This document shows positions 1 through 64,000 of a DNA stretch of 64,000 bases, one piece after another; position 1 is the first letter of the stretch; each line of letters opens with the position of its first letter. Under the pieces are notes generated by a model. That model searched no databases. It had not been told where the DNA came from and saw only the letters and a list, made by a program, of their open reading frames with translations. Source of the DNA: Rhizobium sullae (GTDB lineage: Bacteria; Pseudomonadota; Alphaproteobacteria; Rhizobiales; Rhizobiaceae); assembly GCF_025200715.1 (NCBI RefSeq), contig NZ_CP104143.1, forward strand, positions 1 to 64,000, read 5' to 3'. The translations under genes were made by a program, and so were the position numbers.

Positions 1-102
1 ATGCAAATGAATTCATTGACGACGGGTGCTCTTGAAAATGGGGATAAGGCACCGCAGGCGTTTAGCTCTATTTGCCCGGATGCGGCGGGGGAAAAAGGAG
101 AG

Positions 103-1554
103 ATGAAGCATGGCATACTTTTCGAACGTGTCGGTGCGCGTCTGAAGGCCCAGGTTGGTCCAGACGTTTATGCAAGCTGGTTCGCACGTCTGAAGCTGCA
201 TTCGGTTTCAAAGAGCGTCGTGCGTCTTTCGGTTCCCACCACATTTCTCAAGTCGTGGATCAACAACCGTTATCTCGATCTCATCACCGGCCTTTTCCAG
301 CAGGAAGATGCTGAGATCCTGAAGGTGGAAATTCTCGTCCGTACAGCAGCGCGTGCCGGCCTGAAGCCGGTGGATGAGGTGGCTATTCAAGAGCCGGCCT
401 CCCAGATGGCACCGATGCGTCGCCCTCTCGCTGCTCAGCCTGCAGGTCAAGTGGTTCAACAAGCCGTTTCGGCAGTTGCTGCAGCGCGTCCCGCGACGGC
501 TGGCCAGCCCCTCTTCGGCTCGCCGCTCGACTCGCGCTTCACCTTTGACACCTTTGTCGAAGGCAGTTCGAACCGCGTCGCGCTTGCGGCGGCAAAGACG
601 ATCGCGGAAGCAGGCCAGGGTGCTGTGCGCTTTAATCCGCTCTTCATTCATTCGAATGTCGGTCTCGGTAAGTCCCACCTTCTGCAGGCGATCGCCAACG
701 CAGCGGTGCAGAATCCGCGGGCGCTGCGTGTCGTTTACCTAACTGCTGAGTATTTCATGTGGCGTTTCGCGACGGCGATCCGGGACAACAATGCGCTCAC
801 GCTGAAGGACTCGCTCCGCAATATCGACCTTCTGATCATCGACGACATGCAGTTCCTGCAGGGCAAGATGATCCAACATGAGTTCTGCCATCTGCTGAAC
901 ATGCTGCTCGATAGCGCCAAGCAGGTGGTGGTTGCCGCCGACAGGGCGCCTTGGGAGCTTGAATCGCTCGACCCGCGGGTACGTTCCCGGCTGCAGGGCG
1001 GGGTGGCGATCGAACTCGATGCGCCGGACTACGAGATGCGCCTCGAGATTCTGAAGCGCCGCCTGGCTGCGGCCCGTCTGGAGGATCCGTCTTTGGAAAT
1101 CCCGGCCGAACTGCTCTCGCACGTTGCCCGCAGCGTGACGGCAAGCGGCCGCGAACTCGAAGGCGCCTTCAATCAGCTGATCTTCCGGCGCTCCTTCGAG
1201 CCGAACCTGTCGATCGAACGGGTGGATGAGCTACTTGCCCATCTGGTCGGTTCCGGCGAACCACGCCGTGTGCGCATCGAAGACATCCAGCGCATCGTCG
1301 CGCGCCACTACAATGTCTCGCGTCAGGAACTGGTTTCGAACCGCCGCACGCGCGTTATCGTCAAGCCACGGCAGATCGCCATGTATCTCGCGAAGACGTT
1401 GACGCCGCGCTCGTTCCCGGAAATCGGCCGCCGCTTCGGCGGACGCGATCATACGACCGTGCTGCACGCCGTTCGCAAGATCGAGGAACTGATTGCGGGA
1501 GACACCAAGCTTTCGCATGAGATCGAGCTTCTGAAGCGCCTGATCAACGAATAA
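103..1554 (+). CDS. dnaA: Chromosomal replication initiator protein DnaA
   Basis: DnaA binds DnaA boxes at the origin and melts DNA to start chromosome replication. The frame is open from base 1, but I place the start at ATG 103 because GAAAAAGGAGAG sits just upstream; this gives 483 residues beginning [10 protein letters not shown], a usual rhizobial length. Domain I is residues 1-85, followed by a Pro/Ala/Gln-rich linker to about 140. The AAA+ domain has a P-loop near residues 184-191 (SNVGLGKS, with Ser in place of the usual first Gly), Walker [10 protein letters not shown], and the C-terminal DNA-binding signature [18 protein letters not shown]. An intrinsic terminator follows at 1580. 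The 34 codons before ATG 103 could be a longer start, but they look unlike DnaA. Confidence 0.96.
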
Positions 1555-1579
1555 TCGGCGATCCTCCACCTGAAATTTG

Positions 1580-1610
1580 CGGCCGGAAGCAATTCCGGCC
1601 GTTTTCTTTT
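1580..1610 (+). terminator. Intrinsic terminator after dnaA
   Basis: A perfect 9-bp stem (CGGCCGGAA / TTCCGGCCG) with loop GCAA is followed directly by TTTTCTTTT, 25 bases past the dnaA stop codon. This is a textbook rho-independent terminator and separates dnaA from the next gene. Confidence 0.9.
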
Positions 1611-1684
1611 ATGCGTTCTTTATTCTATACAGCCGCACACCACGAAATGAGCGCCGGAATTCGACGGCGCATGGGAGGGCAGAC

Positions 1685-2767
1685 ATGAGTTTCAAAAAGA
1701 TCGCCGTTCTCGGCCTTGGTAAGGTCGGACGGCTGGCCGCAACGCTTTTGCATGAGGGCGGCTTCGAAGTTAGGGGCGTCGATGCGCAATTGCCGCAGGC
1801 CGAAGTGCCGTTCACATGCCGTGCTGGCGATACTTCCAACTCGGCCTTCGTGACTGAGGTGCTTTCCGGCATGGAAGCCGTGCTCTCCTGTCTGCCCTAT
1901 CATCTCAATATCGAGCTTGCACGGGCCGCCCACGCGGCAGGCATCCATTACTTCGACCTGACAGAAGATGTTCCGACCACCAATTTCATCATCGAACTCG
2001 CAAAGACGTCGCGCGCCCTGATGGCTCCGCAATGCGGCCTGGCGCCAGGCTTCGTCGGCATCGTCGGTGCAAGCCTTGCTGATGGGTTCGATCGCTGCCG
2101 CTCGATCCGCATGCGTGTCGGTGCCCTGCCACAGAACCCGACGGGTTTGCTCGGCTATGCCTTCAACTGGTCGCCGGAAGGCGTCGTCAACGAATATCTG
2201 AACGATTGCGAAGTCATCGAAGGCGGCATGCGCAAGCTCGTCTCGCCGATGGAATGGCATGAAACGGTCTATGTCGAGGGCGTCAAGCTCGAAGCCTTCA
2301 CCACGTCGGGCGGTCTCGGCACGATGTGCGATACGCTGCACGGCAAGGTCGACAATCTCGACTACAAGACGATGCGCTATCCGGGCCATATGGACCTGAT
2401 GAATTTCTTCTTCCATGAGCTGCTGATGCGGGACCAGCGAAAGCTAGCCGGCGAAATCCTGACCAATGCTAAGCCGCCGGTCGAGGACGATGTGGTCTAT
2501 GTCCATGTTGCTGCCGAAGGCACGGAGGCAGGAAGCCTCCGCCGCAAGGAGTTCGTGCGGGCCTATTATCCGATCGAGATCGCCGGCGCGCGCCGCACGG
2601 CGATTGCCTGGACGACGTCGGCTTCCGTCGTCGCCGTCATCGAAATGGTCCGCGACGGCCTGCTGCCGGCAACGGGCTTCCTGCATCAGGAGCACATCCC
2701 GCTCGACATGTTCCTGCAGACGCCAACCGGAAGCCTGTTCAAGGCCAGCGCTGCAAGCCACGGTTAG
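1685..2767 (+). CDS. Saccharopine dehydrogenase-like NAD(P)-binding oxidoreductase
   Basis: A 360-residue protein of the saccharopine dehydrogenase NADP-binding family. The N-terminus KIAVLGLGKVGRLAATLL is a Rossmann nucleotide-binding motif (GxGxVG), and the rest matches the family's C-terminal substrate domain in general character. Such enzymes act in lysine or polyamine metabolism in the cytoplasm; the actual substrate cannot be told from sequence. The start is ATG 1685, supported by GGGAGGG upstream. The frame is open further upstream, but that extension runs through the dnaA terminator. The gene ends convergently with the binding-protein gene on the other strand; the two stop codons overlap by 4 bases. 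Confidence 0.85.
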   Translation: MSFKKIAVLGLGKVGRLAATLLHEGGFEVRGVDAQLPQAEVPFTCRAGDTSNSAFVTEVLSGMEAVLSCLPYHLNIELARAAHAAGIHYFDLTEDVPTTNFIIELAKTSRALMAPQCGLAPGFVGIVGASLADGFDRCRSIRMRVGALPQNPTGLLGYAFNWSPEGVVNEYLNDCEVIEGGMRKLVSPMEWHETVYVEGVKLEAFTTSGGLGTMCDTLHGKVDNLDYKTMRYPGHMDLMNFFFHELLMRDQRKLAGEILTNAKPPVEDDVVYVHVAAEGTEAGSLRRKEFVRAYYPIEIAGARRTAIAWTTSASVVAVIEMVRDGLLPATGFLHQEHIPLDMFLQTPTGSLFKASAASHG

Positions 2768-3897
2768 GCCTTCAGGCTCGTCCAATAGGCGCCTTCGATA
2801 GGCACGGCCGCAAAGCGATCGTTGAGCTCGGCAAGACTGCTTGCCGGGTCGACATCGCCAAAGAGGTCCGGCCGGACCCAGGTCGCCACCGCTTCGGCTG
2901 CCAGAATGTTCAGCGGCACGGCGTTGAAGAAATTCCATAGGCCGTGGACCCTGCCTTCCCGCACCGCCTTCAGCGGCGCAAGATTCGGCATCTTCACCGT
3001 TTCCCCAAGCGAGCGGCGCGCTTCCGACGGATCAACGCCGGGACCGACGGAAAAAGCCGTGTAGGTTCCGCCGGGCGATCCGGTAGCAATGTAGACATCC
3101 GGATCGGCTGCGAGGATATATTCCGCGGTCACTGGTCCGCCCTGTGGCGGCAGGTTCTTGTCGGCGGCGTTGCGGCCACCTGCCAGCACTATCAGTTCTC
3201 CGAGCCCGGTGCGGCCGATCGCCCAGCTTCCGCGGACATCGCTCGGATAGGCATCCATCAACACCAGAGGGCCGCCGCTATCTGTCGTACTCGCCGTCTT
3301 AGCTTTGATGCGCGCCAGCCGCGTCTCGAAGAACCTCGCAAAATCCTCGGCCTGCTGATCACGCTCGAAGATCCGGCCGAGAAGGCGCATGTCGCGCGGC
3401 GTGGTTCTCAGCGGGTCGCGACTGAAATCAACGACGACGACCGGGACCCCAACCGATTCGAGGTATTGCATCGCGCGCCGGCCGAGTTCGCTGTCAGCCT
3501 GCCACATGCCCATCATCGCGAGATCGGCATTGAGCGACAGCGCCGTCTCGAACGACAGGCCATCCGCCTGCCCGTTGCCAACGTAAGGCACGGTCTCGAT
3601 TGCTGGAAATTTCTTCCGGAACGCCTCATAGATGAAGGGATTGTCACCTTTCATGTCGTTCGCCCAGCCGGCGAGCAAGCTGACGGGATCAGGATGGATC
3701 AGCGACAGGGCGATAAGGTTGAATCCCGTCCCAAGGATCACGGCTTCCGGTCTCTTTTGAATGATCACCGTCCGCCCTATGGCGTCAGTCACCGTTAGCG
3801 GCCAGCGGGACTGTGCCCTGGCAAGATAGGGAGCGCCGGCAACGGCTGAAGCCGCCGCAGCGAGAAAGCCGCGCCGCGTCATGGAAGATCGCGTCAT
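2764..3897 (-). CDS. Tat-exported iron-siderophore ABC transporter substrate-binding protein
   Basis: A 377-residue periplasmic binding protein of the FecB/FhuD/BtuF fold. The N-terminus has a twin-arginine signal (T-R8-R9-G-F-L followed by an Ala-rich stretch to ARAQ), so export is probably through Tat. The mature part starts with the usual LTVTDAIGRTV strand and ends in an ADPDVYIATG lobe. It is the last gene of a three-gene run with the receptor and FhuF, overlapping fhuF by 4 bases. No ABC permease or ATPase is encoded beside it, so it must use a transporter made elsewhere or act in another way. The ligand is unknown; a hydroxamate siderophore is a guess from the FhuF neighbour. Confidence 0.85.
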   Translation of the reverse strand: MTRSSMTRRGFLAAAASAVAGAPYLARAQSRWPLTVTDAIGRTVIIQKRPEAVILGTGFNLIALSLIHPDPVSLLAGWANDMKGDNPFIYEAFRKKFPAIETVPYVGNGQADGLSFETALSLNADLAMMGMWQADSELGRRAMQYLESVGVPVVVVDFSRDPLRTTPRDMRLLGRIFERDQQAEDFARFFETRLARIKAKTASTTDSGGPLVLMDAYPSDVRGSWAIGRTGLGELIVLAGGRNAADKNLPPQGGPVTAEYILAADPDVYIATGSPGGTYTAFSVGPGVDPSEARRSLGETVKMPNLAPLKAVREGRVHGLWNFFNAVPLNILAAEAVATWVRPDLFGDVDPASSLAELNDRFAAVPIEGAYWTSLKA

Positions 3898-4649
3898 TGC
3901 GGGTTCCTCTGGCTTGGCAATGCGCAGAGCTTGCCGCAGCTTGGAATTCCAGGAAGCATGTATCGAAGGCAGCAGACCTTTCGGCGTGCGACCTGCTCAC
4001 CTTCTTCATCCAGATAGCTCACGCAGCCGCAAAACGGATTTACGCCCCCATCCGGCAGACATCCGCGCAGGAAGAGTGGAAGGTCGGGGCCGCCTGAGGG
4101 CTCTTCTCCCGTGAGCCGCAATGCGTAATCGATATAGACGGCAGCGTTGTTCCAGCAGAGCTTTGCCGAGATGCCGCAGGCCTTCAACCGCATGACGGCC
4201 TCGCCGAGATGGGTTTCAAGCAGGGGACCCACGGTCGCGAAACTCTCGGTCTCGATCTCGCTTTCGATCGTACCGGCATGCGGAACGCCGAAGGCGCGCG
4301 GCAGGCCAGCATCGTCCAGTGCGATCGTCATCTCCTCGAAGGCGACGGGAAGGGCCTGCGCGGCCAAGCGCCGAGCAAGCAGGTAGGGAATCGAGAGCCC
4401 GGAGAAGTAATAGAGCGACCACATGGAAACGATGGCGCGCCGGTCGCTGCCGCCGCAAACCTCCGCATAGCGATCGATCGCCCGCTGAAAGCCGCCGTCC
4501 CGGAAAAAGGCCGGCAGTGGCACACCGCCGGCAAGGTCCTCGCTTAGCATCATCTTGTCCCGGCACCAGGAATGCTCGCCGGAAAAGGCAGGCGACAGGT
4601 CACGCGGCCTGTCTTGCATGTTCATGTCCTGACGCGATGCGCTTGCCAT
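3894..4649 (-). CDS. fhuF: FhuF-like siderophore-iron reductase
   Basis: A 251-residue protein matching the FhuF family, which carries a [2Fe-2S] cluster and reduces ferric siderophores at the inner face of the membrane to release iron. The cluster cysteines are at the C-terminus: C226, C227, C238 and C242 (CC-x10-C-x3-C), where E. coli FhuF is known to have CC-x10-C-x2-C. A further CGC lies about 20 residues upstream. The gene is second in the receptor-fhuF-binding protein run, 4 bases after the receptor stop and overlapping the next gene by 4 bases. The start MASASRQDMNMQ could instead be at one of the two following Met codons. Confidence 0.85.
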   Translation of the reverse strand: MASASRQDMNMQDRPRDLSPAFSGEHSWCRDKMMLSEDLAGGVPLPAFFRDGGFQRAIDRYAEVCGGSDRRAIVSMWSLYYFSGLSIPYLLARRLAAQALPVAFEEMTIALDDAGLPRAFGVPHAGTIESEIETESFATVGPLLETHLGEAVMRLKACGISAKLCWNNAAVYIDYALRLTGEEPSGGPDLPLFLRGCLPDGGVNPFCGCVSYLDEEGEQVARRKVCCLRYMLPGIPSCGKLCALPSQRNPQ

Positions 4650-4653
4650 CGGG

Positions 4654-6843
4654 CTACCATGTGTAGCGCAGGCTGCCGATCACGGCGCGGCCTTGGTCGC
4701 GGTAGCAAAAGCCCGCTGAGCAGACGGGCTCGCGGCGGTCGAAGAGATTGGTAGCATTAACCTGGAGGCTCAACCCTTCATATTTCGTGTCGAGCGCTGC
4801 GAAATCGTAGCTGATCGCGGCATCGAAGAGCACACGGGAGCCATTCTGCGCCGTATTGCGGTCGCTTGTGTAGCTCTTGCCGAGGTAACGAGCGCCGACC
4901 CCGATGCCGAGGCCGTAGACAGGGCTGCTCTCTTGAAACGTGTAGTTCGCCCAAAGCGAGGCCATGTGCTTCGGCACCGATGAGACATAATTGCCGACCG
5001 TACCCGTCGCGCCCTCCTGGATTTTGGCTTGCGTGTAGGTGTAGGAGGCGACCAGCGACAGACCGTTGTCGAGGCTTGTATTCGCCTCCAGCTCCAAGCC
5101 GCGCGAACGGATCTGGCCGCGCTGCACCTGGATGTTGGCCGGACCCGTCGGCAGGTTGACGACCTCGTAGTAGAGGCTGTTCTTCTGGTCGATGTTAAAT
5201 AGCGCGGCGGTGATCAGCGTATTGCTGTTCGGCAGCAGATATTTGACGCCGATCTCTTCCTGTTCGCTCAAGGTCGGCTTGAAGGGCTGGCCCGTCTCCT
5301 GGTTGATGCCGGCATTCGGCGAGAAGGCGGTCGAATAGCTGATATAGGGCGCAAGGCCGAAATCGGTCTCGTAGCTCAGGCCGACGCGTCCGGAGAACTC
5401 GTTGTCCTTTTGCGAGATCGTATCGGTGGTGTCGGCGAGGAGATTCGTATTGTCGGTGTCGGTCCACACCCAGTCGTAGCGCCCCCCGACTGTCAGTGTC
5501 CAGGCGTGGTAGCGGATCTGGTCCTGCACGTATGTGCCGACCTGCCATTGGTCCTGGACGGTGCGCGTCTGGTAATCGATATGCGGAACCGGGGCGCCTG
5601 CGTCCGGATTGTTGGTGTCAAGCGGCGGAGAGACGCCGCGGCCGTCGAGCGAGCGCCACTGCAGCCGAGTGAAATCAAGCCCCGTCAGCAACGTGTGGTC
5701 GAGTTCGCCGGTATCGAACTCGGCCTCGATTTGGTTGTCGACCGTAAAGACGTTCAGCCGCTCGTCAAAGGTGCCGGCGCTGCGGTCGATGAGTGAGGGA
5801 TCAACTGCATTGGGGGCGTAAGCAAAAGCCCAGTCGGCATCGATATTGAGCGTCGAGAAGCGAGCGTTTTGGCGAAATACGAAAGTATCGTTCAGCCGGT
5901 GCTCGAATTCATAGCCGATGCGTCCCTGATTCTGGATCGAATCGTTGAAAGCCGGATTGCCTGCAAAATAGTCCGTCACTTCGCCGGTGAGCGGGTCGTT
6001 GTAGTAGGCCGCGGTGCCGCCTGTCTTTGTCCGGGAATATTCGCCGAGAATGGTGAGTTTCGTGTCCTCGTCTGGCTTCCACATGAAAGCAGGAGCGATG
6101 TAGATGCGATCATCCGGAACGCTGATCTGTTCCGTGTCGGCGTCACGGTAGAGACCCGTAACGCGATAGTAGAAGGGATCCTGGTCGTTGACCGGGCCGG
6201 AGAAGTCGAATTGACCTTGATAGCGCTGCTCGGTGCCGTACTGGAGCTGAAGCTCATGGTAGGGGTCTTCCGTTGGGCGTTTGGTGATGAGGTTAAAGAG
6301 GCCGCCAGCGCCGGAAGAACCGTAGAGTGCTGAAGATGGGCCCCGCAGGATCGAGACACCCTCAAGGCCGTACGGTTCGGTCTTGAAGAGCGAGGAACCG
6401 GCACCTGGCTGGCGCAGGTTGTCGCGGAAGACGCCGGAATAGGTGACATCGAAGCCGCGCACCGTGAAGCTGTCGAAACGTGGATCGAAGCCATAGGCGC
6501 CGACGCGCGTACCTGGCGTATAGGCGAGCGTGTCGAGCAGCGTCTGCGGGTTGCGGTCCTTGAGCTGCTGTTCCGTCACGGACGAGATCGACTGCGGCGT
6601 CTCGATGAACGGTGTGTCTGTTTTCGCGCCGGTCGCGCTGCTCTTGCCGACATAGCCGTCCGCCTGAATCACGCCGCCGCTGCCGCCATTGACGACAATG
6701 TCCTGCAGCACTGTGGCACCATCATCCTGCGGGCCGTCTGCAGTAGCATCCTGTGCGGCGGCCGGCAGAAGAAGATGGGCGATCACGGCGCCCGTCAATG
6801 CGGATGCGTGCAGCGATTTCATGGCAAAAACGTGTATTTTCAT
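4654..6843 (-). CDS. TonB-dependent siderophore receptor (FhuA/FoxA type)
   Basis: A 729-residue outer-membrane receptor for ferric-siderophore uptake. It has a signal peptide (hydrophobic stretch ending AAAQ near residue 31), a TonB-box-like VLQDIVVNG, a plug domain (TPQSISSVTEQQLKDRNPQT, then FTVRGFDV and RGPSSALYG), and a 22-strand-type barrel ending with an aromatic residue (SLRYTW). There is no N-terminal STN signalling domain, so control by a surface-signalling sigma factor is unlikely. The start at M1 could be the second Met eight codons later, since MKSLHASALTG makes a better signal peptide. A candidate RirA operator lies 40 bases upstream. It heads the iron operon. Confidence 0.92.
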   Translation of the reverse strand: MKIHVFAMKSLHASALTGAVIAHLLLPAAAQDATADGPQDDGATVLQDIVVNGGSGGVIQADGYVGKSSATGAKTDTPFIETPQSISSVTEQQLKDRNPQTLLDTLAYTPGTRVGAYGFDPRFDSFTVRGFDVTYSGVFRDNLRQPGAGSSLFKTEPYGLEGVSILRGPSSALYGSSGAGGLFNLITKRPTEDPYHELQLQYGTEQRYQGQFDFSGPVNDQDPFYYRVTGLYRDADTEQISVPDDRIYIAPAFMWKPDEDTKLTILGEYSRTKTGGTAAYYNDPLTGEVTDYFAGNPAFNDSIQNQGRIGYEFEHRLNDTFVFRQNARFSTLNIDADWAFAYAPNAVDPSLIDRSAGTFDERLNVFTVDNQIEAEFDTGELDHTLLTGLDFTRLQWRSLDGRGVSPPLDTNNPDAGAPVPHIDYQTRTVQDQWQVGTYVQDQIRYHAWTLTVGGRYDWVWTDTDNTNLLADTTDTISQKDNEFSGRVGLSYETDFGLAPYISYSTAFSPNAGINQETGQPFKPTLSEQEEIGVKYLLPNSNTLITAALFNIDQKNSLYYEVVNLPTGPANIQVQRGQIRSRGLELEANTSLDNGLSLVASYTYTQAKIQEGATGTVGNYVSSVPKHMASLWANYTFQESSPVYGLGIGVGARYLGKSYTSDRNTAQNGSRVLFDAAISYDFAALDTKYEGLSLQVNATNLFDRREPVCSAGFCYRDQGRAVIGSLRYTW

Positions 6844-6882
6844 CAGTTTACGACTCTCGGCAGTTCATTTTAAATGATTTCA

Positions 6883-6897
6883 TGAGTGTAATAGTCA
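6883..6897 (-). promoter_or_regulatory. Candidate iron-responsive operator (RirA box)
   Basis: The sequence TGA-GTGTAATAG-TCA matches the TGA-N9-TCA core of the rhizobial iron-responsive operator bound by the Rrf2-type regulator RirA. It lies in AT-rich DNA 40 bases upstream of the TonB receptor start codon, where a repressor would block the promoter. The placement before an iron-uptake operon makes the match meaningful, though a six-base core alone is weak. Confidence 0.6.
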
Positions 6898-6970
6898 ACA
6901 AAAAGCCGGATGAAAACCTTTTATGAGTAAAATTATCCACTTTTTAGAAGGAAGACGACGGCAGCAGTAG

Positions 6971-7855
6971 TTAGCTCTTCGCTTCCGAAAGCAGCCAGCG
7001 CCGGAAGGTCGCAACGGCCGGGCGTTCGAGCGCAGCGCCCGGATAGACGAGATGGAAGGCGAGGCGGCTCGCAACGCCAAGCGGGAAGGGCGCGACGACG
7101 GCGCCTTCGGCGAGCTCCTTCTCCAAGAACGAGCGCCGCATCAATGCAAAACCGAGACCGGCCTTCATGGCTTCGTAGGCGCCATTGCCATGCATGAAGA
7201 TCGGGCCGCGCGAGGCGTCCACCTTCGTCGCGCCTGCTGCCTCGAGCCAGAGCTTCCAGTCGTGCCGGTAGACATCATGGATCAACTGGAAGCCGGCAAG
7301 CGTGTCTGGCGAGGGGTGGTCTCCAAGCTCTGCCGCCAGCCGTGGGATGCAGACTGGCACCAGTTCGTCATCCACCAGCCGCTCGCTGACCAGTCCGTCA
7401 TAGCCGCCTAGTCCGTGCCGGACGGCCAGATCGATGCCGTCGCGCTGAAAATCGAGCACACGATGCGAGGCGCTGATGCGCACGTCGATTTCCGGATGAG
7501 TCTCTTCGAAACGTCCAAGCCGCGGCACCAGCCAATAGGTCGCGAAGCCTGCCGTGCAGGTGACGTTCAGCACGGAGCCGCGTGCCCGCGCCGTAAGCGC
7601 CGCGGTCGCCTCCCGCATCATCCGAAAGGCGGTCTGCAGTGTGGCGAAGTACTCCGCGCCTTCGACGGTGAGGGCGAGCGCCCGCGATTTCCGGTCAAAA
7701 AGCCGTACGCCGAGTGCAGCCTCCAGATCGCGGATCTGCAGGCTGACGGCGCCAGGCGTCACGTGCAACTCCTTCGCCGCCAGCGTCATGCTGAGATGCC
7801 GCGCCGCAGCTTCGAAAGCTCGCAGGGCCGAAAGAGATGGCAGAAACTCGCTCAT
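6971..7855 (-). CDS. LysR-family transcriptional regulator (GcvA-like)
   Basis: A 294-residue LysR-type regulator. Residues 6-65 form the winged helix-turn-helix (LSALRAFEAAARHLSMTLAAKELHVTPGAVS in two parts), and the rest is the periplasmic-binding-like effector domain. The wording PSLSALRAFEAAARHLS is typical of the GcvA/AmpR-like branch. It is divergent from an EamA exporter gene, with a 211-base gap between start codons. LysR proteins often control the divergent neighbour, so control of that exporter is likely but inferred. The effector is unknown. Confidence 0.9.
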   Translation of the reverse strand: MSEFLPSLSALRAFEAAARHLSMTLAAKELHVTPGAVSLQIRDLEAALGVRLFDRKSRALALTVEGAEYFATLQTAFRMMREATAALTARARGSVLNVTCTAGFATYWLVPRLGRFEETHPEIDVRISASHRVLDFQRDGIDLAVRHGLGGYDGLVSERLVDDELVPVCIPRLAAELGDHPSPDTLAGFQLIHDVYRHDWKLWLEAAGATKVDASRGPIFMHGNGAYEAMKAGLGFALMRRSFLEKELAEGAVVAPFPLGVASRLAFHLVYPGAALERPAVATFRRWLLSEAKS

Positions 7856-8066
7856 GATTTAGCTCAGCTAAAGTGTACATCGAAAAAGACTCGTTTGTCG
7901 AAGTAGAATTATAGAAATAATATCAAGAGTGAAAGCGATCTGAAAACAGAATCACGAAGCGATAGTCGTCGAGCATAAATCGCAGCTGGCAGAGACTGGC
8001 GCGCAAGAAACGGGTGGCGAGAGGCGCCGCCGTGTCGTAAGCCCGCAAACAATGAAGGAGACAGAG

Positions 8067-8981
8067 ATGCAGAAACAGATGGGCCTAGCCGAATGGGGAA
8101 TGCTCTTGGTCCTCTCCCTCCTTTGGGGCGGCTCCTTCCTCTTCAACGGCATTCTGGTGGAGGCGCTGCCGCCGTTTACGATCGTAACAGGCCGCGTGCT
8201 GCTGGCTGCGGTCGCGCTCAATGTGATCGTGCGGCTCATGGGTCATACAATGCCGCGTGACGGCAAGAGCTGGGTCGCTTTCTTCGGCATGGGCGTGCTG
8301 AACAATATGATCCCCTTTTGCCTCATCGTCTGGGGCCAGACCCATATTGCAAGCGGCTTGGCATCGATCTTGAATGCCACGACGCCGCTCTTCACGGTCG
8401 TTGTCGCCCATATCCTGACTGTCGACGAAAAGATGACCGGCAATCGCCTGATCGGCGTGCTTATCGGCTTTGCCGGCGTGGCCTATATGATCGGTTTCGA
8501 TGTGCTTCACGATATCGGCGCGAATGTACTGGCGCAGCTCGCGGTTCTTGGTGCTGCTGTCTCCTATTCTTTCGCCGGTATATGGGGACGCCGCTTCCGG
8601 GCTATGGGCCTGCCGCCGCTGCTGCCTGCAGCGGGCCAGGTCACGGCATCCACCATCCTGATGCTGCCGATCGCGCTGATTGCCGACCGGCCTTGGACAT
8701 TGCCTGTTCCCGACATCGAAATTTGGCTGGCGCTCTTTGGTCTGGCGCTGCTTTCAACGGCGATCGCCTATCTGCTTTTCTTCCGTATTCTCGCAACAGC
8801 GGGCGCGACGAACCTGGCGCTGGTGACCTTCCTGATTCCCGTTAGCGCCATTCTGTTGGGGACGATCATCCTCGGCGAGCAGCTGCAGGCAAAACATCTG
8901 ATAGGCATGGCGACGATCGCGGTCGGTCTAGCGGCGATCGACGGGCGGCTGATGTCGCTAGGAAAAAGGCGGGCAGCCTGA
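8067..8981 (+). CDS. EamA/DMT-superfamily transporter
   Basis: A 304-residue integral membrane protein with about ten hydrophobic helices arranged as two EamA repeats (repeat 1 begins MLLVLSLLWGGSFLFNGILV; repeat 2 covers the second half, with a glycine-rich helix near the C-terminus). The family exports metabolites such as amino acids. I chose ATG 8067 because AAGGAG lies 7 bases before it; an in-frame ATG at 8052 overlaps that ribosome-binding site. It diverges from the LysR gene. The exported substrate is not known. Confidence 0.88.
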   Translation: MQKQMGLAEWGMLLVLSLLWGGSFLFNGILVEALPPFTIVTGRVLLAAVALNVIVRLMGHTMPRDGKSWVAFFGMGVLNNMIPFCLIVWGQTHIASGLASILNATTPLFTVVVAHILTVDEKMTGNRLIGVLIGFAGVAYMIGFDVLHDIGANVLAQLAVLGAAVSYSFAGIWGRRFRAMGLPPLLPAAGQVTASTILMLPIALIADRPWTLPVPDIEIWLALFGLALLSTAIAYLLFFRILATAGATNLALVTFLIPVSAILLGTIILGEQLQAKHLIGMATIAVGLAAIDGRLMSLGKRRAA

Positions 8982-8984
8982 GGC

Positions 8985-10187
8985 TCAGCAGGCGAGATCG
9001 GCGACGACGGAATCGAGGATGAGCATGCCGGACGGCGTGCAGCGAAGCCGGGAATTGCCGATTCGCTCGATGAAGCCGTGCTCCAGCAAGAATTCCTCGC
9101 GCTTCGGGTCCGGATCCCGGCCGGAAAGATGCTGCCAGCGGGCAAGATCGACGCCCTCCTTCAGCCGAAGTCCCATGAGCAGCAACTCGTCGGCCTGCTC
9201 GTCATAGCCGAGCCGTTCCTGCTCCAGAATGCCATGTCCGTCGCGTTCTACAAGCTCGAGCCAGGCCTCCGGCTTGCGCTCGGTCGCCGTTGCGATCTTC
9301 TCTGGCCCACGTGTCAGGCGGCCATGCGCACCCGGGCCGATCCCGGCATAGTCGCCGTAGCGCCAGTAGGTGAGGTTGTGGCGGCTTTCCGCACCGGGCC
9401 GCGCATGGTTGGAAACCTCATAGGCTGGCATGCCTTCGCGCGCCGTGATCTCCTGCGTCGCCTCGTAGAGATCTGCCGACTGGTCGCCATCAGGAACGAT
9501 CAGCTTACCGGCCTTGTGCAGGCCGTAGAACGGCGTGCCTTCCTCGATCGTCAGCTGGTAGAGCGAGAGGTGATCGACCGCGTAGGAGATCGCTTCCCTC
9601 AGTTCCCTCTCCCACTCCTCGACCGTCTGGTCGGGGCGGGCATAGATCAGGTCGAAGGACATGCGCGGGAAGATGTCGCGCGCCAGTCTGATCGCTTTCA
9701 GCGCATCGGCGACATCGTGCAGGCGGCCGAGGAACTTCAGGTCCCGGTCGTTTAGCGCCTGAACGCCGAGCGACACGCGGTTGACGCCTGCCGCGCGATA
9801 GCCGCGGAAGCGCTCGGCCTCCACGCTCGAGGGATTCGCCTCCATGGTGATCTCGATGCCGTTCGGCACATGCCAGTGCTTCGAGATGCCGTCGAGAATG
9901 GCTGACACTGTTGCCGGGTGCATGAGCGACGGCGTGCCGCCGCCAAGGAAGACACTCGTCACCGTCTTCGGTCCGCTGATCCGGCGAACGGTGGCCATCT
10001 CCTTCAGGAAGGCAGCGGTGAATCGCTCCTGATCCACCGGCTGATGGCGGACATGGCTGTTGAAGTCGCAGTAGGGGCATTTCGCCGCGCAGAAGGGCCA
10101 ATGCACGTAGACGCCGAAACCGGGCTCTCCGGTATCGGGCAGAAGCGTCGCATCGCGCATCAAGCTTGGCGTATCGAGAATCTCCAC
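8985..10187 (-). CDS. hemW: Radical SAM heme chaperone HemW
   Basis: A 400-residue radical SAM protein with the cluster motif C33-x3-C37-x2-C40 in YVHWPFCAAKCPYCDF. This is the HemW/HemN-like group, long misannotated as oxygen-independent coproporphyrinogen oxidase; HemW is thought to insert heme into target proteins. The C-terminal HemN domain (LGLRLKEGVDL) is present. The GTG start at 10187 has AAGG upstream; an ATG nine codons later (10160) is an alternative. It is the last gene in the rph-VOC-rdgB-hemW run, 9 bases after rdgB. Confidence 0.92.
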   Translation of the reverse strand: MEILDTPSLMRDATLLPDTGEPGFGVYVHWPFCAAKCPYCDFNSHVRHQPVDQERFTAAFLKEMATVRRISGPKTVTSVFLGGGTPSLMHPATVSAILDGISKHWHVPNGIEITMEANPSSVEAERFRGYRAAGVNRVSLGVQALNDRDLKFLGRLHDVADALKAIRLARDIFPRMSFDLIYARPDQTVEEWERELREAISYAVDHLSLYQLTIEEGTPFYGLHKAGKLIVPDGDQSADLYEATQEITAREGMPAYEVSNHARPGAESRHNLTYWRYGDYAGIGPGAHGRLTRGPEKIATATERKPEAWLELVERDGHGILEQERLGYDEQADELLLMGLRLKEGVDLARWQHLSGRDPDPKREEFLLEHGFIERIGNSRLRCTPSGMLILDSVVADLAC

Positions 10188-10196
10188 GAACCGACC

Positions 10197-10841
10197 TTAC
10201 GCTTCCAGGCAGGTTTCGACAAAGAGTTTGAAGGCGCGCGCCCGGTGCGACAGGGCCTGCGGCTTGCCGATGTTCCAGCCGTGCTTCTCCTCGGCGCTCA
10301 TCTCGCCGAAGGTGATGCCGTAACCTTCCGGCTGGAAGACCGGATCGTAGCCGAAACCCTGTGTGCCGCGCGGCGGCCAGACGACGGTGCCTTCGACCTC
10401 GCCGCGGAAAAGCTCCGTATGACCGTCCGGCCAGGCGAGGCAGAGCACGCTGACGAAGCGCGCGCGCCGTTGCTCCGGCTCGGTGGCTCCGGCTTTCTCC
10501 AGCGCCCTTTGCACCTTTTCCATCGCCATCGCAAAATCGCGCGTGCCGTCCGGCTTTTCGGCCCAGTTGGCGGTATAAACGCCCGGATCGCCGCCAAGCG
10601 CATCGATCACCAGTCCGGAATCGTCGGAAAGCGCCGGCATTCCTGCTGCCTTGGCGGAAGCGAGCGCCTTGATCGCCGCGTTTTCCTCGAAGGTCGTGCC
10701 GGTCTCGTCCGGCTCGATGAAGTTGAGGTCTGCTGCCGATTTGGCAGTAAAGCCGAGCGGTCCGATCAGATCCTGGATCTCGCGGATCTTGCCGGCATTG
10801 TGGCTGGCGACGACGATCGTCTTCGTTTCAAGCTTGCGCAT
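10197..10841 (-). CDS. rdgB: XTP/dITP diphosphatase (RdgB/HAM1)
   Basis: A 214-residue HAM1-family pyrophosphatase that hydrolyses non-canonical purine triphosphates (dITP, XTP) and so keeps them out of DNA. The signature [14 protein letters not shown] near the N-terminus, [15 protein letters not shown] in the middle and [10 protein letters not shown] near residue 165 are all present. It lies in a minus-strand run with rph and hemW, an arrangement seen in many Alphaproteobacteria. Confidence 0.96.
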
Positions 10842-10849
10842 GGTTGGTC

Positions 10850-11266
10850 CTATTCAATGCCCCAGATTCTGGCTTCGGCGCATTCGAGGCTGTTTCCTGC
10901 TGGGTCGCGAAAATAGATCGAGCGGCCGCCGTTCGGCCAGTACACTTCGGATTCGATTTCGATGCCCGCGGCTTTGAGCTTCGCCGCCATGGCATCGATG
11001 TTCTTACCTGACACCCGGAAACATGCGTGGCCCTGACCTTTCGTGCCATGCGGCGGCACCTGCAGGGCATCGGCTGCCGGCGGTTTCACCGTTTCCTCGG
11101 GGTTGAAGATCAACAGCACGCCATACCCGCAGCGGAAGAAGACATGCCGGTTTCCGGCGCGCGCGATCTTGGCAAGGCCGAGCACGCCTTCGTAGAAAGC
11201 CTCGGCCTTGTCGAGATCATCCGCATAGAGCGCGGTCTCCAGTATGCCTTCCAGCAGGGCAGTCAT
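10850..11266 (-). CDS. VOC (glyoxalase/bleomycin-resistance) superfamily protein
   Basis: A 138-residue single-domain VOC protein: [23 protein letters not shown] at the start, FYE and [10 protein letters not shown] as the conserved metal-site strands. VOC proteins include glyoxalases, dioxygenases and drug-binding proteins; the function cannot be assigned here. It overlaps the rph stop by 4 bases and precedes rdgB by 8 bases, so it is almost certainly co-transcribed with them. Confidence 0.85.
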
Positions 11267-11982
11267 CCGGCAATGGCCTGTTTCTGCATGTTGACGAGCT
11301 CCGCAATGCCGGCTTTCGCCAGCGTCATCAGCGCGGCAAATTCCCCGTCGGTGAACGGTGTGCCCTCCGCGGTACCCTGAATTTCAACGATGCCGCCTGC
11401 GCCCGTCATGACGAAGTTCGCATCGGTTTCTGCGGAGGAATCTTCGAGATAATCGAGGTCGATCACCGGCTGGCTGGCGAAGATACCGCAGGAAATTGCG
11501 GCGATGTGATCTTTGAGCACGCGCTCGACCTTGATCATGTTGCGGGCCTCCATCCATTTCAGGCAGTCGTACAGCGCAATCCAGGCGCCCGTAATGGAGG
11601 CCGTGCGCGTACCGCCATCAGCCTGAATAACGTCGCAGTCGAGCGTGATCTGGCGTTCGCCGAGTTCCTTAAGGTCGACGACGGCACGGAGCGAACGGCC
11701 GATGAGGCGCTGGATTTCCTGCGTGCGCCCGCCCTGCTTGCCGGCTGCGGCCTCGCGTTTCATGCGCTCGCCGGTTGCGCGCGGTAGCATGCCATATTCG
11801 GCCGTGACCCAGCCCTTTCCTGTATTGCGCAGCCACGGCGGCGTCTTGTCTTCCAGGCTTGCGGTACAGAGCACATGCGTATCGCCGAATTTCACGAGGC
11901 AGGAACCTTCCGCATGCTTTGAAAAATTGCGCTCGAAAGTGACCTTGCGCATCTGGTCGGTTTTTCTGCCTGAAGGCCGCAT
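11263..11982 (-). CDS. rph: Ribonuclease PH
   Basis: A 239-residue phosphorolytic 3'-5' exoribonuclease that trims tRNA 3' ends. The family core is clear: [20 protein letters not shown] at the start, [21 protein letters not shown], then [29 protein letters not shown] (in two parts) and AAISCGI. The frame is open for 33 further codons upstream, but the start at 11982 is preceded by AGGAGATTAGA and gives the family's normal N-terminus. It is divergent from hrcA, with a palindromic repeat in between. Confidence 0.96.
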
Positions 11983-11996
11983 TCTAATCTCCTGAA

Positions 11997-12040
11997 GCAT
12001 GATGCCGAAATGCGTTAAGCGGTTTTCGGATAACGTCGTG
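11997..12040. repeat. Degenerate rhizobial intergenic palindromic repeat
   Basis: The stretch GCATGATGCCGAAA, a 12-base spacer, TTTTCGGATAACGTCGTG resembles the imperfect palindrome (CATGATGCCGAAA...TTTTCGG...CATCATG) that I recall as a common interspersed element in Rhizobium and Agrobacterium genomes. The inner arms CCGAAA/TTTCGG are intact; the outer arms have drifted. It fills much of the rph-hrcA divergent gap. The identification is from memory. Confidence 0.5.
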
Positions 12041-12165
12041 AAGTGCTCAATGGTATCGACCGCTTCTACGATTGGCGGCAACCATTTGCAAATTCCCTTT
12101 TGCTACGAGGGCGAGAACGGCTATATTTTAGGGATCGTCATCAGCGCGCAGGTCAAAGGAAATTC

Positions 12166-13254
12166 ATGGGGTTCAGGTCGACGTCGGTTTCGGATGCCGT
12201 TGCGGCGCTGGATGAACGCTCTAAGGAAATCTTCCGCCGCATCGTCGAGGGCTATCTGGAAAGTGGCGAGCCGCTCGGCTCCCGCAATCTCTCGCGCATC
12301 CTGCCTATGTCGCTATCGCCCGCTTCCGTGCGCAATGTGATGAGCGACCTGGAAGCGCTAGGCCTGATCTACTCGCCACATGTCAGCGCGGGACGCCTGC
12401 CGACGCAGGGCGGCCTCCGGTTCTTCGTTGATGCTTTCATGCAGGTCGGCGACCTTTCCGCCGAGGACCGTGCGAACATCGACCGCCAGGTTCGTCCTGA
12501 AAGCCTTAACGCTCCTGTGGAAACGATGATGAACGAGGCAAGCCGGATGCTGTCCGGCATTTCGCGGGGCGCGGGGCTCGTCATCACATCGAAGAGCGAT
12601 CCGGTCCTCAAGCATGTCGAGTTCATCCGCCTGGAGCCCACCAAGGCGCTGGCCGTGCTCGTCGGCGATCACGATCAGGTCGAAAACCGCATTATCGAAT
12701 TGCCAGCAGGCGTTACGTCGTCGCAGCTGACGGAGGCCGCGAATTTCCTCAATGCCCATATGTCCGGCCAGACTTTGCCGGAATTGCGCAAGCAGCTCAG
12801 TCACTTAAAGGAGAACGTCCGCCACGAGCTTGATGCGTTGTCCAGGGACCTTGTCGAGCGCGGTATTGCCGTTTGGTCTGGCGATGCGGATGAAGGCAAG
12901 CCACCGCAGCTTATCATTCGCGGCCGATCCAATCTGCTCGAGGGCCTGGCAGGCGCGGAGGACCTTGACCGTCTGCGCATGCTTTTCGACGATCTCGAAA
13001 AGAAGGACAGCCTAATCGAGCTGCTGAATCTGGCCGAAACCGGCCCGGGCGTGCGTATCTTCATCGGTTCTGAGAACAAGCTCTTTTCGCTTTCCGGCTC
13101 CTCGCTGATTGTTGCGCCCTATCGCGATGATGACGACCGCATTGTCGGCGCCGTTGGCGTCATCGGTCCGACGCGGCTCAATTACTCGCGCATCGTGCCG
13201 ATGGTGGATTACACAGCGCAACTGATTTCCCGACTTGCGCGCGGCACGCTGTAA
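12166..13254 (+). CDS. hrcA: Heat-inducible transcription repressor HrcA
   Basis: A 362-residue HrcA repressor, which binds CIRCE elements at chaperonin operons and is itself activated by GroEL. Residues 12-90 hold the winged helix with SKEIFRRIVEGYLESGEPLG and SPASVRNVMSDLEALGLI, and the C-terminus has VGVIGPTRLNYSRIVPMVDY. I place the start at ATG 12166 (AAAGGA five bases upstream), not at the start of the longer open frame. It is followed by grpE after a 99-base gap that holds a candidate heat-shock promoter. Confidence 0.95.
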   Translation: MGFRSTSVSDAVAALDERSKEIFRRIVEGYLESGEPLGSRNLSRILPMSLSPASVRNVMSDLEALGLIYSPHVSAGRLPTQGGLRFFVDAFMQVGDLSAEDRANIDRQVRPESLNAPVETMMNEASRMLSGISRGAGLVITSKSDPVLKHVEFIRLEPTKALAVLVGDHDQVENRIIELPAGVTSSQLTEAANFLNAHMSGQTLPELRKQLSHLKENVRHELDALSRDLVERGIAVWSGDADEGKPPQLIIRGRSNLLEGLAGAEDLDRLRMLFDDLEKKDSLIELLNLAETGPGVRIFIGSENKLFSLSGSSLIVAPYRDDDDRIVGAVGVIGPTRLNYSRIVPMVDYTAQLISRLARGTL

Positions 13255-13286
13255 ACTCCCGAATTGCTCCTTCTTTGTCACGCAGA

Positions 13287-13315
13287 CTTGATTTTTTGCG
13301 ATCGAAGTTCGATAT
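13287..13315 (+). promoter_or_regulatory. Candidate RpoH (sigma-32) promoter of grpE
   Basis: CTTG at 13287-13290 and CGATAT at 13310-13315 are 19 bases apart, the same spacing as CTTG...CCATAT before hsp20 in this window. The -10 element would lie 38 bases upstream of the grpE start codon. grpE is a classic RpoH target. The match is moderate because the -10 has G where C is expected. Confidence 0.45.
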
Positions 13316-13353
13316 CGGGCGCATCTCAAGAAAACCTACTACCGGAGACCGTC

Positions 13354-13986
13354 ATGACGGACGAAACGACGAAAAACGGACCAGACGCTGCCGCGGCTGA
13401 AGCCGCAGACGACGCTGCCGCAAACGTCGAGAACGAAACCACGGTTGAAGCGCCGCCACAGCCGGATCCGCTTGAAGTGCTCAAGGCTGAGAATGTCGAG
13501 CTGCGTGAGCGCTATCTGCGCCTTGCCGCCGAAATGGACAATCTGCGACGTCGCACTGAGCGCGATGTGAAGGATGCAAAGTCCTACTCAGTCGCGGGCT
13601 TCGCGCGCGATATGCTTGCCGTCTCGGATAATTTGCGCCGCGCCCTCGATGCTATCCCAGCCGAAGCGAAGGAAGCGGGCGAGGCGGGCCTCGACACATT
13701 GATCGAAGGTGTCGAGATGACCGAGCGCTCGATGCTCTCCGCGCTTGAGCGTCACGGCGTCCGCAAGCTGGATCCGGTCGGCCAGAAGTTCGATCCGAAC
13801 TTCCATCAGGCGATGTTCGAGGTCCCGAATGCCGAAGTGCCGAACAACACGGTCGTCCAGGTCGTTCAGGCAGGCTTCACGATCGGCGAGCGGGTTCTTC
13901 GCCCGGCAATGGTTGGCGTCGCCAAGGGCGGCCCGAAGGCAGCTGAAGCGGATATCAATACGGCGTTCACCGAAAAGGACGCCTGA
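13354..13986 (+). CDS. grpE: Nucleotide exchange factor GrpE
   Basis: A 210-residue cochaperone that releases ADP from DnaK. It has the acidic, Ala-rich N-terminal tail, a long coiled coil ([29 protein letters not shown], in two parts) and a C-terminal beta domain with [20 protein letters not shown] and [19 protein letters not shown]. The start at ATG 13354 has GGAGA upstream; the 30 codons before it are unlike GrpE. It follows hrcA on the same strand and probably has its own heat-shock promoter. Confidence 0.96.
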
Positions 13987-14018
13987 TCTCTCAGACGCCT
14001 CAACGATCAGTCTGAAAA

Positions 14019-14963
14019 TCAGATGCGGGCGAAGCGCTCGATCAGTAGATCGAAGAAGCCGTCCGCATCCACATGGCGCATCACCTTGGCATTGCGCTTA
14101 CGGTCGGTCACATGCCACCAGTCGACGACCGTCATGCCCACGGTCAGCTCCGACTTCACCTCGATCTCGACATTGCAGTCACGGCCCTTGAAAAGCTCCG
14201 GCTTTAGCAGGTAGGCGACGACAGTCGGATCGTGTAGCGGCCCGCCGTCGGAGCCATATTTCTCGACATCGAAGCGCTCAAAAAACTCCAGCATTTCGAC
14301 CATTGCTTTCGCTGGTGCCGTACCGAGATCGGCCATGCGCTTTACGCGATCCTTCCGCGTCAGCAGCTGATGCGTCACGTCGAGCGGCATCATCACGATC
14401 GACACGCCCGAACGGAAGACGATGTCGGCCGCTTCCGGATCGACATAGATGTTGAATTCCGCGGCCGGTGTGATGTTGCCGCCCTCGAAGAACCCGCCTC
14501 CCATCATCACCAGTTCGCGGATGCGCGGAATGATATCCGGCGCTTTCTGGAAGGCCATGCCGATATTGGTGAGCGGTCCCAGCGTGCAAAGCGTCACCAT
14601 GCCTCCCGGCTCGCGGCGAAGCGTCTCGATGATGAAGTCGACCGCGTGCCCTGCCTTCAACGGCATTGTCGGTTCATCGAGCTCAGGTCCATCGAGGCCG
14701 GTCTTTCCGTGCACGTGCTCGGCCGTGACCAGTTTGCGCGCGATTGGTGCATCCGCACCTGCAAAAACCTTCGTGTCGGTCCGTCCGCAGAGCTCGCAGA
14801 CGATGCGCGCATTGCGGCTCGTGTAGGAGAGCGGCACGTTGCCCGCGACGGTCGTAATGCCGAGCACTTCCAGCTCTTCGGGACTGCCGAAGGCAAGCAT
14901 GATGGCCGCTGCATCGTCCTGGCCGGGATCGGTGTCGATGATGATCTTTCTGGGGGTCGCCAT
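14019..14963 (-). CDS. Inosine-uridine-preferring nucleoside hydrolase family protein
   Basis: A 314-residue nucleoside hydrolase of the IUNH family, which cleaves the N-glycosidic bond of ribonucleosides for salvage. The calcium-binding signature D10-T-D12-P-G-Q-D16-D17 is at the N-terminus, with VTLCTLGPLTNIGMA and GGGFFEGGNITPAAEFNIYVDPEAA (in two parts) further on. The start at ATG 14963 gives MATPRKIIIDTDPGQDD; the 41 upstream codons in the open frame are not family-like. The gene is convergent with grpE and divergent from hsp20. Purine or pyrimidine preference cannot be read from the sequence. Confidence 0.92.
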   Translation of the reverse strand: MATPRKIIIDTDPGQDDAAAIMLAFGSPEELEVLGITTVAGNVPLSYTSRNARIVCELCGRTDTKVFAGADAPIARKLVTAEHVHGKTGLDGPELDEPTMPLKAGHAVDFIIETLRREPGGMVTLCTLGPLTNIGMAFQKAPDIIPRIRELVMMGGGFFEGGNITPAAEFNIYVDPEAADIVFRSGVSIVMMPLDVTHQLLTRKDRVKRMADLGTAPAKAMVEMLEFFERFDVEKYGSDGGPLHDPTVVAYLLKPELFKGRDCNVEIEVKSELTVGMTVVDWWHVTDRKRNAKVMRHVDADGFFDLLIERFARI

Positions 14964-15139
14964 TTCGTCGTTCCGTCTCAAGGTGCACGTCGTGGCAGGC
15001 ACCGTTCGTTTATCGTTCCGTCGCAGATCGGCGCAGCCGTTGCGGGCGACGATTTGATGCGAGCCGCCATGATCTTTGTCAAGCAACTGCTTGAGTCCAA
15101 CCGTCTTAAATTCATATGTCGGCGATGCGCCGCATATGT

Positions 15140-15168
15140 CTTGCGCGAAAGGTACACGCTTCCCATAT
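15140..15168 (+). promoter_or_regulatory. Candidate RpoH (sigma-32) promoter of hsp20
   Basis: CTTG at 15140-15143 and CCCATAT at 15162-15168 match the alphaproteobacterial RpoH promoter pattern (CTTG, 18-base spacer, then C-rich CCCATAT). A transcript starting about 7 bases downstream would have a leader of roughly 55 bases before the hsp20 start codon, and that leader folds as described in the next entry. Confidence 0.6.
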
Positions 15169-15177
15169 TAACGGCGT

Positions 15178-15230
15178 CCGGATGCTACGCTTAGGTCCGG
15201 GAAGGTCGCTTGCATCAAGGACTTTGAAAG
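15178..15230 (+). promoter_or_regulatory. Candidate ROSE-type RNA thermometer in the hsp20 leader
   Basis: The leader can form two hairpins. The first pairs CCGGA (15178-15182) with TCCGG (15196-15200). The second pairs 15202-15207 and 15209-15212 with 15216-15225, loop CAT, giving a ten-pair stem with a single bulged G at 15208 facing the Shine-Dalgarno sequence AAGGA (15217-15221), which is fully hidden. A 3' hairpin that hides the Shine-Dalgarno opposite a lone G is the hallmark of ROSE elements, known before rhizobial small heat-shock genes. Pairing was done by eye and no energy was computed. Confidence 0.65.
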
Positions 15231-15656
15231 ATGAGCCGCATGACACCTTTCGCCAGCCCGCTGCTTCTGGGCTTCGATGCCATGGAAAAGACGCTTGAAC
15301 GCATTTCCAAGGCAAGCGACGGTTACCCGCCCTACAATATCGAACGTATCGCCGCCGGTCACGGGGCACCTGAACGCTTGCGCATCACGCTTGCTGTCGC
15401 GGGCTTCAGTGAAGAAGAGCTCGACGTTACCATCGAAGAGAACCAACTGTTGATCCGCGGCCGCCAGGTCGAGCAGGGCGAGCATGAATATCTTTATCGC
15501 GGTATTGCCGCCCGCCAGTTCCAGCGCACGTTCGTGTTGGCAGATGGCATGCAGGTTCTGGGTGCCAGCCTCAGGAACGGATTGCTGGCCGTCGATCTCG
15601 TTCGTCCGGAACCGGCGCGCATGGTGAAGAAAATTAACATTTCGGTCTCACAGTAG
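15231..15656 (+). CDS. Small heat-shock protein, Hsp20/IbpA family
   Basis: A 141-residue alpha-crystallin-type chaperone that holds unfolded proteins for refolding. Typical features are the N-terminal SPLLLGFDAMEKTLERI, the domain PYNIERIAAG...LRITLAVAGFSEEELDVTIEENQLLIRG, the IbpA-like RGIAARQFQRTFVLADGMQV and the C-terminal KINI motif (an IxI-type anchor). The start at 15231 has AAGGA nine bases upstream; ATG 15240 is a second possibility. It is followed by a DUF1150 gene, a usual partner. Both a sigma-32 promoter and a thermometer appear upstream. Confidence 0.95.
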   Translation: MSRMTPFASPLLLGFDAMEKTLERISKASDGYPPYNIERIAAGHGAPERLRITLAVAGFSEEELDVTIEENQLLIRGRQVEQGEHEYLYRGIAARQFQRTFVLADGMQVLGASLRNGLLAVDLVRPEPARMVKKINISVSQ

Positions 15657-15703
15657 GACAACGGCCCATTCGGCTGTTGGTCCCTTCTCCCGGAGGTACA
15701 GGA

Positions 15704-15961
15704 ATGTTGATGAAAGAAGCGAATTCTCACCTGACCAAGTCCGAGCTAGCCGGTATCGGCAACGGCGAGGTCGCCTATATCCGCAAGATGCGCACTGATG
15801 AGGTGTCGAAGTGCTTCCCCGAAGCGCCGGATATCGATCCGGGCGTGGACCTTTGGGCCCTCTTCGGCGCAGACGGAACGCCGATCCTGCTCACGGATAA
15901 TCGCTCCAGCACCTTCTTCAAGGCAGCTGAAGACGAACTGAAGACGGTGAGCCTGCACTGA
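15704..15961 (+). CDS. DUF1150-family small protein
   Basis: An 85-residue protein of the DUF1150 family, found next to hsp20 genes in Alphaproteobacteria. The motifs GNGEVAYIRKM and LWALFGADGTPILLTDNRS are family-like; the function is unknown. ATG 15704 is supported by GGAGG at about 15691-15695. It lies 47 bases after hsp20 and probably shares its transcript, hence a role in heat stress is likely but unproven. Confidence 0.85.
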   Translation: MLMKEANSHLTKSELAGIGNGEVAYIRKMRTDEVSKCFPEAPDIDPGVDLWALFGADGTPILLTDNRSSTFFKAAEDELKTVSLH

Positions 15962-15971
15962 AAAGCAGGCT
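15950..15971. terminator. Hairpin between the convergent DUF1150 and trmB genes
   Basis: AGCCTGC and GCAGGCT form a perfect 7-bp stem over an 8-base A-rich loop. The hairpin covers the DUF1150 stop codon and reaches the trmB stop codon. There is no clear T-run on either strand, so termination may be weak. Confidence 0.4.
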
Positions 15972-16672
15972 TAGACCTTCTTGAACGTCAGATAGGCGGA
16001 GGATCTGCCCTCCCGCCGGGCCTTGGCCTCGTAGCGTGTGCTCGGCCAACCCTCATAGGGCGTCAGCCAGTCGGCGGCGGTTTCCGCAAGCCAGTCGAAG
16101 CCGCCGTGATCGCGGCACTTCAGCAGCGTCCAATTCACGTAGGTATCAATGTCCGAGGCGAAGCAGAAGAGCCCGCCGGGCTTCAGTACGCGATGGAAAC
16201 GGTCGAGATTGGTCTTGGAAACGAAGCGCCGTTTCCAGTGCTTCCGCTTCGGCCATGGATCGGGATAGAGCAGATCAATCTGATCCAGGCTGCCGTCGGG
16301 CAGCCAGTCGAGCAGTTGCGTTGCATCGTCGTTATAGACACGGATATTCTTTGCACCCTTTGCCTCAATGCTCGCCAGCAGTTTCTGCATGGAATTGATG
16401 AAGGGTTCGACGCCGATGAAGCCGGTGGAGGGCATTTCCAGAGCGCGGTGGATCAGATGTTCGCCACCGCCGAAACCGATTTCCAGGCGCAGCCGTTCAG
16501 TCGGAACCGGAAAGAGGTTTTTCAGCGGCTCTGATGGAGCCGCCGAAAGATCGATGAGGAATGCCGGGAGCAGCGTATGAAGTCTTTCCGCTTGATGTTC
16601 GCGGAGAGCCTTTCCCTTGCGGCGACCGAAGAAAGCTTCGGTCGCGCGCCCCCGGCGCTCTATATCCGTCAT
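15971..16672 (-). CDS. trmB: tRNA (guanine-N7-)-methyltransferase
   Basis: A 233-residue SAM-dependent enzyme that makes m7G46 in tRNA. The motif [18 protein letters not shown] is the SAM site, and [18 protein letters not shown] is the highly conserved TrmB signature. The start ATG 16672 overlaps the metK stop codon by 4 bases; the open frame extends 20 codons upstream inside metK. The metK-trmB coupling puts the SAM-making enzyme directly before a SAM user. Confidence 0.96.
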
Positions 16673-17922
16673 GCCACCGCCCGAAGCTTCACGGCTTCCT
16701 TCAGCGCCTTGACGAGATCCGTGCGTTCCCATGAGAACGAGCCATCACGGCCTGCCTTGCGGCCGAAGTGGCCATAGGCCGAGGTCTTGGCGTAGATCGG
16801 CTTGTTGAGGTCGAGATGGCGGCGGATGCCGGTCGGTGACAGGTCCATGTTCTTGCGGATCGCCGCCTCGACTTGGTCTTCCGTCACGCCCTTGCCGGTG
16901 CCGTGCAGATCGACATAGATCGACAGCGGCTGTGCGACGCCGATCGCATAGGAGAGCTGGATCGTGCAGCGGTCGGCAAGACCTGCGGCGACGACGTTCT
17001 TCGCAAGATAGCGGGCAGCATAGGCTGCGGACCGGTCGACCTTGGTCGTGTCCTTACCGGAGAATGCGCCGCCGCCGTGGGGAGCGGCACCGCCATAGGT
17101 GTCGACGATGATCTTGCGGCCGGTAAGACCAGCATCGCCGTCCGGGCCGCCGATGACGAACTTGCCGGTCGGGTTGATGTACCAGTTGCATTCCTTGGCG
17201 ATCGGCAGATCGCCCAGCGCTTCGCGGATGTAAGGCTCCACAACGGCGCGAACCTTCTTCGAATCCCAGCTGTCATCGAGATGCTGGGTCGAAAGAACGA
17301 TCGAGGTCACTTCGGCAGGCTTACCGTCGATGTAGCGCACGGTCACCTGGCTCTTGGCGTCCGGGCCAAGCTTGGCGACATCGCCGTCGCCTTTCTTGCG
17401 GGCTGTGGCCAGCAGTTGCAGGATCTTGTGGGAGTAGTAGATCGGAGCTGGCATGAGGTCCGGCGTTTCCTTGCAGGCGTAGCCGAACATGATGCCTTGG
17501 TCGCCGGCACCTTCGTCACCCTGCTGGTCGGCTGCATTGTCGACGCCCTGTGCGATATCGGCAGACTGCGAGTGCAGCAGCACGTCGATCTTTGCCTTTT
17601 TCCAGTGGAAGCCTTCCTGCTCGTAGCCGATGTCCTTGATAGCGCGGCGGGCTGCAGCCTTGAATTTCGACGGGTTGATGACGTCGTTGCCGTTCTTATC
17701 CTTCTTCATCAGGCTCGGTGGCAGACGGACTTCACCGGCGATCACAACGCGGTTCGTCGTCGCCAGGGTTTCGCAGGCAATGCGCACGCCCCAGGGGTTG
17801 ATGCCGGTTTTGGCCGCTTCACGATAGACCAGATCTACGATCTCGTCGGAGATGCGGTCACACACCTTGTCCGGGTGACCTTCGGCAACTGACTCGCTGG
17901 TGAAAAAATAATTCGCGCGCAT
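16669..17922 (-). CDS. metK: S-adenosylmethionine synthetase
   Basis: A 417-residue enzyme making SAM from methionine and ATP. The N-terminus [20 protein letters not shown], the [13 protein letters not shown] hexapeptide region and the [19 protein letters not shown] phosphate loop are all present. The 178-base gap upstream is AT-rich with a TATATATATA stretch that could hold a promoter. I looked for a SAM riboswitch there and did not recognise one. It is followed by trmB with a 4-base overlap. Confidence 0.97.
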
Positions 17923-18050
17923 TCGGGATTCCCCTCAAAGAACAAAAGCCGTGTAGTTGGTACTCATTTCGCGTTCGAAAAACAAGCACACAAGGACATA
18001 TATATATCTTTATATCTGCGGCGAAATGGTAAATTTTGCCCATAAAACGC

Positions 18051-18077
18051 AAAAAAGGTGGCCTTTCGACCACCTTT
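18051..18077 (-). terminator. Intrinsic terminator after the praR-like gene
   Basis: Read on the minus strand, AAAGGTGG and CCACCTTT form an 8-bp stem with an 8-base loop, followed by a T-run. It lies 24 bases past the stop codon of the helix-turn-helix regulator gene and upstream of metK, so metK should have its own promoter. Confidence 0.85.
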
Positions 18078-18100
18078 CAAAACTGCGGTCATCAAAGGGT

Positions 18101-18520
18101 TCAGTCCGCGTCGGCCTCGGCGGCCAGCGCCTTCACAAGCTCCACGACCTTGCGGCGAACCTTGGGGTCGGAAATCTTTACGAAGGCCCGGTTGAGCTGA
18201 AGCCCTTCCGAGGAGGAGAGGAAATCGACAACATAATTCGAGCTCGATGCCTCTGCCATGCCGGTCAATCCGCCGGCGTGATCGCCCGGAGCGTCCTCGA
18301 AGAAAAAGGAAACCGGGACGTTGAGAATACTCGATATGTTCTGCAGGCGGCTCGCACCGACGCGGTTTGTACCCTTCTCGTACTTCTGGATCTGCTGAAA
18401 AGTGATCCCGAGGCTTTCGCCCAGCTTCTCCTGGCTCATGCCAAGCATTGTACGGCGAAGCCGAATGCGACTGCCGACGTGGATGTCGATCGGGTTAGGC
18501 TTCTTCTTGTTTTCAATCAT
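18101..18520 (-). CDS. praR: XRE-family regulator, PraR/PhrR type
   Basis: A 139-residue DNA-binding protein with a lambda-Cro-like helix-turn-helix at residues 15-75 (GSRIRLRRTMLGMSQEKLGE, ITFQQIQKYEKGTNRVGASR). Sequence and place next to metK match my memory of the rhizobial PraR/PhrR regulators. PhrR is known for induction by low pH in Sinorhizobium, and PraR for control of surface and quorum-sensing genes in R. leguminosarum. The C-terminal part (FLSSSEGLQLNRAFVKI, VRRKVVELVKALA) also fits. The gene ends at a good terminator. The symbol rests on recall, not alignment. Confidence 0.75.
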   Translation of the reverse strand: MIENKKKPNPIDIHVGSRIRLRRTMLGMSQEKLGESLGITFQQIQKYEKGTNRVGASRLQNISSILNVPVSFFFEDAPGDHAGGLTGMAEASSSNYVVDFLSSSEGLQLNRAFVKISDPKVRRKVVELVKALAAEADAD

Positions 18521-18670
18521 GGTCGTGCCCTAGCAAAGATTTTCAACCTGGTTAAACCGGCAGTGCCCAGACCCATCCGTAACGCCACGTTGTAAGCGGC
18601 GTAAACCCTATCATCAAGCATACGTTAACAACGCCGATCGCGACCACTATGCAATTTTAGGGGTTTTTGG

Positions 18671-20275
18671 TCAATTCGGCTTGAAAATAAAACCAAAACG
18701 GGAAATCGACACAATCAAAATCAGTAACGTTTCAGTCAACCAGAAGTAAGTCTGTCGCGAAAACGAACTCCGGGAAGCGCTGCCGAATCCCTCAAGAGTT
18801 GCGTCGACGAAGCCTGCTTGATTGAGACCCAGTCCTGCGACAATCTGGCCGTGGGCGTCCACGATCGCTGAAATGCCGCTGTTGGCATCGCGAATCAGCG
18901 GCAATCCGGTCTCCACGGCACGTACCCGCGCCTGCTGGAAATGCTGATAAGGGCCAGGCGTATTGCCGAACCAGGCGTCGTTCGTGATGTTCAAGATCGC
19001 GCCCGCATCAGCGATGTCGCCGGTCATCTCATCCGGGAAGATGATCTCATAGCAGACGAGAGGATAGAGCTTCAGTCCCGTCGGCAGTTCCAGGAGATGG
19101 CGCGCCGCCGCGGCAGAGAACCCGCCCGGCATTTCGACGATATTCGTGATGCCGAAATTGTCGAGGATATTCTCGAACGGCACATATTCGCCGAACGGAA
19201 CGAGATGCATCTTGTCGGAAGCCGCGACGATCTGGCCGCGTCCGTCGATCGCATAGATCGAATTGTAGTAGCGCACGGGGTTTCCCGGCCCCATCTCTTC
19301 GGCGCGAACAGCACCTGCAATCAGAATCTGGTCGTCGTCGAGCGTATCGGCGATCCGGGTAAGGGCATCCTGATTATCGGTGAGGATGAAAGGGATCGAC
19401 GTCTCCGGCCAGACGATGATGTTCGGCTTCTTTCCTCCATCCTTCGGCGCCTCGGCGGAAAACTTCAAGTGAAGCTCGAAGATCGCCGAGCGATCGGCAT
19501 TGTTGTCGAGCTTGGCAGCCTGATCAATCATCGGCTGCACAAGGCGGATAACCGGTTGCTTCTCTTGCGGCAGCGGCGGAGCCTTCGGCGCGACATAAAG
19601 GACATAGCCGCCATAACCGAGATGAGCTGCAAAGAGCAGTGTGGCGAGTCCCACACCCATCGTCGCACCCTGACGCGTACCAAGAAGGGCAGGCGCAGCG
19701 AAGACGAAGACGGCAAGCGCAGTCACGCCCATGGCGCCGATGATATGCGCGGATTGCATCATCAGCGGCATAGGCATGATGCCGTAGCCGATCGCATTCC
19801 AGGGAAAGCCCGTGAAAGTGACGCTGCGCAACCACTCGAAGAGGCCGAAGGCTGCGGCGAGCGCCGCAATGCGGCCCATCCCGTCCGACCAGAAGACACG
19901 GGCGATAGCTGCAGCGAGGCCATAATAGATTGACAGCACCGCCGGCAGGCCGAGGGTCGCCAATGGCAGCGCCCAGGCAAATTCTTCCGAGTCGATCATC
20001 AAGGCATGGCCGAGCCACCAAAGGCCTGCGACGAAATAGCCGAAGCCGAAGAGCCAGCCGATCACGAATGAGGGCCAGAGGCGGCCGAGGAAGCTCGCCT
20101 CGGGGGAGGCAGTTGCGCCGTCGATCAGCCAGACGAGGAGCGTGAATGAAAGGAACATCGCTGCGAAAAAGCCGATCGGCGGAAGCGCCAGAACGGCGAA
20201 TGCGCCGGCAAAGACCGCCAGCACTGCCCGTTTGACCCCCCAGACCAGGATGACCTTGTCCGCAAGCCGCTCCAT
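18671..20275 (-). CDS. lnt: Apolipoprotein N-acyltransferase
   Basis: A 534-residue inner-membrane enzyme that adds the third acyl chain to lipoproteins. About six to seven N-terminal helices (residues 10-215) precede a periplasmic nitrilase domain with the catalytic Glu in NIIVWPETSIPF, the Lys in DKMHLVPFGEYVPFE and the Cys in LYPLVCYEIIFPDE, and a last helix near the C-terminus. I chose ATG 20275 (MERLADKVILVWG); the frame is open nine codons further. It follows the CBS-domain gene in the phoH-ybeY-corC-lnt run that is common in Proteobacteria. Confidence 0.94.
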   Translation of the reverse strand: MERLADKVILVWGVKRAVLAVFAGAFAVLALPPIGFFAAMFLSFTLLVWLIDGATASPEASFLGRLWPSFVIGWLFGFGYFVAGLWWLGHALMIDSEEFAWALPLATLGLPAVLSIYYGLAAAIARVFWSDGMGRIAALAAAFGLFEWLRSVTFTGFPWNAIGYGIMPMPLMMQSAHIIGAMGVTALAVFVFAAPALLGTRQGATMGVGLATLLFAAHLGYGGYVLYVAPKAPPLPQEKQPVIRLVQPMIDQAAKLDNNADRSAIFELHLKFSAEAPKDGGKKPNIIVWPETSIPFILTDNQDALTRIADTLDDDQILIAGAVRAEEMGPGNPVRYYNSIYAIDGRGQIVAASDKMHLVPFGEYVPFENILDNFGITNIVEMPGGFSAAAARHLLELPTGLKLYPLVCYEIIFPDEMTGDIADAGAILNITNDAWFGNTPGPYQHFQQARVRAVETGLPLIRDANSGISAIVDAHGQIVAGLGLNQAGFVDATLEGFGSASRSSFSRQTYFWLTETLLILIVSISRFGFIFKPN

Positions 20276-20353
20276 GCGCACTCCATTCACGCCGCGAATC
20301 AACCCGCTCCGCAGTCTTTCAAAAAAGCGGCGCGTTGTCGTGCCTCACGGAAA

Positions 20354-21484
20354 TCAGTTCGATGTTGATTCGGCAGGCCGTTCGTCAGCCGTTTCAGGTC
20401 CAGTCGCACTGTCGTCTGCCTTGACGCGGCGGCGGATTGCCTGACGCTTGCGGGTGATGCGCACCCGCTTAATCCGGCGCGGGTCGGCCTCAAGAATGTG
20501 GAATTCGAAATCCGGCAGCGCTTGGACGACTTCGCCCCGAACCGGGATGCGGCCGAGGGCGGAGAAGATAAGGCCACCCAGCGTATCGACCTCGTCCACC
20601 TGCTCGCTGATGTCGAAATCCGGGCCGATCGCCTCTGCAATCTCTTCCAATTCGACGCGGGCATCCGCTACGAAGACGTCTTCGGAAATGCGCTTGAACA
20701 TGACCTCTTCGTCATCATGCTCGTCATCGATATCGCCGACGACCATCTCGACGATGTCCTCGTGCGAAGCAAGCCCATCGGTGCCGCCATATTCATCGAT
20801 GACCAGCGCCATCTGCGTGCGGTTCACCTGCATGCGGCGAAGCAGATCGGATGCCAACATCGATGGCGGCACGAAAAGGATCTTGCGGACGATGCCGGCC
20901 TCGGCAAGCGTCTTTTGCAGGTCGACGCGCGCAAGGTCGAAATTCGGCTTTGCCGAGCGCGCCGGCTTCTGAATGTTCTCGGTAGCGATCTCGACGACCG
21001 GCTTAACAGTCTTGGAGCCTGTCCGGCGCTTGTTGCGCGCCTGCTTGGCGACATAGGAAAGCAAGTCGCGGATATGCACCATGCCGCGCGGATCGTCGAG
21101 TGTATCGGCATAGACCGGCATGCGAGAGCGGCCTGATTCCTCAAAGAGGATCATCAATTCACCGATGGTGATGTTCTGGTCGACCGCCTCGATGTCGGCG
21201 CGCGGAACCATGACGTCGGCAACGCGCACTTCGCGGAAACGCAAGATGTTGTGAAGCATCGCCCGCTCGTCGGGCGAAAAGGCATCGTCGCCGGTATCGT
21301 TAGTCATCAGCGCGTCGGCGAGATCTTCGCGAATGCGCGAGCCCTGCTGCGGGCGAAGGATGCGGGCGGCGCGCGCCCAGAATGATCGTCCGGAATACCT
21401 GCTACTACTGCCCGCCTCATCTGAGGAGGAGGATTGATCGGCGTCCTTGGTGTCCGCCGCCGGTTTCGTTGTAAAGTCGCTCAT
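20354..21484 (-). CDS. CBS-domain hemolysin-like protein (CorC/TlyC family)
   Basis: A 376-residue protein with two CBS domains (about residues 100-225, beginning [16 protein letters not shown]) and a C-terminal CorC_HlyC domain (residues about 250-330, with [18 protein letters not shown]). An N-terminal Ser-rich tail of about 35 residues is low complexity. The family is linked to magnesium and cobalt handling, and older names call it hemolysin. It has no transmembrane domain. Its start overlaps the end of ybeY by 4 bases, and lnt follows 78 bases downstream. Confidence 0.9.
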
Positions 21485-21996
21485 GGTTCCATTTTAAGGT
21501 CTTGACCCTCGTATGGGTCAGATAGGCCGAGTACTGCCAAAATGCGAGTCTCCAAACCCTCCATAATTTCGGCTTCGTCACTATTCATATGGTCGTAGCC
21601 GAAGAGATGCAAGAAACCATGCACCATCAGATGCGTCAGATGGTCTTCGAACGGCTTTTCGAGCTCCCGCGCTTCCCGTTCGACGGTCTCCCTGGCGATA
21701 ATGATATCACCAAGCATCGGACCTGGCATCTTTCCTGGGATTATCGGAAAAGCCGGAAAGGAGAGAACATTGGTAGCCTTGTCCTTCTTGCGCCATTCGG
21801 CGTTGATGGTGCGGATGGATTCGTCATCCGTGAAGACAAGCGAAAGCTCAGTTGCCGTCGTGGGAAACGGCTGCTTCTCATTTTTCTTGAGAAACGTCGC
21901 CGCCGCTTCCAGCACGCGTTCCGCCAAAGCCTGAAGTTCACCCTCGGAGGGCCAGTCGCCTTCCTCGATGCTGATCTGGATGTCGAGTTCGGCCAT
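21481..21996 (-). CDS. ybeY: Endoribonuclease YbeY (16S rRNA maturation)
   Basis: A 171-residue metal-dependent RNase that processes the 3' end of 16S rRNA and is important for sRNA control in Sinorhizobium. The zinc-binding motif is H126-G-F-L-H130-L-F-G-Y-D-H136, and the usual TNVLSFPAF motif lies near residue 75. The start overlaps the phoH stop by one base (TGATG), so translation is probably coupled. Confidence 0.96.
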
Positions 21997-23048
21997 CAGA
22001 CCTGCGGGCCGGCGTCTTCCGGCCGCGTCGTATAGGTGGCGTCGTAGGCCCTCACGATCCGTCCGACCAACGGATGGCGAACGACGTCGACATCCTTGAA
22101 GCGGATGGTCGAAATTCCTTCCACGCCGTCAAGCAGATGCAGCGCTTCGATAAGTCCGGATTTCACGCCGCGCGGCAAGTCGATCTGGCTTGGATCGCCG
22201 GTGACGATCATGCGTGAATTCTCGCCGAGGCGCGTCAGGAACATCTTCATCTGCATCGATGTTGTGTTCTGCGCTTCGTCGAGAATGATGGCCGCGTTCG
22301 AGAGCGTGCGCCCGCGCATGAAGGCGAGCGGCGCAATCTCGATGACGCCAGCCGTGATCGCGCGCTCGACCTTGTCTCCCGGGATCATGTCGTAGAGCGC
22401 ATCATAGAGCGGCCGGAGATAGGGATCGACCTTCTCCTTCATGTCGCCAGGCAGGAAGCCAAGACGCTCGCCGGCCTCGACCGCCGGCCGCGAAAGGATG
22501 ATCTTCTCGACAGCGCCGCGCTCCAGCATCTGGGCCGCATGCGCGACGGCGAGGTAGGTCTTCCCCGTGCCGGCTGGGCCGACACCGAAGACCAGTTCCG
22601 CGCGTTCCATGGCGCGTATATAGGCGTCCTGCGTCGGCGTCCGCGCAACGATCGTCTTCTTGCGTGTCGAAATCTGCGCCATGGTGAGCTTGGCTTTTTT
22701 CTCCATGGTCGGCAGGCTCAGCTGATCGTCGGCGGCAACCGCCATGCGGATTGCGCCTTCCACGTCGGATCGTTCCACGCTGCCGCCTTTCTGGAGCTTT
22801 TCATAGAGGTAGTCCAGCGTACGCCGGGCCTGATTGGTGGCGACGACATCGCCAGTAATGACAACGGAATTGCCGCGCGCGCGCGCGTCGATATGCAGCC
22901 GCTCCTCCAGAAGCTTCAGGTTCTGATCGAACTGACCGAATAGCTCGCTGGCGAACCGGTTGTTCTCGAACGTCAGGACGAAGTGATTGGCGTCGCTCGC
23001 AATGCGTGGGTGGCGCGGTGAAGAAGAAACCAATTCTTGTCCGTTCAA
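21996..23048 (-). CDS. phoH: PhoH-family ATPase
   Basis: A 350-residue PhoH-like protein. The P-loop GPAGTGKT is at residues 157-164 and the Walker B-like [11 protein letters not shown] lies downstream; an N-terminal KH-like region covers about residues 25-95. PhoH proteins are thought to be RNA-linked ATPases or helicases, and their coupling to ybeY across bacteria supports a role in RNA processing. It follows miaB by 13 bases. Confidence 0.94.
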
Positions 23049-23061
23049 GCGGTCGAGCTCC

Positions 23062-24489
23062 CTAGGTTAAAACCCCAGCCTCTGCAAACTCGGCAAACAG
23101 GCTGTTCGTTCCGGTTCCGGTGATTCGCACTTTGATAATGTCACCGATTTGCGATGCTTTTGCATCAACATTCACTGACTGAAGCCAGGGAGAACGACCA
23201 ATAAGTTGTCCCGGCATCCGGCCGGGCTTTTCAAGCAACAAATCGATTTCCTTGCCGATGCAGGATCTGTTGAATTCCTGCGTCTGCTTGAGGAGAAGCG
23301 CCTGCAGGCGCTCGAGCCGTTCTGCCTTGATCTCTTCCGGCACCTGGTCCTTCAGTTCCGCCCCGGGCGTACCCGGCCGCGTCGAATATTTGAAGGAGAA
23401 AGCCTGCGCATAGCGAACCTCCTCCACCAAACTCAGTGTAGCGTCAAAATCCTTGTCTGTCTCCCCGGGAAAACCAACGATGAAATCGCCCGACAGCGCG
23501 ATGTCGGGGCGGGCTGCGCGAATGCGCTCAATGAGCGTCATGTATTCCGCTGCTGTATGGCGCCGGTTCATGGCTTTCAGGATGCGGTCCGAGCCCGCCT
23601 GCACCGGCAGGTGCAAGTAGGGCATCAACGCCCGCAGATCGCGATGCGCCTCGATCAAGCGGTCGTCCATGTCGCGCGGATGGCTGGTGGTGTACCGGAG
23701 CCGGGCAAGCCCCGGAATTTCAGCGAGGCGATAGAGCAGATCGCCAAGGCTCCATTCCTCGCCATTGGTCCCGGCGCCATGCCACGCGTTGACATTCTGG
23801 CCGAGCAATGTGATTTCCCGCACTCCGCCTTTGATGAGGTTCTGTGCTTCTTCGACAATCTGGTTGACCGGCCGGGAGATCTCCGAACCACGCGTGTAAG
23901 GCACGACGCAGAAGGTGCAGAACTTGTCGCAGCCTTCCTGCACCGTCAGGAATGCAGTGACACCGCGCGAACGGATCTTTCTGGTTTCGGCGATCGGCAA
24001 GTGTTCGAACTTGTCTTCCACCGCATATTCCGTATCGACAACGCGATGGCCTTCCTTGGCACGCCGCAGCGCGTCCGGCAGGCGGTGATAGGTCTGCGGG
24101 CCGATGACCACATCGACGGCAGGCGCGCGGCGCAGGATTTCCTCACCCTCGGCCTGGGCAACGCATCCGGTGACGCCGATCATCATCTCGCGCCCGTCGG
24201 CAGCCTTCTTCTTCTTCATATCGCGCAAGCGGCCGAGCGCCGAATAGACCTTTTCGGCGGCCTTTTCGCGGATGTGACAAGTATTGAGCAGGACGAGGTC
24301 GGCCTCCTCCATATTCTCCGTCGGCTCGTAACCATCGCGGGCGAGCGCATCACTCATGCGCATCGAGTCGTAGACGTTCATCTGGCAGCCGTAAGTCTTG
24401 ATGAAAACCTTGCGGCTGTTGCTGCCATTGCGGAGGCCTTCGCTGGGGATGGTCTCCGGGGGCGGAAGAAGGGCGGTGTCTTGGGTCAT
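23062..24489 (-). CDS. miaB: tRNA-2-methylthio-N6-dimethylallyladenosine synthase
   Basis: A 475-residue radical SAM methylthiotransferase acting on A37 of tRNAs that read UNN codons. The N-terminal cluster cysteines are C35, C71 and C109; the radical SAM cysteines are C187-x3-C191-x2-C194. A TRAM domain ends the protein ([26 protein letters not shown]). All six ligands are present, so the enzyme should be active. It sits between the olsA-type acyltransferase and phoH. Confidence 0.96.
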
Positions 24490-24538
24490 GGCGGGCTATT
24501 TAGTGGTTTTTTGCCCTTTAGAAAATCGAAATTTTCCC

Positions 24539-25336
24539 TCAAGAGATTTCGCGGCCGCGCAGGCGGCTGTTGAGCATGGCACGGATGCGGCGGGCGATGG
24601 TGGCGCTGACGTCCTTCCGATTCGAATCAGAGCGGTATTCGACCGCCTCGCCGAAGGAGACCTCGGCATCGAGCGCCGCACATTTCACGACGTCCATCAG
24701 GTGTGGCACGAGTTCCACGTCGCCGGGCCAGCCGGCCAGCGGGCGGTGATAGCGGCCCATCGCAACGCCGTGCGCCTTGGTATAGGCGATCGCGACCGGC
24801 TGCACGAAGACGGAGCCGTGCGGCGAGTGCGGCACTGCCATGGCGGCCGCTCCGAAGAGCGAGGATTTGACGTCCAGCAAACGATTGCCGTCCGAAGTCG
24901 TGCCTTCGGGAAAGAGCACGATGATCTCGCCGTCCGCCATGCGGTCCGCAATCTCGCTTGCCTGACTGCCGGTCTTCCGCTTTTCTTCGCGGACGATGAA
25001 AACGCTTTTCTGCAGGCGGGCGAGCAGCCCGAAGATGGGCCAGTCGCGCACCTCCATTTTGGCGATGAAGGCGACATCGGCGACCGAGGACATGACCATG
25101 ATATCCATCCACGACGCGTGATTGACGCATAGCATCAGCGGCCTGCGCCCTTCGAGCTTGCCGTGGACCTTCACGCGAATTCCGAGTGCGTGGCAGGCCG
25201 CGCGGTGCCAAAGACGCGGAAGCATGCGGCGGAGCCTCCAGTCGAAATGGAGACTGAGAAGCTGCAATGGCATCAGCGGCATGCTGGCGGCGGCGATGAC
25301 GACCGCGGCATAGGCGATGCGCAGCCAGACGATCAA
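24539..25336 (-). CDS. olsA: 1-acyl-glycerol-3-phosphate / lyso-lipid acyltransferase (PlsC/OlsA type)
   Basis: A 265-residue membrane-bound acyltransferase. An N-terminal hydrophobic helix precedes the H73-x4-D78 catalytic motif (NHASWMD), and FPEGTTSDG forms motif III. In Sinorhizobium meliloti the OlsA acyltransferase of ornithine-lipid synthesis is encoded next to miaB and on the same chromosomal stretch as olsB; here olsB lies about 16 kb away, which favours OlsA. A general PlsC role in phosphatidic acid synthesis cannot be excluded. It follows the mur gene by 30 bases. Confidence 0.8.
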   Translation of the reverse strand: MIVWLRIAYAAVVIAAASMPLMPLQLLSLHFDWRLRRMLPRLWHRAACHALGIRVKVHGKLEGRRPLMLCVNHASWMDIMVMSSVADVAFIAKMEVRDWPIFGLLARLQKSVFIVREEKRKTGSQASEIADRMADGEIIVLFPEGTTSDGNRLLDVKSSLFGAAAMAVPHSPHGSVFVQPVAIAYTKAHGVAMGRYHRPLAGWPGDVELVPHLMDVVKCAALDAEVSFGEAVEYRSDSNRKDVSATIARRIRAMLNSRLRGREIS

Positions 25337-25366
25337 CGCGAACTCCCTGCGGCTGCGGTCATCGGC

Positions 25367-25795
25367 TCAGCGTTCGTCTTTCTTCAGCGGAATGCCGTAG
25401 AGTTCCAGCCGGTGATCGACGAGCTGGAAGCCATGCTCGCGGGCAATGCGCTCTTGCAGGGCCTCGATCTCCGGCGAGCGGAATTCGATGACCACGCCGT
25501 TCTTCAGGTCTATCAGGTGGTCGTGATGCTCTTCCGGCACCGTCTCATAGCGTGAACGGCCGTCGCGGAAATCATGGCGGGCGATGATGCCGGCGTCTTC
25601 AAAGAGCTTGACGGTGCGGTAGACGGTGGAGATCGAAATCTTTGCATCGACCTTAACTGAGCGACGGTACAGTTCCTCGACATCCGGGTGATCTTCCGAC
25701 TCTTCAAGGATACGGGCGATCACGCGGCGCTGTTCGGTCATTCGCATGCCGCGCTCGGTGCAAAGCTCCTCAAGGGTCTTGGTTGTGTCGGTCAT
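25367..25795 (-). CDS. mur: Fur-family regulator, probably manganese-responsive Mur
   Basis: A 142-residue Fur-type repressor with winged helix (MTEQRRVIARILEESEDHPDVEELYRR, in parts) and the metal-binding HHDHLIDL. It lacks the paired CxxC zinc motif of E. coli Fur; there is no cysteine after residue 13. In Rhizobium the Fur homologue is known to sense manganese and repress sitABCD and mntH, so it is called Mur, while iron control falls to RirA and Irr. The name is by homology and not from the context. It lies 38 bases after rimI on the same strand. Confidence 0.9.
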   Translation of the reverse strand: MTDTTKTLEELCTERGMRMTEQRRVIARILEESEDHPDVEELYRRSVKVDAKISISTVYRTVKLFEDAGIIARHDFRDGRSRYETVPEEHHDHLIDLKNGVVIEFRSPEIEALQERIAREHGFQLVDHRLELYGIPLKKDER

Positions 25796-25833
25796 TGGCG
25801 GCCTTCATTCCAGATTCCGGTTCTCAAACGGCA

Positions 25834-26334
25834 CTAGCGAAGAACGCGCTTCATGACAAGCGCCGTGGAAACCGCACCGTTGACATCCTTGTAGTATCCG
25901 CGGCGCTCGCCGACTTTCTCAAAGCCGAGCTTACGGTAGAGGCCGAGGGCGGCGGCATTGCCGTGGTCGACTTCCAGGAACATGCTTTCGCCGCCGCGCA
26001 GCTTGGCTTCGCGCATCGCCGCCTGCATCAGCCGCCAGCCGAGGCCGGCGCCGCCAACCTTCGCCTGCACGGCGATTGCCAGGATTTCCGCTTCGCCGGC
26101 GACCTGGCGGGCAAGCACGAAGCCCCGCAGAGGCTTTTTCAGGAAAGCGTTGGTTTGGCGCGCGACGAAGCCGAAGACGGTGTCCTGGCTGAGCAGGCTA
26201 TAGAACTCGCCGTCGCCCCACGGGCGGGCAAAGCGTTCGCCATGCAGCACGGCAACCGCCTGGCAATCGTCATTGTCCATTGCGACGATCTCGAAAGCCG
26301 GCTTCAGAGTCAGATAGGATTCCAGCATGGTCAT
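25834..26334 (-). CDS. rimI: Ribosomal protein S18-alanine N-acetyltransferase (RimI-like GNAT)
   Basis: A 166-residue GNAT acetyltransferase. The acetyl-CoA site is VQAKVGGAGLGWRLMQAAM and the last conserved strand is LYRKLGFEKVGERRGYYKDV, close to RimI. It overlaps the tsaB stop codon by 4 bases, the usual tsaB-rimI pairing in bacteria. The start could be the Met two codons later. Confidence 0.9.
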   Translation of the reverse strand: MTMLESYLTLKPAFEIVAMDNDDCQAVAVLHGERFARPWGDGEFYSLLSQDTVFGFVARQTNAFLKKPLRGFVLARQVAGEAEILAIAVQAKVGGAGLGWRLMQAAMREAKLRGGESMFLEVDHGNAAALGLYRKLGFEKVGERRGYYKDVNGAVSTALVMKRVLR

Positions 26335-26990
26335 ACTCGCGCGATCGCGAACCCGGCCTGCGGTTTGGCATCGGGTCCGCGCAGATAAAGAGGCTTCGGC
26401 TTTCCTGAACCGGGATCGGCGGCCGCACCAAGGCGTGCCACGATAGAAATTGGGAATTTATTGGCGTGTTCGCCCGTCGCGTTGGGTTTCAGCAGCGGCG
26501 TTGCAGATCCGGTGATCTCGCCGTCGAAGTTGGCCGCGAAAGCCTGCGCTTCCTCGACTGTCACTGCGCGAGGTTCGTCCAACGCCAAGCCGTCAGCGGA
26601 AAAGCTCTGGAGGTAGATTTCGCCGCGCTTGGCGTCCATGGCGGCAAGGACGGGGCGGCTGGGCGTCTTCTCGCGCTGGGCGGCGGCCATGGTCTCCAGG
26701 GTCGTGATGCCGACAGTCGGGATATTAAGCGCAAGGCCGAACCCGCGTGCTGCGGCAACGCCAACGCGGATTCCGGTAAAGGAGCCGGGACCGATCGTAA
26801 CGGCAACACGTTCGGCCATCGCGAGTTTCATGTCCGCCTGCTTGAGCACGCGGTCGATGATTCCCATCAAATGCTCTGCATGGCCCTTGCCGATCAAGTC
26901 CGATGCCTCCCCCAGCACCGCATCCCTGCCGCTGTCGTAGAGAGCGGCAGCGCAATCCACACCAGCCGTGTCGAGCGCCAGAACAATCAT
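26331..26990 (-). CDS. tsaB: tRNA threonylcarbamoyladenosine biosynthesis protein TsaB
   Basis: A 219-residue ASKHA-fold protein needed with TsaD and TsaE to make t6A37 in tRNA. The N-terminus MIVLALDTAGVDCAAALYDS and the motif VTIGPGSFTGIRVGVAAARGFGLAL (in parts) are typical. I chose ATG 26990; the frame is open ten codons upstream. It starts a run continuing with rimI, mur and olsA. Confidence 0.94.
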   Translation of the reverse strand: MIVLALDTAGVDCAAALYDSGRDAVLGEASDLIGKGHAEHLMGIIDRVLKQADMKLAMAERVAVTIGPGSFTGIRVGVAAARGFGLALNIPTVGITTLETMAAAQREKTPSRPVLAAMDAKRGEIYLQSFSADGLALDEPRAVTVEEAQAFAANFDGEITGSATPLLKPNATGEHANKFPISIVARLGAAADPGSGKPKPLYLRGPDAKPQAGFAIARV

Positions 26991-27067
26991 GTCATCAATT
27001 TCCGAATAAAAGCCTATCACAAATTCATCCGGCGCAATGCTGAGCCGGATGAATTTTGAACAGATCG

Positions 27068-27634
27068 TCAGGCAGCGATGACTTCCTGCACTTCGGGAAC
27101 GAAGTGGCGAAGCAGGTTCTGGACACCATGCTTCAGTGTTGCGGTCGAAGAGGGGCAGCCGGAGCAGGAGCCCTTCATGTTGAGATAGACCTTGCCGTCC
27201 TTGAAGCCGCGAAACGTGATGTCGCCGCCATCCTGGGCAACTGCCGGGCGCACGCGGGTTTCAAGCAGTTCCTTGATGGTGAGTACGATGGTCTCGTCGG
27301 CCTCATCGAAGAATTCACCGTCCGCATCGAGTTCTTCCGAAAATACGGAGGCGTCGCCCATGACCGGCTTTCCGGACATGAAGTGCTCCATGATAGAGCC
27401 AAGGATGGCGGGCTTCAGGTGCTGCCACTCCTGGTTCTCCTTGGAAACGGAGATGAAATCGTAGCCGAAATAGACGCCAGTGACGCCCGGGATTTCAAAA
27501 AGGCGGGCGGCGAGGGGCGAAGCCTGAGCTTCCTCGGCGCTGCGGAACTCGGCCGTACCAGTTTCCATCACGACCTTGCCCGGCAGGAACTTCTGGGTGG
27601 CCGGATTCGGCGTGGCTTCGGTCTGAATGAACAT
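27068..27634 (-). CDS. NifU-like Fe-S cluster carrier (Nfu)
   Basis: A 188-residue Nfu-type scaffold that carries and delivers Fe-S clusters. The N-terminal Nfu_N domain starts MFIQTEATPNPATQKFLPG, and the C-terminal NifU domain has the cluster motif C157-S-G-C160 (GSCSGCPSSTATLKHG). The start at 27634 has GGAGAG upstream; the longer open frame adds 18 codons that do not look like the family. It is upstream of tsaB on the same strand. Confidence 0.94.
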   Translation of the reverse strand: MFIQTEATPNPATQKFLPGKVVMETGTAEFRSAEEAQASPLAARLFEIPGVTGVYFGYDFISVSKENQEWQHLKPAILGSIMEHFMSGKPVMGDASVFSEELDADGEFFDEADETIVLTIKELLETRVRPAVAQDGGDITFRGFKDGKVYLNMKGSCSGCPSSTATLKHGVQNLLRHFVPEVQEVIAA

Positions 27635-27762
27635 TTCGCTCTCCATGCGGGCCAGGTTGTCGCTCAGGCCGTCTTTAGAATTCTTCAAAAGAAAATAAGC
27701 CGATCGGCGGCGCTATTCAAGAGATAAAGACTCCACAAATAGTCGCCATTCGACATTCTGTC

Positions 27763-28254
27763 TTACGCCAGCGCGTCTAATTCCTCATTCGTCAGCGTAT
27801 CGGGCAACACGGTAACAGGGATAGGAAAGGTAGCTGCTTTTCCGACAACGGACGATACCAATGGTCCGGGACCCTCCTTGGCCGAGCTTGCGGCCAGCAC
27901 CAGGATCGCAATGTCGCGATCTTCTTCGATCACTGCATTGATCTCTTCGACCGCGCTGCCCTCGCGGATGACGATTTCCGGCTCGATGCCAATCGATTCG
28001 CGCACCACTTGCGCCGACTTGGAGACGACGGCTTCGGCCTCCTCGCGGGCTTCGGCTCGCATGATCTCCTCGACGCCCAGCCATTGCTGAAAATCGCCTT
28101 CGGGAATTACGTAAACGAGAACCAGTCCGCCATTGGAATTCTTGGCGCGCCTGCCGGCATAGTGCACGGCGCTCTGGCATTCCGGCGTGCCATCGATCAC
28201 CGCCATGAACTTGCGGCGATGCCCTTCGAGCCGTGAGAGTCGCTTTGATACCAT
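27763..28254 (-). CDS. Universal stress protein (UspA family)
   Basis: A 163-residue single-domain UspA protein with N-terminal KFMAVIDGTPECQSAVHYAG and a C-terminal ILVLAASS...GPLVSSVVGKAATFPIPVTVLP region resembling the ATP-binding G-2x-G-9x-G(S/T) motif, though only loosely. The function is general stress tolerance; the exact role is unknown. It is upstream of nfu on the same strand, 128 bases apart. Confidence 0.88.
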   Translation of the reverse strand: MVSKRLSRLEGHRRKFMAVIDGTPECQSAVHYAGRRAKNSNGGLVLVYVIPEGDFQQWLGVEEIMRAEAREEAEAVVSKSAQVVRESIGIEPEIVIREGSAVEEINAVIEEDRDIAILVLAASSAKEGPGPLVSSVVGKAATFPIPVTVLPDTLTNEELDALA

Positions 28255-28289
28255 GGCGCGGACTCTGACACCTGATCCGGAAAATTTGC

Positions 28290-28453
28290 AAGCCCCTCCT
28301 TTACCCCTTCTTCCCTTGGGGATAAGGGGGCCCGAAGGGTCGGATGAGGGCTGCGTATGGCAAATTCGTCCCTCGCTTTCGCTCAGGCCGTTCGCGCCTT
28401 TGGTCGCTCACCCCTATCTGTCCTTTGGACATCTTCTCCCCGAGGGGAGAAGA
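28290..28453. repeat. Palindrome-rich intergenic element of rhizobial type
   Basis: The gap between the UspA gene and trpS is filled by G/C-run palindromes. A perfect 9-bp inverted repeat lies at 28433-28452 (CTTCTCCCC and GGGGAGAAG around GA), and a looser one at 28305-28331 (CCCCTTCTTCCC, then GGGGATAAGGGG). Such mosaics are common between rhizobial genes (RIME-like). It has no coding look and no T-run, so it is not a clear terminator. A genome-wide copy count would settle it. Confidence 0.5.
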
Positions 28454-28462
28454 AAGGCTGTC

Positions 28463-29527
28463 TCAATAGAGAAAGCCGATGATGTCGCGGACGTCCTTCA
28501 TGGTCGCTTCGGCGCGGGCCCGGGCGCGTTCGCCGCCGTTGCGGAGAATAGCGTCGATATGGCTGGTATCGTCCATGAGGCGGCGCATTTCACCGGTGAT
28601 CGGCGAGAGCACCTGAACGGCGAGATCGACAAGCGCCGGCTTGAAGACGGAAAACTGCTGGCCGCCGAATTCGGCAAGCACCTCAGTTTTCGTTTTGTCG
28701 GCAAGCGCCCCATAGATGCCGACGAGGTTGTCGGCTTCCGGGCGGCCCTTCAGGCCCTCGACCTCGCTCGGCAAGCCGTCCGGATCGGTCTTCGCCTTGC
28801 GGATCTTCTTCGAGATCGCGTCCTCGTCGTCCATCAGGTTGATGCGCGAGAGATCGGACGGATCGGATTTGGACATCTTCTTGGTGCCGTCGCGCAGCGA
28901 CATCACGCGCGGTGCAGGGCCTTCAATCAGCGGTTCGACCATCGGGAAATAGGCGTGCACCGGCTCGTCGCCGACGGTGATGTCGACGCCCTGGCCGGCG
29001 CGGCGGATGTGATCTTGATAGTCCAGGTTAAACTTCATCGCGATGTCGCGGGCAAGCTCGAGATGCTGCTTCTGATCGTCGCCGACCGGAACATGCGTGC
29101 CGCGATAAACGAGGATGTCGGCGGCCATCAGGCTCGGATAGGCAAGCAGGCCGAGCGAGGCATTTTCGCGGTCCTTGCCGGCCTTGTCCTTGAACTGCGT
29201 CATGCGGTTCATCCAGCCGATGCGGGCGACGCAATTGAAGATCCAGGCGAGTTCGGCATGCTGCGGCACGGCCGACTGGTTGAAGACGATATGTTTTTCC
29301 GGATCGATGCCGGAGGCGATGAAGGCTGCGGCGATCGAGCGGATCTGGCCCGGCAGGTCGTTGTGCACGAGCTGCGCAGTGAGGGAATGCAGGTCGACGA
29401 CGCAATAGATGCAGTCGTTGCCTTCTTGCAGCGCCACGAACTTGCGGATCGCGCCGAGATAGTTGCCGAGATGGAGATTGCCGGTCGGCTGAACGCCGGA
29501 AAATACGAGCTTCTTGAATTCGGTCAC
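28463..29527 (-). CDS. trpS: Tryptophanyl-tRNA synthetase
   Basis: A 354-residue class I aminoacyl-tRNA synthetase charging tRNA-Trp. The HIGH-type motif [10 protein letters not shown] and the KMSKS loop ([10 protein letters not shown]) are both present. I set the start at GTG 29527 (protein begins [22 protein letters not shown] upstream) because it gives the normal rhizobial N-terminus and length; an ATG at 29575 would add 16 residues unlike the family. It follows a VOC-family gene on the same strand. Confidence 0.95.
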
Positions 29528-29616
29528 GTCATCCTCGATTAGGCTGGTGGAGGGCCCCAGGGCAGAGACGCCCATGATGCTAACGCGGCGGCTTATGCAC
29601 GTGCTCGGTACTGCAA

Positions 29617-30021
29617 TCAAGAGGCGGCCGGTGCGGCATGCTGGATCAGATCGAAAGTGTTGCCGTAAGGATCCGAAAACACGGCCACCGTTCCGTAGAC
29701 CTCATGCCGCGGTTCTTCGAGAAAGCGCACACCGTTGGCCAGCATGGCGGCACGATCTTGTGCAAAATCGTCAGTCTTCAAAAAGAAGCCGACACGCCCG
29801 CCGGTCTGATTTCCGATTGCCGCTTTCTGTGCGTCATTGACTGCCCGGGCAAGAAGGAACGCTGCGCCATCGCCTCCTTTGGGCTTCACCACTACCCAGC
29901 GCTTGCCATCCGGCTGCATTTCGTCCTGTAGGCAGTCGAAGCCGAGCGCGCCGCAGTAGAAAGCCTTGGCGCGGTCGTAGTCATCGATGACGAGGGTGAC
30001 CAGGAAGAGGGATTGGCGCAC
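29617..30021 (-). CDS. VOC (glyoxalase) superfamily protein
   Basis: A 134-residue VOC protein: [21 protein letters not shown] at the start and [19 protein letters not shown] at the end, typical of the glyoxalase/bleomycin-resistance fold. The substrate is unknown. It lies upstream of trpS on the same strand with a gap of 89 bases and may share its transcript. Confidence 0.82.
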
Positions 30022-30396
30022 GTATAAACTCCGGCTTCGAGAGATCTTTTGTTGCGGGGACTCGATACTTGGTCAAGAGCTTGCTCCGGCAGGACAGCTT
30101 TTTGATCGTGCCAAATTAAATTGTCGGCGGCGCTAATTCGAATTATGGCGCCTTTCTCCTGGTGGCCTGTTCCCTCTAATGCGCGTTGTTGCAAGGTCTT
30201 GATTTTCATCGAATGGTAGAGAGTATTTTATACTCAATTTTAGCTATCAACTTTGTAATTATGTCCATAATATGAGGGTGTCTCACTTAGTGAGTTGGCA
30301 TAAAATTTCACAAATTGGCCACTTTTCGAATGAACGTTCTCGACGCCAATCCGAGCCTCAGTGGAAATCCACTGCGCTCTATCTGGAGGGGACGTC
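30022..30396. other. 375-base non-coding gap, AT-rich, with a short palindrome
   Basis: No gene is convincing here. The right half (from about 30100) is clearly richer in A/T than the surroundings, and a perfect 13-base palindrome CTCACT-T-AGTGAG lies at 30282-30294, about 100 bases upstream of the secreted peptidase gene. This could be an operator for that gene. I found no tRNA, terminator or strong promoter consensus. Confidence 0.6.
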
Positions 30397-30825
30397 ATGC
30401 ATACGATTTTATCACTCGTTCTTGCTGGCTTGTTCACCTTGTCCTGTTGCGTCAATGCCGGCGCGCAGAACAGTAAAAAACCCCCGGTAAGACTTCTCAA
30501 GTACACGACATCGCTGCCCTATACGGTTCAGACCGTGAGCGTCAGAATCGGCTGCTTCCCGCCAAAACTCAGAGCCGTTCTCGCGCATATCGCGGCCAAG
30601 ACTGGCCGAAGACCGATGGTCACGTCCGGCCACCGGCCGCATTCCGGCCGCGCGCATTCTCAGCATCGCCATTGCAACGCAGCCGACATCCGCGTGCCGG
30701 GCCTATCGGAACGGACGATCATCGCGGCAGCGCAGACGGCACCGGGTATCGGCGGTATTGGGCGATACTGCAACGGCATCGTCCACGTCGACATCGGGCC
30801 GAAGCGGCGCTGGAGCCACTGCTGA
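30397..30825 (+). CDS. Secreted M15-type peptidase-like protein (D-Ala-D-Ala carboxypeptidase fold)
   Basis: A 142-residue protein with an N-terminal signal peptide (MHTILSLVLAGLFTLSCCVNAGAQ) that may carry a lipobox-like Cys pair. The mature part resembles Peptidase_M15_3: VTSGHRPHSGRAHSQHRHCNAADIRV and IVHVDIG, which supply the conserved His and Asp metal ligands (H-x6-D, HxD). The likely role is trimming of peptidoglycan peptides in the periplasm. The start at 30397 is supported by GGAGGGG. It stands alone on the plus strand, convergent with murJ. Confidence 0.78.
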   Translation: MHTILSLVLAGLFTLSCCVNAGAQNSKKPPVRLLKYTTSLPYTVQTVSVRIGCFPPKLRAVLAHIAAKTGRRPMVTSGHRPHSGRAHSQHRHCNAADIRVPGLSERTIIAAAQTAPGIGGIGRYCNGIVHVDIGPKRRWSHC

Positions 30826-30841
30826 TAACAAAGGCTGCGGT

Positions 30842-32422
30842 TCATCCTTCGGCTTTGGGCGAAGGCTTTCGGTTGAGGTTTCGCCGGATCATGCCGACAT
30901 CGGCGCCGCCAATCAAAAAGGCGGTCGCGAAATAGACGATCATCGAAATGGCGATCAAAAGGGCGAGCGTACCGGCCTTGGTCGCCAGATGGGCACCGGA
31001 AGCGAGCCACGGTTCCCAGCGATGCTGCAGGAAAACGATGCCGCCGCTCATCACGGATGCCGATACAACGAGCAGAGCCGCCCGCCGGGCCAGCGCCCAT
31101 TCCCAGTTAAGATGGCCGCGGCGCAGCAGCGTTGCGAAAAGCAATACCGTGCTGATCCAGCCGGCGGCTGCTTCCGCCACCGCGATGCCCGGTGCGCCGA
31201 GATAGGGGAAAAGCGTCAGAGCCGTGGCGCAGTTAACGCCGACGGCAACGGCCGAAAAGCGCATCGGCGTCTTGGTATCCTCGCGGGCATAGAAGCCCGG
31301 CTGCAACGCCTTGATGAGCACGAAGGCCGGCAGGCCGATGCCGTAGATCGCGAGGATCGAACCGACGAGCGCTGTGTTCTCCTGATGGAAGGCTCCACGT
31401 TCGTAAAGCACGCGGATGATCTCGTCGGCAAGGACCCAAAGGGCGAAGGCCGCGGGGATCGTCAGGAACAGCACGAATTCGATTGAACGGTTCTGCAGGT
31501 TCCCGGCTTCACGCAGATTGCCGCCCTTCAAAGCGCGGGCAAGCTCCGGCAGCAATACGACACCGACGGCAACGCCAACGACGCCGAGCGGCAGCTGGTA
31601 GATGCGATCCGCATATTGCAGGGCGGCGATGGCACCGTCGCGGGATGAGGCGATCGCCTGGCCGATCAGCTGGTTGATCTGCGTGATGCCGCCTGTGACT
31701 GCGGCGGGGACTGCGAGGATCAGCAGCCGCTTGACGTTCGGCGTCATGCGCGGAAAGCGAAAGCCGATGCTCATGCCTGCATGAAGGACCCCGATATAGA
31801 CGACGGCGAGCTGCAGGATACCGGCCCCCAGCACGCCCCAGGAGAGATACCAGGCGGTCGCGAGCGGTTCCGCACCGGTATAGAGAGCGTAGAAGAGCGC
31901 ACCAATCATCACGACATTGAGGAAGATCGGCGCGACCGCTGCGGCGAAGAAGTGGTGTAGCGAATTCAGCATGCCGCTCATCATCGCCGTCAGCGACATG
32001 CACATGAGATAGGGGAACATCACCGCCGCCATGCGGATCGTGATCGAGAACTTGTCCGGATCGTCGGCAAAGCCCGGCGCGATGATGAAGCGTACAAGCA
32101 GCGGCATGCAAAGCTCCATCACGATGGTGATAAGCAGCAGCACCGAAAAAAGCACGCCGAAAACCTCTTCCGAAAACCGCTTTGCTCCTTCCGTGCCGTT
32201 CGCTTCGATCTCCTTGGCGAAGAGCGGTACGAAGGCAGCGTTGAAGGCGCCTTCGGCAAACAACCGGCGGAAGAGGTTGGGAAAGCGGAAGGCTGCGTAG
32301 AAGACGTCAGCCATGGGGCCGGTGCCGAGAGCCGCCGCCATCAGCGTTTCGCGGGCAAAACCGAAGATGCGGCTGCCGAGGGTCGCGCCGCCGACGGTGG
32401 CGAATTTCTTGACGAGACTCAT
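30842..32422 (-). CDS. murJ: Lipid II flippase MurJ
   Basis: A 526-residue membrane protein of the MOP superfamily that flips lipid II for peptidoglycan synthesis. The N-terminus ([22 protein letters not shown]) and [24 protein letters not shown] are MurJ signatures, followed by about 14 helices. It overlaps the end of glnD by 4 bases. The glnD-murJ order with trpS nearby is conserved in rhizobia. Confidence 0.96.
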
Positions 32423-35316
32423 GCCGTAGACCCGGCTTTCTTTTCGCTCGGCGGCGAAGTCCGCGCGGAGGCGGCGGGCGCGATGATGCCGGAGGGCATC
32501 CGTTCGCGGAGCTCATCTTCTTCGCCGGCCATCACGGCCTTCAGCCGGGCGGTGATATTGGCCCGCTTGGTGTCGCTGGAGATCTTCTGACCGACGAGAT
32601 CCGTGACATAGAAGGTGTCGATGACCTTTTCGCCGAAGGTGGTGATGCGGGCGGACTGGATGTCGAGCGAAAGATCAGAAAGCATCGCGGTGATTTCCGA
32701 AAGCAGGCCGGTGCGGTCAAGGCATTCGACTTCGATGACAGTGAACTTGTTCGACAGGTTGTTGGTGATGTTGACCGACGGCGGAATGACGAAGGCCTTG
32801 CTCCTCTTGCGGTTCTTCGTACGCGTAGCGATGACTTCCGGCAGCCGCTTGCGGCCCGACAACACGTCTTCGATCATGCGCCCGATCGTGCCTGCGCGGC
32901 GAAGCTCGTCGGCATCGTCCTGGAATTCGCGGCTGACATGGATCGTATCCAGTGCGCGTCCGTCCGACGTCGTGAATATCTGTGCATCGACGATATTAGC
33001 GCCAGCGGCCGCACATGCCCCGGCAATAACGGCGAGCAGGCGCGGGTGGTCTGGCGAGAGAACGGTGATTTCGGTGATCGCGTGGAAACTGTCCGTTCGC
33101 ACGGTTGTCGCGAGCGCCTGGCCGTTCTTGTCCGACTGGCGGATGAAATGGGCGTGACGGACCTGGTCTTCCAGCGGCACGGAAAGCAGGTAAGGCTGGT
33201 AGTGGAGCTTGCTGTAGGTCTTACGATCCTTCTGGCTCCAATCGGAAAGCGCATTGAACAGCGCTTCGGCCGCGGAGTTGGCGCGCTCCTTGCGCGACAC
33301 CTCCGAAAAGCCGCCGGCAAGCAGCAGTTCGGTTTCGTAATAGAGCGTGCGCAACAACTGACCCTTCCAGCCGTTCCAGACGCCGGGGCCGACGGCACGA
33401 ATGTCGCAGATCGTCAGGACCAGCAGCATCTTCAGGCGATCGAGCGATTGAACGCGATCGGCGAAGTCAGTGATCGTCTTGCGGTCGGTAAGGTCTCGGG
33501 TCTGGGCAACCATGGACATCGTTAGATGCTCCTCGATCAGCCAAACGACGAGCTCCGTCTGCTTTTGGGATAGGCCGAAGCGTGCGCAGAGCTTGCGGGC
33601 TACACGCGCGCCGGCGATCGAATGGTCTTCCTGGCGGCCCTTGGCGATGTCATGAAGGAGGACTGCGACATAAAGAGCCTCCCGGTCTTCGATCCCTGGC
33701 ATCAGCTTGTTGGCGAGCGGGTGCAGGTCGTCGGCCTTGCCCTTGTCGATTTCCGAGAGCACATCGACGGTGCGGATCAGATGCTCATCCACCGTATAGT
33801 GGTGGTACATGTTGAACTGCATCATTGCGACGATCTTGCCGAATTCCGGGATGAAGCGGCCGAGCACACCTGCTTCGTTCATGCGACGCAAAATGAGCGC
33901 TGGGTCGCCCCTGGAGGTGAGGATCGACATGAAGAGGCGGTTCGCCTCGTCGTTTTCGCGCAGTTTGTTGTCGATGAGGTTGAGCGATCGCGTGACCCGC
34001 TTCAGTGCATCGGGATGGAACTCGAGGCCATTGATATCAGCAACATGGAAAAGACGGATGATGCTGACGGGATCGTGCTTGAACACGTCCGGGCTGGCAA
34101 GCGCGATGCGGCCGCGATCCTCTACGAATTCGGTGCTGCCGGCGATCTTGCGGCTGCGATGGGCAAAACGGCTGATCACACCGGTGAGCCCCGGCGTTGA
34201 TTTCGCCTGCTGATCTTCGAGCGCCGCGCAGAGGATGCGCGTCAGGTCGCCGACGTCCTTCGCCACCAGGAAATAATGCTTCATGAAGCGCTCGACGGCC
34301 GAAAGGCCGGGACGCGTATGATATCCGAGCGCTTCGGCAATCTCCCGCTGGATGTCGAAGGAAAGCCGCTCCTCCGCCTTGCCCGTCAAGAAGTGCATGT
34401 GGCAGCGCACGGCCCATAGGAAATCGTCGGCCTTTTCGAAAACGCGGTATTCATGCTTGGAGAGAACGCCGAGCGTGACGAGTTCGACGGTATCTCGGAC
34501 ATGATAATAGTATTTCGAAATCCAGAAGAGCGTATGCAGATCGCGAAGTCCGCCCTTGCCCTCCTTGACGTTGGGTTCGACGAGGTAGCGTGTGTCGCCT
34601 GCCTTGCGGTGGCGCTCGTCGCGCTCGGCAAGCTTGGCGGCAATGAATTCCGGGCCGGTGCCGGTCACGATCTCCTTGTCGAAACGGGTCTCGAGTTCCG
34701 TTGCCAGCGATTTCAGGCCGCAGATGTAGCGCATCTCGAGGATCGCCGTGCGGATCGTCATGTCGGACCTGGAGAGCGCCATGCACTCCTCGATCGTCCT
34801 CGTCGCGTGGCCGACCTTGAAGCCCATATCCCAGAGGACATAGAGCATGAACTCGACAGCCTTGTGCGTCTCCTCTGCCGGCCTTGGCTGAAAGAGGAAG
34901 AGCAGGTCGATATCGGAGCCCGGCGCCAGCGTATCGCGGCCATAGCCGCCGACCGCCGTCACGGCGAACTTGTCCTTCTGCTTCGGGAACACGTATGCGC
35001 AGACGAACTCGTAGAGTGCCGTCGTGATCTGGTCTTGCAGCCAGGAGATGCGCCGGGCGCAGTTTAGCCCGCTGCCATCGGCAGAGAGAAGCGCGCACGC
35101 CTTTTGGCGGCCGTCGCCGCTTGCCTTTTTGAGCACAGCAAGCAGGTCGGAGCGCATGACGTCTGGTCGGGTCTTGTTGGCTTCAGCAACGGCGCCGCAG
35201 AGCTTTTGCAAAAGGGCCGTGTCGAGAATTTCCGAGAAATCGATGTCACTCATCGTCGCCATGCGCGGAGCGGCTTCCTGTTCGCGCGGTGCGACCGCGT
35301 CTCGTTTCGTCTGCAT
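32419..35316 (-). CDS. glnD: Bifunctional [protein-PII] uridylyltransferase / uridylyl-removing enzyme
   Basis: A 965-residue nitrogen sensor that modifies PII proteins according to glutamine. The nucleotidyltransferase site is GSDID (residues 133-137, after [11 protein letters not shown]), the HD phosphohydrolase has HDIAKG near residue 555, and two ACT domains for glutamine sensing lie near residues 740-815 and 855-930. The start at ATG 35316 could be one of the Met codons at residues 19 or 22. It couples to murJ by a 4-base overlap. Confidence 0.96.
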
Positions 35317-35448
35317 GCGCTATAGCCTCTTTACCCCGCGTTTGACACGGGCCTTCATACTGCAAGAACCCTTAATTTTGGCGAAAAGGTGTTGCCACGC
35401 CAATCGAGCGGGGTGCTGTGCCGCAGATAGGTTCGGGAAGCCTGGCGC

Positions 35449-35724
35449 TCAAGCGCCGACTTGCGCATTCACCGAATAGAGAACCTTGCGGGTTTCGCTG
35501 GCGATTTCGTCGAGCGTTGCCTTGTCGCATTCGCGATAGCCGGCCTTGGCGATCGAAAAGGCAAGATCGGAGATGATGGCGCAGCACCTAGTGATCTGCA
35601 ACAGGCCGAAGGGCGAGGCCCAGCCGCGTGGATTGCCGTGCTCGTCGGCAAGGCGCAGCGCCTCCATCGCCGTGAAGATATTGGCGAGCTTTTGGGTCTC
35701 GCGCAGCAGGCCCTCCATGAACAT
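35449..35724 (-). CDS. Conserved hypothetical protein between glnD and mutS
   Basis: A 91-residue protein that I do not recognise. It looks mostly helical (QKLANIFTAMEALRLADEHG, LLQITRCCAIISDLAFSIAKAG, LDEIASETRKVLYSVNAQ), with no signal peptide or membrane segment; it has three cysteines, two adjacent. Codon use is like the neighbours. It lies 10 bases after mutS and 132 bases before glnD on the same strand, so it is probably translated from the mutS transcript. Confidence 0.7.
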   Translation of the reverse strand: MFMEGLLRETQKLANIFTAMEALRLADEHGNPRGWASPFGLLQITRCCAIISDLAFSIAKAGYRECDKATLDEIASETRKVLYSVNAQVGA

Positions 35725-35734
35725 CGGTGCGCTC

Positions 35735-38461
35735 CTATTTCAGTTTTTTCTTCAGCTCATAAAGCGCGTCAAGCGCCTCGCGCGGCGTCAGGTCGTCGAG
35801 GCTCATTCTCCTTAACGCTTCCTCGATCTTGGACGGCCCGCGATTGGCATCCTCTCGCCGCACAGCAACTTGGAAGAGCGGCAGATCGTCGATCAATTGG
35901 CTTGCCGGGTTCTTGCGGTCGGCATCTTCCAGGCGCGTCAGCACGTCGCGGGCGCGCGCGACGACGGACGCTGGCAGGCCTGCAAGACGCGCAACCTGGA
36001 TGCCGTAGGAACGGTCCGCCGCACCCGGTCCCACCTCGTGCAGGAAGATGACATCGCCATCCCATTCCTTAACGCGCATGGTGGCGTTCGATAGCCGGGC
36101 AAGCTTTTCAGATAGCACCGTCAGTTCGTGGAAATGTGTTGCGAAGAGGCCACGGCAGCGGTTCGCCTCGTGCAAATGCTCGACAGCAGCCCATGCGATC
36201 GAAAGCCCATCGAACGTTGCAGTCCCGCGGCCGATTTCATCGAGGATGACGAGCGAACGATCGGTCGCCTGGTTGAGGATGGCCGCCGTTTCGACCATCT
36301 CCACCATAAAGGTCGAGCGACCGCGGGCGAGATCGTCAGAAGCGCCGACACGGGAGAAAAGCCGGTCGACGATGCCGATGTGAGCGGAGGTTGCGGATAC
36401 GAAGGAGCCCATCTGCGCCAGGATGGCGATCAGCGCGTTCTGGCGCAGGAATGTCGACTTACCGCCCATGTTCGGACCGGTCAGCAACCAGATCGCCCCA
36501 TCCTTGCCGTCCGCGACAGGTGAGAGATCGCAGTTATTGGCGACGAAGGGTCCGGAAGACTGGCGCCGCAGCGCCTGTTCGACAACAGGGTGGCGTCCGC
36601 CTTCGATCATAAACATCTTCGAAGCATCGACGAGCGGGCGGCAATAGGCCTGCTCCTCGGCCAACAGTGCCAGACCCGCGGCAACGTCGATGACGGCAAG
36701 CGCGCGGGCGCCGGCCTTGATCGCCTCGGCTTCAGCGACAACGGCAGCCGTCATCCGCTCGAAGGCTTCGAGCTCGATCTGCAAGGCGCGATCTGCGGCA
36801 TTTGCGATCCGGCTTTCAAGGTCGGCAAGCTCGGTCGTCGTAAAGCGCATGGCATTCGCCATGGTTTGACGGTGGATGAAACGTGCCTTGGCCTCCGCCG
36901 TATCCGTCATCGGTCCGGCATTGCCGGCAGTCACTTCGATGAAATAGCCGAGGATATTGTTGTGCTTGATCTTCAGCGACTTGATGCCGGTCTCGTCGGC
37001 ATATTGCAATTGCAATCCGGCGATGACCCGGCGCGACTGATCGCGAAGCGCCCGCACTTCGTCAAGCTCGGCATTGGCGCCGTCCCTCAGGAAACCGCCA
37101 TCGCGCTTCAAGAGTGGAAGTTCGTCGGCGAGAGTCTTGGTAAGCATAGATTCGAGAGATGAAGGCAGCGCCTGCAGGCCGGAAAGTGCAGCACCGAGCT
37201 CTTCCGGCAAAAGCGAATTGCCGAGCAGCTTCGCGAGATCCGAAGCAGCACCAAGCCCTTGCCGGATCGCCCAGAGGTCGCGCGGGCCGCCGCGGTCAAG
37301 CGCGAGGCGGGACAGTGCGCGCGGCATATCCGGCACGTGCTTCAACGCGTCGCGCAGGTCGCCGCAAAGCCTCGGCTCCTCCATCAGGAAGCCGATCGAA
37401 TCCAGCCGCTCGTTGATGCGGTCAGGATCGGTCAACGGTGACATCAGCCGTTCTGCGAGAAGGCGGGCTCCTCCGCCGGTGACCGTCCGGTCGATTGCTT
37501 TCAGCAGCGAACCGTTGCGGTCCCCCGAAAGCGTGCGGGCGAGCTCGAGGTTGGCGCGGGTCGCGGGATCGATGAAGAGCGTCGAGGCGCCGCTTTCGCG
37601 CTCCGGTTTGCCAAGTGGCGGGCGTTCGGCGATCTGAGTCTTTTCGACATAGGCAACAGCTGCCGCGGCGGCTGCCAATTCGGCGCGGGAGAAGGTGCCG
37701 AAGCCATCGAGCGTCGAAACGCCGAAATAGCGGGAGATGCGGGTTTCTGCTGTCGCACTGTCGAAAAGCACGGAAGGCTGCGGAACCGCAGTGCGGCCAA
37801 GCACGTCGAAGACCGGCTTCAGCTCGGGATCGTGAAACATGGTATCCGGCAGGATCAGTTCACGCGGATCGATGCGCAGGATATCGGCAAGCAGCCGCGA
37901 ACCTTCCGTCTCGGCGAGGCGGAAAACGCCGGTAGAAATATCGATCCAGGCCAGCGCCATCAGCGGTTCGCTCGCGCCGCGAATCCGGGTAAGCGCCATC
38001 AGATAGTTCGATTCGGAGGGTGATAGCAGCTTTTCTTCGGTAATCGTGCCCGGCGTGACAAGGCGAATGACGTCGCGTTTGACGACGGATTTCGAGCCGC
38101 GCTTCTTCGCCTCCGCCGGGTCTTCGACCTGTTCGCAGACGGCGACACGGAAGCCGAGCCCGATCAGCTTCTGCAGATAGTCGTCTGCGGCATGCACGGG
38201 AACGCCGCACATCGGGATATCCTGCCCCATGTGCTGACCGCGCTTCGTGAGCGTAATGCCAAGCGCGCGCGAGGCGTCCAAGGCGTCTTCGAAGAACAAT
38301 TCGTAGAAATCGCCCATCCGATAGAAAAGCAGCGAGTCGGGGTTGTTTGCCTTGATCTCGATGAATTGCTCTATCATCGGCGTGGCCGAAGCACGGCTTT
38401 CCTCCGTGGCAAGCTCGGCAGCCGAAAAGGCTTCATTCCTGGCGTCTATTCGTTGGTTCAC
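35735..38461 (-). CDS. mutS: DNA mismatch repair protein MutS
   Basis: A 908-residue mismatch-recognition ATPase. The mismatch-contact FxE motif is in [18 protein letters not shown], and the P-loop GPNMGGKST is near residue 661, followed by Walker [19 protein letters not shown] use the GTG start at 38461 ([21 protein letters not shown]), which matches the usual rhizobial N-terminus and length; the frame stays open another 287 codons, but that part is antisense to the malic enzyme gene. It diverges from tme. Confidence 0.95.
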
Positions 38462-38572
38462 GGAGGTGCAATTTTCCAAAAAAACAGGTGCCAACCCTAG
38501 CCGCCCGCCGCTATAGATGACAACCGCCATTGAGGAAGAGCAAGGCGTCACCCACAGGACGTTGGAGGAAGA

Positions 38573-40855
38573 ATGCCTGATATCGAAAAGAAGCCGCGGC
38601 CGGTGACGTCCGTTACCGACAATGAAGCGCTTGAATTCCACGCCATGGGACGGCCCGGGAAGCTGGAAATCAACCCGACGAAGCCGATGGCGACGCAGCG
38701 CGATCTGTCGCTCGCGTATTCGCCGGGCGTCGCGGCGCCTGTGAAGGCAATCGCCGCCGATCCGGGCACTGCCTACGACTATACGACACGTGGCAATATG
38801 GTAGCCGTCATCTCCAATGGCACGGCGATTCTCGGTCTCGGCAATCTGGGCGCCTTGGCATCCAAGCCGGTCATGGAAGGCAAATCCGTCCTTTTCAAGC
38901 GTTTTGCCGATGTCGATTCCATCGACCTCGAAGTCGACACGGAAAACGTCGACGAGTTCATCAACTGCGTGCGGTTTCTGGGGCCTTCCTTCGGCGGCAT
39001 CAATCTGGAGGACATCAAGGCGCCCGACTGCTTCATCATCGAGCAGCGCCTGCGCGAGCTGATGGATATTCCGGTCTTTCACGACGACCAGCACGGCACG
39101 GCGATCATTGCAACGGCCGGCCTCATCAACGCCCTGGAGTTGACGGGACGTGACCTGAAGACGACGAAACTCGTCTGCAACGGCGCAGGAGCTGCGGCAA
39201 TCGCCTGTGTCGAACTCATCAAGTCGATGGGTTTTGCGCCTGAGAACATCACCCTCGTCGACACCAAGGGTGCGATTTATCAGGGCCGCACCGAAGGCAT
39301 GAACCAGTGGAAATCGGCACACGCGGTCAAGACGAAGGCCCGCACGCTAGCGGATGCGATGAAGGGTGCCGATGTCGTGCTCGGTTTGTCGCAGAAGGGC
39401 GCCTTTTCTGAAGAAATGATCCGCTCGATGGCCGACCGGCCGATCATCTTCGCGATGGCGAATCCCGATCCGGAAATCACGCCGGAGGAAGTCGCCCGCA
39501 TCCGCGATGACGCCATCATGGCAACGGGACGGTCGGACTACCCGAACCAGGTCAACAACGTTCTCGGCTTTCCATACATCTTTCGCGGCGCACTCGACGT
39601 GCGGGCCACCACGATCAACGACGCGATGAAGATTGCCGCCGTCAAGGCGCTTGCCAATCTGGCCCGCGAGGATGTGCCGGACGACGTTGTCGCAGCCTAT
39701 CAGGGCAACCGGCCGCGCTTCGGCGCGCAGTACATCATTCCGGTACCCTTCGATCCGCGCTTGATTTCGGCAATCCCGGCGGCCGTGGCGGAAGCTGCGA
39801 TCGAAACTGGTGTCGCCCGCAAGGTGATCACCGACATGGACGGCTATCGCCGTGAGCTATCGGCAAGGCGCGATCCGATCGCCTCGACGCTTGCGAGCCT
39901 TTACGAGCGGGTGCGCCGCCGTCCGAAACGGATGGTTTTTGCCGAAGCGGAAGAAGAGCAGGTCATGCGTGCGGCAATGTCCTACGCCAACCAGCAGCTT
40001 GGCACAGCACTCCTTCTCGGCCGCGAAGACCTGATCCGTGCAACAGCGGAGCGCGCCGGCATCGATCTCAACCGGCCAGGCTTGGAGATCGTCAATGCAC
40101 GCATATCGACCCGCATCGAGGCCTACACCGACTACCTTTATGCCCGGCTGCAGCGGAAGGGTTATCTGCACCGCGACGCGCAGCGCCTAATCCATAACGA
40201 TCGGAATCATTTCGCCGCGACGATGGTGGCGCTCGGCGATGCGGACGGTATGGTAACCGGCATCACGCGCAATTATTCGACGGCGCTGGAAGATGTGCGC
40301 CGCTGCATCGATGAGAAGCCGGGCCACCGTGTTATCGGGGTGTCGCTGGTGCTTGTCCGCGGTCGCACTGTCTTTGTCGCGGATACCGCGGTGCACGATA
40401 TGCCCACAGCAGAGGAGCTGGCCGACATTGCCGAGGAAGCGGCAGGCCTTGCACGTCGCATGGGCTACCAGCCGCGCGTTGCACTGCTTGCCTATTCCAC
40501 CTTCGGCCATCCTTCGGGCGAACGTTCCGAGCGCGTTCGTGAAGCGGTGAAGATTCTTGACAAGCGCCGCGTCGATTTCGAGTACGACGGCGAAATGGCC
40601 GCCGACGTGGCGCTGAACCGCAAGGTGATGGAGCAGTACCCGTTCTGCCGCTTGTCGGCTCCCGCCAACGTGCTGGTCATGCCGGCCTTCCACTCCGCTT
40701 CAATCTCGACGAAGATGCTGCAGGAACTCGGCGGCTCGACGGTCATCGGCCCGATCCTTGTCGGCCTCGATAAAGCCGTTCAGATCACCTCGATGGGCGC
40801 CAAGGATTCCGACATTGTCAACATGGCGGCCATCGCAGCTTATTCGGCGGGGTGA
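38573..40855 (+). CDS. tme: NADP-dependent malic enzyme with phosphotransacetylase-like domain
   Basis: A 760-residue enzyme decarboxylating malate to pyruvate. Residues 1-430 are the malic enzyme part ([52 protein letters not shown]), and about 440-760 are a phosphotransacetylase-like domain ([40 protein letters not shown]). In Sinorhizobium the NADP-type gene tme lies between mutS and olsB, exactly as here, while the NAD-type dme is elsewhere; that decides the symbol. A strong terminator follows. Cofactor use is by context only. Confidence 0.9.
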
Positions 40856-40865
40856 TGGCAACAAA

Positions 40866-40897
40866 AAAGCTCGCCTCGAATTTTCGGGGCGAGCTTT
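40866..40897. terminator. Bidirectional intrinsic terminator between tme and olsB
   Basis: AAAGCTCGCC and GGCGAGCTTT form a 10-bp stem with an A-run before it and a T-run after it, so it works on either strand. It lies 11 bases past the tme stop and 19 bases past the end of olsB on the other strand. Confidence 0.9.
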
Positions 40898-40915
40898 GAT
40901 TGAATTTCTGGAAAA

Positions 40916-41791
40916 TCAGCTCGCGAAGCGGCCGGCGTCGGCGCCGTAGTAATTCAGATACCGATCTGAGATGCTGGAAATTGGCAGCACGATTAGTACG
41001 TCCGTCGTGTTGAACGCATGGTCTACCACCGCCGTGGAGCCGACCATCGCGCCGAGGCGGAGATAGCCCTTGATCAGCGGTGGAAGCGCCATCAGCGCCT
41101 TCTTCGGATTAACGGCTTCCGGCGGCATCAGATCCATGCTCCGGGCCAGATCCGGCAGAGCGCCAACCGCCCATTCGTCCTTGGCGAGGACTGTGTGATG
41201 CAGGAAGGAAAGTGCCAACGCATGGCTCTCAGGGTGCACACCCGGGAAGGAAGCGCAGCCGAACATGGCGCTCATGCCATGCCTCAGGGCATAGGCCCAG
41301 TTGCCCTGCCAGAGAAGTTCCACTGTGCGCTTCGTGCGGTATTCCGGCAGCACGCAGGAGCGGCCGAGTTCCATGAAGCGCTTGTCCGGATGGCGAGCAA
41401 GAAGCTCGCCGATCGCGAATTCGGAAGCCGAGTAAAAACCGCCATTTGCCATCGCCACCTCCTGGCGCAGCAGGCGGTAAGTGCCGACGATCTGGTCTTC
41501 GCTGTCGCCTTCGATCGACCGGTCGAGAACGAGAAGGTGATCGCAGAATGCATCGTAAGCGTCGACGTCGCGTTCGCGGCGCATGGCCTCTGGCGGAAGC
41601 TGCGCCTGCATTTCCTGAACGAAAACGCGGTAACGCACATGCTGCGCAGCATCGATCTCGCGAGCAGTGCGGGCAAGGCGGGTCTCCAGGTTGCCGATGC
41701 GGCCAAGGACGTCGCCTTCCTTCGGCGCGACGGGCGCTGCAGGCCGAGAAACCTCCGCCGTTGTGTCGCGATTAAGGATGTCGATGGACAT
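40916..41791 (-). CDS. olsB: L-ornithine N(alpha)-acyltransferase (lyso-ornithine lipid synthase)
   Basis: A 291-residue GNAT-fold acyltransferase that joins a 3-hydroxyacyl chain from ACP to ornithine, the first step of ornithine-lipid synthesis. Family features are AAQHVRYRVFVQEM, DAFCDHLLVLDR, IVGTYRLLRQ and FMELGRSCVLPEYRTKRTVELLW. The next step is done by OlsA (see 24539-25336). Ornithine lipids matter under phosphate limitation and acid stress. The gene stands alone between tme and a hybrid kinase. Confidence 0.93.
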   Translation of the reverse strand: MSIDILNRDTTAEVSRPAAPVAPKEGDVLGRIGNLETRLARTAREIDAAQHVRYRVFVQEMQAQLPPEAMRRERDVDAYDAFCDHLLVLDRSIEGDSEDQIVGTYRLLRQEVAMANGGFYSASEFAIGELLARHPDKRFMELGRSCVLPEYRTKRTVELLWQGNWAYALRHGMSAMFGCASFPGVHPESHALALSFLHHTVLAKDEWAVGALPDLARSMDLMPPEAVNPKKALMALPPLIKGYLRLGAMVGSTAVVDHAFNTTDVLIVLPISSISDRYLNYYGADAGRFAS

Positions 41792-41893
41792 GATGATTCT
41801 CCCGTTGCCGGCTCATAACGCGTCATAAAACACTTCTATGCGACAGGAAAGTGACATGGACTTTACGGAAAAATGACGCTTATGTCACCCCGC

Positions 41894-44131
41894 TCAGAGC
41901 GCTTCGGCTCGGCGGGCGGAAAGGGCTGCCACGGCATGGACTTCCGTCAGTAGCCGGATCGGATCGACAGGTTTCAGCATCACGCGGTTTGCACCGGCAA
42001 GCAAGACCTGACGGCGCGACTCGTCGCGTTTGTCGGCGGTCAGAACAATGACGGGCACCGGAACGACTTGCAGCCGCCGCTCATGACCGCGCAGCCGGCC
42101 AATCATTTCAACTCCTTCGCCGCCCGGCATCGCGAGATCGCTGATGATGATGTCGGGCCGAGTGCTGCCTTCGGCAAGTGCGCAATCCAGCAAGGTCTCG
42201 AAGTCTTCGACATGCTGAACCTTGTGTCCGCCCTTCTCCAGCATGGCACGGACGAGCATCGCATTGATCGGGTCGTCTTCTCCGAGCAGGATGTTCAGCC
42301 CGCCCGGCATATTCGCTTCGGGAATGGCGGCGGTGAAGCCAGGCTGGTTGTCGTTAAGCGCATCGCGCTTTTCCATACCGCGCATGCGTCCACGCAGCAC
42401 GTCGATCAGCGATTGCTCGCGAAGGGGCCGGATAAGCCAGGCATCGAAGAGATCAAGCGGATAGGCGTTACGCTCTTCCGGATTGACGAGAAGGGTCTTG
42501 CGCAGGCCAAGCGCGGCAATTTCAACGCGGTCAGCAAGATGTTCGGTAAATTCGGCAGACATGCGGTGATCGATGATGATATCCGTCGGGCGGTGGCCCT
42601 TACCCGCAATGTTGAGAAGCGTCTCCCGGGCTTTTTCGCCGTCGGCCACCAGATGGCAATCGCCGCCGAGCGCGACGATGGTCTCGGCGATTGCGGCGCG
42701 GGCGGCACCAGCCGGAGCAAGAAGCACCACGATATTGCCGGCAAGCAGCGATTTGAAGCTGCCGCGAGCCTCTACTGGAATGGTTGCAGGAAAGCAGATC
42801 GTGAATTCGCTGCCCTTGCCCTTTTCGCTGGCGACGGTCAGCGAACCGCCGAATTCGCGCATGATGCGAGCGGAGATGGTGAGCCCGAGCCCGGTGCCGC
42901 CGCTCTTTTCCATCATGGTTCCCCCCTGCTCGAATTCGCCGAAGATCCGGGCCTGCTCTTCCGCTGTCATCCCTGGCCCGGTGTCGGTCACCGTGATCAT
43001 GAGGTCGTCTCCGCGCAAGGATACGCGGATGAAGACGCCGCCCGCCCGGGTGAACTTCACTGCATTGCCGATGACGTTAAAGAGCACTTGGCGCAGTCGT
43101 GCCGGATCGAAACTCATGAATTCCGGCACGTCGGAAGAGACCGTCGCACCGATCTCGATGCCTTTTTCGTGGGCGCGATGTGCCAGCATCTCGACGACGC
43201 TTTCCAGTAGCTGGCGCAGCGATTCGGTGCGTGGACGAAGCTGGAAGCGGCCGACCTCGATCGTCGAGAAATCGAGGAGGTCTTCGACAAGTTGGGTCAG
43301 CGCATGACCTGACTGACGGATGCCCTCGATATAGTTCTGCTGCTCCTGGGTCATTTGCGCTTGCGTAAGCAGGTGAGTCATCCCGAGGATGCCGGACAGT
43401 GGCGTTCGGATCTCGTGGCTGACGGTCGCGAGCAAGCGGGATTTTGCAGCACTGTTGTATTCGGCCTTTTGGCGCGCCTCCTCGCGCGCCTGCGCTGAAA
43501 GATGTTCGGCGGTCACGTCACGGGCGACGCTCTGCAGTAGCAGACGGCCGTTCGATGGATCGCGGGTGACGACATCATGCCAGACGAAGATGCGCTGGCC
43601 TTCCGGCGTCGAGATCTCAACATCGAAACGATATGGCTCAGCGCCAGGGCGGAAGGCGATGCCGATTTCTTCGCAAGTCTGGCCTTCCGGCTTCAGGCGG
43701 CCCGTCAGCCGGCGAAAGGTGGCATTGGCGCCGATGATCCGCCGATCGATGGTACGAGTAACCGTTATGTCGCCGAGGGCGTCATGAACATTGGCGAAAA
43801 GTTCAGCTGCATCAATTGCTTGCGGCCGATTGCCGGCCCGCTGGCGCGGCTTCACCAGCAATGCATAACCGACAAGCGCTACGGCAAGGATCGCAAGGCC
43901 GGCGGAAAGCAGCGGAGGTCCGCCCGCTTGCCCGAGTGCAAGGAGTGCGATCGCAGCAAGAAGGCCAAGGCCGCCGAGCCAGTAAAAGAGAAGGGTGCGC
44001 AGCGGATGCTTTTGCTTTGGGGCGGCTGGCGCCGGCGGCAAAACATCGTCTGCGGCCCGCGGATCATGCGGTTTGGCGGCCGCGCCGAATGCGGCGGCGA
44101 GACGTTCGTGCAATTGGGCCAGACTGTGCAT
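41894..44131 (-). CDS. Hybrid sensor histidine kinase with two receiver-like domains
   Basis: A 745-residue membrane kinase. Two helices (about residues 44-66 and 73-93) are followed by a PAS domain (110-205), a HisKA domain with the phospho-His H239 (SHEIRTPLSG), and an ATPase domain (N-box FNVIGNAVKF, DTGPGM, GTGLGL). Residues 466-580 resemble a receiver that has lost the acidic pair and has Arg568 for Lys, though D521 remains. Residues 612-735 are a complete receiver (E618-D619-D620, D665, KP near 720). The signal is unknown, and no partner regulator is encoded nearby. Confidence 0.9.
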   Translation of the reverse strand: MHSLAQLHERLAAAFGAAAKPHDPRAADDVLPPAPAAPKQKHPLRTLLFYWLGGLGLLAAIALLALGQAGGPPLLSAGLAILAVALVGYALLVKPRQRAGNRPQAIDAAELFANVHDALGDITVTRTIDRRIIGANATFRRLTGRLKPEGQTCEEIGIAFRPGAEPYRFDVEISTPEGQRIFVWHDVVTRDPSNGRLLLQSVARDVTAEHLSAQAREEARQKAEYNSAAKSRLLATVSHEIRTPLSGILGMTHLLTQAQMTQEQQNYIEGIRQSGHALTQLVEDLLDFSTIEVGRFQLRPRTESLRQLLESVVEMLAHRAHEKGIEIGATVSSDVPEFMSFDPARLRQVLFNVIGNAVKFTRAGGVFIRVSLRGDDLMITVTDTGPGMTAEEQARIFGEFEQGGTMMEKSGGTGLGLTISARIMREFGGSLTVASEKGKGSEFTICFPATIPVEARGSFKSLLAGNIVVLLAPAGAARAAIAETIVALGGDCHLVADGEKARETLLNIAGKGHRPTDIIIDHRMSAEFTEHLADRVEIAALGLRKTLLVNPEERNAYPLDLFDAWLIRPLREQSLIDVLRGRMRGMEKRDALNDNQPGFTAAIPEANMPGGLNILLGEDDPINAMLVRAMLEKGGHKVQHVEDFETLLDCALAEGSTRPDIIISDLAMPGGEGVEMIGRLRGHERRLQVVPVPVIVLTADKRDESRRQVLLAGANRVMLKPVDPIRLLTEVHAVAALSARRAEAL

Positions 44132-44186
44132 AATTGCTGGCTAACATATGCGCCGTTCCGAATGCCTTCAGGAAAAGCGTAAGATT

Positions 44187-44690
44187 TTAGCTTTCCGTCT
44201 TTTTCGGCTGCAGAAGCTCATCGAGAATGACGCAGCCGGCACCGACCGTGATGAAGCTGTCGGCGAGATTGAAGACGGCGAAGGACCAGCTTTCGGTGTG
44301 GAAGAGAATGTAGTCGATGACGTGGCCGTAGAGGAAGCGGTCGATCAGATTGCCGAGCGCACCGGCGATGATCAGCGCAAAACCGATATGCGCAATCCAA
44401 CGGTCCTTCGAGGTCCGATGCCAGAGCCAGAGAACGAAGGCCACGATAACGAGCCGCATGCCGACGATGAACCAGCCGTCCATGCCCGACAGCATCGAAA
44501 AGGCGACGCCCAGATTGTAGGTGCGGTAGAGCGCCAGCATTGGGATCACCGGCACGGCTTCCTGAAGCGGCAAATAGCGATCGACCGCGATCTTGACGAC
44601 CTGGTCGATGACGACTGCGATGAGAATGAAGATCAGGATCGGCGCCGGGCGCGAGAAGAGCGCCGGACGGTCAAGCATCTTTTCGATCAT
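44187..44690 (-). CDS. lspA: Lipoprotein signal peptidase (signal peptidase II)
   Basis: A 167-residue inner-membrane aspartic peptidase with four helices that cuts signal peptides of lipoproteins. The catalytic pair is D126 (GHVID) and D144 (FNLADSF), 18 residues apart as in the family. It overlaps the rRNA methyltransferase gene by 4 bases and ends 55 bases before the kinase gene. With lnt elsewhere in this window it serves lipoprotein maturation. Confidence 0.96.
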
Positions 44691-45547
44691 TTGCCCTCGG
44701 AAAGTGAAAGGAGATGGCGGCGCGCTTCGAAAAGCATCACGCCACTGGCGACGGCGAGATTGAGGGAGTCCGCGCGTCCCTGCTGCGGGATACGCGCAAG
44801 TGCATCGGCCTCCTTGGCCAGCTGATCCGGCAGGCCGGACTGCTCGTTGCCCATCAGGAGAACGACTGGCTTCTTTTTGTAATCGATCGTGCGGTAATCG
44901 ACGGAGCCTGCAAGGTGCGTGGCGACGACGGACACGCCGGCAGATTTCTTCCAGCTGATGAATTCCTCAGGCGTCGTCTTCGCGACGGGCACGGCGAAGA
45001 CGGAGCCCATCGTGGCGCGCACGGTTTCAAGGGAAAACGGGTCGGTCGTTTCCCCGACGAGGATAACTCCGGAGGCGCCTGCGGCATCCGCCGTGCGGAT
45101 GATCGTACCGAGATTGCCGGGATCGCGCACACGGTCCAGAGCAATCCAGGTCTCTCCATCCTTCGGGCGAATGTCCTTCAGCGGCTTCCAGCGGCTCTCG
45201 AAAATGCCGACCACCATCTGCGGATTGTCCCGTCGCGTGACCGAGGAAATGACCTTTTCACTGACTTCGAGAACGAGGCCGCCGGACGCAACGGTTTTTG
45301 CCGCCATCTGCTCGACCAGCGGTTTGCCCTTGGCGGCCTTGGCATAAACCAGCGTGCGGATCGTCCAGCCGAGCTCGATCGCGTCGATCACCAGTTTCAG
45401 GCCCTCCGCCATGAAGGTGCCGCTCTCCTCGCGCGACTTCTTGTTGGTCAGCGCCTTGATGTCCTTGATGATCGGATTGGCAAGCGAGGTAACCTCTTTC
45501 ACATGTCCGACCTTATGCGGGCCGTGGCCCCGATGTTCATGGCTCAT
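44687..45547 (-). CDS. SpoU/TrmH-family RNA 2'-O-methyltransferase
   Basis: A 286-residue SPOUT methyltransferase. An N-terminal substrate-binding domain ([20 protein letters not shown]...[11 protein letters not shown]) is followed by the three knot motifs: [32 protein letters not shown] and [16 protein letters not shown]. It probably methylates rRNA or tRNA; the exact site is unknown. It overlaps the next methyltransferase gene and lspA by 4 bases at each side, making one transcript. Confidence 0.9.
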
Positions 45548-46641
45548 TTCGGCACCCAGCGGGAGAAGAGGGAGGTCGATAGCGCGCGGCCCTTCGTCTT
45601 GCCGTCAAGGCCCGCCTCGCGAATCACGAGCTCGCCGGATTCCACTACGCCGCCTGCGCCGCGCATCGTCTCTCGCATTAATTCGTGGATCGAATAGAAG
45701 CTTGCACGGATGGAATAGGCGGTCAGCACCAGGCCGAGCGCCTGCGGTGACAGGATATCGCGGCAGACATCGAGCATCAATGGCAGGTGTTCGAAGAGAT
45801 GCCAGACCTCGCCGTTCGGGCCGCGGCCGAATTTGGGCGGATCGGTGAGGATGATGTCGTAGGTGTTGCCGCGGCGTTCCTCGCGGAGGATGAACTTCAT
45901 CGCGTCTTCGCAAATCCACCGGATCGGCAGCTTTTCCATGCGGCCAAGCGCCTGATTTTCACGCGCCCAGCCGATCGCCTTCTTGGAGGCGTCGACATGG
46001 GTGACTTCCGCGCCGGCCGCTGCCGCAACCAGCGATGCAACGCCGGTATAGCCGAAGAGGTTCAGCACCTTCAGCGGCCGCCCGGCCGCCTCGACCCGCT
46101 CCTTCATCCAGCTCCAGTGGACGATCTGCTCGGGAAAGACGCCTACGTGGCGGAAGGACGTGAAACGCCCGTAAAAATCTACGTCCAAGAGGTTCAATGG
46201 CCAGGTCTCGCCAAGCGCCTCCTTCGGAAAGCGCCAGCGGCCAGTGCCTTCCTCGTCCGTATCGCCGGTAAAGATCGCGTCGGCCTTTTCCCAGACATGG
46301 GCTGCCAGCGATGGTTGCCAGAGCGCCTGACCCTCGGGTCGGACGATGCGATAGGGGCCGTATTGTTCGAGCTTCAGGCCGTTGCCGCTGTCGATGAGGT
46401 GAAAATCGCCTGCGCCGAGGGATTCCAGAATAACAGGAACGCGCTCATGAGGACGGTCGCCGGCGCGGTTCTTCAACGGCCGCTCGCTTGCAGCAGGCGC
46501 GGCTGCCTCTCGCGCGGTCTCCCGTGCGCCTAGAGGTTTAACCGCTTTTGGCGGGCGGCTCGAGTGCTCGTCACTACGGCGATTACCAGGGGAGCCGGCA
46601 GGCTGCAGCTTATGGCCCGGCCGGCGCTCTTTCTGTCTCAA
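45544..46641 (-). CDS. Class I SAM-dependent RNA methyltransferase (RlmI/YccW-like)
   Basis: A 365-residue methyltransferase. The Rossmann SAM motif is VLNLFGYTGVASLVAAAAGAEV, and LTDPPKFGRGPNGE is the DPPxF-type catalytic loop seen in RlmI-like 23S rRNA m5C enzymes. The N-terminal 65 residues are basic and Pro/Arg-rich, with no clear domain. The substrate is not known. It is first in the run rlmI-like, trmH-like, lspA. Confidence 0.85.
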   Translation of the reverse strand: MRQKERRPGHKLQPAGSPGNRRSDEHSSRPPKAVKPLGARETAREAAAPAASERPLKNRAGDRPHERVPVILESLGAGDFHLIDSGNGLKLEQYGPYRIVRPEGQALWQPSLAAHVWEKADAIFTGDTDEEGTGRWRFPKEALGETWPLNLLDVDFYGRFTSFRHVGVFPEQIVHWSWMKERVEAAGRPLKVLNLFGYTGVASLVAAAAGAEVTHVDASKKAIGWARENQALGRMEKLPIRWICEDAMKFILREERRGNTYDIILTDPPKFGRGPNGEVWHLFEHLPLMLDVCRDILSPQALGLVLTAYSIRASFYSIHELMRETMRGAGGVVESGELVIREAGLDGKTKGRALSTSLFSRWVPK

Positions 46642-46756
46642 CGTGTTTTCCGCGTCTTAAGTTTGATGGAGCCCGTGCAAATAGCATTCCCCTGCCACCT
46701 TGGCAAAGTGCTTTCCGGCTGTGATAGTTTGGAGAAATGGAACGGGAGGGTTTCGT

Positions 46757-47209
46757 ATGGACATGACTGGCGAGGAACGTATCAATGCACCGCGCGATGC
46801 GGTGTGGACAGCCTTGAATGATCCAGAAGTCTTGAAGCGATGCATCCCCGGCTGTCAAAGCCTGGAGATGAAGTCGCCAACCGAGCTTGCGGCGGTCGTC
46901 AAGGTCAAGATCGGCCCCGTTTCGGCGACTTTCAACGGTGAGGTGACACTGACAAATGTCAACGCGCCTGAGAGCTACACGATCTCGGGCGAGGGAAAGG
47001 GCGGCGTAGCAGGCTTTGCCAAGGGCGGGGCCGACGTCACCTTGACGGCGGAAGGTGCCGAGACAGTGCTGCAATATGCGGTCAAAGCACAGGTCGGCGG
47101 CAAGCTTGCCCAGCTTGGAGCGCGGCTGGTGGATTCGACCTCGCAAAAGCTTGCGCAGCAGTTCTTCTCGGATTTCAATACGGTCGTCAGCGAAAAGGCT
47201 GCGCAATAG
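46757..47209 (+). CDS. CoxG-like SRPBCC protein
   Basis: A 150-residue protein of the carbon monoxide dehydrogenase subunit G group: MDMTGEERINAPRDAVWTALNDPEVLKRCIPGCQSLEM (in parts) starts the fold, and KIGPVSATFNGEVTL is also typical. CoxG proteins anchor or mature molybdenum hydroxylases, but no such enzyme is encoded here, so the partner is unknown. The start at 46757 has GGGAGGG upstream. It is divergent from the methyltransferase run. Confidence 0.87.
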   Translation: MDMTGEERINAPRDAVWTALNDPEVLKRCIPGCQSLEMKSPTELAAVVKVKIGPVSATFNGEVTLTNVNAPESYTISGEGKGGVAGFAKGGADVTLTAEGAETVLQYAVKAQVGGKLAQLGARLVDSTSQKLAQQFFSDFNTVVSEKAAQ

Positions 47210-47255
47210 CGGCTCCAGGCTTGGCACGGTCTTCGGCCTATTCTAAGTCGCATCT

Positions 47256-47690
47256 ATGAAATACACAGTCAGAAATTCGCGCCCTTCAGACAACGGGCAG
47301 CTCAGCGATATCTATCTCAACGTGCGCAGGCAGACCTTTACTTGGGTCGATCCCGGCAAATTTCGCCATGAGGATTTCCTCGCGCATTCGCAGGGTGAAA
47401 TTGTCTGGGTCGCCGAAGCGCCGGAGGGCGAGATTGCCGGCTTCATGACACTCTGGCCCGCGGATGATTTCATCCACATGCTCTACATTCGCAAGGAATG
47501 GCAGGGGGAGGGTGTCGGTACCGCGCTGCTGAAGGCTTTGCCGGGGTGGCCGCGTCGTAGATACCGGTTGAAGTGTTTGATCAACAACAGAAGCGCCAAG
47601 ACATTCTATGCCGGCCGCGGCTTTGTGGTCACTGGCAATGGCACGTCCGCCGAAGGCGACTACGAGGAACTGAGCTTCATTCCTGCCTGA
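47256..47690 (+). CDS. GNAT-family N-acetyltransferase
   Basis: A 144-residue GNAT protein. The acyl-CoA site is LYIRKEWQGEGVGTALLKAL, and the last strand is NNRSAKTFYAGRGFVVTGNG. The substrate is unknown. It follows the CoxG-like gene by 46 bases on the same strand. Confidence 0.87.
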   Translation: MKYTVRNSRPSDNGQLSDIYLNVRRQTFTWVDPGKFRHEDFLAHSQGEIVWVAEAPEGEIAGFMTLWPADDFIHMLYIRKEWQGEGVGTALLKALPGWPRRRYRLKCLINNRSAKTFYAGRGFVVTGNGTSAEGDYEELSFIPA

Positions 47691-47697
47691 TGGTCGA

Positions 47698-48030
47698 TCA
47701 GCGGGAGGGCAATTGGCCGGCGATCTCCTCCGCGCGGCTCTTGTGCCGATCCGCCTCGCTCTGCCAGCGAACGGCTTCTTTCGCCTCGACTTTCGCGCGC
47801 TTGCGGTGTTTGCTCTGGGCGAACCATGTGGCGGCCGAGCCTATCAGCATGCCGATAATCAACGCGATGAAGATGAACACGAAGAAAGGCGCAGAAAGCG
47901 CAAGAACCTGATCGTCGGGCCGGAAGGGGTTGAATGCCAGCGTCACGCTCTGCCGGTTAGCAACACAGAAGACGATGAGAATGATGCCGAGCGGCAGCAA
48001 AATCAAAAGGTTGATGATCTTCTTCGCCAT
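47698..48030 (-). CDS. LapA-domain (DUF1049) small membrane protein
   Basis: A 110-residue protein with two helices (IINLLILLPLGIILIVFCVA and APFFVFIFIALIIGMLIGSAA) and a basic, helical C-tail, as in the LapA/DUF1049 family. In E. coli the family acts with LapB in control of LPS assembly; no such role is shown here. It is downstream of ihfB on the minus strand. Confidence 0.82.
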   Translation of the reverse strand: MAKKIINLLILLPLGIILIVFCVANRQSVTLAFNPFRPDDQVLALSAPFFVFIFIALIIGMLIGSAATWFAQSKHRKRAKVEAKEAVRWQSEADRHKSRAEEIAGQLPSR

Positions 48031-48141
48031 CCATGGCCTCCACGCGTGGTCGCGCCGCTTCGATGCGGCGCATGACTGCTCAGCAGAATAGAAAGGTGCG
48101 CGCGAAGTTCAAGCGCGGTTTCGACGCGGTCCGGATGAAGC

Positions 48142-48441
48142 TCAATCGTCGTGGTTGGGCTGGCCGGGGTTCAGCCGCTCGCGCAACTCCTTGCCGGTCT
48201 TGAAGAAGGGCACCCACTTTTCTTCGACGAAGACGGTGTCGCCGGTACGCGGATTGCGGCCGGAGCGCGAAGGGCGGTTCTTGACAGAAAATGCACCGAA
48301 GCCGCGAAGCTCGACACGGTTGCCCGCTGCGAGCGCATCGGTGATCTCGTCGAGGACCGCGTTGACGATATTCTCGACATCCCGGTGATAAAGATGCGGG
48401 TTGCGCGCGGCAACGATCTGCACCAATTCCGACTTGATCAC
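48142..48441 (-). CDS. ihfB: Integration host factor subunit beta
   Basis: A 99-residue DNA-bending protein of the HU/IHF family. [29 protein letters not shown] (in parts) and the beta-arm [20 protein letters not shown] with the DNA-intercalating Pro are typical of the beta subunit. Its alpha partner is not encoded in the window. It sits 29 bases after sppA on the same strand. Confidence 0.95.
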
Positions 48442-48470
48442 GGTCGCCCCCTTAAATTATTGATTTCTTA

Positions 48471-49421
48471 TCAATCGCGGCCAACCTGCCAAACTGAAAC
48501 GAGCCCGTCAAGGAGCAACTTTTGTGGCAGAATTCCCTCGATGTCCTGGCTCCTCACGAGATCACCATAGCCGAGCAGAGCTGCGAGCCTGGAAACAGCC
48601 CCCGCAAGCAGAAAAGGCGTGGTGCTCGTCTTGTCCCAGTCAACGACCGGAAGGTTTTTGCCGACATCCCGCGTAGCGAGATAATTGCGGATCTCCGGAT
48701 CGCCGCCGACCTGGTCGATGAGCTTGACCTTCGCCGCCTGGCGGCCGGTGAAAATAGTGCCGTCGGCGAGCTTCAGCACCTCGTCGCGCGGCAGTTTGCG
48801 GCGGTCGGCAACAAGGTCGACGAACCAGGCGTAGCTGTCCATGACCATATTATTGATCATGGTTTTCGCCTCTTCACTGGCAGCATGGAAGGGCGATGGC
48901 TCTGCCTTCAGCGGCGACGACTTGATCTCTTGCAGCGAGACGCCGAGCTTGTCGAGCAGCGGCTGGATCTGCGGATACTGAAAGATCACGCCGATCGAAC
49001 CTGTGAGCGAGCTTTCGCCGGCAATGATCGTGTCGCCGGCGGCCGCGATCATATAGCCTGCAGAAGCGGCAAGCGTCCGGACATCGGAGACGACCGGCTT
49101 CTTCACAGCAATCGCCCGGATGGCCTTGAATATCTTTTCGCCGCCATACGTCGTGCCGCCCGGCGAAGAAATGGAGACGATGACGCCTTTGACCCGGTCG
49201 TTCTCTTCGATCTTCTTCAGCCTCTCAAGCAACTCGTCGTCGTCGGTTATGAGGCCGGAAATCGTCACATGGGCGATGTGCGGCCGCTGTGTGGCGATGT
49301 CGCCTGCGATGAATTGGTAGAGAGCAAAGCCGAGCGCGACCAAGAGTACCACCGCCGCAATGCGCCAGAAGCCGAGTTTGCGGCGAAGCCTGCGGCGATC
49401 AGCGATCGTCGAACTGTCCAT
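48471..49421 (-). CDS. sppA: Signal peptide peptidase SppA, short form
   Basis: A 316-residue inner-membrane serine protease that degrades cleaved signal peptides. An N-terminal anchor (residues 18-39) precedes the protease domain, with catalytic Ser120 (AASAGYMIA) and Lys172 (SSPLKAEPSP), 52 residues apart as in short SppA proteins. ESSLTGSIGVIFQYP and DGTIFTGRQAAKVKLIDQVGG are family motifs. The start at 49421 has GGAGG five bases upstream. Confidence 0.94.
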   Translation of the reverse strand: MDSSTIADRRRLRRKLGFWRIAAVVLLVALGFALYQFIAGDIATQRPHIAHVTISGLITDDDELLERLKKIEENDRVKGVIVSISSPGGTTYGGEKIFKAIRAIAVKKPVVSDVRTLAASAGYMIAAAGDTIIAGESSLTGSIGVIFQYPQIQPLLDKLGVSLQEIKSSPLKAEPSPFHAASEEAKTMINNMVMDSYAWFVDLVADRRKLPRDEVLKLADGTIFTGRQAAKVKLIDQVGGDPEIRNYLATRDVGKNLPVVDWDKTSTTPFLLAGAVSRLAALLGYGDLVRSQDIEGILPQKLLLDGLVSVWQVGRD

Positions 49422-49633
49422 AAAGTCCTCCAGAGCCGGCACGCCGGCTTCATGCAACATGGCATCAGATAAGGTGGCATTCCCCTTCGGAAATCCCGGT
49501 TTACTTCATTTTCATGCCTTATTTGCTAGTTGCAGAAAAAAATCCATATTGGCAAGCTAGTGTAATAATGCGAAACGATCTGTGATTGGCGGGCATAGTT
49601 CCTATATAGGGTTGCCGATCAACAGACACGGAT

Positions 49634-50305
49634 ATGTTAATGCTCAACACATTGAACAGCAGCGGGAAGCCTGCCTTTGTCAGGCCCGTACAGAGCGCCT
49701 ATACGGCCGCGCTCTTCCATTCTGCACGTGTCCGCCGCTTGAAGATATTGCTGCCTATCGCTGCTGTCACCATTTCGCTTGTCTTCATTGCGGTCTCGAT
49801 GGTCCGGGCTTACCTGCCCGAGAACCTCAAGATCGAAGGCGCCAAGATCGAAAACGGCAAGATCGTCATGGAAAAGCCGGCGATCGCCGGCCGTAATGCC
49901 GACGGCATCAACTATTCGATGCTTGCCGAGCGCGCGCTGCAGGACATCAAGAATCCGAACCTTATCACGCTCGAAACGATCAAGGCTGCGGTGCCGGTCA
50001 GCGATGATCTGATCGCCCGCGTCGAGGCTGCCACGGCCGATTATGATCGATCCACGGACAACCTTGCTCTGAGAGACCCATTCACGATTTTGCTGAGCAA
50101 CGGTCTGACGGCGAAATTTCAATCTGCCAAGCTCGATATCAAGGGCGGCAAAATGACAACGGACGACCCTATCGAGATTCAAAAAGACGGCGCTTCGATT
50201 GTTGCGCAGTCGCTCAAGATGACGGATAAGGGGCGCGTGATCACATTCGAGGGGAACGTTCGCATGAATGTCGATCCATCCGTCATCCGTAAACAGGGCA
50301 CCTAA
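49634..50305 (+). CDS. lptC: LPS export system protein LptC
   Basis: A 223-residue bitopic inner-membrane protein: one helix (residues 36-58, LKILLPIAAVTISLVFIAVS) and a periplasmic domain (GINYSMLAERALQDI, ALRDPFTILLSNGLTAKFQS). It accepts LPS from LptFG and passes it to LptA. The alphaproteobacterial form is divergent, so the call rests also on lptA and lptB directly downstream. The start could be ATG 49640 instead. Confidence 0.88.
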   Translation: MLMLNTLNSSGKPAFVRPVQSAYTAALFHSARVRRLKILLPIAAVTISLVFIAVSMVRAYLPENLKIEGAKIENGKIVMEKPAIAGRNADGINYSMLAERALQDIKNPNLITLETIKAAVPVSDDLIARVEAATADYDRSTDNLALRDPFTILLSNGLTAKFQSAKLDIKGGKMTTDDPIEIQKDGASIVAQSLKMTDKGRVITFEGNVRMNVDPSVIRKQGT

Positions 50306-50319
50306 CAGCCGGGTCACTC

Positions 50320-50925
50320 ATGACAATAGATTGTCACTTTTCAATTCGTAAGTCAGGCGTAACATTTGCCCGTAGCGCGATAGCGCTTCTGCTAGTGGCA
50401 GGGGCGGCCTTTGCACAGGCGACCACCAGCCAGATGGATGGCCTGAAGCTCGACAGCAATCAACCGATCCAGATCGAAAGCGACAAGCTCGAGATTCAAG
50501 ATCAGGAGCACAAGGCCGACTTCACCGGCAACGTAAAAGTCGTCCAGGGGAAGACGACCTTGCAGGCCGGTCATATGACGGTCTTCTACAAGGCAAAGGC
50601 AGGTGACTCGCAGCCAGCCGGCGCGAAGACTGACGCTGGAGCGGCGTCGATCTCGTCCGGCAATGCCGACATCGACCGTATCATTGTGACCGATAAGGTT
50701 TTCTTGAGCTCCGGCACGCAGACGGCAACCGCCGACAACGGCTCCTTCGATATGGCACAGCAGCTCTTCGTTCTGAAGGGCGACAAGGTTGTACTGTCGG
50801 ATGGCCCGAATGTCTTCACAGGCTGCCAGCTCACCGTTTACATGCAGACGGGACGGGCGCAACTGGATAGCTGCGGGGGGCGCGTCCAGATTCAGCTTGA
50901 TCCAAAATCCCAGAAAAAGAACTGA
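50320..50925 (+). CDS. lptA: LPS transport periplasmic protein LptA
   Basis: A 201-residue secreted OstA-family protein: signal peptide (FARSAIALLLVAGAAFAQA), then LDSNQPIQIESDKLEIQDQEHKADFTGNVKVVQGKTTLQAGHM (in parts) and FVLKGDKVVLSDGPNVFTGCQLTV. It bridges the periplasm between LptC and LptD. It starts 14 bases after lptC and is followed by lptB after 15 bases. Confidence 0.93.
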   Translation: MTIDCHFSIRKSGVTFARSAIALLLVAGAAFAQATTSQMDGLKLDSNQPIQIESDKLEIQDQEHKADFTGNVKVVQGKTTLQAGHMTVFYKAKAGDSQPAGAKTDAGAASISSGNADIDRIIVTDKVFLSSGTQTATADNGSFDMAQQLFVLKGDKVVLSDGPNVFTGCQLTVYMQTGRAQLDSCGGRVQIQLDPKSQKKN

Positions 50926-50940
50926 AACCGGCCTCCCGAC

Positions 50941-51753
50941 GTGAAATTATTCTCGCTTTCAACCATGTTCGGCAAGGCCGGGCCGCAATCGGGCGCGGAC
51001 TCTGCCGCTGGCGGCGACAAGAGCCGTTACAACGGCACGCTGATTGCACGCGGTCTGACGAAGACCTATAGCACACGGCGTGTTGTCAACGGCGTCTCGC
51101 TGGTCGTTAGGCGCGGCGAAGCTGTCGGCCTTCTGGGACCGAACGGTGCCGGCAAGACAACCTGCTTTTATATGATCACCGGTCTCGTGCCGGTGGACGA
51201 AGGCACGATCGAGATCGATGGCAATGACGTGACGACGATGCCGATGTATCGCCGGTCGCGTCTCGGTGTCGGCTACCTGCCGCAGGAGGCCTCGATCTTC
51301 CGCGGCCTGACGGTCGAAGAGAATATCCGCGCCGTGCTGGAAGTGCATGAGAAGGACAAGACGGAGCGGGAGAAGAAGCTCGACGAGCTTCTGGAGGAAT
51401 TCCATATCGCCAAGCTGCGAAAATCGGCGGCTGTCGCGTTATCGGGCGGTGAGCGCCGGCGTCTGGAAATTGCCCGCGCACTTGCGACCGATCCGACCTT
51501 CATGCTGCTTGACGAGCCTTTTGCTGGCGTCGATCCCATTTCGGTCGCGGACATCCAGAACCTCGTGCACCATCTGACGGCACGCGGCATCGGCGTTTTG
51601 ATCACCGACCACAATGTGCGCGAGACGCTGGGCCTCATCGATCGAGCCTATATCATCCATGCCGGCGAAGTGCTGACGCATGGCCGCGCGAACGATATCG
51701 TCAACAATCCGGAAGTGCGCCGGCTCTATCTTGGTGACAAATTCAGCCTTTGA
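50941..51753 (+). CDS. lptB: LPS export ABC transporter ATP-binding protein LptB
   Basis: A 270-residue ABC ATPase that drives LPS extraction. Walker A GPNGAGKT is at residues 66-73, the signature LSGGERRRLEIARAL and Walker B FMLLDEPFAGVDP follow, and the H-loop is ITDHNVRETL. The start is GTG 50941; an ATG eight codons later is possible. The N-terminus is about 30 residues longer than in E. coli. In rhizobia this gene lies directly upstream of rpoN, as here. Confidence 0.96.
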   Translation: MKLFSLSTMFGKAGPQSGADSAAGGDKSRYNGTLIARGLTKTYSTRRVVNGVSLVVRRGEAVGLLGPNGAGKTTCFYMITGLVPVDEGTIEIDGNDVTTMPMYRRSRLGVGYLPQEASIFRGLTVEENIRAVLEVHEKDKTEREKKLDELLEEFHIAKLRKSAAVALSGGERRRLEIARALATDPTFMLLDEPFAGVDPISVADIQNLVHHLTARGIGVLITDHNVRETLGLIDRAYIIHAGEVLTHGRANDIVNNPEVRRLYLGDKFSL

Positions 51754-51817
51754 TAGGATCGAAGGCGACGGAAATTCACCTTCCTGTCATACTTGCGCTT
51801 GACCAAATAGAATAAAT

Positions 51818-52930
51818 CTCGACGATTTTGTTGCCGGCCAGGTCTCTCTCAGAGATCACCTCGCGCAGCAGATTCCATTCATCCTGCCGGATGCAGGTGA
51901 CCGGCTGATCGCGCAGCAGTTAATCGACCAGCTCGACGAGGCGGGTTATCTGCAGAGCGACCCCGCCGGCATCGGTGAAAGACTGGGCACCGATCCTGCG
52001 GCCGCCGAACGTGTTCTTGCCGAGTTGCAGACCCTCGATCCGCCTGGCGTCTTTGCGCGCACCCTGGCCGAATGCCTGTCGATCCAGCTCAAACAGAAGG
52101 ATCGCTTCGATCCTGCCATGCAGGCCCTCGTTTCCAACCTCGAATTGCTGGCACGGCGCGACTTCGCGACGCTGAAGCGGCTTTGTGGCGTGGACGAGGA
52201 AGACTTGCTTGATATGCTTTCGGAGATTCGCCAGCTGAATCCGAAACCCGGCAGCGGCTTTGAGACCAGCTTTTCCGAAGCGATCATGCCGGATGTCGTC
52301 GTGCGTTTGTCATCTGATGGAAGTTGGCTGGTAGAGCTGAACCCGGATACGCTCCCGCGCGTGCTCGTCAATCAGTCCTATTTTGCCAAGGTTACAAAGA
52401 ACGGCGGCGATTACGCATTCTTGTCCGAATGCCTTCAGAGCGCCAACTGGCTCACGCGCAGTCTCGATCAGCGCGCGAAGACCATCATGAAGGTGGCAAG
52501 CGAGATCGTCCGCCAGCAGGACGCCTTCCTGATGCATGGCGTCGATTACCTGCGCCCGCTGAATTTGAAGACGGTCGCCGATGCCATCAAGATGCATGAG
52601 TCGACCGTCAGCCGCGTCACCTCGAATAAGTACATTCTGACGCCGCGCGGCCTCTTCGAACTCAAATATTTCTTCACGGTTTCGATCAGCGCGGTGGAGG
52701 GCGGCGACAGCCATTCTGCTGAGGCCGTTCGCCACAGGATCCGCTCTCTGATCATGCGGGAAAGCCCGGATGCTGTCCTCTCCGACGATGACATTGTCGA
52801 TATGCTGAAGAAGGACGGCATCGATCTGGCTCGCCGTACGGTTGCAAAGTACCGCGAGGCGATGAATATCGCGTCCTCCGTTCAGCGGCGGCGCGAAAAG
52901 CGGGCATTGGCGAAGGTTGCCGGCTTTTAA
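51818..52930 (+). pseudogene. rpoN: 5'-truncated rpoN (sigma-54), regions I and II missing
   Basis: The frame codes for about 370 residues of sigma-54 beginning LDDFVAGQVSLRDHL and running to the normal C-terminus. Present are the core-binding part (DAGDRLIAQQLIDQLDEAGYL, LQTLDPPGVFARTLAECL), the helix-turn-helix (LKTVADAIKMHESTVSRV) and the RpoN box ARRTVAKYRE (52829-52858). Rhizobial RpoN is about 510-525 residues; roughly 150 N-terminal residues, that is the Gln-rich activator-contact region I and acidic region II, are absent. The frame opens at 51803 after a TGA, and no in-frame ATG, GTG or TTG occurs before TTG 52025, in mid core-binding domain. lptB upstream and hpf-ptsN downstream show this is the chromosomal rpoN locus. 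Either a dead gene or a deletion allele. Confidence 0.85.
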
Positions 52931-52976
52931 AATCCGAGCTAAATCAACCCTTGATATTCGCGCCGCGGCGCACCCG

Positions 52977-53005
52977 TTGACATTTCGATCGTCTACCGCT
53001 AGAAG
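52977..53005 (+). promoter_or_regulatory. Candidate sigma-70 promoter upstream of hpf
   Basis: TTGACA at 52977-52982 and TAGAAG at 53000-53005 are 17 bases apart, a good -35 / weak -10 housekeeping promoter. It lies just past the rpoN stop codon and 170 bases before the hpf start, so hpf and ptsN could be expressed without reading through the broken rpoN. Confidence 0.45.
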
Positions 53006-53174
53006 CCCGCCGCAATTGGCGCTGTGAACAGCGTTTGGACTTATCCCCATCATCCTCAGGGCGCTTGGAGCACGCGACTTAAGCCGATCTTGCTTGAGTC
53101 TACGTGAAGTGCTTGGATGAGGTGTGGCGTTGGCGTAAACTGGTACCGCAAACCACTATAAGAAGGGAAACTCG

Positions 53175-53750
53175 ATGAGTGTGCGTGTATCCGGTAAACA
53201 CATGGAAATTGGGGACTCGTTCCGTCAAAGGATCGAGGACCAAATGGACATGGCCATCACGAAATACTTTGACGGGGGCTATTCCGGTCAGGTGATTGTG
53301 GAGAAATCGAGTTCGCGCTTCTCTGCCGATTGCAAGCTTCATCTCGACAGCGGGGTGGTGTTGCATGCGGCAGGCGAAGCGATGGACCCGCAGCTCGCAT
53401 TCGATGCAGCTTCGGAGCGCATCGAAAAGCGTCTCCGCCGCTACAAGCGCAAGCTCAAGGATCATCATGCCGGAAACCATCTGAATGGGTCTGCGGAAGT
53501 CGCCTATACGGTCATGGACGCGGTCCCGGATCATGAAGAAGAGGTTCCCGACGATTTCGCCCCGGTCATTGTTGCCGAGAGCACGAAGCAGTTAAAAACC
53601 ATGTCCGTCGCGACCGCCGTGATGGCGCTCGATATGACGGATGAGCCGCTGCTTCTGTTCCGTAGCCCGGGTAAGGAACATTTGAACATCGTTTACCGCA
53701 GGCATGACGGCAATATTGGCTGGATCGACGCGGCCAATATCAAGAGCTGA
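53175..53750 (+). CDS. hpf: Ribosome hibernation-promoting factor, long form
   Basis: A 191-residue HPF. Residues 1-105 are the ribosome-binding S30AE domain (VRVSGKHMEIGDSFRQRIED, DAASERIEKRLRRYKRKLKDH), and a C-terminal dimerisation domain (residues 135-190, TKQLKTMSVATAVMALDM, IVYRRHDGNIGWID) marks the long form that makes 100S dimers. It always follows rpoN in Proteobacteria, which helps identify the truncated gene before it. Confidence 0.95.
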   Translation: MSVRVSGKHMEIGDSFRQRIEDQMDMAITKYFDGGYSGQVIVEKSSSRFSADCKLHLDSGVVLHAAGEAMDPQLAFDAASERIEKRLRRYKRKLKDHHAGNHLNGSAEVAYTVMDAVPDHEEEVPDDFAPVIVAESTKQLKTMSVATAVMALDMTDEPLLLFRSPGKEHLNIVYRRHDGNIGWIDAANIKS

Positions 53751-53820
53751 CATCCGGGCGATGAGCGGCGGGGACGCCGCTCTCCCGATCATCCGGTTTC
53801 GGCGACAGAAGGAAAAAGAA

Positions 53821-54285
53821 ATGGCATTGGCAGATCTGCTGCACCAAGATGCGATCATTCCGGCCCTAAAGGTAAATTCGAAGAAACAGTTGCTTCAGGA
53901 ATTGGCGGCAAAGGCCTCCAAAATCACCGGCCTTTCCGAGCGGGAAATTTTCGACGTCGTTCTGCAGCGTGAGCGTCTCGGCTCGACGGGTGTCGGCAAT
54001 GGTATCGCCATTCCGCACGGCAAGCTTGCCAGCACCCGCTCGATTGTCGGTGTCTTTGCGCGGCTGGAAAGTCCAGTCGATTTCGAAGCGCTTGACGACC
54101 AGCCGGTCGATCTGGTGTTTCTGCTTCTCGCTCCGGAAGGGGCGGGCGCAGACCATTTGAAAGCGCTGTCGCGCATTGCGCGGGTGCTTCGTGATCACGA
54201 TCTCGTCGCGAAGCTGCGCGCCACTGATTCCGCATCGGCGATTTATGCCTTCCTCAACGAAGAGCAAGCATCCAACGCTGCCTGA
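53821..54285 (+). CDS. ptsN: Nitrogen-regulatory PTS protein EIIA(Ntr)
   Basis: A 154-residue EIIA-type protein with phospho-accepting H66 (GNGIAIPHGK). MALADLLHQDAIIPALKVNSKKQLLQELA (in parts) and ERLGSTGVGNGIA are typical. It relays phosphate from the PTS-Ntr branch and controls potassium and ABC transport in rhizobia. I chose ATG 53821; the open frame runs 39 codons upstream through hpf. A terminator follows. Confidence 0.95.
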   Translation: MALADLLHQDAIIPALKVNSKKQLLQELAAKASKITGLSEREIFDVVLQRERLGSTGVGNGIAIPHGKLASTRSIVGVFARLESPVDFEALDDQPVDLVFLLLAPEGAGADHLKALSRIARVLRDHDLVAKLRATDSASAIYAFLNEEQASNAA

Positions 54286-54308
54286 GCGGCGGACGATCGT
54301 CTAAAATA

Positions 54309-54342
54309 AAAAGAGGCGCCCGGTTGTCCGGACGCCTCTTTT
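54309..54342. terminator. Bidirectional intrinsic terminator between ptsN and the chemoreceptor gene
   Basis: AAAAGAGGCG and CGCCTCTTTT form a 10-bp stem with A and T tracts on the outer sides and a 14-base loop that can pair further (CCGG/CCGG). It lies 23 bases past ptsN and 20 bases past the end of the convergent chemoreceptor gene. Confidence 0.9.
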
Positions 54343-54362
54343 GATCAGTGCCGAGCCCTGCC

Positions 54363-56705
54363 TCAGAACTCTTCCCAGTGGTCCTGCGCAACGGCAGCCG
54401 AACCGTGCGACTGTGGCACAGCTCGGCGCGGGGCGGGAGCCGGAGAACGGTAGGTCGGCGCCGGAGTTGCAGGGGCGCGCATTTGCTGTGCCGCCGAGCG
54501 CAGCGCCGTGGCGTTTCCCTGACCAGACACACGGAAGCGAAGGACGAGGGCCTTCAGCGTCTGCGCCTCGTCGTTCAGCGCAACGCTGGCTGCTGTCGCC
54601 TCTTCGACCATTGCCGCATTCTGCTGGGTCACCTGGTCCATCTGGTTCATGGCCTGGTTGATTTCCTTGAGGCCGATCGCTTGCTCACTTGCGGAGGCTG
54701 AGATCTGGCGGATGAGACCGTTGATGCCCATCACCTGCTCGGCGATCTTATGCAGCGTACCCCCGGCCCGGCCGACGAGATCGACGCCTTCCTTGACCTG
54801 GATGGCCGAGGTATTGATGAGCGTCTTGATTTCCTTGGCTGCATTTGCAGAGCGTTGGGCCAGCTCGCGGACTTCCTGAGCAACCACAGCGAACCCCTTA
54901 CCCGCTTCACCGGCGCGCGCCGCTTCGACGCCTGCGTTGAGCGCCAAGAGGTTTGTCTGGAAGGCGATTTCATCGATGACACCGATGATGCGAGAGACCT
55001 CAGTCGATGACTGCTCGATGCCGTGCATGGAGGCGATTGCCTTTTGCACCACCTCGCCGGATTTTTCTGCGTCTTCGCAGGCGAGATTAACGTTGTCGGC
55101 GGCCGTCCGCGCATTGTCGGCACTCGAATTGACCTGAGCGGTCAACTCGTTGAGCGCGGCGGCGGTTTCTTCCAGGCTTGCCGCCTGCTGTTCCGTGCGC
55201 TTGGCAAGATCCGAGGCGCTGTTGCTGATTTCGCTGGTGCCGGAGCCAATGTTCACGACGCTGAGGTTCATCGTGTTGATCGTCTCTTCAAGGCTGGCAA
55301 GCGCAGCGTTGAAATCCTGCTTCAGCTTGTCGTACTCGCCGGGGAACGCCTCTGTGATGCGATGGCCGAGGTTGCCCTGCGATAGTTCGGAGAGCCCGGC
55401 ACCGACGATGGAAACGATCTGGCGCTGCAGCGCGACCGACTCCTGCCGCTCGCTTTCAGAACGGTTGCGTTCAGTTTCGGCGGCCCTGCGCTGATTGTCA
55501 GCCTCTGCTTCGAGCCGTTGCGTATCGGCAAGCGCAAACCGGAATCCTTCGAGGGCTTTGGCGACGGAACCGATTTCGTCCGCGCGGTCCTGACCGGTGA
55601 CCGGCTCTTCATACTTGCCGTCGCTAAGCGCTTTGACACTCGCAACGAGCGAGCCAAGAGGCTTTTGCACGAAAGAGCGGACGGCAAAATAGAGAGCCAG
55701 CATGACGGCACCGAGGACAACAATGCCACCGGCGATCATCATGAAGGTTTGATCGCGCACTGGTGCGTTAATGGCGCTGTGGGGAACATCGACGAGCACG
55801 GCCCACGTTGCATGAAGATCCGGCACGGCAAACGGATAAACGACGCGGTCGAAAGGTTCATAGCCATCAAGGGAGAGGTTACGAACCACACCTGATGTCA
55901 TCGAGGCTAGCGCTGTCTTAACTTCGGCCGCACCTTCGCCGTCGCCATAGGGTTTCGACATCAGTTCTTTCGTCGGCGCCACGATCCAGTTGCCGTTTTG
56001 CGCAACGAGGGTGACGCGACCCGAACCGAAGGGATGCAATGCCTGCAGTTTGTCGGTGAGGGATTTGAGCGAGATGTCGACGCCTTCGACACCAATCATC
56101 TTGCCGCCGGACATGACGGGATAGGCGATGGAGGTCAGCAGCGTTGGAACATCGGTGCCTTCGGCGAGATAGGGTGAGGTGATGGCGCCCTTGCCGCTTT
56201 CGGCCGCAAGTTTCCACCATTCCGCGGCATAATCGTTGTCGAAGGTCGAAAACTGGATGGCGCCTTCCCTCGTCTTCGACCAATAGGGCGTAAAGGCGCC
56301 GTTCTTGTTCGTGCCCTCATCGAGCTTATCGGCGATCTCGGTTGTTTTGCCGTCGAAGGCGCCGAGCTGTTCACAGAACCAGCTTCCGAAGGCAAAAGCA
56401 TTCTGCTCAAGGTTAGCTTTGAGGATGTTTACGATGCCCTTGCGGTCGAAGGTCTTGCCTTCGTGACCGCGGCCGACGACGCCCGACATCGAGCGCGCGG
56501 CGCTCGCCAACTCGCCTACATTTGCAGCGATCTCGTTGGCAATTGATTTCGCCTCGAGATTGGCTTGGTCCATCGTCAGCATCTGAACGCGATCGCGCGT
56601 TTGGTCGATCAGGAAGAGGTTGGAGATCAGCATCACAAGCGCGATGGCCACGCCTGTAATGAGGATGAGCTTTGCGGCAAGCGACTTCATGCGGAAGATG
56701 GACAT
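54363..56705 (-). CDS. Methyl-accepting chemotaxis protein with dCACHE domain and WEEF tail
   Basis: A 780-residue membrane chemoreceptor. TM1 is residues 10-33, a double-CACHE ligand domain spans about 40-315 (FDNDYAAEWWKLAAESGKGAITSPYLAEG in parts, ISLKSLTDKLQ), TM2 about 322-348, HAMP about 350-400, and the signalling tip [27 protein letters not shown] is near 577-605. The last residues HWEEF fit the xWxxF tail that tethers CheR and CheB. I chose ATG 56705, twelve codons into the open frame. The ligand is unknown; dCACHE domains often bind amino acids or organic acids. Confidence 0.92.
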   Translation of the reverse strand: MSIFRMKSLAAKLILITGVAIALVMLISNLFLIDQTRDRVQMLTMDQANLEAKSIANEIAANVGELASAARSMSGVVGRGHEGKTFDRKGIVNILKANLEQNAFAFGSWFCEQLGAFDGKTTEIADKLDEGTNKNGAFTPYWSKTREGAIQFSTFDNDYAAEWWKLAAESGKGAITSPYLAEGTDVPTLLTSIAYPVMSGGKMIGVEGVDISLKSLTDKLQALHPFGSGRVTLVAQNGNWIVAPTKELMSKPYGDGEGAAEVKTALASMTSGVVRNLSLDGYEPFDRVVYPFAVPDLHATWAVLVDVPHSAINAPVRDQTFMMIAGGIVVLGAVMLALYFAVRSFVQKPLGSLVASVKALSDGKYEEPVTGQDRADEIGSVAKALEGFRFALADTQRLEAEADNQRRAAETERNRSESERQESVALQRQIVSIVGAGLSELSQGNLGHRITEAFPGEYDKLKQDFNAALASLEETINTMNLSVVNIGSGTSEISNSASDLAKRTEQQAASLEETAAALNELTAQVNSSADNARTAADNVNLACEDAEKSGEVVQKAIASMHGIEQSSTEVSRIIGVIDEIAFQTNLLALNAGVEAARAGEAGKGFAVVAQEVRELAQRSANAAKEIKTLINTSAIQVKEGVDLVGRAGGTLHKIAEQVMGINGLIRQISASASEQAIGLKEINQAMNQMDQVTQQNAAMVEEATAASVALNDEAQTLKALVLRFRVSGQGNATALRSAAQQMRAPATPAPTYRSPAPAPRRAVPQSHGSAAVAQDHWEEF

Positions 56706-56853
56706 GGGTTCCTCGGCAATGGCGACGCACCGGAGGCGCATTCTCCGGCACGGGGAGGAAATGCCGCGCCGTCATGGAGCAGCCGTAACGTGCCAGGCCC
56801 TTCGAGAAAAGCCAGACGATCAAAAGAAAGATCGCCGGAAATCCCTTAAATTT

Positions 56854-56877
56854 GAATGAAACTATATCGATTCATTC
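56854..56877. repeat. Perfect 7-bp inverted repeat upstream of the chemoreceptor gene
   Basis: GAATGAA and TTCATTC flank a 10-base spacer, in a short AT-rich gap about 150 bases before the chemoreceptor start and 58 bases past the ribokinase stop codon. The spacing of about 1.6 helical turns between arm centres suits a dimeric regulator. It is not a terminator (no T-run). Confidence 0.4.
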
Positions 56878-56934
56878 TGCTAATGTATTGAGTTGATTCA
56901 TATTTCTTCGAGTGTTCGGTCAAAATAGACAAGA

Positions 56935-57834
56935 TTATATCTTGTTTGCGACTTCGGCGGACAAGGGAATGGATGGCTGTGCTCCAGCCTTGAGGCAGGC
57001 CAGCGAGCCGGCGATGGCGGCCCGGCGCAGCGAAGCCTCGAAGTCGAGGCCTTCATCGAGGCTTGCGGCAAAGTAGCCGCAGAACGTATCGCCAGCGCCG
57101 ACGGTATCCACCGGCTCGATTTTCAGTCCCTTCGCTCGTGTAACGACACCATCCCGGATTGCGATCACGCCGTCTGCGCCGAGCGTCACGATCAATGTCT
57201 GTCCGGTCTCTTCGTGCAGGCGCCTTAACGCCGTTTCGCGGTCAGCTGTGCTCATGTTGTCCTGGCCGGCAAGCCGCTCGAACTCCGTCTCGTTGGCAAT
57301 GACGATATCGGCGAGACGCCCGAGCCGTGGGGCGTCCGCAATAAGCGGGGCGAGATTGAGGACGGTCGTGACGCCCTTGACCTTGGCTGCGGTTAGCGCA
57401 CGCTCAACCGCCGGCGCCGGCACCTCGAACTGCAGCATCAGGATATCGCCTTTGCTCATGGCGCCGATTGCCGCATCGGCGTCCCCAGCCGTGATAGTCC
57501 CGTTTGCGCCCGGCACGACGGCGATCATGTTCTCGCCGTCTCCACCAACAAGAATCAGCGCTGTTCCGGTCGGCCCTTCGACATGCTTGACGCCCGCAAG
57601 GCGGGTGCCTGCCTGATCGAGAAGCGCAAGCGCCGGAGCAGCGAATTCATCCTTGCCGACTGCGCCCACCATATGGACCACTCGGCCGGCACGTCGCGCG
57701 GCCAATGCCTGGTTGGCTCCCTTGCCGCCGGCCGCCGTTGCAAAGCCGTTGCCGGCCACCGTTTCGCCGGGCTTCGGCAGGCGATCGGTCGTGGCGATGA
57801 GGTCCATGTTGATGGAGCCGAAAACTGTGATCAT
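56935..57834 (-). CDS. rbsK: Ribokinase
   Basis: A 299-residue PfkB-family sugar kinase that phosphorylates ribose at O5. The substrate motif AAGGKGANQALAARRAG near residue 40 and the catalytic GAGDTFCGYFAASL near residue 240 are present. The start at 57834 (MITVFGSINMDLIAT) is family-like; the frame is open 18 more codons and overlaps rmuC by 4 bases. No ribose transporter is nearby; it could salvage ribose made by the nucleoside hydrolase in this window, which is only a guess. Confidence 0.92.
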   Translation of the reverse strand: MITVFGSINMDLIATTDRLPKPGETVAGNGFATAAGGKGANQALAARRAGRVVHMVGAVGKDEFAAPALALLDQAGTRLAGVKHVEGPTGTALILVGGDGENMIAVVPGANGTITAGDADAAIGAMSKGDILMLQFEVPAPAVERALTAAKVKGVTTVLNLAPLIADAPRLGRLADIVIANETEFERLAGQDNMSTADRETALRRLHEETGQTLIVTLGADGVIAIRDGVVTRAKGLKIEPVDTVGAGDTFCGYFAASLDEGLDFEASLRRAAIAGSLACLKAGAQPSIPLSAEVANKI

Positions 57835-57884
57835 AAAGGGTTTCCCGTCATGCTTCTTATGCGGACGGACACTGCCCGATGGGC

Positions 57885-59108
57885 TCACTCTTCGTCAACC
57901 ACCCGGAGTTTAAGAAGCCCGGTGCGGCTCTCGACCGACTTTGCCGGAGGTCCGCTTTCACGTTCCTCCTTGAGTGCTCCTCCGCCCTCGAATTCCAGCG
58001 CTTCGATTTTTGCGCCGCGTTTGGAGAGCTTGTCAGTGGATGTGATGATCTGATCAATATCCCGCTGTGCCTGGGAAAAATGAGTCTGCAGTTTGCGAAC
58101 GCGCTCATCAAGCCGCCCGAGATCATCCATCAGGATTGCTACCTCACCCTGGATGACGTGCGCTTGCGCCTGCATGCGCTGATCCTTCAAAACGGCTTGG
58201 ATGACCTGGATCGACAGCATCAGCAGCGAAGGCGAAACGATGACGATGCGGGAACGATGCGCTTTCTGGACGATCGGCTCGAAATTCTCGTGGATTTCAG
58301 CGAAGATCGATTCCGAAGGAACGAAGAGAAATGCCGTCTCCTGTGTCTCACCTTGGATAAGATACTTCTCCGAGATATCGCGGATATGGATTTCCATGTC
58401 GCGGCGGAATTGTTGCGAGGCAAGTTTGGTGGCGTCCGGATTGCCCGCGTCGCGAATGGCATTCCATGCTTCGAGAGGAAATTTGGCATCGATGACCAGG
58501 GGCGGTGCACTGTTCGGCATGCGCACGGTGCAGTCCGGCCGCGAGCCGTTTGAAAGCGTCTGCTGGAAAGCATAGGCACCCATCGGCAGGCCGTCGGCGA
58601 CGATTGTCTCCATGCGGGACTGGCCGAAGGCGCCGCGCGTTTGCTTGTTGGAGAGGATAGCCTGAAGCCCGACGACGTCTTTCGCCAGTGTCTGGATGTT
58701 GTTCTGAGCCGCATCGATGACGGCAAGCCGTTCCTGCAGTCGCTGAAGGTTCTCGTGCGTCGATTTCGTCTGTTCGCTGATTGTCGTGTTAACGCGTTGC
58801 GACATGCCGTCGAGGCGCTGACCGATTGCTTGGTTGAGTTCGGCCTGACGTGTGCCGAAGACCTCAGCCATCGTCGAGATGCGTCCCTTCATCTCGGCCT
58901 GGATCTTCAGAAGCTCGGACATCCGGGCATCGGCTTCCGCGGCCCGGATCGCTGCCTCCTCATTCTGCTCGCGGCGGAGATTGCCGTTCCTGAACAGCAA
59001 AAACACGAGCACCACGACAACAACCGCAATAGCGCCGCCGGCAAGAGCAAGGATGACGGGGCTGAGCCCTGCGAGCGAAATCGTCAGCGAGTCGGTAGCG
59101 TTGTTCAT
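57885..59108 (-). CDS. rmuC: DNA recombination protein RmuC
   Basis: A 407-residue protein with an N-terminal membrane helix (residues 16-41, PVILALAGGAIAVVVVVLVF), a long coiled coil (about 60-130) and the RmuC nuclease-like domain (MPNSAPPLVIDAKFPLEAW, TAFLFVPSESIFAEIHE, IVIVSPSLLMLSIQVIQAVL). RmuC limits rearrangements at inverted repeats in E. coli. It lies upstream of rbsK on the minus strand. Confidence 0.93.
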   Translation of the reverse strand: MNNATDSLTISLAGLSPVILALAGGAIAVVVVVLVFLLFRNGNLRREQNEEAAIRAAEADARMSELLKIQAEMKGRISTMAEVFGTRQAELNQAIGQRLDGMSQRVNTTISEQTKSTHENLQRLQERLAVIDAAQNNIQTLAKDVVGLQAILSNKQTRGAFGQSRMETIVADGLPMGAYAFQQTLSNGSRPDCTVRMPNSAPPLVIDAKFPLEAWNAIRDAGNPDATKLASQQFRRDMEIHIRDISEKYLIQGETQETAFLFVPSESIFAEIHENFEPIVQKAHRSRIVIVSPSLLMLSIQVIQAVLKDQRMQAQAHVIQGEVAILMDDLGRLDERVRKLQTHFSQAQRDIDQIITSTDKLSKRGAKIEALEFEGGGALKEERESGPPAKSVESRTGLLKLRVVDEE

Positions 59109-59231
59109 TCGCGCACAATAACAAACTCGGCGGCAATGGCTAGATCAAAACGTGAACAAATCCACGGCGCAATTTCCGGGGCAAAGTGCCGCAGCACTGT
59201 GGCACCAAACAACCGAAAATCGCAGCCCAGT

Positions 59232-59246
59232 TTAACGAATGCTCAA
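59232..59246 (+). promoter_or_regulatory. Near-consensus CtrA-type site before the globin-coupled receptor
   Basis: TTAA-N7-TCAA differs by one base from the CtrA consensus TTAA-N7-TTAA, and the second half is followed by CCAT as in extended CtrA sites. It lies about 70 bases before the receptor start codon. CtrA controls motility and chemotaxis genes in Alphaproteobacteria. One mismatch in an eight-base pattern makes chance likely. Confidence 0.3.
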
Positions 59247-59313
59247 CCATATTTGCGAATTGTCCTTTCCAGACAAACCCTTATCGCACCATGCGCCAGG
59301 ATAGAGATACACC

Positions 59314-60810
59314 ATGACCAGCCAGCAATCCGCAAATGCCCTCAAGCAGCGCCTCGATTTCATCGAACTCGATAGCGAGGCGCGCAGGACGATACGCGAG
59401 TTGCGGCCGGTGATCGGCGAACTGATCGGCGGCGCACTGGATAAGTTCTATGGAAAGATCGCTAGGACGCCCGCGGTCGCCGGCTTCTTTTCTGACAAGG
59501 CACATATCGGCGGTGCCAAGAAGCGCCAGGAGGATCACTGGGCAAACCTCGCCGGGGGCAATTTCGATGAAAGCTATGTGAATGGCGTTACCGCCGTCGG
59601 CAGCGCCCATGCCCGGATCGGGCTCGAACCGCGCTGGTATATCGGCGGTTATGCGATCGTCATCGCGGAACTCGTCAAAGGCATTATGGAAAAGCAGTGG
59701 CCGTCACGCTTCGGCCGTCAGCAGGGCAAGGCGCTTGCCGAAAAGCTCACGTCGGTCATCAAGGCCAGTATGCTCGATATGGATTATTCGATCTCTGTCT
59801 ATCTCGATGCGCTGGAAGAGAAGCGGCGCAAGCTTGAAGAGGAGCGAGCCAAGGCCGAAGCCGATCAGGCGATTGCGCTCGAGCACCTGCGCCGCGGCTT
59901 GGAAGCTCTTTCAAAGGGCGATCTCGAAGCAACGTTGCCGGCCAATCTGCCGGCCAATTTTCGGCACATGGCGGAGGATTATAACCGCGCCGCCGCGGCC
60001 CTTCGCGCCTCCTTCGCATCGGTGCGCAACAGTTCCGGCGAAATCTTGAGCGGCACGGACGTAATTTCCAAGGCGACCGACGATCTGGCGATGCGCACGG
60101 CGCAGCAGGCGGCCGGCATTGAGGAGAGCTCCGCTGCGCTCCAGCAGCTCTCCGTCAGTGTTGGCCAGACCGCAGCAAACGCTGAGAAGGCATCCGGTGC
60201 GGTGCGCGAGACGCAGGAGAAGGCGAAGAGCTCAGGGGATCTCGTGACAAGCGCGGTGTCGGCCATGGCGGGCATCGAGAAGTCGTCTGCCGAGATAGCC
60301 AAGATCATCGGCGTCATTGACGAAATCGCCTTCCAGACGAACCTTCTGGCACTTAACGCCGGCGTTGAGGCCGCGCGTGCCGGCGAGGCGGGCAAGGGCT
60401 TTGCCGTCGTCGCACAGGAAGTGCGTCAGCTCGCGCAGCGCACTGCCGATGCAGCCAAGGAGATCAAGAACCTGATCTCGGAAAGCTCCATCCAGGTGAA
60501 CGAAGGCGTCGGCATCGTCAGCAGTACCGGCGAGGCACTTAGCGATATGATCAGCCGCATCGACATCATCAACCGCTTCGTCGCAGATATCGCAGCGGCG
60601 GCGCGTGATCAGGCGACAGGTGTCAACGAGGTCAGCATTGCGATCCGCAACATGGACACGATCACGCAGCAGAACTCGAGCATGGTAGAACGTACCTCGG
60701 CAGAGACACGTCACCTGCGCGCGGAGGTTGATACCCTCGTGGCGCTGCTGCAGCGCTTCAATATCCGCTCGCAGGAGCGCCAGGCGCCGGCATCCCGCCG
60801 CGCAGCCTGA
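59314..60810 (+). CDS. Globin-coupled soluble chemoreceptor (HemAT-like aerotaxis transducer)
   Basis: A 498-residue cytoplasmic receptor with no transmembrane helix. Residues 10-155 form a globin-coupled sensor domain; H99 in [18 protein letters not shown] is in the place of the proximal heme ligand of HemAT. A short coiled coil (about 160-185) and a HAMP-like stretch lead to the MCP domain with tip [27 protein letters not shown] (about 340-366). The tail RRAA lacks a CheR pentapeptide. The likely job is sensing oxygen for aerotaxis, as shown for similar rhizobial heme receptors. Confidence 0.9.
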
Positions 60811-60905
60811 CCGAATGCCAAAAATTCCGGAGGGCTGCGCAAAAAAGCGCCTTCAGGAGTTTCAGGATAATTCCCTAGCCGGAAAAGATAGGTTATGGGA
60901 ACGCC

Positions 60906-61421
60906 ATGACCATCAAGCCACTTATAATTCTTCCAGATCCCGTCCTCCGCCAGGTTTCCAAGCCGATCGAGCGGGTCGATGCCGATCTCAAGCGTCTTGC
61001 CGACGATATGCTGGAAACGATGTATGACGCGCCGGGCATCGGTCTGGCTGCAATTCAGGTCGGCGTGCCGCGCCGTATGCTGGTGATCGACGTTTCGCGC
61101 GAGGGCGAGGAAAAACAGCCGCAGGTCTTCATCAATCCGGAGCTCCTCAAGTCTTCGGGTGAGCGATCTGTCTATGAAGAAGGCTGCCTTTCCATCCCGG
61201 ACTACTATGCCGAGGTCGAGCGTCCGGCGGCTGTGACGGTCAAATACCTCGATCGCGACGGCAAGGAGCAGACGGTGGAGGCCGATGGCCTTCTCGCCAC
61301 TTGCCTACAGCATGAGATCGACCATTTGAACGGCGTACTCTTCATAGATCATATCTCGCGGCTGAAGCGCGAAATGGTGATCAAGAAGTTCACGAAGGCG
61401 GCGAAGTCGAAGGCGATTTAG
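60906..61421 (+). CDS. def: Peptide deformylase
   Basis: A 171-residue metallo-enzyme removing the formyl group from new proteins. The three motifs are [14 protein letters not shown]94LSIP and QH136E137IDH140LNG; Cys94, His136 and His140 bind the metal and Glu137 is catalytic. It starts a plus-strand run def-fmt-truA; fmt makes the formyl-Met-tRNA whose formyl group Def removes. Confidence 0.97.
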
Positions 61422-61459
61422 ACAGGGCGGCAGGCGGCCCTAAAACCTGGCGGGATAGA

Positions 61460-62395
61460 ATGTCGCTTCGCATCATTTTCATGGGAACGCCGGAGTTCTC
61501 GGTCCTGACCCTGCGCGAGTTGGCGGATGCGGGGCATCAGATCGTTGCGGTCTATACGCAGCCGCCGCGGCCGGGCGGACGGCGCGGTCTCGACCTGCAG
61601 AAGTCGCCGGTGCATCAGGCCGCCGAACTGCTCGGCCTGTCGGTCTTCACACCGGTCAATTTCAAGGAGCCGGAAGAACGGGAGCGCTTCCGGGCGCTCA
61701 ATGCGGATGTGGCGGTTGTCGTCGCCTATGGGCTGCTGCTGCCGGAGGCGATTTTGAACGGAACGCGCAACGGCTGCTACAATGGCCATGCCTCGCTGCT
61801 GCCGCGCTGGCGCGGCGCAGCACCCATCCAGAGAGCGATCATGGCAGGCGACGAAAAGACCGGCATGATGGTAATGAAGATGGACAAGGGGCTCGATACC
61901 GGCCCCGTCGCGTTGACCCGCGAAGTCGAGATCGGACCGAACATGACGGCCGGTGAACTGCATGACAAGCTGATGTACGTCGGCGCCAAGGCCATCGCTG
62001 AAGCTATGGTCAAGCTCGAAATGGACGACCTGCCGCTGACGCCGCAGCCGGAAGAGGGAGTCCTCTATGCCGCGAAGATCGACAAGGGCGAGACGCGGAT
62101 CGACTTCGGCAGGGATGCAAAGGACGTTCACAATCATATCCGCGGACTGTCGCCATTTCCGGGTGCCTGGTTCGAGATAGGGATCGGCGGCAAGCCGGAG
62201 CGGGTGAAGGTGTTGGGTTCGATGCCTGCCGAAGGGCAGGGGAACCCCGGAGAGGTGCTGACGGACGATCTGGTGGTTGCCTGCGGTTCCGGCGCGGTAC
62301 GGCTGACGAAGCTGCAGAAGGCCGGCGGCAAGCCGCTCGCCGCCGCCGATTTCCTGCGCGGGACGCCGCTTGCTATGGGCACGAGGCTTTCCTGA
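61460..62395 (+). CDS. fmt: Methionyl-tRNA formyltransferase
   Basis: A 311-residue enzyme adding a formyl group to initiator Met-t[22 protein letters not shown], the folate-binding [20 protein letters not shown] and [14 protein letters not shown] are the family motifs. It starts 38 bases after def and overlaps truA by one base. Confidence 0.97.
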
Positions 62396-63198
62396 TGCCG
62401 CGCTACCGCATGACGGTCGAATATGACGGCCGCGCCTATGTCGGCTGGCAACGGCAGGAAAACGGGCCGTCGGCACAGGGGGCGATCGAGAAGGCGATCC
62501 TGTCGGCGAGCGGCGAGACGGTGTCGATCCGCGGTGCGGGTCGCACGGATTCCGGCGTGCATGCAATGGGGCAGGTGATCCACGCCGATCTCGCGAAGGA
62601 ATGGTCGCCCTTCAAGTTGCAGAATGCGCTGAACGCCCATCTGAAGCTTGCCGGCGAGGCCGTCTCGATTCTCGACGTGACGGTGGCGAGCGAATTCTTC
62701 GACGCCCGCTTCTCGGCGCTCCGGCGGCATTATCTCTACCGCATCGTCAGCCGCCGCGCGCCGCTGGCGCTCGAAGCGGGCAAGGCCTGGTGGGTGCCAA
62801 AGGCGCTCGATCATGAGGTGATGCACGCGGCCGCCCAGATCCTGGTCGGCAAGCATGATTTTTCCACCTTCCGCTCCGCGCACTGCCAGGCAAACAGCCC
62901 GGTCCGCACGCTCGACCGGCTCGACGTGACGCGGAACGGCGAACTCATCGAAATCCGCGCAACGGCGCAGAGCTTCCTGCACAACCAGATCCGCTCCTTC
63001 GCTGGAACGCTGAAGCTCGCGGGAGAAGGCAAGTGGACGCCGGAGGATGTGCGTGCCGCGCTCGAAGCACGGGACCGCAAGGCCTGCGGTCCGGTCGCCC
63101 CGCCGGAGGGGCTTTATTTCATGCAGGTCGATTATCCGGCGGTGATCATCGACCGGCGCAAGCGGACGGAAGAAAATGGTGATGACGATCTGTCATGA
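62395..63198 (+). CDS. truA: tRNA pseudouridine(38-40) synthase TruA
   Basis: A 267-residue enzyme making pseudouridine in the anticodon arm. The catalytic Asp is D52 in [34 protein letters not shown] starts the protein, and [15 protein letters not shown] and [13 protein letters not shown] follow. The start overlaps the fmt stop by one base, so translation is probably coupled. Confidence 0.97.
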
Positions 63199-63222
63199 CC
63201 TGGCCTACGCGAGATCGTTGAC

Positions 63223-63819
63223 CTAGACCGGATAAATGCCAAGGAAGCGCTGGAGATATTCAGCGAAGATCATGGTCGGCACCAGCAGAGCCAGCGTCAG
63301 CGCCCCGACCATCAGCCCGTGGCCGTGGAAGATCATCCGCAAAATCCTTGCAAGCATGAAGACCTGCGCCATCATGAAGACCAAGAGCAGGACCGACACG
63401 ACGCTGATGGCGCCGGGAATGAAGAAGACCAGCGCCAGCAGCAGACCGTTGATGTAGGAAAGCGGCACGCCCAGCCAGTTGACGCTGACGACCACGGCGG
63501 CAAAGCGATCACCCATGCGGAAGGCAAACAGCAACAGTCCAGCAAAGACCAGCGGCACGAACCAGTTGGCGATTTCGACCAGACCCAAGCGGAAATAGAA
63601 GGGCAGGCCGACGTCGACATGCGGCGGCATCGACTGCAGGAAAGCCTGACGCCACCAGAGCCACGAAATACCCATCGGCGGCAGGCACCAGGCCATCGCC
63701 CAGAAAGAGCGGTTGACGCCCCGGTCCGACATGTCGAGAAACCGGAAGCCGCGCGTATCCATACGGATCAGCAGCCACAAACCCGACAGATAGTATTGAA
63801 CCTCTCTAAGCCCCGGCAT
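63223..63819 (-). CDS. Conserved integral membrane protein of unknown function
   Basis: A 198-residue protein with about five hydrophobic helices (near residues 38-58, 82-103, 104-125, 126-152 and 168-188). The N-terminal 30 residues ([31 protein letters not shown] in parts) are amphipathic. I do not recognise a family; proteins like it occur next to dapE in rhizobia. Its start overlaps the end of dapE by 14 bases, so it is co-transcribed with it. Confidence 0.8.
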
Positions 63820-64000
63820 TCACAAACCAGCGCTCGATAAAGGCTTCATAGATCTGCGTCAGCGTTTCGAGATCGGAAACGGTAACGCGTTCATCGACCA
63901 TGTGCATGGTCTGCCCGACGAGCCCGAATTCGACGACCGGGCAATAATCCTTGATGAAACGCGCGTCCGACGTGCCGCCGGTGGTCGAAAGCTTCGGTGC
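63806..64000 (-). CDS. dapE: Succinyl-diaminopimelate desuccinylase, C-terminal part (cut by window edge)
   Basis: The last 64 codons read [20 protein letters not shown], then [18 protein letters not shown], and end [16 protein letters not shown] and the [13 protein letters not shown] motif with the metal-binding His are signatures of DapE, an M20 metallopeptidase of the lysine/diaminopimelate pathway. The 5' part lies beyond the window. Confidence 0.9.

Follow-up and report, generated by a model that had tools for sequence, protein, structure and literature searches.

Organisation of the chromosomal rpoN locus

The window, a stretch of 64,000 nucleotides, forms the first part of contig 1 (4,138,475 bases) in a four-contig Rhizobium sullae genome of 7,595,929 bases, which is taken here to be that of strain WSM1592, the commercial Sulla inoculant. 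Its gene order lptC-lptA-lptB-rpoN-raiA-ptsN is also the annotated order in the Sinorhizobium locus L121 (CP090106.1). L121 is named as pSymB of S. meliloti Ak57; as the same cluster is chromosomal in the window genome, this replicon label may be wrong. The nearest named locus, L004 (R. sullae NZ_FWER01), comes from a genome of about 7.9 Mb in 320 contigs (G061/G166), taken to be that of the type strain IS123T, and at this position carries an intact rpoN whose open frame spans 545 codons. In the window, the chromosomal gene (rpoN1) is represented by a remnant, and the region contains the following features.

50941..51753, forward strand: lptB, the intact upstream neighbour, from the open reading frame (ORF) list, named from synteny and in the original prediction
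51754..51816, forward strand: rest of the lptB-rpoN intergenic region, matching L004 as far as its base 2484
51799..51804, forward strand: TTGACC, the -35-like left end of a conserved block with a putative promoter function
51816..51817, no strand: junction of a 518-base deletion, its two sides overlapping by one base
51803..52930, forward strand: rpoN1 remnant, an open frame of 375 codons with two Pfam domains and the RpoN box ARRTVAKYR
52025..52930, forward strand: longest ORF with a usual start (TTG) in the rpoN1 frame, 301 codons
53175..53750, forward strand: raiA/hpf-like gene, the intact downstream neighbour, an ORF named from synteny with L121
53704..54285, forward strand: ORF holding a ptsN-like gene, true start probably internal, named from synteny with L121

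The rpoN1 frame is closed by TGA at 51800-51802 and is then open from 51803 to 52930 with no internal stop. Pfam searches of the remnant recovered the core-binding domain PF04963 (E = 1.3e-55; profile positions 3-185 of 185, from residue 7) and the DNA-binding domain PF04552 (E = 7.2e-68; profile positions 3-160 of 160). The activator-interacting domain PF00309, which corresponds to region I, gave no match in the remnant at E values up to 0.001, and its single match in the whole genome lies on contig 3. Region II, named by position relative to Escherichia coli sigma-54, also appears to be missing.

These observations bear out the original prediction. It had placed only 64 bases between the end of lptB and the conserved LDDFVAG motif, and the stop at 51753 and the motif start at 51818 leave a gap of exactly 51754-51817. 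The estimate that some 450 coding bases are missing agrees with the intact conspecific gene, in which 142 codons (from ATG) or 150 codons (from TTG) precede LDDFVAG. Ahead of 52025, where no in-frame ATG, GTG or TTG had been claimed, a codon scan gave only ATA, ATT, ATC and CTG. Finally, the remnant is uninterrupted through the RpoN box, and the core-binding profile matches nearly from its start.

Comparison with a conspecific genome

Alignment with related rpoN loci, which had been proposed alongside the original prediction, revealed an intact gene in the conspecific genome and a single 518-base deletion in the window strain. Positions 49333-51816 of the window align with L004 1-2484 at 99.8% identity, and positions 51816-55917 align with L004 3002-7113 at 99.4%. 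The clean 518-base deletion is the sole large difference; small ones include an 11-base gap at 52954, past the gene end, and a one-base length difference from IS123T just past the rpoN stop codon. Joining the two L004 flanks reproduces the window bar one substitution in 139 bases. The lost segment runs from the middle of the promoter-like block to about codon 143. It takes in the right half of that block, the leader including the ribosome site, and then the start codon, either an ATG or a TTG eight codons before it, along with 142-150 codons, roughly the first quarter of the gene; by Pfam, these codons include region I. Separately, window positions 60304-60511 match the complement of L004 5978-6185 at 78%; the L004 stretch corresponds to part of the large window ORF at 54363-56741, and the match probably reflects a domain common to two related genes.

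A repeat-driven deletion was rejected, as no direct or inverted repeats of at least 10 bases pair the two deletion ends in the intact locus. Relocation of the missing piece was also rejected: L004 2485-3001 matches the window genome only at two stretches of rpoN2, at 75-76%.

The coding part of the remnant differs from IS123T by two substitutions, both of which are synonymous and, by comparison with five other loci, derived in the window strain. With so few changes in the coding remnant, the deletion is young. Two substitutions are too few for testing selection on the remnant. The original prediction had read the clean frame as a sign of either a recent deletion or selection; recency is upheld, and selection is not required, because the left deletion end is non-coding, the event is young and any right end would keep the downstream frame open.

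Distribution of rpoN length in Rhizobium

Chromosomal rpoN was surveyed in 148 Rhizobium genomes, that of the window included, with the best-matching copy in each taken as the chromosomal one. A full-length gene is present in 146 of the 147 other genomes. Among the matches listed, the best copy in 140 others lies in an open frame of 521-573 codons, compared with 375 codons in the window genome. The frames in G004 and G010 span 561 and 532 codons, and in G112, G113, G158 and G171 region I was found in frames of 540-554 codons. In G011, two pieces stop two bases from the edges of their contigs, whose lengths are 3,309 and 34,140 bases; region I matched twice on contigs other than these, in frames of 157 and 148 codons. 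The two contigs with the pieces (C150 and C115; L116 and L117) carry two chromosomal-type rpoN copies (90% and 87%) with the same break codon, as if the assembler had collapsed a part that the copies share.

None of the 146 assessable Rhizobium genomes besides that of the window shows a similar truncation; recurrent truncation of rpoN was not seen in the genus in this survey. The deletion is seen in the window strain only, with one other R. sullae genome compared.

A conserved promoter-like block before rpoN

An almost invariant 35-base block, in which TTGACC and AATTTT are separated by a 17-base spacer, precedes rpoN in 77 of 80 related loci. These loci were taken by similarity and are mostly from Rhizobium; for some, the name goes no further than Rhizobiales or Rhizobiaceae. 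The block ends in GCAATTTTTGGGCC, and in locus L063 in GCAATTTTCGGGCC. It is missing in L025, L035 and L055, and the assemblies of L025 and L035 are also listed with another locus. The block also occurs before S. meliloti-type and Shinella rpoN. Its opposite strand presents a -24/-12-like site with GG-N10-GC spacing. The block is a candidate for both the promoter and an autoregulatory site of rpoN. Negative autoregulation has been reported for R. leguminosarum rpoN in PMC3538637.

The deletion leaves TTGACC (51799-51804) in place and removes AATTTT together with the reverse -24/-12-like site. Pattern searches that allowed up to two mismatches found the block twice in IS123T, before rpoN1 and rpoN2, and once in the window genome, before rpoN2; at this threshold it is absent from the window strain's chromosome. 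The reversed-pattern control gave no match in either genome.

The plasmid copy rpoN2

A genome-wide search for a complete rpoN, plasmids included, had been suggested with the original prediction and recovered one such gene, rpoN2, on contig 3. This 0.47-Mb plasmid (470,679 bases) also carries nifA and nifH.

Contig 3, 149615..151156 (if started at ATG), forward strand: rpoN2, a 541-codon open frame
Contig 3, 164968..166623: nifA, about 14 kb from rpoN2
Contig 3, 279619..280443: nifH, complete

On contig 4, a partial nifH at 132174-132557 (L137) covers 128 of 275 profile positions and falls under the family cut-off.

RpoN2 is the only complete sigma-54 found in the genome; PF00309, PF04963 and PF04552 are all present within 533 residues (Pfam), and the RpoN box is present as well. 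Its neighbours are transposase- and recombinase-like ORFs, and it lies away from lptB, raiA and ptsN. Roughly 6 kb upstream, a 1,756-codon ORF of repeated segments occupies L114 7602-12872 (contig 3, 138601-143871, minus strand). The RpoN2 protein is 100% identical in IS123T, and the rpoN2 DNA region is 99.84% identical over 3,689 bases (BLAST). Since the protein is identical in the strain with an intact rpoN1, the second copy is most likely older than the deletion.

In the rpoN tree, for which the L122, L140 and L143 rows kept extra front residues and in which some branches are long, rpoN2 groups with the Sinorhizobium genes L121 and L140 (support 98/93), apart from the Rhizobium chromosomal genes. 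The R. etli-type copy L123 forms a long branch whose placement is unsure. The block before rpoN2 has the same spacing as the chromosomal type and ends in CA instead of CC, a change that would weaken the reverse -24 element. Simple patterns detected neither a NifA-type TGT-N10-ACA site nor a -24/-12 site in the 2 kb before rpoN2. This test is weak because the same kind of pattern is likewise absent from the 320 bases before R. etli-type L123, and PMC3538637 describes transcription of R. etli-type rpoN2 as starting at an operon promoter ahead of prxS. The original prediction's comparison with the plasmid rpoN2 of R. etli needs correcting, as the R. sullae copy groups with Sinorhizobium and bears a chromosomal-type block.

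Requirement for sigma-54

NifA acts together with sigma-54. The genome encodes eight proteins that strongly match the enhancer-binding AAA+ domain, four of them on the chromosome, and the GAFTGA motif was found in five of the eight. Chromosomal NtrC and NtrX and the NifA of contig 3 pass their NCBIfam cut-offs; none of the best 25 families does so for the remaining five. Four weak matches (E = 6.2e-5 to 6.6e-4) were set aside because the family also matches in all 14 control genomes. As the genome keeps eight strong enhancer-binding proteins, a working sigma-54 is to be expected. WSM1592 is described as a highly effective nitrogen fixer in PMC4572446.

A probable recent null allele beside a second copy

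The evidence favours the reading that chromosomal rpoN is a recent null allele, tolerated because plasmid rpoN2 supplies sigma-54. A rough probability of 0.80 is assigned to it, lowered from 0.82 because controls for ribosome pairing (given below) weaken one of its arguments. A single recent 518-base deletion has joined the middle of the promoter-like block to about codon 143. The remnant would be null, since it has lost its usual start codon and ribosome site along with half of the block. Loss of RpoN1 would be tolerated because RpoN2 presumably works with enhancer-binding proteins encoded on either the chromosome or the plasmid. Given negative autoregulation and the reverse -24/-12-like site, loss of RpoN1 could also raise rpoN2 expression; against such derepression, the CA ending of the rpoN2 block would weaken the reverse site. 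Also counting against the reading, the frame of the remnant is open and both of its changes are synonymous, a pattern that selection could equally produce.

The original prediction had offered two interpretations. The first, a pseudogene of recent origin in a strain that has another rpoN, is well supported by the clean deletion, the intact conspecific copy and the complete plasmid gene. Nothing speaks positively for the second, an odd short sigma-54, since the deletion that removed region I also took the start codon, the ribosome site and half of the block.

Redundancy between the two copies is not to be assumed, because R. etli and M. loti require chromosomal rpoN1 in free life despite a second copy, as PMC3538637 reports. 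A related alternative accepts the null allele and proposes that RpoN2 acts in symbiosis only, which would make WSM1592 in effect sigma-54-negative in free life. The division of labour described in the same source, with rpoN2 symbiotic and rpoN1 serving C4-dicarboxylate use in free life, agrees with this proposal, as does the location of R. sullae rpoN2 about 14 kb from nifA on a plasmid that also holds nifH. Nevertheless, it is unlikely: WSM1592 rpoN2 falls outside the R. etli copy group and has a chromosomal-type block, and the weak pattern test detected no NifA-type or -24/-12 site in the 2 kb before it.

There is little probability that the deletion is an assembly error or was present in only part of the sequenced culture. 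The published WSM1592 assembly did use one assembler, according to PMC11837538. However, section 7 of that paper describes the closed genome as a Nanopore assembly polished with both Nanopore and Illumina reads, and the deletion ends share no repeat pair of at least 10 bases, with a junction overlap of one base.

Expression of the remnant, by read-through and a rare start, as a sigma-54 lacking regions I and II that acts independently of activators or competes with RpoN2 for promoters and core polymerase, is very improbable. The remnant does keep the core-binding and DNA-binding domains in an open frame with no non-synonymous change relative to IS123T, and lptB transcripts could read through into it. 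Sigma-54 without region I bypasses activators in vitro, according to PMC4551910. In the E. coli data of that source, however, bypass by this form was not clear at the pspA promoter under standard conditions, and RNA-seq at 42 degrees showed eight sites with low-level activity, although glnAp2 at that temperature reached nearly half of wild-type activity. The absence of a comparable truncation from the other judgeable Rhizobium genomes is a further argument against it, as is the loss of expression signals: the ribosome site is gone, along with half of the promoter-like block.

Predicted ribosome pairing at the first usual start, TTG 52025, is -1.9 kcal/mol, compared with -6.9 kcal/mol at the intact ATG and -6.7 kcal/mol at rpoN2. 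Control starts gave -1.7 (lptB), -3.7 (lptA) and -5.6 kcal/mol (raiA); because the genuine lptB start scores only -1.7 kcal/mol, pairing is a weak argument against translation. Some CTG or ATC codons within the remnant reach -6 to -8 kcal/mol, among them CTG 51905 (-7.6 kcal/mol) and CTG 51950 (-7.8 kcal/mol), both of which fall within the core-binding domain. A stronger argument comes from the lack of any usual start ahead of that domain: the in-frame scan of the remnant found none that would preserve it, and the ORF from TTG 52025 would begin within it. That the remnant, translated from a rare start on lptB read-through RNA, yields a natural sigma-54 without region I that serves a few activator-free promoters or holds RpoN2 promoters closed merits minimal credence.

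Implications and comparison with known systems

Gene loss beside a second copy is an ordinary mechanism, here with a useful biological consequence. The commercial Sulla inoculant looks like a natural knockout of chromosomal rpoN, with its one complete sigma-54 encoded on the symbiosis plasmid. If the null-allele reading is correct, chromosomal sigma-54 functions, including nitrogen control, would depend on an accessory replicon, and the strain would allow a direct test of whether a Sinorhizobium-type second rpoN can stand in for the native one in free life. In nitrogen and dicarboxylate traits, WSM1592 may behave unlike other R. sullae strains.

The main texts of the WSM1592 paper (PMC4572446) and the IS123T paper (PMC5526965) contain no mention of rpoN, and the single mention in the main text of PMC11837538 concerns strain SRDI969. 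No description of the present case was found in the portions covered of the literature on the chromosomal rpoN of Rhizobium and its truncation or loss; within them, work on truncated rpoN covers a Neisseria case and a cloned fragment in Burkholderia.

The Neisseria case offers one comparison, as pathogenic Neisseria likewise carry a naturally truncated rpoN, and in one N. meningitidis strain a truncated rpoN transcript was found and no protein detected, according to PMC6755734 and PMC2784325. There, the damage affects the DNA-binding end, whereas R. sullae has lost the front end and the expression signals and retains a complete second copy. The laboratory sigma-54 without region I, as presented in PMC4551910, resembles the remnant in having core-binding and DNA-binding domains and no activator-interacting domain. 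In contrast to that form, which is expressed from a cloned promoter, the R. sullae remnant is without expression signals of its own and without the stretch up to region III.

Closer relatives are the two-copy rhizobia. R. etli, M. loti, B. japonicum and N. galegae sv. orientalis likewise combine a chromosomal rpoN with a second one, which in several of these rhizobia lies in a symbiosis region. The copies of B. japonicum are described as interchangeable, whereas those of R. etli and M. loti are split by life stage. R. sullae WSM1592 departs from this group in that its chromosomal copy is broken, and its second copy is of the Sinorhizobium-grouped kind with a chromosomal-type block. Sinorhizobium L121 rpoN, found beside lptB, shares with R. 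sullae rpoN2 both the tree group that includes L140 and the 35-base block at the same spacing. Unlike L121 rpoN, R. sullae rpoN2 stands apart from lptB, raiA and ptsN, and its block ends in CA rather than CC.
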